Source: a virus. Taken from it: a stretch of DNA of 32,586 nucleotides. Under the pieces are notes generated by a model. That model was not told where the DNA came from, ran no database searches, and saw only the letters and a list, made by a program, of their open reading frames with translations. Positions 1-32,586 of this stretch are shown piece by piece; the first letter of the stretch is position 1, and each line of letters opens with the position of its first letter. A program made the translations under genes and the position numbers. The stretch lies in the IMG/VR virus record IMGVR_UViG_3300042731_003178, positions 1-32,586 of that record; one strand, written 5' to 3'.

Positions 1-55
1 TATTATTAAACGGTTAAAATTTAACAGTAACAAAAAAAGGAAAGGAATTATCAAC

Positions 56-592
56 ATGGAATTAACAAGAAATCCGGATGAAGAACTGAGTTTAGGTTTT
101 ACCAATCCGCAGCCGGGCACGTCTATTGTACAGATACAAGAGGGTGTAGCGGTACAAACAAGTGAAGAAAACTCACGGGTAGCAATCATGGTGCCGATTA
201 AAATCGTTGAGGTTATCGAAGGCGATCAGGAAAATGACGGCAAAGGTGCAAACTTATTTGTTAACCTTATATCTAAAGAAGGCGAAAAGGTAAAGTTTGG
301 CGAAGAAACAATTTGCCGTATCCTGTCCTTTACCGGCCTTGCAGAAGCGTTTGAAAAAAGGTTTCCCGGCCCCACAAGCTTTACAGACGATGAATTCACA
401 AACGCCCTTAAGGCCAAACTTCCCGGTACGCTGTTAAAACTCACCCATGACATTGACATGTACACGGATAAAAATGGTCGTGACCGTGAAAGTTTTGAGG
501 CGAAAAAGCTGGCAAAGGCCACAAAGGTGAAACCAAAAACCGAACCAGAACCGGAGGCAGGGGCAGCCGGCGACGACAACGACAAATGGTAG
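56..592 (+). CDS. Putative phage ssDNA-binding protein (DUF669-like)
   Basis: Encodes 178 residues with a good ribosome-binding site (AAAGGAAAGGAAT) upstream of the ATG. The first ~120 residues look like a compact beta-rich domain. The tail is low-complexity: Lys-rich, then Pro/Glu repeats, ending in an acidic DDNDKW. An acidic disordered tail ending in an aromatic residue resembles the protein-recruiting tails of single-stranded DNA-binding proteins, and the next gene is a DNA nuclease. In phages, DUF669-type ssDNA-binding proteins often sit beside recombination genes. The assignment rests on architecture and context, not on a recognised motif; it could be another small replication accessory protein. 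An intrinsic terminator follows. Confidence 0.45.
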   Translation: MELTRNPDEELSLGFTNPQPGTSIVQIQEGVAVQTSEENSRVAIMVPIKIVEVIEGDQENDGKGANLFVNLISKEGEKVKFGEETICRILSFTGLAEAFEKRFPGPTSFTDDEFTNALKAKLPGTLLKLTHDIDMYTDKNGRDRESFEAKKLAKATKVKPKTEPEPEAGAAGDDNDKW

Positions 593-597
593 AATGT

Positions 598-627
598 AAA
601 GATGTATAACTAAAAGATGTATAACTA
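598..627. repeat. 15-bp perfect tandem duplication
   Basis: AAAGATGTATAACTA occurs twice head to tail (598-612 and 613-627), just after the stop codon of the preceding gene and before the terminator stem. It looks like a replication-slippage duplication. No function is evident. Confidence 0.85.
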
Positions 628-630
628 ATT

Positions 631-672
631 AATATACCGGCAGCTGTTAAAACCGGTTGCCGGTATATTTTA
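631..672 (+). terminator. Intrinsic terminator after the ssDNA-binding-like gene
   Basis: An 11-bp perfect inverted repeat (AATATACCGGC at 631-641, GCCGGTATATT at 659-669) encloses a 17-nt loop and runs into a short T tract. It separates the first gene from the nuclease operon. The stem is AT-rich at its base and the T tract is short, so termination may be partial. The near-symmetry could also let it act on the minus strand. Confidence 0.65.
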
Positions 673-692
673 AAATTTTACAACGGTGATTT

Positions 693-1250
693 ATGATAAT
701 CAGTGACAGGGTAAACAACCTATCATCCAGCCGGTATAAGTTTAAACGCTACGAATTTCCTGACGGCTTTAAATTATTAATCGACACCCGCGAACAGCAG
801 CCGTTATTTAAGAAGTTATCGTATTCAAACCCAAAACACTTTACATTTTCAACTCTAAAAGACGGTGACTACAGTATAAAAGGTTTTGAGTCGTCGTTCG
901 CAATCGAGCGTAAAAAAGCTTCTGACTTTTACAGCTACATATCATCCGAGAGAAGCGTTCGGCACAAGAATAATAAAAAGCGGGTTGATCGTACCAAAAG
1001 AAAACTATTGCGATTATCTGAATTCGAATTCGCCGCTCTGGTTATCGATGCGGACTATTCTGAAATATTATCGCCGCAGGTTTATTGTAACGTGTCTCCA
1101 GAGGTCGCCAGACAGTTTTTAGCGTCCATTCAAGTCAGATACGGCATTCATGTTTTTATACACCGGCGAAAAGATTATCTTGAACGCTGGATTTTAGACC
1201 GGGCAATTAAATTTTATAATGTTAAACGGGAGGTGGCTGGACATGGATAA
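693..1250 (+). CDS. ERCC4/XPF-type DNA nuclease
   Basis: Encodes 185 residues. The ERCC4 nuclease core is visible in order: IDTREQ (residues 30-34), GDY (58-60) and the signature IERKKASD (71-78), which matches the ERKxxxD metal-binding motif of XPF/Mus81/Hef nucleases. Members of this family cut branched or flap DNA by a metal-dependent mechanism. The protein is nuclease-only: no helicase domain and no obvious C-terminal helix-hairpin-helix pair. It lies just downstream of the putative ssDNA-binding gene and about 3 kb from a XPD-like helicase, suggesting a role in phage replication or recombination intermediate processing. The next gene overlaps its last codons. Confidence 0.88.
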   Translation: MIISDRVNNLSSSRYKFKRYEFPDGFKLLIDTREQQPLFKKLSYSNPKHFTFSTLKDGDYSIKGFESSFAIERKKASDFYSYISSERSVRHKNNKKRVDRTKRKLLRLSEFEFAALVIDADYSEILSPQVYCNVSPEVARQFLASIQVRYGIHVFIHRRKDYLERWILDRAIKFYNVKREVAGHG

Positions 1251-1458
1251 AGATATGTTGTGTTTTTACTGTAGTAATTGTGGTTGTCTGTTTTACGCAT
1301 GTGTTGATAAGCATATTGACAAGGTGGAGGCAAAGACAATAGCAAAATATTTATCTGATGGACATAGGCTTGAAAGAGAATATAGTGAAGGTATTCGTAA
1401 TAAATTCGGTATCGGCGGGTGTAAATTATGTAGTCATAAACGGGAGGTTTTGCCATGA
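1243..1458 (+). CDS. Small zinc-ribbon protein
   Basis: Encodes about 71 residues from the ATG at 1243, chosen because GGGAGG lies at 1228-1233 with good spacing; an in-frame ATG at 1219 lies upstream of that site. Two cysteine knuckles (CFYCSNC near the N-terminus and CKLC near the C-terminus) suggest a structural zinc site. It overlaps the end of the nuclease gene and its own stop overlaps the next start (ATGA), so it is translationally coupled. Function unknown; nucleic-acid or protein binding is likely. Confidence 0.6.
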   Translation: MDKDMLCFYCSNCGCLFYACVDKHIDKVEAKTIAKYLSDGHRLEREYSEGIRNKFGIGGCKLCSHKREVLP

Positions 1459-1574
1459 TAATTGAAACAATCAAAGGCAGAACGCTTGAAGAAATAGACC
1501 AAAAAATAAACAGATATATTAAACGCGGGTATGCTCTTCAAAGAAAAAAGTTATTTTTATTGCATAATGGTTAA
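1455..1574 (+). CDS. Small DUF1737-like protein
   Basis: Encodes 39 residues, starting at an ATGA overlap with the preceding stop and preceded by GGGAGG. The pattern LEEIDQKINRYIKRGYAL resembles the small DUF1737 fold, in which a helix is followed by a G-(W/Y) turn. The reading frame closes early, and an overlapping frame (1567-1671) continues with 34 more residues, so a longer ancestral protein may have been split by a frameshift. Function unknown. Confidence 0.45.
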   Translation: MIIETIKGRTLEEIDQKINRYIKRGYALQRKKLFLLHNG

Positions 1575-1671
1575 GAGTGTTATCATTGTTGATGACAACG
1601 AAAATACCAATGTTGCAGATGATGATTTTTGGACATCTTCTTATAACTCAGAAATAAAAGAAGTTGAATAA
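1567..1671 (+). CDS. Short hypothetical ORF, possibly the frameshifted end of the preceding gene
   Basis: Encodes 34 residues (starts MVKSVIIVDDNEN, acidic). The ATG overlaps the last codons of the preceding small gene in another frame, and no separate ribosome-binding site is visible. It may be translated by coupling, or be the detached C-terminal part of a DUF1737-like protein. No family recognised. Its stop codon lies inside the first copy of a 38-bp direct repeat. Confidence 0.25.
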   Translation: MVKSVIIVDDNENTNVADDDFWTSSYNSEIKEVE

Positions 1672-1702
1672 ATAGCATCATTAAACAAGGATGGTGAATA
1701 AA
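1665..1702. repeat. 38-bp direct repeat, copy 1
   Basis: Identical to 1983-2020. Both copies include GCATCATTAAACAAGGATGG and end in GTGAATAAA. The downstream copy is the translation initiation region of the gene at 2020, so the pair appears to have arisen when a gene (1713-1985) was placed between a duplicated leader. Confidence 0.85.
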
Positions 1703-1712
1703 AGGGGGAGTG

Positions 1713-1985
1713 ATGAAAGTATTGGGACAAAGTGGAGATAGATTTAAACAAAAATATATATGTGAAATTACTCACTCAGAGCTTTCAAAATTTTTTAATA
1801 TTTATAGCGACATGGAAAAATTAAGCATTGGTGATGAAATCGACCTTGGCACTGGGTATGATTTTAAATCAGATATTGAAAGTGCATTACGCACAACTAA
1901 GGAATTTATAAGAAAGAATCAAAAAACGGTCAATGCAATTATGAACGGGCTGACTGTTGTGTCAAAAAAAACTAAAGGAAGGTGA
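1713..1985 (+). CDS. Hypothetical protein between direct repeats
   Basis: Encodes 90 residues from the ATG at 1713; a GTG directly before it (1710) is an alternative. A GGGGGAG sequence lies very close upstream. The protein is mixed alpha/beta in character with a Lys-rich C-terminus (KKTKGR). No family recognised. It is flanked by 38-bp direct repeats and therefore looks like an inserted cassette between the small genes upstream and the gene at 2020. Confidence 0.55.
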   Translation: MKVLGQSGDRFKQKYICEITHSELSKFFNIYSDMEKLSIGDEIDLGTGYDFKSDIESALRTTKEFIRKNQKTVNAIMNGLTVVSKKTKGR

Positions 1986-2020
1986 ATAAATAGCATCATT
2001 AAACAAGGATGGTGAATAAA
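1983..2020. repeat. 38-bp direct repeat, copy 2
   Basis: Second copy of the repeat at 1665-1702, 318 bp downstream. It contains AAGGATGG and runs into the ATG at 2020, so it provides the ribosome-binding region of that gene. Confidence 0.85.
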
Positions 2021-2607
2021 TGGATTTTAAAAGATCAGAAAAACAATTAAATTTGGAAGAACACTGGGCCCATAAGGTTGCCCGGAAGTTCGAAGGAACC
2101 ATACCGGTATTAACAAAACTCCCGAAAGATGGTGAAAAGTCTGATATCCGGTTTCGGGGCCTCAGTCGGTTGATCAATCTTGCGTCAACTATATGCACGG
2201 TATCACACAACCGGTTTAAGCATGTCGGGGAAGTACACAGGGCCGCCCATTATATCGGTATGAATATTCTGTTTAACATGTACGGCAAGCAGGATAAAAA
2301 TGTCAAGAGCTACGGTTCTGATATGTACGAGGTTCTAAAAGTTAATGAACAGTACCGGGCCCAGTGTACTTTAATTGATGACATGCTTGACGGTGCCAGA
2401 GATATCTTAAAAGCGGCATCGGTTGGTATCATGTCTTACGAGCAGCGAGACGCTAATATCCAAGAGTTAATCGACAGTCTGCCGCCTAACCTTAGAAAAC
2501 TGGCAGCGTCTAAAATATTGGAACTCAGGGGCGGCAGTAATGTAACCGACATTAAGGAAATGACGACGCGGGGCGGTGACCGTAAGAGCAAAAAGGCGCT
2601 GGGTTAA
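2020..2607 (+). CDS. Hypothetical phage protein, helical and basic
   Basis: Encodes 195 residues, largely helical, rich in Lys/Arg with a strongly basic C-terminus (GGDRKSKKALG). The central segment has regularly spaced His and Tyr residues (HNRFKHVGEVHRAAHYIGM) that could form a helical bundle. No catalytic motif is recognised. Its position between the nuclease and helicase suggests a DNA-associated role, but this is context only. The start is supported by AAGGATGG inside the direct repeat. The last codons lie in a 27-bp tandem duplication. Confidence 0.65.
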   Translation: MDFKRSEKQLNLEEHWAHKVARKFEGTIPVLTKLPKDGEKSDIRFRGLSRLINLASTICTVSHNRFKHVGEVHRAAHYIGMNILFNMYGKQDKNVKSYGSDMYEVLKVNEQYRAQCTLIDDMLDGARDILKAASVGIMSYEQRDANIQELIDSLPPNLRKLAASKILELRGGSNVTDIKEMTTRGGDRKSKKALG

Positions 2608-2637
2608 CAAAAGAGCAAAAAGGCGCTGGGTTAACAA
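2584..2637. repeat. 27-bp perfect tandem duplication spanning a stop codon
   Basis: The unit beginning AAGAGCAAAAAGGCGCTGGG and ending TTAACAA occupies 2584-2610 and 2611-2637. The first copy encodes the last residues and stop of the preceding gene; the second is noncoding. It looks like a recent slippage event. Confidence 0.9.
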
Positions 2638-2638
2638 T

Positions 2639-2743
2639 ATGATTAATATAAATGAATTAAAGCAGGTTTTACAAGGATATAAACTGTGTTTGTATTATGC
2701 TGCCAACTGGTATAATCATGAAGGTGCATCCAAAGCATTTTAA
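2639..2743 (+). CDS. Possible short ORF of 34 residues
   Basis: Starts MININELKQVLQGYKL and ends in a short aromatic stretch. No clear ribosome-binding site precedes it, and its upstream DNA is the duplicated end of the previous gene. It may be a remnant. Low confidence. Confidence 0.2.
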   Translation: MININELKQVLQGYKLCLYYAANWYNHEGASKAF

Positions 2744-2768
2744 ATATTTGTCACTAAAAAAGGATAAT

Positions 2769-2918
2769 GTACTATGTTGATGCACTGCTATATTGATGTG
2801 TTGATGCTTTGGTCTATATATGCACCTTTGATGTATTGCTGTGTTGCTGCATTGATTTCTATATGGATGTTTGATCTTATGTTGTATTGCTGCATTGATG
2901 TATTGATGTGTTGATGTG
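2769..2918. repeat. Left array of 8-bp repeats (TTGATGNN)
   Basis: TTGATG or close variants recur at an exact 8-bp period in three phase blocks: starts at 2777, 2793, 2801; 2828, 2836, 2844, 2852; and 2871, 2887, 2895, 2903, 2911. Variants are mostly TTGCTG. The reverse complement is the CATCAA motif of the array at 3045-3108, so the two arrays face each other across an AT-rich core. No credible gene lies in 2744-3122; a minus-strand reading frame here is only translated repeat. Iteron-type replication origins and partition or repressor sites share this layout. Confidence 0.8.
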
Positions 2919-3044
2919 TGGGAGTTATGCTTAATTATATGATAAAGTAAAGGACTTATACCGCAAAAATCAAACATCCGTAATAGTAATAAGTTATGGT
3001 AATATAGGGGATTTTGGAAAAATGATAAAAATACTTGACATATA
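2919..3044. other. AT-rich core between inverted 8-bp repeat arrays
   Basis: About 126 bp with no credible gene, mostly A and T, lying between the two inverted arrays. It is the natural candidate for a DNA-unwinding element if the arrays are an origin. A -35-like TTGACA lies at its right end (3035-3040). The function is inference from layout. Confidence 0.4.
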
Positions 3045-3063
3045 CAGCAACACATCATAGGAT
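3035..3063 (+). promoter_or_regulatory. Candidate sigma70-type promoter overlapping the right repeat array
   Basis: TTGACA at 3035-3040 and TAGGAT at 3058-3063 are 17 bp apart. The -10 box and the presumed start site fall inside the CATCAA array, so any protein that binds the array would probably block or control this promoter, which would serve the membrane-protein-to-helicase operon. Confidence 0.45.
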
Positions 3064-3108
3064 CAAAGCATCAATATATCAACACATCAAAACATCATAG
3101 TATCAAAC
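3045..3108. repeat. Right array of eight 8-bp repeats (CATCAANN)
   Basis: Eight consecutive octamers run without interruption: CAGCAACA, CATCATAG, GATCAAAG, CATCAATA, TATCAACA, CATCAAAA, CATCATAG, TATCAAAC. The array stops just before the ribosome-binding site (GGAGG) of the gene at 3123. It is in inverted orientation to the array at 2769-2918, and the outer part of one array is similar to the reverse complement of the other. Confidence 0.85.
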
Positions 3109-3122
3109 ATGGAGGCTATTAC

Positions 3123-3341
3123 ATGGACATTCTCAAAACTATATCCAAAAAAATAATATCAGTTATCACCGGTATACTTTTCATAATCGCGGCCGTTATA
3201 ATTTTAACATACTTAATAATCGTTATATTTCTTTTCGGTCGTGATCCTGTTGATGCAGTATGTGATATCGACGACTTTGTTGACCGGGTTTATGATAAAT
3301 ATATTAACATACATACGACAATAACAGGGTGGCTGTCATGA
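3123..3341 (+). CDS. Small single-span membrane protein
   Basis: Encodes 72 residues. Residues ~11-38 are a strongly hydrophobic Ile/Val/Leu-rich segment preceded by a Lys-rich N-terminus (KTISKK), which predicts one transmembrane helix with a cytoplasmic N-terminus. The C-terminal half is acidic and probably lies outside or in the periplasm. GGAGG precedes the ATG with good spacing. First gene of an operon that ends in the helicase; its stop overlaps the next start. Function unknown. Confidence 0.65.
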   Translation: MDILKTISKKIISVITGILFIIAAVIILTYLIIVIFLFGRDPVDAVCDIDDFVDRVYDKYINIHTTITGWLS

Positions 3342-3523
3342 ACGACAGGGAAAGACTGGCCCCCATCCGTAAAGTCTGTCTGCATCGTCTTAAGGAACTT
3401 GACGACACCGGATACTCATCTGTCACACTCCGCGATATATTAACAATTTCAAGCGACTATACATCCGGCTATATATATAATAATATAAGTAAAAAATATA
3501 AAAACTTAAAAGGAGGCGACTAA
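3338..3523 (+). CDS. Small hypothetical protein
   Basis: Encodes 61 residues from the ATG at 3338, which overlaps the preceding TGA; an upstream in-frame GTG (3329) is less likely. The sequence is basic and mostly helical (RLAPIRKVCLHRLKEL) and ends in GGD, whose DNA forms the GGAGG ribosome-binding site for the next gene. A short helix-turn-helix is conceivable but not recognised. Unknown function. Confidence 0.55.
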   Translation: MNDRERLAPIRKVCLHRLKELDDTGYSSVTLRDILTISSDYTSGYIYNNISKKYKNLKGGD

Positions 3524-3843
3524 TGACCGATTGCAGCGATTATATAAAATATTCCGAGTTGATGGAAAAAGTTGAAAATGACAGAAAAAGATTAATGCCG
3601 TATCCAGTTGTACCCAATAAAGGGTGGCTGAGTTGCGAAAATGAAGACTTTTATATAAAGCACATGCCAGACTGCCAGTTAAAAAAAATAATCGAAAATA
3701 CGGCGAATAAGACGCGTTTATTTTTTTATAATGGATGCAGGTCACAAGAAAGCTTTAACGCATCAAGGCTGCATGATAAAGCCTTGTCTGAATACCGGTA
3801 CCGGGTTGACAATGATATAACCATAACGGGGGATTTATTATGA
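3523..3843 (+). CDS. Hypothetical protein
   Basis: Encodes 106 residues with a strong AAAAGGAGG ribosome-binding site. It is soluble and contains several Cys, Trp and Tyr residues but no recognised motif. It overlaps the previous gene by one base (TAATG) and the next by ATGA, so the four small genes and the helicase form one translationally coupled operon. Unknown function. Confidence 0.6.
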   Translation: MTDCSDYIKYSELMEKVENDRKRLMPYPVVPNKGWLSCENEDFYIKHMPDCQLKKIIENTANKTRLFFYNGCRSQESFNASRLHDKALSEYRYRVDNDITITGDLL

Positions 3844-4082
3844 AAGTAAGAGTAGATAAACCAGTTATCGAAAAGTTTGACAGGCTGATTGACAAGATTG
3901 ACGAGCTGCCGAAAATCAAAGGCAGGGCACAGCTTCGGCGGAATGTATATAATAAAAGAAAATATGTTATGCTGTTTAAAACCAGTGGCAATGTTGAAAA
4001 ATTATTAATTAAAGAAGCGGAAAAACTGTACAATGACTTCGTGGAATATGTTGACGACTATTACAGGACGCTTGAATCATGA
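3840..4082 (+). CDS. Small basic hypothetical protein upstream of helicase
   Basis: Encodes 80 residues, Lys/Arg-rich and helical, with an ATGA overlap at each end. Tight coupling to the helicase suggests a helicase partner or loader, but no family is recognised. Confidence 0.6.
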   Translation: MKVRVDKPVIEKFDRLIDKIDELPKIKGRAQLRRNVYNKRKYVMLFKTSGNVEKLLIKEAEKLYNDFVEYVDDYYRTLES

Positions 4083-5677
4083 ACGATACATACAACAACT
4101 TAAAAAATATATATTCCAAGTTCACAGAAAAAACATTCCGGCCCCAACAGGAATCAACAATTGATTTTCTCTGTAATTCCGACGCTAGAATCCGAATAAT
4201 CCAAGCGTCAACCGGTTTCGGAAAATCGCTGGTAGGTATGATTACCGGTGCTTATTACGGACAATTTACTTATCTTGTATCGTCAAAACAACTTCAAGAC
4301 CAATTAGAATCAGACTTCCCGGAAGTGGTCGTAATGAAAGGCAGGAACAACTATTCATGCACTAAATTTCCGATGCTGTCAGCCGCAGAATGCTTACACA
4401 CTTCCCAAGACCCTTGTAAATACAAACATGTTCAATGTCCTTACGAATCGGCTAAAAAGCGCGCCATGTCTGCAAAGTATCGGGTTTTAAACTACCATTA
4501 TTTTTTAAATGAAGTTAATTACGTCGGTAAATTTTCTGAAAATACTTTGTTAATATGCGACGAGGCCGATCTTCTAGAATTCTTACTAACCGATTTCATA
4601 TGTCTTAAAATCCCCGGTAAACTTATCAAGGAATTAAACATAAAATACCCAAAATACAAAACCACTCAGTCGGAAAACGCTCTTGAAGAGTGGTCGGTAT
4701 GGGCCGAGACGGAAGCAAAACCAAAAATATCAAACGAGCTAAGCAAAGTTGAAGACGAGATATCCATGTATTACGGAAACGGCGGGGATGACATAAAAAA
4801 ACTAATCAGAAAAAAACAGCAGTTGTCCGGCGCGATTGAGAGGTTAAATATATTTCTTACCCATGTAGACGATGACTGGCTGTATGAAGAATCAACTTTC
4901 GGACAAAACAAAAAATATAAAGACTATCCAACAATAACATTTAAGCCGACGTGGTTGACTGAGTCCCTTGCGCACAATTATTTCTTTTCTCACTCCCGAC
5001 ATGTTATTTTCATGTCCGCAACGTTCCCGCCCAGACTGGTAATGTCAAAGCTTTTCGGATGTCCGCCGGATCAATTCCAGCTTAAAGACATACCAAGCCC
5101 GTACGCAATCGAAAACAGAAAAATAATATTAAACCCGGCTGCGGATATGACTTATAAAAAATTTGATAAGGAAGTTTATAAGTTAATCGAAAAAATAAAA
5201 GAAATAATTTCTAAACATAAAAACCAGAAAGGTATTATCCATACAGTCAGCTATAAATTAAACAAGCTTATAGTTGATACAATAAACAACCCACGGTTAA
5301 TAACCCACGATAACAAAAACCGCGCGGAAGTTATAGACAGGTTCAAGTATTCAGACAAACCGTTAATACTGGTATCACCTTCAATCACCCGTGGCGTTGA
5401 CTTTCCAGCCGAACAATGCGAATTTCAAATATGCGCAAAGGCCCCGTTTAAATCCCTTGGCGACAAACTTACAAATTCCAGAGTACACAGTTCTAAAATC
5501 GGCAACCTGTGGTATAAAGCAATCACAGCGCAGGAGGTAATACAGTCATGCGGACGCGGCGTGAGATCATCAACGGACAAATGCATAACATACATGCTTG
5601 ATAAACAGATATGTGATTTAATATTAGACAACCGGAAATTATTCCCCGGTTATTTTCTGGACGCAATTGACATATAG
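4079..5677 (+). CDS. DinG/XPD-type superfamily 2 DNA helicase with Fe-S cysteines
   Basis: Encodes 532 residues. Motif I is ASTGFGKS (43-50), motif II is DEAD (161-164), and motif VI is QSCGRGVRSS starting near residue 489. Between motifs I and II are four cysteines (94, 105, 113, 120), placed like the four that hold a 4Fe-4S cluster in XPD, DinG and Rad3; the CPYESAKK segment after the last is typical. Such helicases unwind 5'-3' using ATP. Located in a replication/recombination block with an XPF-type nuclease. It could open the phage origin, process recombination intermediates or remove R-loops. The start overlaps the preceding stop. Confidence 0.88.
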   Translation: MNDTYNNLKNIYSKFTEKTFRPQQESTIDFLCNSDARIRIIQASTGFGKSLVGMITGAYYGQFTYLVSSKQLQDQLESDFPEVVVMKGRNNYSCTKFPMLSAAECLHTSQDPCKYKHVQCPYESAKKRAMSAKYRVLNYHYFLNEVNYVGKFSENTLLICDEADLLEFLLTDFICLKIPGKLIKELNIKYPKYKTTQSENALEEWSVWAETEAKPKISNELSKVEDEISMYYGNGGDDIKKLIRKKQQLSGAIERLNIFLTHVDDDWLYEESTFGQNKKYKDYPTITFKPTWLTESLAHNYFFSHSRHVIFMSATFPPRLVMSKLFGCPPDQFQLKDIPSPYAIENRKIILNPAADMTYKKFDKEVYKLIEKIKEIISKHKNQKGIIHTVSYKLNKLIVDTINNPRLITHDNKNRAEVIDRFKYSDKPLILVSPSITRGVDFPAEQCEFQICAKAPFKSLGDKLTNSRVHSSKIGNLWYKAITAQEVIQSCGRGVRSSTDKCITYMLDKQICDLILDNRKLFPGYFLDAIDI

Positions 5678-5714
5678 CATGTAACGATTATAAACATTTT
5701 TTTGGAGGCTAAAA

Positions 5715-6224
5715 ATGCATTACGAAATTTTAAGATACAGCCGTGCAGAGAAATCAACGATCGGCATGATGTTTGAAATTAATTCCAGATACACTTTAAA
5801 CCCGCTTCAAGATTTCCTGCCTGAAAACATGAGGGACAAAAGCATTACAGCCACAAGGGATTTTCTGTGTTACACTCTCGAACCTTACAACCACATACCA
5901 GCCGGGATATACGATTTAAAACTAAGGACGGAAGGCGGTCATCATTCCCGGTATAAGAAAAAATTCCCATCGATCCACTGTGGTATGCTGTGGGTCATGG
6001 ACGTGCCGGGTTATAAATATATACTACACCATATTGGCAACGACTTTGACGACACCGACGGCTGCACACTGTACGGTAACAGCATACGACACAATCTAAA
6101 CGGTCATGCGTTTTTAGCTGACTCAGCAAGCGCATATCAGAGAGTTTATTCCCATATAGTTTTAAACGAAAGATTCAACACTGAAAAAACAACAATCGAA
6201 TACAGGAATTACTACAATGAATAG
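5715..6224 (+). CDS. DUF5675 family protein
   Basis: Encodes 169 residues with GGAGG upstream. Conserved landmarks of DUF5675 are visible: CYTLEP (residues ~55-60), IPAGIYDLKLR (~65-75), a LWVMDVPG stretch, ILHHIGN and DDTDGCTLYGN. The family is common in phages and often lies near lysis genes. The HxGN...D..GC pattern recalls a peptidoglycan-active or metal/ligand-binding fold, but no activity is established to my knowledge. The start of a tiny membrane peptide overlaps its last codons, which fits a lysis or envelope-related pair. Confidence 0.8.
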   Translation: MHYEILRYSRAEKSTIGMMFEINSRYTLNPLQDFLPENMRDKSITATRDFLCYTLEPYNHIPAGIYDLKLRTEGGHHSRYKKKFPSIHCGMLWVMDVPGYKYILHHIGNDFDDTDGCTLYGNSIRHNLNGHAFLADSASAYQRVYSHIVLNERFNTEKTTIEYRNYYNE

Positions 6225-6315
6225 TACCGAAAAATACGCTGTTTTATTGATCATAGCAATGGTGATACTTTTATGGAAAATGTATTATTTATTTTTTATT
6301 CATTTTTTTATTTGA
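6217..6315 (+). CDS. Tiny transmembrane peptide (holin-like candidate)
   Basis: Encodes 32 residues beginning MNSTEKYAVLLIIAMVILLW; almost the whole chain is one hydrophobic helix with aromatic residues toward the C-terminus. It starts within the last codons of the DUF5675 gene, so translation is probably coupled. Size and context fit a minimal pinholin-like, spanin-accessory or toxin-like membrane peptide; the sequence does not decide between them. Confidence 0.45.
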   Translation: MNSTEKYAVLLIIAMVILLWKMYYLFFIHFFI

Positions 6316-6340
6316 CAAACAATCGTGAGTACGATAAAAA
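6312..6340 (+). promoter_or_regulatory. Candidate promoter of the accessory operon
   Basis: TTGACA at 6312-6317 and TAAAAA at 6335-6340 have 17-bp spacing. The downstream gap to the next gene (6407) is the first clear intergenic space after the helicase block, which supports a new transcription unit. The -10 box is weak (4 of 6). Confidence 0.35.
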
Positions 6341-6406
6341 GATTATGGGGGAGGGTGGATTGATTATGCAGGTCTACCGTAACCGACGTTAACAAAGTGA
6401 GGGGTT

Positions 6407-6877
6407 ATGGAAAAATGTGAGCATAAGAGTTGCGACTGCATGGGGGTTCCAGACTGTTTGTTGTTTGGCGGCGGCAGGAAAATTGATTGTACAAAGTATC
6501 AGGACTTCAAAGCCGGGCAGGAATCGGAGAGGGAGAAATACTCAGCCAATTTTTTGTGGCCCCATGAAGACGATTCAATTGAGCAGCTTGGATATGAATT
6601 TGCGAATGCAAGAACAGAAGAATATCAAAAAGAAATTTGGGAAGAATTGACAAAGCGGATTCCCAGAATCACCCTAACCGGCAAAGACACTGACAATCCT
6701 AAGCTGTGTTTGAATGGGAAGGTGATTGCGTGGGTTGTGGAAGAATTTAGACATAATTTTGATGAAAGGCGTTATGGGTATCGGACAATTGATAGACATA
6801 AATCAGAAAATTTCAAAACCAAACCCGAAGCGGTAGAGGCTATGTGCCAACACTTTGGGGTGAAGGGGGTTGTATGA
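6407..6877 (+). CDS. Hypothetical protein with N-terminal Cys cluster and a repeated C-terminal module
   Basis: Encodes 156 residues, with a GAGGGG site before the ATG. Five cysteines in the first 28 residues (CEHKSCDCMGVPDC... then C28) suggest metal binding. The C-terminal ~70 residues (LNGKVIAWV ... EAVEAMCQHFG) match the small protein at 8152-8388 in pattern (INGVCVAWV ... TALRNMCKRFG), so it carries the same small module. The central segment KAGQESEREK also resembles KAGLSQGRKEQ in the genes at 9914 and 10833. It appears to be assembled from modules that recur in this region. Function unknown. Confidence 0.65.
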   Translation: MEKCEHKSCDCMGVPDCLLFGGGRKIDCTKYQDFKAGQESEREKYSANFLWPHEDDSIEQLGYEFANARTEEYQKEIWEELTKRIPRITLTGKDTDNPKLCLNGKVIAWVVEEFRHNFDERRYGYRTIDRHKSENFKTKPEAVEAMCQHFGVKGVV

Positions 6878-7332
6878 GAGGGTATTCATGTGTCGGTTTA
6901 GATAATCCAAAATCTTCAATTAATGTTGGATCAGCTATGCGTGCAGTCGGTTGTTATAATTCTGCATTTCTTGCCTGTACAGGTAAAAGATTTAATACTC
7001 AACCAACAGACACGATGAAACAGTATAGGCATATACCTTTTTTAAGGGTTGACGATTTAAAAAACATTATACCCTTTGATTGTGTTCCTGTAGCGGTTGA
7101 CCTTGTTGAGGGGGCAGAGTCGCTGTATAGTTATAACCACCCAGAAAGAGCATTTTATATTTTTGGCGCAGAGGACGCAACGCTCGATAAACGTGTTTTT
7201 TCCTGGTGTCGTGATATTGTATATATTCCAACAGATGGGTGTATGAATTTAGCGGCAACGATAAATGTCGTGCTGTATGATAGGCAATTAAAATCAAATC
7301 TGAATAGCCAACAGGGGATTAGGGATGAATGA
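6874..7332 (+). CDS. SPOUT-family (TrmH/TrmL-like) RNA 2'-O-methyltransferase
   Basis: Encodes 152 residues from the ATG at 6874, which overlaps the preceding stop and has GGGGG upstream. The SPOUT motifs are visible: an N-terminal LDNPKSSINVGSAMRAV segment, FGAE (97-100) and IPTDGCMNLAATINVVLYDR-type motif 3 (118-137). The length matches the catalytic-domain-only enzymes such as TrmL (YibK), which methylate the 2'-O of tRNA wobble nucleotides using S-adenosylmethionine. The substrate here is unknown. Possible roles are to modify host or phage tRNA during infection, for example to resist tRNA-targeting defences. It sits among small zinc-ribbon genes. Confidence 0.85.
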   Translation: MRGYSCVGLDNPKSSINVGSAMRAVGCYNSAFLACTGKRFNTQPTDTMKQYRHIPFLRVDDLKNIIPFDCVPVAVDLVEGAESLYSYNHPERAFYIFGAEDATLDKRVFSWCRDIVYIPTDGCMNLAATINVVLYDRQLKSNLNSQQGIRDE

Positions 7333-7618
7333 TATAGAATGTCCGTATTGTGGACACGAACAAGAGATATGTAATGATGATGGGCATGGACTTGAAGAAG
7401 ATATCAGACATGAAGAACAATGTGAAAAATGTAAAAAGTTTTTTGTGTTTACTACATACGTTTCTTTTCACTATACGCCATACAAAGCCGATTGTCTTAA
7501 TGGTGGCGAACATAAATTAGAACCTGTTTTTCACATCCCGAAACATTGGCCTGACTGGGTTAGGTGTAAAGATTGTGAATATGAAAAACGGGGAGAGTTT
7601 AAAGAGGACACCGAATAA
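7325..7618 (+). CDS. Phage double zinc-ribbon protein
   Basis: Encodes 97 residues. CPYCGHE near the N-terminus, CEKCKKFF in the middle and CKDCEYE near the C-terminus provide paired CxxC knuckles, with conserved ADCLNGGEHK between. This pattern belongs to a widespread phage family of unknown function. GGGGATTAGG precedes the ATG, and the gene overlaps the methyltransferase by 8 bp. Confidence 0.72.
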   Translation: MNDIECPYCGHEQEICNDDGHGLEEDIRHEEQCEKCKKFFVFTTYVSFHYTPYKADCLNGGEHKLEPVFHIPKHWPDWVRCKDCEYEKRGEFKEDTE

Positions 7619-7638
7619 AAACGCCAATAGGGGGTTGT

Positions 7639-8133
7639 ATGATACAAATTAAACACAGATTTACAGGAAAAATTATTTTTGAAGCAAAAGTAAAAACTAT
7701 TGAGGAATGTGTTTTAAAAGCACATGAACAAGGTGTAAGTTTGGAAAATGCAGAATTGAGAAATACAGAATTGGAAAATGCAGACTTAACATGTGCAAAC
7801 TTGGAAAATGCAAACTTAACATGTGTAAGTTTGGAAAATGCAAATTTGAGAAATGCAAATTTGAGAAATGCAGACTTAACATGTGCAGAATTGAGAGGCA
7901 TAAAAAATTATTCAGAAAACCATGATATATTTTTTGAGTTAATTAAGAGAAACAAAGTTAAAATATTTTCTAAAACCCAGTGGGAATGTATCAGACAAAT
8001 AACTATACATCGTCTTTGCTGGCATAGCATTAAAAAGCGATTTGGAAAAACGGCAATGGGAGTTTTTAAAAAAATATCAAAAATGGGTTTTGATGAATAT
8101 GAAAAACGATATGAAGAAATTCTAAAAGACTAA
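7639..8133 (+). CDS. Pentapeptide-repeat protein
   Basis: Encodes 164 residues. Residues ~33-87 contain about 11 pentapeptides of the A(N/D)LxN type, which fold as a right-handed quadrilateral beta-helix; 11 repeats would give fewer than three coils. The C-terminal ~75 residues form a separate domain (SENHDIFFELIKR ... CWHSIKKRFGKTAMGVF) seen at the end of many phage pentapeptide proteins. Some family members mimic DNA and inhibit gyrase, but this one is short and the role is unknown. The repeat DNA is made of near-identical 15-bp units. A GGGGGTT site precedes the ATG. Confidence 0.85.
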   Translation: MIQIKHRFTGKIIFEAKVKTIEECVLKAHEQGVSLENAELRNTELENADLTCANLENANLTCVSLENANLRNANLRNADLTCAELRGIKNYSENHDIFFELIKRNKVKIFSKTQWECIRQITIHRLCWHSIKKRFGKTAMGVFKKISKMGFDEYEKRYEEILKD

Positions 8134-8151
8134 ACCAAAGGGAGGCTTAGA

Positions 8152-8388
8152 ATGAAAAAACAAACCAAAATAACAGCAGAACTTAAAAATAACCGCTTAG
8201 AGATTAACGGCGTGTGTGTGGCGTGGGTTGAGCAAAGGTATGAAACATATAATTATAACTCTTTAAGACATGTATATTATTATATAAGAGATGGTGCTAT
8301 TGACGCATCAAGGCCGTTTGTAAAAAAAGAAACCGCCCTCCGCAATATGTGCAAGCGGTTCGGGTTTAAAATGGAGGATTTGATATGA
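8152..8388 (+). CDS. Small hypothetical protein, founder of a repeated module
   Basis: Encodes 78 residues with GGGAGG upstream. Its two conserved parts, INGVCVAWV (near residue 22) and TALRNMCKRFGFKMEDLI (C-terminus), recur in the gene at 6407, in the split copy at 8447/9406 and partly in 10182-10340. The codons of MEDLI contain the ATGGAGG ribosome-binding site of the next gene, and the stop overlaps the next ATG. Function unknown. Confidence 0.62.
   Translation: MKKQTKITAELKNNRLEINGVCVAWVEQRYETYNYNSLRHVYYYIRDGAIDASRPFVKKETALRNMCKRFGFKMEDLI
8323..8382. repeat. 60-bp direct repeat, copy 1
   Basis: Identical over 60 bp to 9406-9465. It encodes the KKETALRNMCKRFGFKMEDL end of the small gene and includes the ribosome-binding site used by the next start codon. 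Confidence 0.92.
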
Positions 8389-8462
8389 GAAGATATGTTG
8401 TTGGGTTCGCCTTTAATAAAAACAAAGATCAAGTATTGTTAATAAAAAAGAAATCAAAGTAA
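8385..8462 (+). pseudogene. Truncated Nudix hydrolase N-terminus
   Basis: The 25-residue frame (MRRYVVGFAFNKNKDQVLLI then KKKSK) reads like the first strand-turn-strand of a Nudix hydrolase, followed by a stop before any Nudix box. It retains a full translation start (ATGGAGG upstream, ATGA overlap). The break coincides with an A-rich junction after which DNA of the 8152-type gene begins, so it looks like a recombination remnant rather than a functional peptide. Confidence 0.55.
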
Positions 8463-8518
8463 CGGCAGGGTTTGTCAATGATCAATTGAGAATTAACGGC
8501 GTGTGCGTGGCATATGAA
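8447..8518 (+). pseudogene. N-terminal fragment of the split 8152-type gene
   Basis: In frame this reads EIKVTAGFVNDQLRINGVCV then AYE and a stop at 8516-8518. It matches the N-terminal half of the gene at 8152 (TKITAELKNNRLEINGVCVA). The matching C-terminal half appears at 9406-9465, on the far side of the PAPS-reductase-family gene. No start codon remains; the fragment's end overlaps the start of that gene. Confidence 0.6.
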
Positions 8519-9407
8519 TAGTGAATATTTAAAAAGTCTTCAATCAAAATCTCTTGAAGAAAAAATAATCATGACAAAAGAGCGCATTACTCAATGGTAT
8601 GATTATTGGAATGGATTAGTATGCATATCATTTTCAGGCGGAAAAGACTCAACTGTTTTGTTACATATTGCAAGATCAATATATCCAGACTTGCAAGCTA
8701 TCTTTGTTGATACCGGGCTTGAATATCCTGAAATCAGACAATTTGTTAAAAAGATATCTAACGTTAAATGGCTAAGACCTCAAATGTCGTTTTCTAAAGT
8801 TATAAAAAAATATGGTTATCCGATTATAAGTAAACAGCAGGCAAGATATATTTCAGATGTTCAGAATACTTCTGATAGAAATAAAGCAACGTGCAACTTA
8901 AGGTTAACTGGTTTTAACAGGCGCGGTATATACTGCCCTTCAATGCGAATATCAAAAAAATGGATACCATTAACAAAAGCACCCTTTAAAGTATCATCAT
9001 ATTGTTGTGATATAATCAAAAAGAAACCTTTAAAAAAATATCATAAAAAACATAATTTACACCCAATGATAGGTATTATGGCGGAGGATAGCCGACAACG
9101 GCAATTGCATTATTATAACCACGGGTGTAATAATTTTAAAAGCAGTGATCCTGTGTCTTGGCCTCTTTCTTTTTGGACAACAGACGATATTTGGGAGTAC
9201 ATCAAACGGTTTAATGTGCCTTACTCAAAAATATATGATATGGGCGAATCCAGAACTGGATGTATGTTTTGCTTGTTTGGAGTGCACCTTGAAAAAGAGC
9301 CAAACAGGTTTCAACGGATGAAAAATACACATCCTAAACAATATGATTTTTGTATTAATAAATTGGGGTGTGGTGATGTTTTAGATTTTATTGGCGTTAA
9401 TTATTAA
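8514..9407 (+). CDS. PAPS-reductase-family (PP-loop) protein
   Basis: Encodes 297 residues. The PP-loop SGGKDST (41-47) binds and activates ATP or an adenylylated substrate; VDTGLEYPE (~66-73) is also typical of the family. Cysteines C164/C165 (SSYCCDIIKKKP) and C250/C253 (TGCMFCLFG) form a probable four-cysteine iron-sulfur site, as in phage PAPS-reductase-like and DndC-like proteins. The actual reaction is uncertain: sulfur activation, DNA or RNA thiolation or a defence-related function are possible. The ribosome-binding site is weak. The gene sits exactly inside a split copy of the 8152-type gene, suggesting it arrived as a cassette. Confidence 0.82.
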   Translation: MNSEYLKSLQSKSLEEKIIMTKERITQWYDYWNGLVCISFSGGKDSTVLLHIARSIYPDLQAIFVDTGLEYPEIRQFVKKISNVKWLRPQMSFSKVIKKYGYPIISKQQARYISDVQNTSDRNKATCNLRLTGFNRRGIYCPSMRISKKWIPLTKAPFKVSSYCCDIIKKKPLKKYHKKHNLHPMIGIMAEDSRQRQLHYYNHGCNNFKSSDPVSWPLSFWTTDDIWEYIKRFNVPYSKIYDMGESRTGCMFCLFGVHLEKEPNRFQRMKNTHPKQYDFCINKLGCGDVLDFIGVNY

Positions 9408-9465
9408 AAAAGAAACCGCCCTCCGCAATATGTGCAAGCGGTTCGGGTTTAAAATGGAGGATTTG
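9406..9465. repeat. 60-bp direct repeat, copy 2 (C-terminal remnant)
   Basis: Perfect copy of 8323-8382. Here it has lost its own upstream gene body and begins inside the stop codon of the PAPS-reductase-family gene. It still supplies ATGGAGG to the ATG at 9468. Confidence 0.92.
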
Positions 9466-9467
9466 GT

Positions 9468-9659
9468 ATGAAACAGTGTAAACAATGTGGGAATGAATTA
9501 TATCACGGTGAAAAGGATATTTGCGGCGAGTGTCTTGGTGAAAACAAAAAAGATATTATTAAAATAATAAAATTAATAAACGAAGGACATACAAAACATT
9601 GCGCTCAACGTCAAGTTTTTGGTGATGGTGAATGTGAATGTAAGCCTGAGAAGGAGTGA
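9468..9659 (+). CDS. Small zinc-ribbon protein
   Basis: Encodes 63 residues: CKQCGNE at the N-terminus with CGEC following forms a four-cysteine zinc knuckle, and the C-terminus has HCAQRQ and CEC. The start is fixed by ATGGAGG in the repeat immediately upstream. Function unknown. Confidence 0.6.
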   Translation: MKQCKQCGNELYHGEKDICGECLGENKKDIIKIIKLINEGHTKHCAQRQVFGDGECECKPEKE

Positions 9660-9663
9660 TGGA

Positions 9664-9921
9664 ATGATAACAAAAATAAGATACGTAGGGGGTTGCGAAG
9701 GAAGCTCATTTCACATCGGTGATATCCGTGTCGCTGGTCCGAAAGCATGGGGCGGCGGAACTGTTAAGGATGAAAAAGAAATTTCTGTTCAGGATATTCT
9801 TTACGCGCTGAACAATATTTATTATCCGCCACATCAACCGCTAAAAACGGCAATAGAGGAATGTGAAAGGCTGTTGGAGTATTTAAAAAATAAAAACGAC
9901 AGGGGGGTATATAATGGATGA
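9664..9921 (+). CDS. Small hypothetical protein
   Basis: Encodes 85 residues from the ATG at 9664, chosen for AAGGAG at 9651-9656; longer in-frame starts upstream would overlap the previous gene without a ribosome-binding site. It has a Gly-rich N-terminal half (GGCEGSSFHIGD ... AWGGGTV) and a helical C-terminus (LKTAIEECERLLEYLK), a segment also echoed in the next gene (LKTAIENYEK). Unknown function. Confidence 0.55.
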   Translation: MITKIRYVGGCEGSSFHIGDIRVAGPKAWGGGTVKDEKEISVQDILYALNNIYYPPHQPLKTAIEECERLLEYLKNKNDRGVYNG

Positions 9922-10261
9922 TTTATTAATGAACTATAACGGCGTAGACAAACCAGTAGAAAATCAAAATGAGTTCAAAAAGGAAATAGAATTATACAAA
10001 CATTTCAAAGCCGGACTATCTCAAGGCCGAAAAGAGCAGATGGAAGATGATGTCTGTGTATTAAAAACGGCTATTGAAAATTATGAAAAATCTGTAAAAG
10101 ATAGCGAAATAGTTAAATTTGTTGGCGATGAAATTGTCAAGGTACTTAAAGAAGCAATCAACCGGATAAAGGAGGTGACGGATGGAAGAAGAAAAACGAA
10201 TAAAAGTAAAAGCCATGAGATATCACGCATTAAAAGCATACCCCGACAAAATAACAGATGA
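9914..10261 (+). CDS. Small coiled protein, paralogue of 10833-11075, with lost stop
   Basis: Encodes 115 residues; GGGGGG precedes the ATG. Residues ~30-45 (HFKAGLSQGRKEQMEDD) and ~86-91 (EAINRIK) match the gene at 10833 closely, at DNA level too. In the paralogue the chain ends two residues after INRIK; here an indel removes that stop and the frame runs ~25 residues further as a Lys/Arg/Ser-rich tail that overlaps another gene (10182). Function unknown; the helical pattern suggests a short coiled coil. Confidence 0.6.
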   Translation: MDDLLMNYNGVDKPVENQNEFKKEIELYKHFKAGLSQGRKEQMEDDVCVLKTAIENYEKSVKDSEIVKFVGDEIVKVLKEAINRIKEVTDGRRKTNKSKSHEISRIKSIPRQNNR

Positions 10262-10340
10262 ATTTAGACGAGATGCTACCGACCTTAAAAATATGTGCAA
10301 GAAGTTTGGGTTTGATTATGAGGAATTAAAAAATGCATAA
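10182..10340 (+). CDS. Small basic protein ending in the repeated FGF module
   Basis: Encodes 52 residues (starts MEEEKRIKVKAMRYHALKAY) with a very strong AAAGGAGG ribosome-binding site. It overlaps the tail of the previous gene in another frame by 80 bp, and the site strength suggests this frame is the true one there. The C-terminus (DLKNMCKKFGFDYEEL) is the same module that ends the genes at 8152 and 6407. Function unknown. Confidence 0.6.
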   Translation: MEEEKRIKVKAMRYHALKAYPDKITDEFRRDATDLKNMCKKFGFDYEELKNA

Positions 10341-10557
10341 CACTTTTGCTGTATCATTAGGTTGTGGCTCAATCGCTTTCCATAGCTGTGAATATCCCGG
10401 CTGCAAGGTGGTCGATCTCGAAGAAACGCCAATACAGTATTATAGCTACGAAAGCGCAAAAGAACATGGTTGGGTGGAAATAGATTTTCAAAAATTTATT
10501 TGTCCGAATTGTATTAAAAAGTTCGGGCTTGATTATAAACAATTAAAGGGGGAATAA
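10333..10557 (+). CDS. Small Cys-rich hypothetical protein
   Basis: Encodes 74 residues, overlapping the previous stop. Cysteines occur as SLGCGS, HSCEYPGC and CPNC, a possible zinc site. Its end (CIKKFGLDYKQLKGE) again resembles the CKKFGFDYEEL module of the preceding gene, and this DNA supplies AAAGGGGG ahead of the next gene. Unknown function. Confidence 0.58.
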   Translation: MHNTFAVSLGCGSIAFHSCEYPGCKVVDLEETPIQYYSYESAKEHGWVEIDFQKFICPNCIKKFGLDYKQLKGE

Positions 10558-10561
10558 AAAA

Positions 10562-10804
10562 ATGAAAAGAACAATTTTATTAACAGCATTGGCTTTATGT
10601 TTATTCGGGTGTTCTGTAGAGCCCTCGAAGTTAAGCGAAAAACACGCAGAAAAAATGGCAACTAAATTAACGTATTTTAAAGATGAAAAAACCGGCTTGT
10701 GTTTTGCTACGATTGCAAGCAGAAGAATGTTTGATCCTGACCAGAGCGGCCTTGGGCTTACATGTGTCCCGTGTAGTGCACTAAGAAAGGAAACAGGTAA
10801 ATAG
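10562..10804 (+). CDS. Phage lipoprotein
   Basis: Encodes 80 residues. A basic start (MKR), a hydrophobic core and the lipobox LFGC (14-17) predict a lipoprotein cleaved before C17. The mature ~64 residues end in a conserved-looking GLCFATIASRR ... LTCVPCSAL segment with three cysteines, a pattern I recognise from other small phage lipoproteins. A role in superinfection exclusion or lysis is conceivable but not shown. GGGGG precedes the start. Confidence 0.7.
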   Translation: MKRTILLTALALCLFGCSVEPSKLSEKHAEKMATKLTYFKDEKTGLCFATIASRRMFDPDQSGLGLTCVPCSALRKETGK

Positions 10805-10806
10805 TA

Positions 10807-10835
10807 TCCGGGCTTAAAATGGAGGATTTGGTATG
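10807..10835. repeat. Remnant of the C-terminal/ribosome-binding module
   Basis: The sequence TAAAATGGAGGATTTGGTAT followed by G matches the right end of the 60-bp repeats, with the few bases before it nearly matching too. No gene body precedes it; it only supplies ATGGAGG to the gene at 10833. Confidence 0.75.
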
Positions 10836-11075
10836 GAGGCAAAAGAGGCTTTTCTTTATAAAAAAACTATTGAGTATTTCTATAAAGCCGGACTATCTCA
10901 AGGCCGGAAAGAGCAACGGGAAGATGATTTGAAGGTGCTTGAGGATTTTAAAAGAGAGTTTAGGGATGCAAGCGATATTAACGATATTATAGCAGTTAGA
11001 AATAAATCCGCAGAACTGTTTTTTAGTGCCGGGCAGGATTTAATTCAAGAAGCAATTAACCGGATAAAGGGGTGA
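10833..11075 (+). CDS. Small coiled protein, paralogue of 9914-10261
   Basis: Encodes 80 residues. KAGLSQGRKEQREDD (residues ~18-32) and QEAINRIKG (C-terminus) match the gene at 9914; the DNA at 10884-10928 matches 10007-10051 with few differences. Ribosome-binding site comes from the repeat remnant just upstream. Function unknown. Confidence 0.6.
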   Translation: MEAKEAFLYKKTIEYFYKAGLSQGRKEQREDDLKVLEDFKREFRDASDINDIIAVRNKSAELFFSAGQDLIQEAINRIKG

Positions 11076-11079
11076 TGAG

Positions 11080-11577
11080 GTGATAAAAACAGCGTATTTG
11101 TCTGATGATAGAGTATACAGGTATGTTTTATGGCGTATATGGGACGATGCAAAACCAATGATAAACTTTATTGGATTAAATCCATCTACAGCAAACGAGA
11201 CAGTTGACGACCCGACAACAAGACGTTGTATTGGTTACGCTAAAGATTGGGGTGGGGGTTCGTTGACAATGACAAACTTGTTTGCTTTTCGTGGGAAAAA
11301 TCCAAAAGATATGAAAGCCGCAAAAGACCCTGTTGGGATTTTAAACGATGTGGTTCTGTTAGGGCAGGCAATGCGATCATCTATTAGTATTGCCGCGTGG
11401 GGTTCTGATGGTAATTATTTAGATAGGGACAAGGAAGTCTTGAAATTATTAAATAACATACATAGACCTCTTAAGTGTTTAGCTCTAACAAAAAACGGAA
11501 TGCCAAGGCATCCCCTCTATTTAAAAAAAGATTTAAAACCGTTTGTATATATTAACACCGCCAAAGGGGAGGGGTAG
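11080..11577 (+). CDS. DUF1643 family protein
   Basis: Encodes 165 residues from a GTG at 11080, preceded by a GGGGTGATGAG region and following the previous stop by 4 bp. Family landmarks: FIGLNPSTAN (~28-37), DDPTTRRC, a TMTNLFAFR segment and AAWGSDG. DUF1643 proteins are widespread in phages and bacteria, of unknown biochemical function. No truncation is evident. Confidence 0.85.
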   Translation: MIKTAYLSDDRVYRYVLWRIWDDAKPMINFIGLNPSTANETVDDPTTRRCIGYAKDWGGGSLTMTNLFAFRGKNPKDMKAAKDPVGILNDVVLLGQAMRSSISIAAWGSDGNYLDRDKEVLKLLNNIHRPLKCLALTKNGMPRHPLYLKKDLKPFVYINTAKGEG

Positions 11578-11581
11578 GGGT

Positions 11582-11740
11582 ATGCATGTAGATATAAGCA
11601 AAAATGGTTGTTTGTGTATAACACCAGAAACAGAACTTGAAGCGTATGCGCTCGACCAGTGGTGTAAGAAAAATGATGAAAATCTTCACGGAGTTCCGAT
11701 TATTATTATGTCCGAAATTAAAGAAAGGCAACCAGAATGA
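11582..11740 (+). CDS. Small hypothetical protein
   Basis: Encodes 52 residues from the ATG at 11582, chosen because a run of GGGG-rich DNA (11567-11580) precedes it; the longer frame from 11543 lies inside the DUF1643 gene. Its sequence (CLCITPETELEAYALDQWC) suggests one short alpha/beta unit. It ends with an ATGA overlap. Unknown function. Confidence 0.5.
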   Translation: MHVDISKNGCLCITPETELEAYALDQWCKKNDENLHGVPIIIMSEIKERQPE

Positions 11741-11970
11741 AAGCGATTAGTAATAACACAACGCAACCACTATCAATAGAGTCATTGCAAAGCGCCTTAG
11801 ATGAATTATCGAAAATGTGTGATACACGTGGTGAAAAACTGTCATTAAGACCGACAAAAATTGCGTATATAAGACCTCTTTGGATATCAGAGGAAGATTT
11901 TCAGGAACTTTTAAATACAGCTTATGAACTTTTAAATACAGCTTATGGGGTGCATGATGAAAGCGATTAA
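11737..11970 (+). CDS. Small hypothetical protein with in-frame duplication
   Basis: Encodes 77 residues. A 21-bp tandem duplication duplicates ELLNTAY near the C-terminus (residues ~57-70). The segment IAYIRPLWISEEDFQELL resembles small conserved phage proteins of unknown function. Start overlaps the preceding stop. Its first 13 bases (ATGAAAGCGATTA) are repeated at the next gene's start. Confidence 0.5.
   Translation: MKAISNNTTQPLSIESLQSALDELSKMCDTRGEKLSLRPTKIAYIRPLWISEEDFQELLNTAYELLNTAYGVHDESD
11905..11946. repeat. 21-bp in-frame tandem duplication
   Basis: The unit starting GAACTTTTAAATACAG and ending CTTAT occupies 11905-11925 and 11926-11946. It encodes ELLNTAY twice. Confidence 0.9.
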
Positions 11971-12145
11971 AAAACACGTCAAAGCATCAATATTAACACT
12001 TGGGATTTTCAGTTACTTATTTTTGTTTTTTAAATATTATTCGTTGAAGCTTATTTTGTGCATATTATGTGTGTGTCTATACTGTTTATTTCATGCGCTG
12101 GTATTAAATTATATAGGGGAGGTTTTAGAAGATGAAGGGAATTAA
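11957..12145 (+). CDS. Small membrane protein, two predicted helices
   Basis: Encodes 62 residues from the ATG at 11957 (an ATG at 11954 is adjacent). After a basic start (MKAIKKHVK), residues ~10-28 and ~33-52 are hydrophobic, giving a hairpin of two transmembrane helices, with an acidic C-terminus (GEVLEDEGN). Compatible with a holin-like or other small phage membrane protein. Overlaps both neighbours. Confidence 0.55.
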   Translation: MKAIKKHVKASILTLGIFSYLFLFFKYYSLKLILCILCVCLYCLFHALVLNYIGEVLEDEGN

Positions 12146-12386
12146 AATAGAAAGGTGTGGGGAGTGTGACGTATATTTTAAAAAGGAAATAGAGCAAGTT
12201 GGATTTGTAAGCAAGGGCGGTGTGTATTATCCAGAGCCTTTGAAAAATTTTTGTATTGATTTACAGTGTGAAGTAGACCCCGAAACAATAGACGAAAACT
12301 GCCCGTTGGATGATTGGCCTGAGCCTTGTGATGCGATAATGGCTTTTTGTAAACTATGCGGCGTATGTAGGCCAGACGCAAAATAA
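12132..12386 (+). CDS. Small Cys-rich hypothetical protein
   Basis: Encodes 84 residues with GGGGAGG upstream inside the previous gene. Cysteine pairs (CGEC, CIDLQC, CKLCGVC) suggest one or two zinc sites. Acidic centre. No family recognised. Confidence 0.58.
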   Translation: MKGIKIERCGECDVYFKKEIEQVGFVSKGGVYYPEPLKNFCIDLQCEVDPETIDENCPLDDWPEPCDAIMAFCKLCGVCRPDAK

Positions 12387-12398
12387 AAGAGGTGGGTG

Positions 12399-12593
12399 AT
12401 GGGTAAGAAGTTAGCTTATACAAAAAAGAAAAATCACTGCCTGTCAAAGAGAAAGTACAATACAGAAGTGTATGCAGAATACATGGCACAACGAATGGGA
12501 AATAAATATTTTGAAAAGTTTTATGTCTATAAGTGTAAGTACTGTAAAAAATGGCATATTGGAAGGGATCACAGGATAAAATCACATGGCTAA
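12399..12593 (+). CDS. Small zinc-finger-like basic protein
   Basis: Encodes 64 residues from the ATG at 12399 (GAGGTGG upstream; a GTG directly before is in frame). KCKYCKKWHIGR near the C-terminus plus an N-terminal Cys and Lys-rich stretch form a C-x2-C...H-type finger seen in many small phage proteins. Probably nucleic-acid binding. Overlaps the next gene. Confidence 0.6.
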   Translation: MGKKLAYTKKKNHCLSKRKYNTEVYAEYMAQRMGNKYFEKFYVYKCKYCKKWHIGRDHRIKSHG

Positions 12594-12855
12594 AGTAATC
12601 AACCTAAAGGAAAGGCAACCGCACCTGCCAGGTGAAGCAGTTTGCATTTCGTGCAACAACAAGTGGGTCGCTATAGCCCCTATAGGTACTGTTTTCCTTG
12701 AATGCCCAGAGTGTAAAGTCATTAGGGGCCGTTTTATTTATCCTTGTGAGCGATCTGGAAATGTATGGGCATGTGGCTGCGGTAATACGCTGTTTCACAT
12801 ATCACCGGAAGGGATATATTGCCCTAACTGTGGGGACTGGCAATCTGGATATTAG
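12586..12855 (+). CDS. Double zinc-ribbon protein
   Basis: Encodes 89 residues. CISC, CPEC, then CERSG...CGC and CPNC make two four-cysteine ribbons. The first 15 residues (MAKVINLKERQPHLPG) are a Lys/Pro-rich tail. Function unknown; nucleic-acid or protein binding is likely. Confidence 0.65.
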   Translation: MAKVINLKERQPHLPGEAVCISCNNKWVAIAPIGTVFLECPECKVIRGRFIYPCERSGNVWACGCGNTLFHISPEGIYCPNCGDWQSGY

Positions 12856-12894
12856 AGGCACAAAATAACAGAAGCGATACCGGAGGAATATAAA

Positions 12895-13026
12895 TTGTCA
12901 AAAAGAAAGCATCAAAAGCTGAAACAAAAGTTAAAACAAATAACACGCCCTGCCGCATTAAGGTCATTAACAATAATCTTGCGCTTAATTAATCGTGTGT
13001 TATATAATATATTAAAGTTAAAATAA
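12895..13026 (+). CDS. Short basic/hydrophobic peptide with TTG start
   Basis: Encodes 43 residues from TTG with a near-ideal GGAGG at 12882-12886. The N-terminal half is Lys/Gln/Arg-rich (KRKHQKLKQKLKQ); the C-terminal half is hydrophobic (SLTIILRLINRVLYNIL). It could be a membrane-active or antimicrobial-like peptide. Without the strong ribosome-binding site I would not have called it. Confidence 0.42.
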   Translation: MSKRKHQKLKQKLKQITRPAALRSLTIILRLINRVLYNILKLK

Positions 13027-13061
13027 CGCAAAACCATTTAAACCAAAAGGAGCCATCGAAA

Positions 13062-13541
13062 ATGAAGACAAAAACAAAAACACTATCCGTAACATTATTA
13101 ACAATTCTAATCGCAATATCCATAACTTCATGTGCCTGTATCAGCAAAAATGAAGATGCGATAAAAGAAAACTCATTCAAGGCCGCCGGTGTCTCAATCG
13201 CATATTTATATTTACGCGGTGAGTCAACCCCTGTAATCAGCGAGGCAAAATTACACGTTGAAAGCCTGTTAAACACGGTAAATAAGGACAACGTAAACCA
13301 GTGCATAGCTGTCATAGCGTCAACCATTAAAGACCGTATATTACTTAAGTCAGACTTCACGCCGGACGAACGCGAGCTAATAAACCTTTGTATATCCATG
13401 GTTGTAAAAATAGACGTTAAAAACAAAAAGTCAGCCGTTAAGCACGTAAAGGAATTCCTGTCCGGTGCGTTAAAATTCATTAAATTAAAACTCGAATACA
13501 GGAAATTCGAAACTTTGGCCGATGCCTTAAGGGATATATAA
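13062..13541 (+). CDS. Phage lipoprotein, larger
   Basis: Encodes 159 residues. Lys/Thr-rich start, hydrophobic core and lipobox ITSC (21-24) predict a lipoprotein anchored at C24. The mature part is helical and Lys-rich. Located just upstream of the packaging genes. AGGAG precedes the ATG. Comparable phage lipoproteins block receptors or assist lysis, but the sequence does not say which. Confidence 0.68.
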   Translation: MKTKTKTLSVTLLTILIAISITSCACISKNEDAIKENSFKAAGVSIAYLYLRGESTPVISEAKLHVESLLNTVNKDNVNQCIAVIASTIKDRILLKSDFTPDERELINLCISMVVKIDVKNKKSAVKHVKEFLSGALKFIKLKLEYRKFETLADALRDI

Positions 13542-13544
13542 CCC

Positions 13545-13709
13545 ATGAATAGTGTATGCCAGAATTGTGAGTATTTTGTATTTTCAAAGTACGACGAAAA
13601 GGGTGACTTGTGTTACCGGTATCCAAAGATCATCTATACCGAGTATGATAGAAAAAGCTGTGGCGAATTCAAGCCAAAGGATTCCGGGAAGGTCGGTTAT
13701 TATGATTGA
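13545..13709 (+). CDS. Small four-cysteine zinc protein
   Basis: Encodes 54 residues (starts MNSVCQNCEYFVF). CxxC at residues 5-8, C23 and C39 with the CGEF pattern are typical of a family of small phage zinc proteins in which the last Cys precedes a Gly-Glu-Phe. It lies 3 bp after the lipoprotein gene and overlaps the next gene in another frame. No distinct ribosome-binding site, so coupling is likely. Confidence 0.6.
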   Translation: MNSVCQNCEYFVFSKYDEKGDLCYRYPKIIYTEYDRKSCGEFKPKDSGKVGYYD

Positions 13710-13905
13710 AAACATCCAGACATATAGCCGCAAATATTTAATAGTGTTTAAGTGTGGGAGCAAATTATGGATGGACACGCAAGCAGCTTTCAGGCGTTGT
13801 GAAAGTGGATGGAATGGGATCATCAAAACCATTAAAAGAATTGAAAAAAGTTTTGATAGTTTTAAGGCTTCAGTATCAACACAAGGTACTAATAATACAC
13901 AATGA
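13702..13905 (+). CDS. Small hypothetical protein before terminase
   Basis: Encodes 67 residues from the ATG at 13702, close after GGAAGG; the same frame is open further upstream to 13552, but that part lies opposite the zinc protein. Residues IKTIKRIEKSFDSFKASV form a helix. Its stop overlaps the terminase small-subunit start. Unknown function. Confidence 0.5.
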   Translation: MIENIQTYSRKYLIVFKCGSKLWMDTQAAFRRCESGWNGIIKTIKRIEKSFDSFKASVSTQGTNNTQ

Positions 13906-14426
13906 AAATTAAAAGACCCGGTTTAATGGAGTTTTCTTTAATCGACCCGGACGATTTTACATACGTTCCGGCGGGAAAAAACTCAAAATATGACCCGGAT
14001 ACATTTCCACTGCTGGCTCAAGGCTACGCACGGGAAGGTCTAAATAATAATCAAATAGCCGAAAAGTTAGGGATAAGCAAACCGGCTTTTTATAAGTATA
14101 TGAATTTATACGTAGACTTTGCAAACTCGGTCAAAAATGGCCGAAAACCGGTCAATATTGAGATGGAAAACGCAATCATAAAAGCCGGTAAAGGTTATCG
14201 CTATAAAGAAAAAACAAACGAGGCTATAATCGACAAGGAAACCGGCGAGATACTACACATAGTCAGGCATAAGGTTGTCGAAAAGGAAATGCCGCCTAAC
14301 GTAAACGCAGCAACATACTGGCTTGAGAATCGTGACAAGTCTAAACCATGGAACGCCCGGCAAAAGGGCACAGGAGATTTTATTGATGAGGATTTGGAAA
14401 TTATTATTGAAGATGTTGAGGATTAG
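13902..14426 (+). CDS. terS: Terminase small subunit
   Basis: Encodes 174 residues. A helix-turn-helix lies at about residues 48-67 (NNNQIAEKLGISKPAFYKYM), and the oligomerisation region ends with VNAATYWLENRDKSKPW, a hallmark of small terminases. The protein recognises the phage packaging site and loads the large subunit. The acidic end (DEDLEIIIEDVED) may contact the large subunit. About 630 bp separate it from the large subunit, filled by two small genes. Confidence 0.85.
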   Translation: MKIKRPGLMEFSLIDPDDFTYVPAGKNSKYDPDTFPLLAQGYAREGLNNNQIAEKLGISKPAFYKYMNLYVDFANSVKNGRKPVNIEMENAIIKAGKGYRYKEKTNEAIIDKETGEILHIVRHKVVEKEMPPNVNAATYWLENRDKSKPWNARQKGTGDFIDEDLEIIIEDVED

Positions 14427-14543
14427 GAAAAAGAAACCGTATGAGTTTACAGCCTCAAAGCGTATCAACCACCCCCGCCGGTCAACAATCGACCTGCCGG
14501 ATAATAATTTATATAACCCGGTAAAGTAAAGGAGATAATGGTA

Positions 14544-14744
14544 ATGAATGTAAAAGTGTTTGTTGGCAGCATAAAAAACATTGCGTTTATTGAAAGTGAT
14601 ATTTATGACTGGTTGACCGATACAGAAGAGTTTGCCGATGAAACTAACGATCGGCTAAATATTTTAAGTGTGTCACATGCTATTTCTGACGGTATTTTTA
14701 CCATTGTTATATTTTTTGATTATATTGCGAGAAAGAATCATTGA
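14544..14744 (+). CDS. Small hypothetical protein between terminase subunits
   Basis: Encodes 66 residues from the ATG at 14544, 9 nt after AAAGGAG; an ATG at 14538 is in frame but too close to that site. Sequence (SVSHAISDGIFTIVIFFDYIA) suggests a small alpha/beta fold with a hydrophobic strand. Unknown function. Confidence 0.5.
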   Translation: MNVKVFVGSIKNIAFIESDIYDWLTDTEEFADETNDRLNILSVSHAISDGIFTIVIFFDYIARKNH

Positions 14745-14772
14745 ACCAAACATATAAGGAAATAATAAAAGA

Positions 14773-15018
14773 ATGGAAATAACAGACTTTAAAGAATGCA
14801 ACATGGTTTACGCGAAGGATCAACCTGAATACTTGCAACTGCCAGCATATAAAAGCAAAAAAGGCGCCGTAACGTCGTGCTGGAAAATGAGTATTAAAGA
14901 GCGCTTGAAAGTATTATTTACAGGGCGTGTTTACTTGCAGTTATTAACGTTTAACAGGCCTATACAACCACAGTTGATGAGCACCGATAAAGAATTGCTA
15001 TTAAGTATTGATGGTTAA
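14773..15018 (+). CDS. Conserved small phage protein (AKDQPEYLxLPAYK family)
   Basis: Encodes 81 residues. AKDQPEYLQLPAYKSKKG, CWKMSIKERLKVLFTGRVYL and LTFNRPIQPQL match a small family found in many phages, of unknown function. Located directly upstream of the terminase large subunit. Start has only a distant AAGGAAA. Confidence 0.7.
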   Translation: MEITDFKECNMVYAKDQPEYLQLPAYKSKKGAVTSCWKMSIKERLKVLFTGRVYLQLLTFNRPIQPQLMSTDKELLLSIDG

Positions 15019-15060
15019 CTAAATCATAAACCTTTGGAGGCTGTCAGGAAACCATGACAC

Positions 15061-16335
15061 ATTAGCAGCGTAAATATAAAATTCAAAAAGTCAGTATTTA
15101 ACGATGTCTATTACCCGTTTATAGACAGCGATATACCTACGCAAATATATTTCGGCGGCTCATCGTCTGGAAAGTCAACATTCATCGCGTCCAAGGTAAT
15201 CCGTAAGCTCCTAAAGGGCGGCCACAATTTTATAATCTGCCGTAACGTTGCAGACACTATGCGCGGATCGGTGTATAAAGAAATCGTTAAGGCAATCAAC
15301 CGGTACAATCTAAACAGGCTCTTCAAATGTACCGTTTCACCAATGGAGATCACCTGCAAAAATGGATACCAAGCTGTATTCCGTGGCTTAGACGATATTG
15401 AGAAAGTTAAATCATCAACCCCTTTAAAGGGCGTCTTCACCGACATATGGATAGAAGAGGCTACCGAGTTAACAGAAGACATCATCGGAACATTGCGCAA
15501 ACGCCTTAGAGGTAAAACCGGCACTGATCAACGCAAAACAATAACATTAACATTCAACCCAATCTATAAAACCCACTGGATATATAAAAAGTATTTTCTT
15601 CATAACTGGATCGAGGGTGAAAACCTGTATCAAAGTGACGACCTGTTAATCTTAAAAACAACATACAAAGACAACCGGTTTTTAACTCATGACGATATAT
15701 ACGAGCTTGAAAACGAAAAAGACGAATACCTTTACAACGTCTACACCTTAGGCAACTGGGGCGTTCTTGGCGACCTGATATTCACCAACTGGGAAACCCG
15801 CGATTTAACCGAAATCATCCCGCACTTTGACTACATCCGCAACGGCCTTGACTTCGGGTTTGACCCGCATCCGACGGCCTACAACCGCACCCATTATGAC
15901 CGCAAACGCCATGTGTTATATATATTTAAAGAATTTAACGAACTTGGCTTAACAAACGCTATGATTGCCGAACGCTTAAAACCGATTATAGGTAGCGAGC
16001 CAATAGTATGCGACAGTGCCGAACCTAAATCCATTCAGGAGCTAATCAACTACGGTATAAACGCGATCGAAGCCATAAAAGGACCGGACTCAATCCGCTT
16101 CGGTATACGATGGTTAAAGGGTTTAAACCGCATAGTAATCCATACCGGTTGCCAGAATACTATAAACGAATTCGGGTTATATCAATACAAAAAGAATAAA
16201 GACGGCGAAACATTGCCACAGCCTGTTGACAAATTTAATCACCACATTGATAATATAAGGTATCAGTATGAAGACGAAGCGTTAAACTCCGGTGATGACT
16301 TTGGCATTGTAGAGCTTGGAGAATACGCATACTGA
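15061..16335 (+). CDS. terL: Terminase large subunit, start codon abnormal
   Basis: The frame encodes about 424 residues. Walker A GGSSSGKS (32-39), Walker B TDIWIEEATE (~127-136) and nuclease acidic residues in LDFGFDP (~264), VCDSAEP (~318) and HIDNIRY (~397) identify an ATP-driven packaging motor with an RNase H-like nuclease, PBSX/XtmB type. There is no ATG, GTG or TTG in this frame between the stop at 15055-15057 and Walker A. The only ATG nearby (15054, AGGA upstream) reads MTH then stop in another frame. Either a rare ATT (15061) starts it, or a 1-base insertion has shifted the start. The boundary given here is therefore provisional. Internal ATG at 15259 would remove Walker A. Confidence 0.9.
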   Translation: MSSVNIKFKKSVFNDVYYPFIDSDIPTQIYFGGSSSGKSTFIASKVIRKLLKGGHNFIICRNVADTMRGSVYKEIVKAINRYNLNRLFKCTVSPMEITCKNGYQAVFRGLDDIEKVKSSTPLKGVFTDIWIEEATELTEDIIGTLRKRLRGKTGTDQRKTITLTFNPIYKTHWIYKKYFLHNWIEGENLYQSDDLLILKTTYKDNRFLTHDDIYELENEKDEYLYNVYTLGNWGVLGDLIFTNWETRDLTEIIPHFDYIRNGLDFGFDPHPTAYNRTHYDRKRHVLYIFKEFNELGLTNAMIAERLKPIIGSEPIVCDSAEPKSIQELINYGINAIEAIKGPDSIRFGIRWLKGLNRIVIHTGCQNTINEFGLYQYKKNKDGETLPQPVDKFNHHIDNIRYQYEDEALNSGDDFGIVELGEYAY

Positions 16336-16381
16336 TAATATGTTAACAAAGGCACATTAACCAAAGCAAAGGAAAAACATA

Positions 16382-17917
16382 ATGTTCGAATCATTTAAAA
16401 TTAAACGCATAGAAAACAGGATTAAACTAAAACAGCTTGAAACGGTCCAGCAGTTCATGGATATGCAGGAAGGCAACAACTACGTCCGTGACGACGATAA
16501 AGCAGACGGCTTTAGGGTACTCGACGGCAAGAAAGCCTATTACACTGAACAGGAATCTCAAGACATGCGCGGAGCGGCCTCAAGGTTATACTACTCAAAC
16601 CCGATAGCAAAAGGCATTATCGAAACGCTCATTAACTTTATTGTCGGGCAAACCATGACGATAACGCCCGTTGATGAATCAGAAGCGGTCGCCGAATACT
16701 GGAAAAAGTTTCAAGACCAAAACAAATGGGAAAAACGCTCAAAGGAAAAAGTTCGCCGTGTATTCAGAGACGGCGAATCTTTCGACAGGTTTTTTAATAA
16801 CGGCGCCGGCGCCGTTCCGTTAATGAGGTTCGTGAATGCAACCGAGATTGAAAATTACGATGGAAACCCCGACGCGGAATACGGCATAGAGTGCGATCCT
16901 GACGACGTGGAACAGCCATTAAACTACTACCGCAAATGGTATATTAACGACACCACACCAAGGTACGAAGTTATACCCGCGTCCGATATTATTCACACGA
17001 AAATAAATGTAGACCTTGACGTTAAACGCGGAGTATCTTTCTTTGCCGGCATAGCTCCATACCTGACTAAATACAAAAACTGGCTTGAAGACCGCATTGA
17101 ATTAAACCGTATGCGCACAATCTGGAACATATTCGGAAATGTGACCGGGCTGTCATCCACAGCAACCGTAAAGTCTCAACTTCCAGACACCTCCCCCGCA
17201 AACACATCTGGCATAAACAACGGCACGTTAAAACAGGCACCCAAGCGCGGATCGGTCATGCTGGCAAAGGGTATAGACTTCGAATATAAATCTCTAAATA
17301 TCGACGCACAGGACGCAAAGGCAGACGGCCGCGCAATCCTTCTAATGATAACCGTAGGCACCGGGCTTGCTGAATATGTAGTCACTGGCGATACGTCTAA
17401 CGCCAACTATGCATCAACCATGGTTAGTGAATCCCCGATGGTAAAAACGTTCGAAGCGTGGCAGGATTTTTTTGCTGACGAGTTCAAAGCCGTATACGCT
17501 AAAGTAATCGCAACCGGCATAGCCAACGGTGACATTCCTGAAAACTCAGTTAAAACCATTACAGAAATCAACCCGGACACAGGAGAAGAAACAACCCGCG
17601 AAGAACCATGTCAAACATCTCTAGACTGTGACGTTAATTTTCCCATACTAATCCACCGGGACATATTAAAAGAAACCCAGTCTTTAATCATGCAGAAAGA
17701 AAGCGGCCTTGTAAGCGAAAGAACATCGTCAACAAAACTTGGCTATGATTACGATGAGGAAAAGAAAAGAATCGCCAATGAAGATCAGGAAACATACGAT
17801 AACGAATATGAAATCGAACAAACCCGGCAGCGTGATGAATTCATTAATCGGCAGGTACAGTCAACCGGCATAACGCCAGACGAGGCTTTAACCCTGTGGA
17901 ATAAAGGCCAGAGGTAA
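16382..17917 (+). CDS. Portal protein
   Basis: Encodes 511 residues; AAAGGAAAAAC precedes the ATG. Residues ~64-90 (AASRLYYSNPIAKGIIETLINFIVG) and the region around VTGDTSNANYASTMV (~345-360) fit phage portal proteins, and size and position (after terminase large subunit, before the head morphogenesis protein) agree. It forms the dodecameric ring for DNA passage. The Glu/Arg-rich C-terminal ~60 residues are likely the crown helix. Confidence 0.87.
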   Translation: MFESFKIKRIENRIKLKQLETVQQFMDMQEGNNYVRDDDKADGFRVLDGKKAYYTEQESQDMRGAASRLYYSNPIAKGIIETLINFIVGQTMTITPVDESEAVAEYWKKFQDQNKWEKRSKEKVRRVFRDGESFDRFFNNGAGAVPLMRFVNATEIENYDGNPDAEYGIECDPDDVEQPLNYYRKWYINDTTPRYEVIPASDIIHTKINVDLDVKRGVSFFAGIAPYLTKYKNWLEDRIELNRMRTIWNIFGNVTGLSSTATVKSQLPDTSPANTSGINNGTLKQAPKRGSVMLAKGIDFEYKSLNIDAQDAKADGRAILLMITVGTGLAEYVVTGDTSNANYASTMVSESPMVKTFEAWQDFFADEFKAVYAKVIATGIANGDIPENSVKTITEINPDTGEETTREEPCQTSLDCDVNFPILIHRDILKETQSLIMQKESGLVSERTSSTKLGYDYDEEKKRIANEDQETYDNEYEIEQTRQRDEFINRQVQSTGITPDEALTLWNKGQR

Positions 17918-17926
17918 TATTAAACC

Positions 17927-18943
17927 ATGACAACCGCAAAACAAAGAGCATACAATATAAGACGTGCTACCGCCGCCGCCCGAAAGCAGTATGACCGATA
18001 CGAGGTTACAAAGCTAAAAGAAATATACAGCGTATTCGAGCAGGCCGCAAATGATATTGAGCTTAAAATATCCCGCATGGCAGTTGAAGGAAAAATACCG
18101 CCTGAACGCCTCCAGACTGTCTTAAACATGCTTACAAACGAAATGCTGTACATCCGCAATACTTTAAACCAGATGATACCTGACGGCATATCAGATGTTA
18201 TAGACTTTAATTTAAAACAACAGATAAACATATTTAACGGCAATGTCCGCGAAGGCGCAAACGCTCAAATCGGATCGTCATACTTTAAAAAGTCCGGCGA
18301 GATAGCGAGGTATAACCCAAGGGCAGAGCGTTATATTGAATCTCAATGGTATCGCCTCAATACATCCGCAGTACAAGCCGTCATGTCATGGAACCCTGCC
18401 GGTGAAACGTTGTCCGACCGTATTTGGAAGATAGCAATTAACGGTGAGCGCGCATTGCATCAACAAACCCGCATAGGCGTTATATTGGGTGAATCCGCCG
18501 ACGTTCTAAGCAGACGATTGCGCCCGTTTCTTGTGCAGCCTGACAAGTTGTTCCGGCGTGTACGTAAGGGCGGCAAGCTCGTACAGTCAAAGGCCATGAA
18601 AGCGTACACGCCCGGACGCGGTATATACAAATCATCATACAAGAACGCTTTAAGGCTTGCCAGATCAGAATATGCCAGAGCATACACCGAAGGAACCATA
18701 CACTACTCCCGGTCAAAAGATTTTATAAAGGGTTGGATATCGCGCATAGGCTCAAGCAATCCGGCCCCATACGATCTAAGCGTTAACGGTAAGTTTTTCA
18801 GCAAGGAACGCGGGATTGACATTCCTTATCATTCTCAATGCATGTGTCATGCTGAAATAGTCACAGACGACACGCCCCAAAGCCAGCTAATACCGGCAAT
18901 GGGGCGCACAGAATTTAATCGAGGGCAGTTAGCGGCGGTTTAG
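17927..18943 (+). CDS. Phage head morphogenesis protein (SPP1 gp7/MuF type)
   Basis: Encodes 338 residues. The C-terminal domain (KNALRLARSEYARAYTEGTIHYSRSKDFIKGW ... PYHSQCMCHAEIV) shows the R-x-E-x-x-R/A and C-x-C-H pattern of MuF-like proteins. The N-terminal ~200 residues are helical. These proteins are minor capsid components that assist DNA delivery or capsid assembly. Its last 15 bp overlap the convergent minus-strand operon. Confidence 0.82.
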   Translation: MTTAKQRAYNIRRATAAARKQYDRYEVTKLKEIYSVFEQAANDIELKISRMAVEGKIPPERLQTVLNMLTNEMLYIRNTLNQMIPDGISDVIDFNLKQQINIFNGNVREGANAQIGSSYFKKSGEIARYNPRAERYIESQWYRLNTSAVQAVMSWNPAGETLSDRIWKIAINGERALHQQTRIGVILGESADVLSRRLRPFLVQPDKLFRRVRKGGKLVQSKAMKAYTPGRGIYKSSYKNALRLARSEYARAYTEGTIHYSRSKDFIKGWISRIGSSNPAPYDLSVNGKFFSKERGIDIPYHSQCMCHAEIVTDDTPQSQLIPAMGRTEFNRGQLAAV

Positions 18944-19117
18944 GTTGTACTGTAGTATATATTTTTTAATCTCATCAACATTAATAATCCAGTCGCGTCC
19001 CACCTTATTACCTTTCAACTTCCCGCTTCTACACAACTGCCGCACCCGCGACCGGTGTACGTCCAGCATTTTCGCAGCTTCATGACTGCTTAACAGTTTG
19101 AATTTTTTTACCGGCAT
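18929..19117 (-). CDS. Excisionase-like helix-turn-helix regulator
   Basis: Encodes 62 residues from the ATG at 19117, preceded on the minus strand by AAGGAAACAA. LSSHEAAKMLDVHRSRVRQL then GKLKGNKVGRDWII is the winged-helix pattern of MerR/excisionase (Xis)-type DNA-binding domains. It ends a three-gene minus-strand operon placed between the head morphogenesis and protease genes, and overlaps the MuF-type gene convergently. It is a strong candidate to bind the palindrome in its own promoter and repress it. Alternatively it may be an excisionase of a resident element. Confidence 0.75.
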   Translation of the reverse strand: MPVKKFKLLSSHEAAKMLDVHRSRVRQLCRSGKLKGNKVGRDWIINVDEIKKYILQYNLNRR

Positions 19118-19241
19118 TTGTTTCCTTCCTTTTTTCGTTAATATTAATATGTGCGTAGATGTTCGTTGTGTTTCCACAGTATGGGCACACGGACTCATGA
19201 TAGACATTTCTGCAACTTAAACATATTACTGGGTTTAGCAT
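19080..19241 (-). CDS. Small zinc-ribbon protein (minus-strand operon)
   Basis: Encodes 53 residues from the minus-strand ATG at 19241, preceded by AAAGGAAAAG. CLSCRNVYHESVCPYCG is a four-cysteine zinc ribbon. It overlaps the HTH gene by 38 bp. The frame is open upstream to 19355, but that part overlaps the preceding gene. Likely nucleic-acid binding. Confidence 0.58.
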   Translation of the reverse strand: MLNPVICLSCRNVYHESVCPYCGNTTNIYAHININEKRKETNAGKKIQTVKQS

Positions 19242-19266
19242 TTTCTTTTCCTTTGCCAATAGCCTG

Positions 19267-19443
19267 TTACTGGTTTTGGGTTTTGCACCGCATAATTTCC
19301 TTAATATGTTTTTCATATTCATCCACCTGTCTCCATAGTGTTTTGTTTCTTTCATCCAGCCCTGTCCATATGATGGCTATTATCGTATGCGGGACGGTGT
19401 AGTCTCCCTGATGTTCAAAATTGCGTAAGAATGATTTTGGCAT
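19267..19443 (-). CDS. Small hypothetical protein, first gene of the minus-strand operon
   Basis: Encodes 58 residues from the ATG at 19443 (starts MPKSFLRNFEHQGDYTVP), with GGAGAT upstream on the minus strand. The C-terminus is a Lys/Glu/Arg helix. No family recognised. A 17-spaced promoter with an internal palindrome lies directly upstream. Confidence 0.55.
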   Translation of the reverse strand: MPKSFLRNFEHQGDYTVPHTIIAIIWTGLDERNKTLWRQVDEYEKHIKEIMRCKTQNQ

Positions 19444-19494
19444 TTTTAAATCTCCTTTTTTATAGTTATTATTTTTTCTCATCCTCTACCTTAT

Positions 19495-19523
19495 ATATTA
19501 CCGCATACGGTAACTCTTGTCAA
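19495..19523 (-). promoter_or_regulatory. Minus-strand promoter with palindromic operator
   Basis: On the minus strand TTGACA (19518-19523) and TAATAT (19495-19500) are 17 bp apart. Between and overlapping them is TTACCGCATACGGTAA (19498-19513), with 6-bp arms around a 4-bp centre. A repressor bound there would block polymerase. It controls the 19443-18929 operon, whose last gene is an HTH protein. Confidence 0.7.
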
Positions 19524-19590
19524 GTGTTTTTTTACTATTTTTGTCGATTTTTCTGCCTTTTTTTTACAGGCCAGATATATACCCATACAC

Positions 19591-19637
19591 ATACAATATA
19601 TTGTGGTCGAAAACCAGCCAGCCACTACATATTGTAT
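19591..19637. promoter_or_regulatory. Imperfect inverted repeat, candidate operator
   Basis: ATACAATATATTGTGG (19591-19606) and CCACTACATATTGTAT (19622-19637) are inverted repeats matching at 13 of 16 positions. A perfect 12-bp palindrome, ACAATATATTGT, lies inside the left arm (19593-19604). It lies between the minus-strand promoter and the candidate rightward promoter at 19645, so it is placed to act on both directions. Confidence 0.5.
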
Positions 19638-19644
19638 TTTTTGC

Positions 19645-19673
19645 TTGACACACAAATACAGATACCTCAAAAT
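19645..19673 (+). promoter_or_regulatory. Candidate rightward promoter of the capsid operon
   Basis: TTGACA (19645-19650) and CAAAAT (19668-19673) are spaced by 17 bp; the -10 is weak (4 of 6). It is directed at the protease/capsid genes and would transcribe the leader at 19740-19858. Confidence 0.42.
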
Positions 19674-19764
19674 ACAGGTAGATAATAATAATTAATAAAA
19701 TGTTTTGACTTAATTAATGGATAAATTAAAAACAAAAACCCTGCACACTCATCATCGTGCCCGT

Positions 19765-19786
19765 TGCGGCGTTACCTCGCACCGCA
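19765..19786 (+). other. Leader hairpin before the capsid operon
   Basis: TGCGG (19765-19769) pairs with CCGCA (19782-19786) around a 12-nt loop. It is followed 8 bp later by the terminator hairpin. Together they form a structured, non-coding leader of about 120 nt. Confidence 0.4.
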
Positions 19787-19791
19787 GAAAG

Positions 19792-19845
19792 CTTCCCCGG
19801 CTGAGACAGGTTAGCCTCCATGGATCGCCGGGGGAGTCTTTTTTT
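19792..19845 (+). terminator. Strong intrinsic terminator just upstream of the protease gene
   Basis: CTTCCCCGGC (19792-19801) pairs with GCCGGGGGAG (19827-19836) with one wobble pair, a 10-bp GC-rich stem, followed by TCTTTTTTT. It ends 14 bases before the protease start, so it must be read through or bypassed for head gene expression. This suggests attenuation or antitermination control. Confidence 0.78.
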
Positions 19846-19859
19846 AAGGAAAATAAAAC

Positions 19860-20912
19860 ATGAAACCAGTAGACCTTTTAATCCCGATCGACCTGACCGA
19901 ATCCAACGTAAACCGTGAGTCCCGCGTAATTCGCAACACCGTTGTACTGTCGGGCGTTTCGCGTAATAAAAACGGCAGTGTTCGCAGACGATATACAGAA
20001 GCCGCTTTAAACTCAGCCGTTAGAAACCTTGAAGGCGCGGCGGCATATGCGAATCATAAACGTAAAAACCTGCATGAAGGCCGGGACGCGCTTGGAGCAT
20101 TCGGCGTTCATAAAAACCTTCGTCATTACAACGGTAAAGTATATTCAGATATTCACTGCTTTGCCGGCATTGACGGTGATAAAGCCTTGTCAATTGCAGA
20201 GGTAGCACCTCACTTGATCGGCAACTCAATTCATGCTGGCGGTAAGTTCCGCCGTGAAAACGGTATAGAAGTAATAGAAGAAATATTGCCGCATACATCC
20301 CAAGGAAACCCCGCAACCATTGACGCGGTAACCAACCCGGCTACAACCACAACGCTGTTTGAAGATAATGACGACAGCACGGATAAAAATAAAAAACAAA
20401 AGAAAGGAAATAAGATGGAACCAATTGATTTGATGGAAGCAACTTTTGACGACGTTAAGAGTAAGCGGCCAGACCTTTATCAGAAATTTGACATGTCGGA
20501 TAAAGTCAAAGAGCTTAAGGAGTCGGTCGAAAAACTAGAGGATGAAATTAAAACACTCAAGGCCGAAAATGACGAACTCAAAACAAAAGAAAATTACCTG
20601 TCAAAAACGTCCCTTATGGAGTCCTTGATTTCAAAGGCTGACATCAAGCCCGACCTTGTTACCGACGTTTTTAAAGAACAGCTTATGAACGTGCAGGAAA
20701 GCAAAGACGGCGATAAGGTAATCACGGTAGAAGAAAAAATGAAAGCCCTTATCAACGACCGCGCCGCATTAACCAAGGGTGTTAAAAACATGGGTACAGG
20801 AAAAACCGTTGATGTCTTTGAAAGTAAAGACGAAGATAAAGGCAGGATTGATTACAGTAAGTTGTCCACGCGTCAGAAGAAAGCAATCTTTATGAAAAAG
20901 CGCGGAATTTAA
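19860..20912 (+). CDS. Prohead protease fused to scaffold
   Basis: Encodes 350 residues; AAGGAAAATAAAAC precedes the ATG. Residues 1-~165 resemble phage prohead serine proteases: H66 in YANHKR and S123 in IGNSIHAGG are the likely catalytic His and Ser. Residues ~186-350 are scaffold-like: acidic and with a Lys/Glu coiled coil (DKVKELKESVEKLEDEIKTL). This matches a lambda C/Nu3-type arrangement in which the protease carries the scaffold in its C-terminus. An internal in-frame start at 20415 can produce scaffold alone. The protease cleaves scaffold and capsid protein during maturation. Confidence 0.75.
   Translation: MKPVDLLIPIDLTESNVNRESRVIRNTVVLSGVSRNKNGSVRRRYTEAALNSAVRNLEGAAAYANHKRKNLHEGRDALGAFGVHKNLRHYNGKVYSDIHCFAGIDGDKALSIAEVAPHLIGNSIHAGGKFRRENGIEVIEEILPHTSQGNPATIDAVTNPATTTTLFEDNDDSTDKNKKQKKGNKMEPIDLMEATFDDVKSKRPDLYQKFDMSDKVKELKESVEKLEDEIKTLKAENDELKTKENYLSKTSLMESLISKADIKPDLVTDVFKEQLMNVQESKDGDKVITVEEKMKALINDRAALTKGVKNMGTGKTVDVFESKDEDKGRIDYSKLSTRQKKAIFMKKRGI
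20415..20912 (+). CDS. Nested scaffold protein (internal in-frame start)
   Basis: The ATG at 20415, in the same frame as the 350-residue gene, is preceded by AAAGGAAATAAG. It begins MEPIDLMEATFDDV and runs 165 residues with the coiled coil (~residues 30-60) and a basic C-terminus (STRQKKAIFMKKRGI), which typically binds the capsid protein. The linker just before it is Lys-rich low-complexity. Independent expression from the same frame would give excess scaffold, as in lambda Nu3. Confidence 0.65.
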   Translation: MEPIDLMEATFDDVKSKRPDLYQKFDMSDKVKELKESVEKLEDEIKTLKAENDELKTKENYLSKTSLMESLISKADIKPDLVTDVFKEQLMNVQESKDGDKVITVEEKMKALINDRAALTKGVKNMGTGKTVDVFESKDEDKGRIDYSKLSTRQKKAIFMKKRGI

Positions 20913-20962
20913 CGGACTGTAAAAACATATAACCAGTAAAAAAAAATACAGGAGAAAATAAA

Positions 20963-21421
20963 ATGTCAAGTAACAGAGAAGTTTTTGTAAGCGGAAGCCC
21001 GCTAATTGTTCCGGTTACCGTACCAACCGCCCTTGTCGTAAAAAAGGGTGACATGTTAATTGGTGATCTTTCATCCGGTGTATGGGGAACAATCGCAATT
21101 GCTGACGCAGCCGGTGAAAAGCCGGTATTGATCGCCATGGACGAACACGAAGCATCTGACGTAAGCGGCGACGTTATAAGCTGCTACCTTGTAAGTAACG
21201 ACGCGGTATATAACTACCTTGTAGACAATGCCGACTATGCCAGTGCAATCACATTTGGCGACAGGTTCGAAATCACAGGCGAACAGCAGCTGGGCCTTGT
21301 GACAACCGATAACATTGGGTGTGCAATGGCAGTCGAAGCAAAGGCCGCAGTGACAACCGGCACCGCCCGTTACTGCAACGTGGTATTCATGCAGCCTAAA
21401 CAGTTTAGAGCCAACACCTAA
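20963..21421 (+). CDS. Capsid decoration-type protein
   Basis: Encodes 152 residues with GGAGAAAATAAA upstream. Beta-rich with VKKGDMLIGDLSSGVWG, a segment like the DUF2190/lambda D group of head decoration proteins, and located between scaffold and major capsid. Its probable role is to stabilise the capsid surface. Fold assignment is by position and pattern, not by a signature motif. Confidence 0.6.
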   Translation: MSSNREVFVSGSPLIVPVTVPTALVVKKGDMLIGDLSSGVWGTIAIADAAGEKPVLIAMDEHEASDVSGDVISCYLVSNDAVYNYLVDNADYASAITFGDRFEITGEQQLGLVTTDNIGCAMAVEAKAAVTTGTARYCNVVFMQPKQFRANT

Positions 21422-21455
21422 ACCTGAAAACATATAAAGGGAGGTATTTTAAAAA

Positions 21456-22544
21456 ATGTATAACCCAAAAGATAAATCACAATACAGTATGCGTGACATG
21501 TTCGAAAGTTTAGGTACTGAGGGACTTGTGGACACAATCACGGATTTAATTGAAGGCAAAGACGGAGGTAAGCCGGAAATGAAGCCGGAGGACTTTTCCC
21601 TAACGGACATATGGGAATCTGTCGGGCCGTCAACGTTTCCGATTGTAACCGGTACGCTCTTATCAAAAAAGGTCATGGACGCATACGAGCTTGAAAGCAA
21701 AAAGTTAAACATGCTGTCAACCTCATACGACAGCAACCTTGAAATTGACAAGGTTCCCGGCATGTACGGTGAGGGGACGCTTCAAACCATTAAACCCGGT
21801 GGACGTTATCCGCATACCGGCGACATTAAAGAAAAGTACGTGCAGATTGCCGGTGAAAAGCGCGGTGAAATTCTGGATATTACAGAAGAGGCCGTAAAGT
21901 TCGACCAGACCGGTTTAATTATGCTTCGCGCCGCGCAGTTTGGCGAAAGAGCCGCTCAGGATGAAGAAAAGCGCGGTATGCTTACCATTCAGGATGTCCA
22001 GTATCAGGGTGATAATTATTACGCATGGTATCCGACCGGCAGTCGTGTGGCAATTTACAGCACGTCAACTACCGCGCCACACAGCCAGTCTAATCAGGTA
22101 ACAAATGCGCTGGCAGATCATACAGACCTTGACGCGGCAAACAAATTATTGCGTCTCATGAAGGCTGAAAACGGTGACCCGCTTAACGTTACCGCAAAGG
22201 TTTTACTTGTTCCCGTAGCCTTGGAAATTACAGCCAAACGCCTGATCAATAACACGGTGCTTGTTGGCGGTACAAACGGTGAGCTTAACCCGTTTGCGAA
22301 CTCCGTTGAAGTAATCGCGTCGCCATGGCTGGACGTAAACAGTTCAACCGTATGGTATTGGGGCGATTTTAAAAAACAGTTCTTAAAGAAAGTTGTGTTC
22401 CCGCTACAGGTCATGGTTAAAAACATGTCTGACAATCAGGACGGTTTTGAGCGCGACATACTAGCATCATATAAGGTACGGCATTATACGCAGATCGGCG
22501 CGCAGGATTTCAGGAACGTTGTGAAATCAACCGGCGCGGCTTAA
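21456..22544 (+). CDS. Major capsid protein
   Basis: Encodes 362 residues; GGGAGG precedes the ATG. The size, an N-terminal helical/acidic region (MYNPKDKSQYSMRDMFES) and position after scaffold and decoration genes fit an HK97-fold major capsid protein. Internal segments DEEKRGMLTIQDVQYQGDNYYAWYPTGSR and NPFANSVEVIASPWLD look like the A-domain and P-domain turns. No direct motif identifies the family, so the call is mainly from context. A strong terminator follows. Confidence 0.8.
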   Translation: MYNPKDKSQYSMRDMFESLGTEGLVDTITDLIEGKDGGKPEMKPEDFSLTDIWESVGPSTFPIVTGTLLSKKVMDAYELESKKLNMLSTSYDSNLEIDKVPGMYGEGTLQTIKPGGRYPHTGDIKEKYVQIAGEKRGEILDITEEAVKFDQTGLIMLRAAQFGERAAQDEEKRGMLTIQDVQYQGDNYYAWYPTGSRVAIYSTSTTAPHSQSNQVTNALADHTDLDAANKLLRLMKAENGDPLNVTAKVLLVPVALEITAKRLINNTVLVGGTNGELNPFANSVEVIASPWLDVNSSTVWYWGDFKKQFLKKVVFPLQVMVKNMSDNQDGFERDILASYKVRHYTQIGAQDFRNVVKSTGAA

Positions 22545-22596
22545 GTCGTATAAAGTAAAGAAGTGAAGTAATATAAACAGAAAGTAATAAAAATGC

Positions 22597-22655
22597 AAAG
22601 GGGGCGTGCATAAAAGATTAATTAAACATTAAACCTTGCACGCCCCCTTTTTTTA
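22597..22655 (+). terminator. Strong intrinsic terminator after the major capsid gene
   Basis: AAAGGGGGCGTGCA (22597-22610) pairs perfectly with TGCACGCCCCCTTT (22637-22650), with an AT-rich loop and a T tract. It separates the capsid operon from the secreted-protein genes. Confidence 0.93.
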
Positions 22656-22666
22656 CAGGTGGGTAT

Positions 22667-23020
22667 ATGAAAAAAACAATAATTATATCGATGATAGTTT
22701 TAATGCTGACTATTTCAATCGCAATCGCTAAAGAGTGGCGCACATACGGCCTTGCTGAAATAACCGCAGATGGCGCAGCCATGACTGAATTATGTTACAT
22801 TGGCTATGTTGAAATCATAACTGACGGAACGAATGATGCCAAAGTAATTTTATACGACAACGCTTCGGCCGCATCCGGTACAGTTATATTTGAAGGCACT
22901 GTAACAGGCTCTTGCCATTTCGGCGGTCATGAGTGGACAAACCCGCGACGATGCGCAAATGGAATCTATGTTGACATAACCGGAACCGGAGCAAGCTGTA
23001 TAATCGGTATAGCCAGGTAA
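22667..23020 (+). CDS. Secreted small protein
   Basis: Encodes 117 residues. Residues 1-21 form a signal peptide (MKKTIIISMIVLMLTISIAIA with cleavage before KEW). The mature ~96 residues are Gly/Thr-rich and beta-strand-like, with four cysteines. No family recognised. First of three consecutive genes with signal peptides in a late region where proteins normally lack them. The start codon lies just after the capsid terminator; a GGTGGG ribosome-binding site precedes it. Confidence 0.7.
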   Translation: MKKTIIISMIVLMLTISIAIAKEWRTYGLAEITADGAAMTELCYIGYVEIITDGTNDAKVILYDNASAASGTVIFEGTVTGSCHFGGHEWTNPRRCANGIYVDITGTGASCIIGIAR

Positions 23021-23038
23021 CGGAGGTATTTTTTTATA

Positions 23039-24331
23039 ATGGGAAAACTTATTATTAACATAATCGTTTTATTTGCGTGGGCGTCAGTGGGATGTTGTGT
23101 TTCATGCATGGATTCTGAAATTGTAGAATTTTATGAAGATACAACAACAGAATATGTATGCGTTTGTGAGGGCGGAACTGAAACTGTACTTGCCGACGCT
23201 ACCGGGAATTATAAGCACTGCATGGACAAGGCCAACTGTTTAAGTATTGACGAGTTTGAAGATGAAACCGGTCTTGCATCCGGTACAAAGGTTTTATTCC
23301 ACATGGTTGAAGGTGCTTTCACGTCCGACCTTCCGATAACGCCACCGGCAGACGGATTAATTTTAATGGGAGTGCCAGGAACTCGTGCAATCATTGACGG
23401 ACAGGATACAGCGTCATTATGTATTGATATTGACAGTATTGATAATATCACATTTAAAGATTTAATCGTTATAAACGCAACAAATACAAATATTCATATT
23501 GAAGATGCAACCGGGATCGAGATTGATAACTGCATTATAACTGGCAGTGGTGATCAGGGTCTACAGCTTATACAATCCGCTAGTGTCGAGATTTATAATA
23601 CGCGATTATCAGACAACGCCGATGAAGGTATATCAATACACAGTGGCACGGCAAAAACTTACGATTGTTTAATCGCTGCAAATGCAACCGGGGTAAACGC
23701 ATTATCCGGCACTACATACGAGGCATACGATACAGATTTTATAAACAACTCTGTTTATGATTTTAACGGATACGGTGCAGACTTTTACAGGTGTTTTTTT
23801 AAAGTGTACGGAACAGCAGAAAGTGTAATGTCAAACGGCAACACTGTTTTAGCTCAATCATGCGTATGGGACGCCTCCGAATTGACCTATATTTCAAAAC
23901 GATTGTTCACGATACCCGGCACCGGAACACTAAACAACTGTACAATTGCAGGTAGTGGTAACTATGGCCGTGCTGTGTGTGTTAAGTCCACAGGAACTGT
24001 AACGGCAAACAACACTATATTTTATGATCTTTGGAATATAGCATACGTTTATGCGGGTGGTTCATTTACGACAAACTACAGTTGCATATATGATTATACA
24101 AGTCTTGGTTCGGGGACTCACAACAACACGATCTCAACAGACCCGGATATTGAAGACGTTTCCGGGGGTGATTACAGCCTGGGCGCTAATTCAAGTTGTA
24201 TAGATTCAGGCAAGTTCGATGTGGGCGACCCTTACGACGCTATTGTAAAAGATTTCTTTGAAACGGTAATAACAACCAGTACGGGAGCGGCTACAGGCAA
24301 TAAAGTTGTCGGTGCTATTTATTCAGAGTAA
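23039..24331 (+). CDS. Secreted right-handed beta-helix protein
   Basis: Encodes 430 residues. Residues ~1-20 are a hydrophobic leader (MGKLIINIIVLFAWASVGCC) and could be a signal peptide or, less certainly, a lipobox. From ~75 on there are repeated short strands with N/D/G turns (e.g. IDIDSIDNITFKDLIVINATN, IHIEDATGIEIDNCII), the pattern of a pectate-lyase-like right-handed beta-helix. The C-terminal portion (DPDIEDVSGGDYSLGANSSCIDSG) is typical of secreted beta-helix proteins. GGAGG precedes the start at 12 bp. Candidate polysaccharide-binding or depolymerase-type protein, but no catalytic residues are identified. Confidence 0.75.
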   Translation: MGKLIINIIVLFAWASVGCCVSCMDSEIVEFYEDTTTEYVCVCEGGTETVLADATGNYKHCMDKANCLSIDEFEDETGLASGTKVLFHMVEGAFTSDLPITPPADGLILMGVPGTRAIIDGQDTASLCIDIDSIDNITFKDLIVINATNTNIHIEDATGIEIDNCIITGSGDQGLQLIQSASVEIYNTRLSDNADEGISIHSGTAKTYDCLIAANATGVNALSGTTYEAYDTDFINNSVYDFNGYGADFYRCFFKVYGTAESVMSNGNTVLAQSCVWDASELTYISKRLFTIPGTGTLNNCTIAGSGNYGRAVCVKSTGTVTANNTIFYDLWNIAYVYAGGSFTTNYSCIYDYTSLGSGTHNNTISTDPDIEDVSGGDYSLGANSSCIDSGKFDVGDPYDAIVKDFFETVITTSTGAATGNKVVGAIYSE

Positions 24332-24347
24332 CAGAAAGGTTTTAAAT

Positions 24348-25745
24348 ATGAAAAAAACACTATTAATTATACTCGTGGTAATGTTTATGTCTTACAATTT
24401 TGCATACTCTTTTGATTCTTGTTGCGGCGGTGGTGGTGGGGGTGCTTCTGTATGGACTACATCCGGCAGCGACATATATTATGATACCGGCAATGTTGGT
24501 ATAGGCACAGGAACGGGGATAGATCAGCTTTTACACATCGAAGGAACAACCCCTTATCTTATGTTTCAAAACTCAACAGATGAAGATACGGACGGAGGCC
24601 GGGAAAGCATATTAATATTCGAAGGCAGCCAGTCCGGCGGTGAAGAGTCAACTCTAGGGACATTGACGATATCGCACGATGGATCAAGCGACGACGAGAA
24701 AGGAAAGTGGCAATTGAATATAAACGATGGCAATGATGGAGACGCTCCATCATTAACGCCAATTTCAGGGGATTCAACCGGAAATGTAATATTCCAGCCA
24801 GACAAAAACATAAGACTAGGGGACGCTACTGATTACGGTTTAATTAAACAATCAACCGCAGAGTCAATCGCAAACGCTTCCGATACGCGGATCGGCCTTG
24901 AAGAAACCGCCAGACGCTTTATTATTTGTGATGCTACAGACATAGACACCGACTTGGGGCTCGCGGCAGCTTCCGCGCCGACATTAACAATTATGAACGC
25001 TGCCGCAACTAGTCAGCTTGAAATCAGATCTAACCGCATTGACAGCTTACTTACAGCGTTTTACTTAAGATCAGGCACGTATATGTTTTTCAGGGGTGTC
25101 GGTGATTTATCTGCCGACGATATGTTTACATTTGACAGCAACGCTGATATTGAGTTAACTGACACTAATGCACATCAAGCTTGGGTATATATAGCTCCGA
25201 AAATAAATCAAACGTCTACAGCGTCATATAGTGCGATACATGTGGATGTTACCGAAACGTCAACCGGTTCAGGCAATAACGAATTGCTTACACTACAGGT
25301 AGCCAGTACCGATGTTTTTACGGTGGGCAACACAGGTAATATTTCAGTAACCGGCAATCTTTATGGCGATGGTGCAAGCGACATCGAGGGGTTTGTTTCG
25401 GGATTAGAAGATTTTACCGGAAATGATACTTTAACGATTGGTGAGTCAGGTAAGACATGCACGAACTCAGGGGCGGTGGGAACGGTTATTTTAACACTCC
25501 CGGAAGGATCAACCGCGCTGGGCGTTAAATATACATTTACAGTATTGACCGCTCAACAGCTTAATATAAACCCCGCAGACGGCACAGATCAGATATTGGG
25601 CATAACGGACGCCGCCGGAGATAGTATACAGTCAAACGCTGTCGGCGATAGTGTAACGTTAAGATGTGTGGCTAATGATTATTGGGTAGTTATCGCGTCA
25701 AGCAATCTAACGAACAGCGCAGACGGATGGGCGGACGCAAATTAA
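24348..25745 (+). CDS. Secreted fibre-like protein
   Basis: Encodes 465 residues from the ATG at 24348, after AAAGG; an in-frame ATG at 24306 lies inside the previous gene. A signal peptide (MKKTLLIILVVMFMSYNFAYS) is followed by Cys-Cys and six Gly residues. The body has short beta-rich repeats (GNVGIGTGTG, TGNISVTGNLYG) and ends in a compact beta domain (FTVLTAQQLNINPADGTDQI). This resembles tail-fibre shafts of phages. Presence of a signal peptide on such a protein is unusual. Confidence 0.65.
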   Translation: MKKTLLIILVVMFMSYNFAYSFDSCCGGGGGGASVWTTSGSDIYYDTGNVGIGTGTGIDQLLHIEGTTPYLMFQNSTDEDTDGGRESILIFEGSQSGGEESTLGTLTISHDGSSDDEKGKWQLNINDGNDGDAPSLTPISGDSTGNVIFQPDKNIRLGDATDYGLIKQSTAESIANASDTRIGLEETARRFIICDATDIDTDLGLAAASAPTLTIMNAAATSQLEIRSNRIDSLLTAFYLRSGTYMFFRGVGDLSADDMFTFDSNADIELTDTNAHQAWVYIAPKINQTSTASYSAIHVDVTETSTGSGNNELLTLQVASTDVFTVGNTGNISVTGNLYGDGASDIEGFVSGLEDFTGNDTLTIGESGKTCTNSGAVGTVILTLPEGSTALGVKYTFTVLTAQQLNINPADGTDQILGITDAAGDSIQSNAVGDSVTLRCVANDYWVVIASSNLTNSADGWADAN

Positions 25746-25769
25746 AATAAATTAAGTCGCAGGTGTTTT

Positions 25770-26174
25770 ATGGATGAAAGTATTTTAAAATTAGTTATAT
25801 CGATATCGTTGTTAATATTATCAGTATTCACGAGCTTGACAGTGTGGCTGGTTAAAAGATCATCCGGCGTGCGGTTGTCATCCGAAGGTTTTGAAAACGG
25901 AAAAGAACTTGATGAACGGTGTAAAAAACAGCGAGACACATGCAAATCATTTGCGCGTCAGGATGAAAAGGTAATTGATCGGCTGACTGAAAGTGTTGAC
26001 GGCCTTCATAAAAAATTTGATGAGTTCAAATCCGACCATCAAAAACAGCACAGGCTTGAACAACAGGAGCTTAGTCGATCACAGGAAAGAATACAGGCGC
26101 TTTATCTGGAAAATATCGAAAGGGTAACGGCCAAGAGTATTGAAAGAATAGAAGCGATAAAAAAAGCAGTATAG
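25770..26174 (+). CDS. Membrane-anchored coiled-coil protein
   Basis: Encodes 134 residues. Residues ~6-28 form one hydrophobic helix (LKLVISISLLILSVFTSLTVWLV), then a basic junction and ~90 residues of Glu/Lys/Gln heptad-like helix (KKFDEFKSDHQKQHRLEQQEL). A topology like that of phage holin-associated (XhlA-like) or spanin-type proteins; the sequence does not decide between them. Located between the secreted proteins and the connector genes. Confidence 0.6.
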   Translation: MDESILKLVISISLLILSVFTSLTVWLVKRSSGVRLSSEGFENGKELDERCKKQRDTCKSFARQDEKVIDRLTESVDGLHKKFDEFKSDHQKQHRLEQQELSRSQERIQALYLENIERVTAKSIERIEAIKKAV

Positions 26175-26189
26175 AAAAGGCGGTATAAC

Positions 26190-26420
26190 ATGAGCGTATC
26201 ATCCTTAATCGACACGATCGACACCCAGCTTGCATTATTGATTGCAGACCCGAACAAGATAGTAGATTTTCAGGAAGGTAACGTAAAAATTACAGCATCG
26301 CAAAAGATAAAAGAATTGCGCGAGCTTAGAAAATCACTGCTTGAAAGCCCGCCAGACACCGAAATTGACATTGCAGAGTTTGACGTGGGCGTTGACATGT
26401 TTGGTAATAACGAGGCTTAA
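26190..26420 (+). CDS. gpW-like head-tail connector protein
   Basis: Encodes 76 residues. IVDFQEGNVKITASQKIKELRELRKSL resembles the small gpW-like joining proteins, where a VxYxxGxxxVxxSQxxxxLxxLR pattern occurs. It precedes the adaptor and HK97 gp10-like genes. Acidic C-terminus. Function assigned from pattern and gene order. Confidence 0.55.
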   Translation: MSVSSLIDTIDTQLALLIADPNKIVDFQEGNVKITASQKIKELRELRKSLLESPPDTEIDIAEFDVGVDMFGNNEA

Positions 26421-26422
26421 AC

Positions 26423-26833
26423 ATGACGATATTAAGCGAAATGAAAGACACGTTTGAATCTATTATGGCCGACAGTGATTTCGGAGCGCAGGAAACATTT
26501 ACGATTAAATCTTACAGCACGACTTACAATAGCGAGGGTATACCGACAAAAACATGGACTGGCACAGACACATTTAACGGCGATTTCCAAGCCGTTGACG
26601 GCAGCACTATGCGAAATGAGGAAGGTTTAAAAAAGAAATCAACACACAAAATAATCGCATATAACACGGCAATAACACGCGCGCTTAACGGCGACGGCAG
26701 CAATCAAAATCTGATAGTTAAAACCGGAAACGAAGCCGGGAACTATATGGTAAACTATGTTAAAAAATATAATATATATTGTGAGGTCATGCTTTATCAG
26801 GTGATTGGTGAAAATATCGGGAGTGTGTCATAA
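26423..26833 (+). CDS. Head-tail adaptor/closure protein
   Basis: Encodes 136 residues. The first half is beta-rich (TFTIKSYSTTYNSEGIPTKTWTG) followed by a DFQAVDGSTMRNEEG segment, a pattern of phage head closure proteins. Sits between the gpW-like and HK97 gp10-like genes, which supports a connector role. Its stop overlaps the next start. Confidence 0.68.
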   Translation: MTILSEMKDTFESIMADSDFGAQETFTIKSYSTTYNSEGIPTKTWTGTDTFNGDFQAVDGSTMRNEEGLKKKSTHKIIAYNTAITRALNGDGSNQNLIVKTGNEAGNYMVNYVKKYNIYCEVMLYQVIGENIGSVS

Positions 26834-27216
26834 TGGCCGGTGAAGTCACGGGAAAGCAGGAAGTAATTAACAAAATGTTAAGATATCTTGATAAAAAAGT
26901 TGATAAGGTTGCCGACGCGGTTGAAAGAACCGGTATAGACGTTTCAAATCATGCGAAGTCTGAACACACTGGCATTGAAGCTCACGCCCGGAACCGGTAT
27001 AAAAATGTGAACAACACTTTGACTCCATCAATTAACAGCCGTCTTGTCGTGCAGCCGGACAAAATAATCGCAGTCGTATCAAGTAACGTCGATTATGCGC
27101 CCGACGTTGAATTCGGCAACCAGCGGCATATTGGTTTTCCGTTTATGTACCCGGCGATAAGAGCAAAGGAAAACCGGTTGCGCGAACGTACACTTGAAGC
27201 TTTAAAAGGTTTTTAA
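26833..27216 (+). CDS. HK97 gp10-like tail completion protein
   Basis: Encodes 127 residues. LVVQPDKIIAVVSSNVDYAPDVEFGN is the typical strand followed by a YAxxVExG motif of HK97 gp10-like proteins, and FMYPAIRAKENRL near the end is the usual PxxRPA-like region. These proteins help connect the head and tail. Overlaps the adaptor gene by one base. Confidence 0.8.
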   Translation: MAGEVTGKQEVINKMLRYLDKKVDKVADAVERTGIDVSNHAKSEHTGIEAHARNRYKNVNNTLTPSINSRLVVQPDKIIAVVSSNVDYAPDVEFGNQRHIGFPFMYPAIRAKENRLRERTLEALKGF

Positions 27217-27218
27217 TC

Positions 27219-27626
27219 ATGCAGGAAATAACAGAACATGTATATAATTTATTAAAGGGTAGCGCGTGCGTCAGAGGCGCAACGGGTAAAACCTCAGACC
27301 CTTACGGTATTTATCGCCAATTTCTACCGGAAGATCCAGACTTTCCTGTCATAACAATTAATTATGAAGGTGATTCAGACGGCGGAATTGAGGGCAATAT
27401 GCTTCCAATGTCTTCTGATTATAAATTTACATGCTGGGGTGACAACTATGAGGATTTAACCAGTGCAATATATCTTGCGTTGCAGGATAAAACCACAAAC
27501 AGCTATGAAACGTACGCTAAAATAATTTTCTGCAAGTGGGTTTGGAGCGGTGCCGTAATGTTTGATACTGATTACAATATATACTATCAGCCAGTCCGAT
27601 ATCGCGTTAAACTCGTTGGTATATGA
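27219..27626 (+). CDS. Tail terminator-like protein
   Basis: Encodes 135 residues. Pattern and position fit a tail completion/terminator (DUF3168-like) protein: an N-terminal helix, a RQFLPEDPDFPVITINYEGD strand region and a C-terminal PVRYRVKLVGI strand. It precedes a cassette inserted before the tail tube gene. Confidence 0.62.
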   Translation: MQEITEHVYNLLKGSACVRGATGKTSDPYGIYRQFLPEDPDFPVITINYEGDSDGGIEGNMLPMSSDYKFTCWGDNYEDLTSAIYLALQDKTTNSYETYAKIIFCKWVWSGAVMFDTDYNIYYQPVRYRVKLVGI

Positions 27627-27651
27627 AAAGGGTAAATGAAAAGTTAAAATT

Positions 27652-28236
27652 ATGAATAAAGAAAAGACAGGAATATTAACATCTTACCAGTGGGACAGCA
27701 TCAAGCAGCGTTTTGCGGGCGTTGTTATTTCCGGTATTCTTGACAATCTGCCCGGAATAAAAACCGTCTATGATATCGGCTGTGGCACCGGTTTATATGT
27801 TCAGGAATTTATAAAAAACGGTATGGACTGCACTGGTTTTGAGTTGTCACCACATGCGTTTTATCAGGCCAGAACATCCCTTGATAATATATATCAGGTT
27901 GATGTTGCAAGACCGATATCCGGACATGACGAACGCGACCTTGTATTTTCCGTCGAGGTTGCCGAACACATACCGGAACGGTTTGCAGACGACTATATAA
28001 AAAACCTTTGTTGCCTGTCTGATTCGTGGGTATTTATAACCTCAAGCAACAAAGAGGGTAAATACCACTTAAACCCCCAGCCGCGTGAATACTGGATAAA
28101 CAGGGTTGTTAAAAACGGATTTAAATACAGGCCGGTGTTATCGTCAACATTAATGGACTTTTACGCTGAAAATATAAAAATAGACGGCTTAAAGTGGTTT
28201 AAAGACAGCTTAATGATTTTCAAAAAGGAACGATAA
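27652..28236 (+). CDS. SAM-dependent methyltransferase
   Basis: Encodes 194 residues. Class I methyltransferase motif I is DIGCGTG (41-47), followed by GFELSPHAF (motif II-like), and the VFSVEVAEHIPERFADDYI segment (motif III-like) is typical of small-molecule or glycan methyltransferases. Directly followed by glycosyltransferase-type genes, with a one-base or longer overlap at each join, so it is one operon. The substrate could be a sugar on the virion or a nucleotide sugar. Confidence 0.82.
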   Translation: MNKEKTGILTSYQWDSIKQRFAGVVISGILDNLPGIKTVYDIGCGTGLYVQEFIKNGMDCTGFELSPHAFYQARTSLDNIYQVDVARPISGHDERDLVFSVEVAEHIPERFADDYIKNLCCLSDSWVFITSSNKEGKYHLNPQPREYWINRVVKNGFKYRPVLSSTLMDFYAENIKIDGLKWFKDSLMIFKKER

Positions 28237-28520
28237 TGAACGATCGCATAAAAATATTATGGATATGCGACGTTAACGGATGGGCGTTTCACAACCGGGC
28301 GTCAAAGCTTATAAAAATATTAAACCAGTACGACCATAAAATTGTGTTCGTTAAAGATATAAAAACATACGAGGCCGCGATTGCCAAAGCTGAAAACCAT
28401 GATATAATTATAACTTATTCAGCCGGGATGTCCGGTGAGAATTTTAAAAATCGTTCAATTATAGGGCTTTCCGGCGGCAGAGTTCAGATGAAAAAACTAA
28501 AGGACATATTAAATGTCTAG
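28236..28520 (+). CDS. Short GT-B-like N-terminal domain protein
   Basis: Encodes 94 residues. KILWICDVNGWAFHNRASKLIKIL then YDHKIVFVKD is the first beta-alpha-beta of a GT-B glycosyltransferase, and it resembles the next gene (KILWFAYPSETWAFEIRTHNLIKRL). It lacks any C-terminal nucleotide-sugar-binding domain. It may be an acceptor-binding subunit or a fragment. Overlaps its neighbours. Confidence 0.6.
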   Translation: MNDRIKILWICDVNGWAFHNRASKLIKILNQYDHKIVFVKDIKTYEAAIAKAENHDIIITYSAGMSGENFKNRSIIGLSGGRVQMKKLKDILNV

Positions 28521-28860
28521 AAAGAAAAAAATACTCTGGTTTGCATATCCGTCCGAAACATGGGCGTTTGAAATAAGGACACACAACTTAATCAAACGAT
28601 TACCGGAGTATGATCATCAAATATTTATACCGGTTAAAAACTTAAAACTTATAGAACAGATGATCAACGGCGTTGACATTGTTTTTATCTGGCACGATGT
28701 TTCATACAGCCAAATATCAGAGCGCAGTAAAAAGAAAATCATCCAGCTTTTTTCAGGCGTGCGCATGTTAAAAAAAATAAATGAGGTTGAGGAAAAAGAA
28801 GCTTATAAAAAGGCTGTTTTCCCGATAAACAAAATATTAAAGATGACCGGGGTTAAATGA
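28513..28860 (+). CDS. Short GT-B-like N-terminal domain protein, paralogue
   Basis: Encodes 115 residues and parallels the preceding gene along its length (KILW..., EYDHQIFIPVKN, VDIVFIWHDVSYSQI, IIQLFSGVRMLKKI). Again a half glycosyltransferase. The C-terminal ~30 residues are Lys-rich and differ. Tandem duplication is likely. Confidence 0.6.
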   Translation: MSRKKKILWFAYPSETWAFEIRTHNLIKRLPEYDHQIFIPVKNLKLIEQMINGVDIVFIWHDVSYSQISERSKKKIIQLFSGVRMLKKINEVEEKEAYKKAVFPINKILKMTGVK

Positions 28861-29918
28861 TAAATATACTGTCAATAGAAAACTCTTTAAAATGGTCGTG
28901 GTCGTTTGCGCTGCTTCAATTAAAAAAGTACCTCAACTACAACGTGGTAAGAACGCAGCGGAGCTGTGTGATCTCAAACGATCTTATTGATTTTTTTGAT
29001 GTCTCACTGTTCCAAAATGTTGACACATTAAAAAATATACAAGATAATGACAGTAGTTACAAAAACGATAATCAAAACAAAATAATTGTGAGGTTAGGCG
29101 GTATGGCGATTGACGAAAAACACGATAAGAACAGGCATAACAGACAGCTTGAAAAAGTCGGCGCGATAGTTGGCACGAACAATGAGCTTTACGACATTGC
29201 AAAATCAGTTAATAAAAACTCTTATTTAATACCGAACGGGGTTGATTTAAAACTGTTCTGCCCGGTTGACGAAATGCCTGAAGATAAATATCTTCAAAGC
29301 TCAAACAAGCAGACTTACAAAAAGCGCGAAGTGTTTACCGTCGGGTTTGCCGGAAACATCCACGGTGAAGGACAGGACTACAAGGGCTGGAATCTTTACA
29401 GTCAGGCCATATCGTACATGTACTATGTTAATCATGTTGAGGTATTATTTAATCACAGTCAAGTGCCTCATGAAGACATGCCGAAAGAATTTTATCATAA
29501 AATAGATTGTCTGATACTTCCATCGAAGGGTGAAGGTTGTAGCAACGTAACGATGGAAGCGTTAGCATGTGGAGTACCGGTTATTATAACCAAAGTCGGA
29601 TACCATGGCGAAATGCTGGAACCCGGTGTAAACTGTTTATTCATAGACAGGAGCGTTGACAGTATTATATCAGCCGTTAATACACTAATGAAAGACGAGC
29701 AGTTACAAAAAAATCTTTCAGTAAACGGTCGTAAGTTCGCGATTGAACATCACGATATTAATAAAATCGCCATGCAGTATGACAGCGTTATAAAATCGGT
29801 ACTTAAAAAGAACAAGAGGGCGGACTTGGTCAATGCAGATAAAAATAAAACCGCCAGAAAAAAGGCAAAAGCAAAGCCTGTTCGAAACAGGTTTGATAAA
29901 AAAACAACCAGAAATTAA
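28857..29918 (+). CDS. GT4-family glycosyltransferase
   Basis: Encodes 353 residues. The donor-binding domain is clear: FTVGFAGNIHGEG (~160-172) and E226-x7-E234 in KGEGCSNVTMEALACGVPVI, the EX7E signature of GT4. PNGVD (126-130) marks the inter-domain hinge. The last ~45 residues are very basic (KKNKRADLVNADKNKTARKK...), suggesting an added tail for binding acidic partners. Likely transfers a sugar from a nucleotide sugar. With the methyltransferase it could decorate the virion or host surface. Confidence 0.85.
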   Translation: MINILSIENSLKWSWSFALLQLKKYLNYNVVRTQRSCVISNDLIDFFDVSLFQNVDTLKNIQDNDSSYKNDNQNKIIVRLGGMAIDEKHDKNRHNRQLEKVGAIVGTNNELYDIAKSVNKNSYLIPNGVDLKLFCPVDEMPEDKYLQSSNKQTYKKREVFTVGFAGNIHGEGQDYKGWNLYSQAISYMYYVNHVEVLFNHSQVPHEDMPKEFYHKIDCLILPSKGEGCSNVTMEALACGVPVIITKVGYHGEMLEPGVNCLFIDRSVDSIISAVNTLMKDEQLQKNLSVNGRKFAIEHHDINKIAMQYDSVIKSVLKKNKRADLVNADKNKTARKKAKAKPVRNRFDKKTTRN

Positions 29919-29936
29919 TTACAGGAGCTTATTAAA

Positions 29937-30488
29937 ATGGCAGCAGACACAGACAATGTAACACTGGGTAGTGGTACTTTATACCTTAATAATGTTGATG
30001 TGGGCCACCTTAAAGGCGATGTTGAGTTAACCATGCGCCGTGAATATCTTGATTTTAAGCCGTCCAACATGATCGGAACCGTTAAGAAATTTGTTATAAC
30101 GGAAGAAATCATGTTGAAGGCTTCAAGTGCTGAACTTGATCTTGATAACGTGAAACTGGCTTACGGCGTAACGACTTCAATTGCAACGTCTCAGGGTTCA
30201 CTTTCTTATGATCCGTCAAGTTTTTCTTTTGACGCGTCATATGACACGTTAACCATAGGTGGTTCAAAGACTATCAATGAGGTCCCGTTAAGGTTTGAGC
30301 ACACAAGGCCGAGTGGCGTAAAAGTAGTCGTGATTTTCTACAATGCCGCGTCGAGTGCTGACTTGCTTATCCCGTTCAAGGAAAGCGATATCACGTTGTA
30401 TGATATCAGCTTTACCGGGCTTGCGGATGAGGACAGGTCGGAAGGCGACATGGTAGGCGTTATTTTAGAAAACCCAAACAAATCATAA
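29937..30488 (+). CDS. Major tail (tube) protein
   Basis: Encodes 183 residues with CAGGAG upstream. The gene order (before the tail chaperones) and beta-rich N-terminus (NVTLGSGTLYLNNVDVGHLKGDVEL) support the tail tube protein, as does the region ESDITLYDISFTGLADEDRSEGDM. Acts as the repeating subunit of the tail tube. Confidence 0.75.
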   Translation: MAADTDNVTLGSGTLYLNNVDVGHLKGDVELTMRREYLDFKPSNMIGTVKKFVITEEIMLKASSAELDLDNVKLAYGVTTSIATSQGSLSYDPSSFSFDASYDTLTIGGSKTINEVPLRFEHTRPSGVKVVVIFYNAASSADLLIPFKESDITLYDISFTGLADEDRSEGDMVGVILENPNKS

Positions 30489-30496
30489 CTTAAAAA

Positions 30497-30547
30497 GCAG
30501 GGTGCGTGATGGTGTTTTATTTCTCCTTTAGCCTTTGCGCATCCTGC
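30497..30547 (+). other. Intergenic hairpin after the tail tube gene
   Basis: GCAGGGTGCG (30497-30506) pairs with CGCATCCTGC (30538-30547) with one wobble, around a 31-nt T-rich loop. There is no T tract after it, so it is not a standard terminator. It may protect the tail tube mRNA or reduce read-through into the chaperones, which are needed in lower amounts. Confidence 0.5.
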
Positions 30548-30583
30548 AAACAAACTAACCTTTAAAAATGGAGGCTGTGAAAA

Positions 30584-31069
30584 ATGGCAGGTAAAAGCAA
30601 AATCGATAAACGTTTAGAAAGGCTTGGAATCTTTGATGTTGAATTATGTGACGGAATTATTGTCCACAGTAAACTACGGCTTGGCACAACCAGAGAGCTT
30701 GAAAGAATTTTAAAAGTGCCGTCGTATGCATGGAGCTCCCTTGACCTTGGCACGATAGATATTGCCATACATTTTATTTACCATCTTGCATATCAGCGTT
30801 ACGAATCAAAGCCGCATGAATACGACGAGCCGGTTACGCAGAAATACATTGAAGAAAAACTTGAAGATGCGGAGGTCGAGGGCGTTGTTGATTTTGCTGA
30901 AATGTTTAAAAAGCTTGTCGAAATTATTTCCGGTAAATATGGTAAAAATGATGATGATGAAAACGGCAAAGGGGACGCAACCGGCGATAACGAGTTAAAA
31001 AAACCGGAAGCAGGAACGAACAAGACAACGGACATTCAGGAGGTAACGGAAAAAAACCCGAACCAATAG
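30584..31069 (+). CDS. Tail assembly chaperone, upstream (G-like) frame
   Basis: Encodes 161 residues; GGAGG precedes the ATG. Acidic C-terminal half. Near its end, the slippery heptamer A AAA AAC (31051-31057) is in register, and a -1 shift there joins the gene to 31093-31461. The unshifted product ends at the stop at 31069. This matches the lambda G/GT organisation: a chaperone pair that binds the tape measure protein and recruits tail tube subunits. Confidence 0.82.
   Translation: MAGKSKIDKRLERLGIFDVELCDGIIVHSKLRLGTTRELERILKVPSYAWSSLDLGTIDIAIHFIYHLAYQRYESKPHEYDEPVTQKYIEEKLEDAEVEGVVDFAEMFKKLVEIISGKYGKNDDDENGKGDATGDNELKKPEAGTNKTTDIQEVTEKNPNQ
31051..31057 (+). promoter_or_regulatory. Programmed -1 ribosomal frameshift site
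   Basis: The codons GAA AAA AAC contain A AAA AAC in the correct phase (X XXY YYZ). After a -1 shift the frame reads PEPIDWYYIYYIMSKNFGWT, open through the whole downstream frame to 31461, giving a fusion of about 292 residues. WYYxxYxMSxxFGWT is the typical start of the T domain in tail assembly chaperones. Confidence 0.88.
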
Positions 31070-31461
31070 ACTGGTATTATATTTATTATATCATGTCTAA
31101 AAACTTTGGCTGGACGCCCGAACAAATAGACAGGTTAACGCATGACCAGCTTGAAATATACATTGACCAGATTAATAAAAAAGAAAAAAGCAACCTGCCG
31201 TCTGTTGAAATTACCATGCGCGAAATACGCAACGTTATTTTCGGCATGCTGGGCATAAAAGAAAAAGAAGAAAATACCGACAAGCAGTTAAAGGAAAAAC
31301 TTTTAAGGGTGAAAGAAAAAACCAGAACGGTAAAGTCAAACATGAACGTGATGGATGACATGTCGGGCGATCTTATAGAAGAATGGATACAGCAGGGAAC
31401 TCCCGACCTGATAAAGTTTAGAAAGAAACATAAAAACCGTTTAATAAATAACGGAGGCTGA
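31057..31461 (+). CDS. Tail assembly chaperone, T domain made by -1 frameshift
   Basis: This frame is reached by the -1 shift at 31051-31057 and adds about 134 residues (starting PEPIDWYYIYYIMSKNFGWT) to the upstream product. An ATG at 31093 could start a separate 122-residue protein, but no ribosome-binding site precedes it, so the fusion is preferred. The remainder is helical and Lys-rich, compatible with binding the tape measure protein. Confidence 0.8.
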   Translation, partial: PEPIDWYYIYYIMSKNFGWTPEQIDRLTHDQLEIYIDQINKKEKSNLPSVEITMREIRNVIFGMLGIKEKEENTDKQLKEKLLRVKEKTRTVKSNMNVMDDMSGDLIEEWIQQGTPDLIKFRKKHKNRLINNGG

Positions 31462-31464
31462 AAG

Positions 31465-31488
31465 TTGAATCTTAAAACATGTCAATAA
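31465..31488 (+). CDS. Possible 7-residue leader ORF upstream of the tape measure gene
   Basis: TTG at 31465 with GGAGG at a good distance encodes MNLKTCQ and stops at 31486-31488. The tape measure ATG (31479) lies within it in another frame and has no site of its own, so reading the leader may set tape measure translation by coupling. Confidence 0.3.
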   Translation: MNLKTCQ

Positions 31489-32586
31489 GTGCCGGTGAAT
31501 TATTTGTAAATGTTACCGCGAAAACAAAAGGGCTTACAACCGGCTTAAAAAAAGCGACCCTTGACGTTGCGAATTTTACAGCCAAATCAACCAATGGTAT
31601 AAAGTCATGGGGCGCGGAAAACAAGCGTCAATTTCAAGGCATAGGGCTTGCTGTAACTGCATTTGCCACTACCGGCGCGATTGCGTTTAAAAAGTTTTCC
31701 GACGCTGCTATTCGTGAAGCGTCCGCGCTTGAGGAAGCTACCAGTAAGTTTGTAACAGTATTCGGCGAACAGGCCCAGAAGATGGACGGTGTAGTTAAAG
31801 AGCTAACATCCGACTATGCCATGTCCACAACCGAAAGCCGGAAATACCTGTCGTCAATGCAGGACTTGCTCGTTCCTATGGGCGTTAATGCCGACCTTGC
31901 TTCCAAACTGTCAACCAACATGGTTAAGCTTTCCGCCGATCTTGGATCATTCAATGACATGCCGACCGCTCAGGTCATGCAGAACATTCAAAGTGCGATG
32001 ACAGGCGAGTTTCAGGTCATGAAAAAATTTGGCATAGTCCTAAACGAAGCAACCATCCAGCAGGAAGTTTTCAGCATGGGGCTGGCGTCCACCAAGTCGG
32101 AAATAACAGCCGCACATAAAGCACAGGCCGCGTATAATCTTATAGTACGAGGTTCAACGTTTGCAATTGGTGACATGGCCAGAACGCAAGACAGTTACGC
32201 GAACGTGTCTAAAAAACTAACAGGAATCCAGCAGGACTTTTTAGCCATGGTTGGCAAGGTGTTTTTACCAATTGCAACTCAGGCAAAACAGGCTTTAATC
32301 AAGTGGGCGCAGGCTTCCGGGGGTGTAGGTCAAAAGGCACAAACAACAGCCTTGATAATTATGAAAGCGTTAAAGGCAGTTTCTAACGCCATTGACGGTT
32401 TTAAGCTTCTTTTTAATGGCGTTGTGCTTGCAGTCGCAAAAGGCATTGAGAAAATAACCGAAGGTTTTATCGCGCTTTCGGGCTTTGCTGTTGACATGCA
32501 AAACAAACTTGGTGGTTTCCTTTCTAAAATGCCGGGTATGATCGGCGGTATCGGTCGTGCGATGGGTGATATCAAAAAGCTTGAAA
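31479..32586 (+). CDS. Tail tape measure protein, partial
   Basis: The frame is open from the ATG at 31479 to the window's end, giving at least 369 residues. The start MSISAGELFVNVTAKTKGL, the region EASALEEATSKFVTVFG, and LKKATLDVANFTAKS fit the N-terminal helical domain of phage tape measure proteins. The C-terminus is missing. It sets tail length and is ejected during infection. The ATG has no close GGAGG; the nearest is about 22 bp upstream and fits a 7-residue leader instead. Confidence 0.85.
   Translation, partial: MSISAGELFVNVTAKTKGLTTGLKKATLDVANFTAKSTNGIKSWGAENKRQFQGIGLAVTAFATTGAIAFKKFSDAAIREASALEEATSKFVTVFGEQAQKMDGVVKELTSDYAMSTTESRKYLSSMQDLLVPMGVNADLASKLSTNMVKLSADLGSFNDMPTAQVMQNIQSAMTGEFQVMKKFGIVLNEATIQQEVFSMGLASTKSEITAAHKAQAAYNLIVRGSTFAIGDMARTQDSYANVSKKLTGIQQDFLAMVGKVFLPIATQAKQALIKWAQASGGVGQKAQTTALIIMKALKAVSNAIDGFKLLFNGVVLAVAKGIEKITEGFIALSGFAVDMQNKLGGFLSKMPGMIGGIGRAMGDIKKLE

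Follow-up and report, generated by a model that had tools for sequence, protein, structure and literature searches.

The DNA analysed here, referred to as the window, is the 32,586-bp linear virus record IMGVR_UViG_3300042731_003178 (IMG/VR) at its full length, which is itself a fragment. Nearly all of its genes are encoded on the + strand and no tRNA was found in it. The gene order runs from a DNA-handling module on the left through a series of small genes to the terminase, portal, head and tail genes. Two arrays of a short repeat are located between the gene starting at position 2020 (hereafter gene 2020) and a downstream early operon, which consists of a small membrane protein gene, small ORFs and a DinG-like helicase gene (Table 1). 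In a preliminary description of this DNA, the repeats were said to adjoin replication genes; the recognisable neighbours are instead an ERCC4 nuclease and a DinG-like helicase, which point to recombination or DNA handling and not to a replisome. Elsewhere in the window, the structural region, which is otherwise on the + strand, is interrupted by a short - strand cassette (18929-19482) with two small ORFs and a gene for an HTH_17/excisionase-like protein. A degenerate pentapeptide-like repeat (ANLENADLTC...) occurs in an ORF at 7639-8133 that is open on both strands, and an auxiliary gene resembling PAPS reductase (phrog_424, E 7e-55) was identified at 8514-9407.

Table 1. Features at and around the repeat arrays of the window.
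Feature	Position	Strand	Basis or remark
ERCC4-type nuclease	693..1250	+	Pfam ERCC4 E 8.6e-9; 47% identical in L075; upstream syntenic anchor
Gene 2020, candidate array binder; basic, 195 aa, pI 9.45	2020..2607	+	In two relatives, a homologue directly precedes a short-site array
46-aa hydrophobic ORF (ATG..TGA), through left array	2774..2914	+	Shine-Dalgarno-like AAAAGGA upstream
Left array, 17 units DWTGATRY	2776..2917	+	Three blocks 2776-2823, 2827-2866, 2870-2917; lag-8 self-match, PWM scan
AT-rich core, 126 bp, 27.8% GC	2918..3043	.	Composition
Conserved core element ATCAAACATCCGTAATAGTAATA	2969..2991	+	Contains one inverted unit; 21/23 identical to L079 6726-6748, E 8e-6
Promoter-like TTGACA-17-TAGGAT	3035..3063	+	10/12 consensus matches; spacer, -10 and leader within right array
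Right array, 8 uninterrupted units, inverse orientation	3044..3107	-	Lag-8 self-match; inverted copy of left-array stretch
Promoter-like TTGATA-17-TATGAT	3054..3082	-	Built from array units, reads leftward
Small membrane protein gene, 72 aa	3123..3341	+	GGAGG at 3111-3115; first gene downstream of array
DinG-like DNA helicase	4079..5677	+	phrog_2488 E 1e-84; syntenic anchor

Approximately 25 copies of an 8-bp unit were recognised in two runs of opposite orientation, 17 on the left and 8 on the right. Relative to letter shuffles, the self-match at lag 8 reached 0.58 in the left array (z 7.2) and 0.68 in the right array (z 6.2). The period claimed in the preliminary description, lying 6-7 standard deviations above shuffles, was thus confirmed, whereas the exactness claimed for the repeats was not, as the units are degenerate (DWTGATRY). 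Similarly, the exact 8-bp spacing ascribed to the left run holds within its three blocks of 6, 5 and 6 units and is lost overall through two +3-bp phase shifts (ACC at 2824-2826 and ATG at 2867-2869); the right array has no phase shift. Five-unit stretches within the arrays scored 32-49 bits with a position weight matrix (PWM), and the best stretch elsewhere in the window scored 14.6 bits. An alignment of the 17 left and 8 right 8-mers, the latter read on the - strand, gave the rule non-C, T/A, T, G, A (rarely C), T, G (or A), pyrimidine, with T at position 6 in all 25 units and a pyrimidine at position 8 in 24 of them. The hexamer CATCAA is exact in two of the eight right-hand units. The two arrays are also inverted copies of each other, in that 2867-2915 and 3062-3110 (49 nt) are 80% complementary.

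The opposed arrays, the eight uninterrupted right-hand units, the AT-rich middle of about 126 bp and the 17-spaced promoter running into the right array, all reported earlier, were reproduced. The GC content of the core compares with 40.1% for the window, and 2.5% of the 126-bp stretches of the window are equally low or lower. Promoter-like sequences were identified as consensus matches only, and these are weak evidence, since 21 were found when 13.4 were expected.

Relatives were sought among viral contigs by means of gene 2020 and the four small downstream proteins, and no close relative was found. Three relatives proved informative; their helicase is 70% identical in locus L002, 48% in L059/L079 and 39% in L075. 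The contig of L002 begins at the helicase, so that the array region is outside it. L059, L079 and L091-L093 all belong to one contig (G009:C171, hereafter C171), which encodes a terminase and a portal protein 63% and 56% identical to those of the window, the 48% identical helicase and a homologue of gene 2020 at L079 5981-6583 (E 6e-36 with a two-sequence profile). With two ends that agree over 60 bp or more, C171 is a circular phage genome, roughly 41 kb long, and not part of a chromosome; its binning with a Gastranaerophilales genome says little about the host. L075 is a piece of a 56-kb contig encoding two phage-type integrases, in which the order is, as in the window, g56, the ERCC4 nuclease, gene 2020 (27% identical) and the helicase. 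Among reference phages, the terminases of Marinitoga viruses are the nearest relatives (51-53%), and Marinitoga virus helicases are absent among the best matches. A Desulfobacterium contig (L060) was set aside as it has only the terminase in common with the window. A blastn match to Lactiplantibacillus phages, which covers a TG-rich noncoding stretch without the 8-bp period, was regarded as compositional.

In C171 the order ERCC4 nuclease, gene 2020, array and small membrane protein is the same as in the window, and the membrane protein gene (L079 6770-7009) is again the next one after the array. Nine units directly follow the stop codon of gene 2020, namely GTTGATAT ATTGACAT ATTGATAC TTTGATAT TTTGATTT ATTGATAT TATGATAC ATTGATAC TTTGATTT (L079 6592-6663, lag-8 z 6.8); four more follow after an interruption of 28 bp (6692-6723, z 3.5), all 13 being in one orientation. 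Contiguous, gapless runs of at least four units therefore measure 6, 5, 6 and 8 units in the window and 9 and 4 in its relative. In C171 the units obey the same rules as in the window, down to the less frequent A at position 2, and all 13 end in a pyrimidine. Over the 38 units of both phages, a pyrimidine at position 8, a base other than C at position 1 and T at position 6 each occur in 37. The window consensus was matched equally well by only 2 of 3000 column-permuted arrays. A PWM scan of the complete circular C171 genome picked out a single locus (34 and 29 bits), the next best stretch scoring 12.6. Besides the units, the two phages have in common the 23-bp core element ATCAANCATCCNTAATAGTAATA. 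Hexamers of the type TTGATA-17-TATGAT, with their spacing, also occur inside the array of C171; the promoter at 3035-3063 is not conserved there. Comparison of period and orientation in related phages had been proposed at the outset as a check: period and place are conserved in C171, and the opposed orientation is not, as C171 has no inverted array and only one inverted unit, which lies inside the 23-bp element.

The third phage carries a different word. In L075, 12 of the 15 GTAACG/CGTTAC sites of the 13.6-kb locus fall between gene 2020 and the helicase, in both orientations and several of them 9 bp apart. Because of this cluster, the place and the presence of clustered short sites can be called conserved in three phages, and the word in two. 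Counted as the shorter GTAAC/GTTAC, sixteen sites, also in both orientations and several 9 bp apart, are found in L075 at 9669-10137, extending into the start of the helicase gene. The arrays are real and conserved, and they are probably functional.

Gene 2020 is the sole gene that accompanies the arrays in all three phages, each time immediately upstream. Its product is basic in the window, L079 and L075 (pI 9.2-9.6) and had no match in Pfam, NCBIfam, PHROG or PDB. A tblastn search of 50,697 phage and 72,556 plasmid records gave no match, and a profile of the protein searched in 389, 395 and 383 genomes matched only the phage contig already found. By eye, residues ~41-90 resemble a ribbon-helix-helix domain, with a strand SDIRFR, a helix, a loop and a helix VGEVHRAAHYIG, at a spacing that exceeds the usual one by five residues. 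The putative DNA-facing residues are D/R/R in the window and L079, which have the same word, and R/E/S in L075, which has the other one. An hmmsearch with a small home-made ribbon-helix-helix profile remained at noise level. In hhalign, the same comparison gave a probability of 4.5% and a single-pair E of 0.009 in the expected register, which is weakly suggestive. AlphaFold models of the whole protein and of the domain, built from two-sequence alignments, were of low confidence (pLDDT 51 and 63) and contained helices without the strand. Two duplications were observed in the vicinity of the gene. A 54-nt direct repeat (1652-1705 and 1970-2023, 93% identical) precedes ORF 1710-1985 and gene 2020, respectively, and looks like the product of a duplication that copied a gene start together with its leader; a 27-nt tandem duplication (2575-2628) spans the 3' end of gene 2020.

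Several other explanations were considered. The opposed arrays might form a long transcript hairpin that controls the downstream gene, and the folding energy (z -2.4, with 2 of 100 shuffles as good) and the 49-nt arms of 80% complementarity are in favour of it. Nevertheless, such a hairpin is not a conserved element, because C171 is without an inverted array and offers only a 14-nt pair, and Rfam gave no match in either phage, so that little credence is given to an RNA element. The left array could also be a small gene, made of the repeat, for a hydrophobic peptide of 46 aa. Along this ORF, preceded by AAAAGGA, the TGA of the repeat is kept in none of the five units in which it would be in frame, whereas it is kept in 9 of the 12 out-of-frame left units, in 7 of the 8 right units and in all 13 units of C171. 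The loss gave a Fisher p of 0.009 within the left array and of 2.5e-4 against all units before correction for the choice of frame, and a unit-permutation p of 0.02. The frame, however, was picked after looking at the data, and the ORF is not conserved, the array of C171 being closed in all three frames. The missing stop codons are an unexplained hint that the left array may be, or may once have been, translated as well, and the peptide gene itself is considered very unlikely. As for a functionless microsatellite of host type that arose by replication slippage, 37 stretches of TTGATGNN octamer arrays did turn up in unrelated viral contigs. They consist for the most part of homogeneous copies, however, whereas here the units differ and their rules are common to two phages. 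Moreover, in one order that was tested, such arrays were present in only 3 of 291 genomes, where they were homogeneous, and the position of the array is conserved in the relative. A slippage product is accordingly given only a slight chance. One of the many homogeneous octamer microsatellites, an exact array of 13 TTGCTGTC octamers, was observed at position 387 (-) of the unrelated viral contig L047 (IMGVR_UViG_641509421_000001).

The evidence from period, unit rules and conservation supports the arrays as candidate cis-acting protein-binding sites, and this much of the earlier alternative between origin and operator was retained. A replication origin would require the gene-2020 product to be the initiator, the 8-bp units to be short iterons and the AT-rich core to be an unwinding element that loads host replication proteins. 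In iteron origins such as lambda ori, which is bound by the O protein, the repeats adjoin the initiator gene and an AT-rich stretch lies beside them. The window resembles these origins in having its repeats beside a gene and next to an AT-rich stretch, and initiator genes often adjoin their iterons. It is further in favour of an origin that the neighbouring genes handle DNA, that the array is a single locus in the complete C171 genome and that the scanned C171 proteins included no other recognisable initiator, primase or polymerase. On the other hand, the classic iterons measure 17-22 bp, whereas the units of the window are contiguous, only 8 bp long and present in many more copies; gene 2020 is without a DnaA-type or known initiator domain; and promoter-like hexamers lie inside the arrays. 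The GC skew, which had been suggested as a check near 2.9 kb, does not turn at the array in the window, nor within the first 40 kb of its relative, although the skew follows the one-directional genes here. An origin is held possible but doubtful, and is the main rival of the preferred reading. A type Ib-like partition centromere of a phage-plasmid, with gene 2020 encoding the centromere-binding protein, finds support in a layout that resembles parS of pSM19035. It is nevertheless judged unlikely because no ParA gene was found: the ParA-type ATPase (PF13614) is absent in the window, a fragment, and in the 56-kb relative, and a control search was positive in 14 of 14 genomes.

The preferred reading is that of an operator coated by protein, for which precedents exist. 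MetJ binds cooperatively to tandem 8-bp met boxes, one ribbon-helix-helix dimer per box, and these boxes are palindromic (AGACGTCT) and present in 2-5 copies. Tandem 8-bp sites are thus common to both systems, but the units of the window are non-palindromic and occur in 8-17 copies. Runs of 7-10 contiguous, non-palindromic 7-bp repeats, in direct or inverted orientation and overlapping promoters, are the target of the omega repressor of pSM19035, which wraps the DNA as a left-handed helix (PMC9499535; PMC5016525). The earlier description thus went too far in setting an 8-bp period apart from known systems. Contiguous short non-palindromic repeats, direct or inverted, are found in both cases, and in the window they overlap a candidate promoter defined by consensus only. 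The repeat differs, being the 7-bp WATCACW in pSM19035 and the 8-bp DWTGATRY in the window. Omega is a small protein coating its repeats; the proposed ligand in the window has 195 aa, was found without a ParA partner and has no detectable sequence relation to omega. The parH site of plasmid TP228, recognised by ParG, likewise combines direct and inverted repeats with AT-rich spacers beside the par operon (PMC5016525); its boxes are short, degenerate and separated by spacers, whereas the window presents eight contiguous informative positions per unit and no ParF.

Since a short-site array beside gene 2020 is conserved, the array is a candidate binding site of the gene-2020 product. In this reading, dimers of the protein would bind each 8-bp unit weakly and neighbouring units cooperatively, forming a short filament coiled about the DNA much like that of the omega repressor on its 7-bp sites. 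If the right array were coated, both the TTGACA-17-TAGGAT promoter and the operon leader behind it would be covered, and expression may thereby be shut off or timed; the left array and the core element may add affinity or permit looping. The coating reading is favoured because the right array spans the candidate promoter and because the arrays of both phages contain TTGATA-17-TATGAT hexamers. That cooperative coating by the gene-2020 product controls the early operon, as an autoregulatory operator, is put at slightly less than an even chance. The identity of the ligand, its cooperativity, the filament and the repressive outcome are all inferred. A more far-reaching version is considered improbable. 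According to it, gene 2020 would be the founder of a phage DNA-binding protein family not described before, whose members form a filament on contiguous 8-bp sites and initiate replication in a group of phages without another recognised initiator. The word would vary within this family, between DWTGATRY and GTAACG in 9-bp steps, and the array of one phage would have become a small membrane-peptide gene.

If the coating reading is true, these phages would provide an example of short-period helical coating of DNA, which has so far been seen mainly with plasmid repressors. With three relatives and two recognition words, the co-evolution of protein and DNA could be read from this locus. An unannotated phage gene family would thereby be tied to a concrete and compact candidate binding site.
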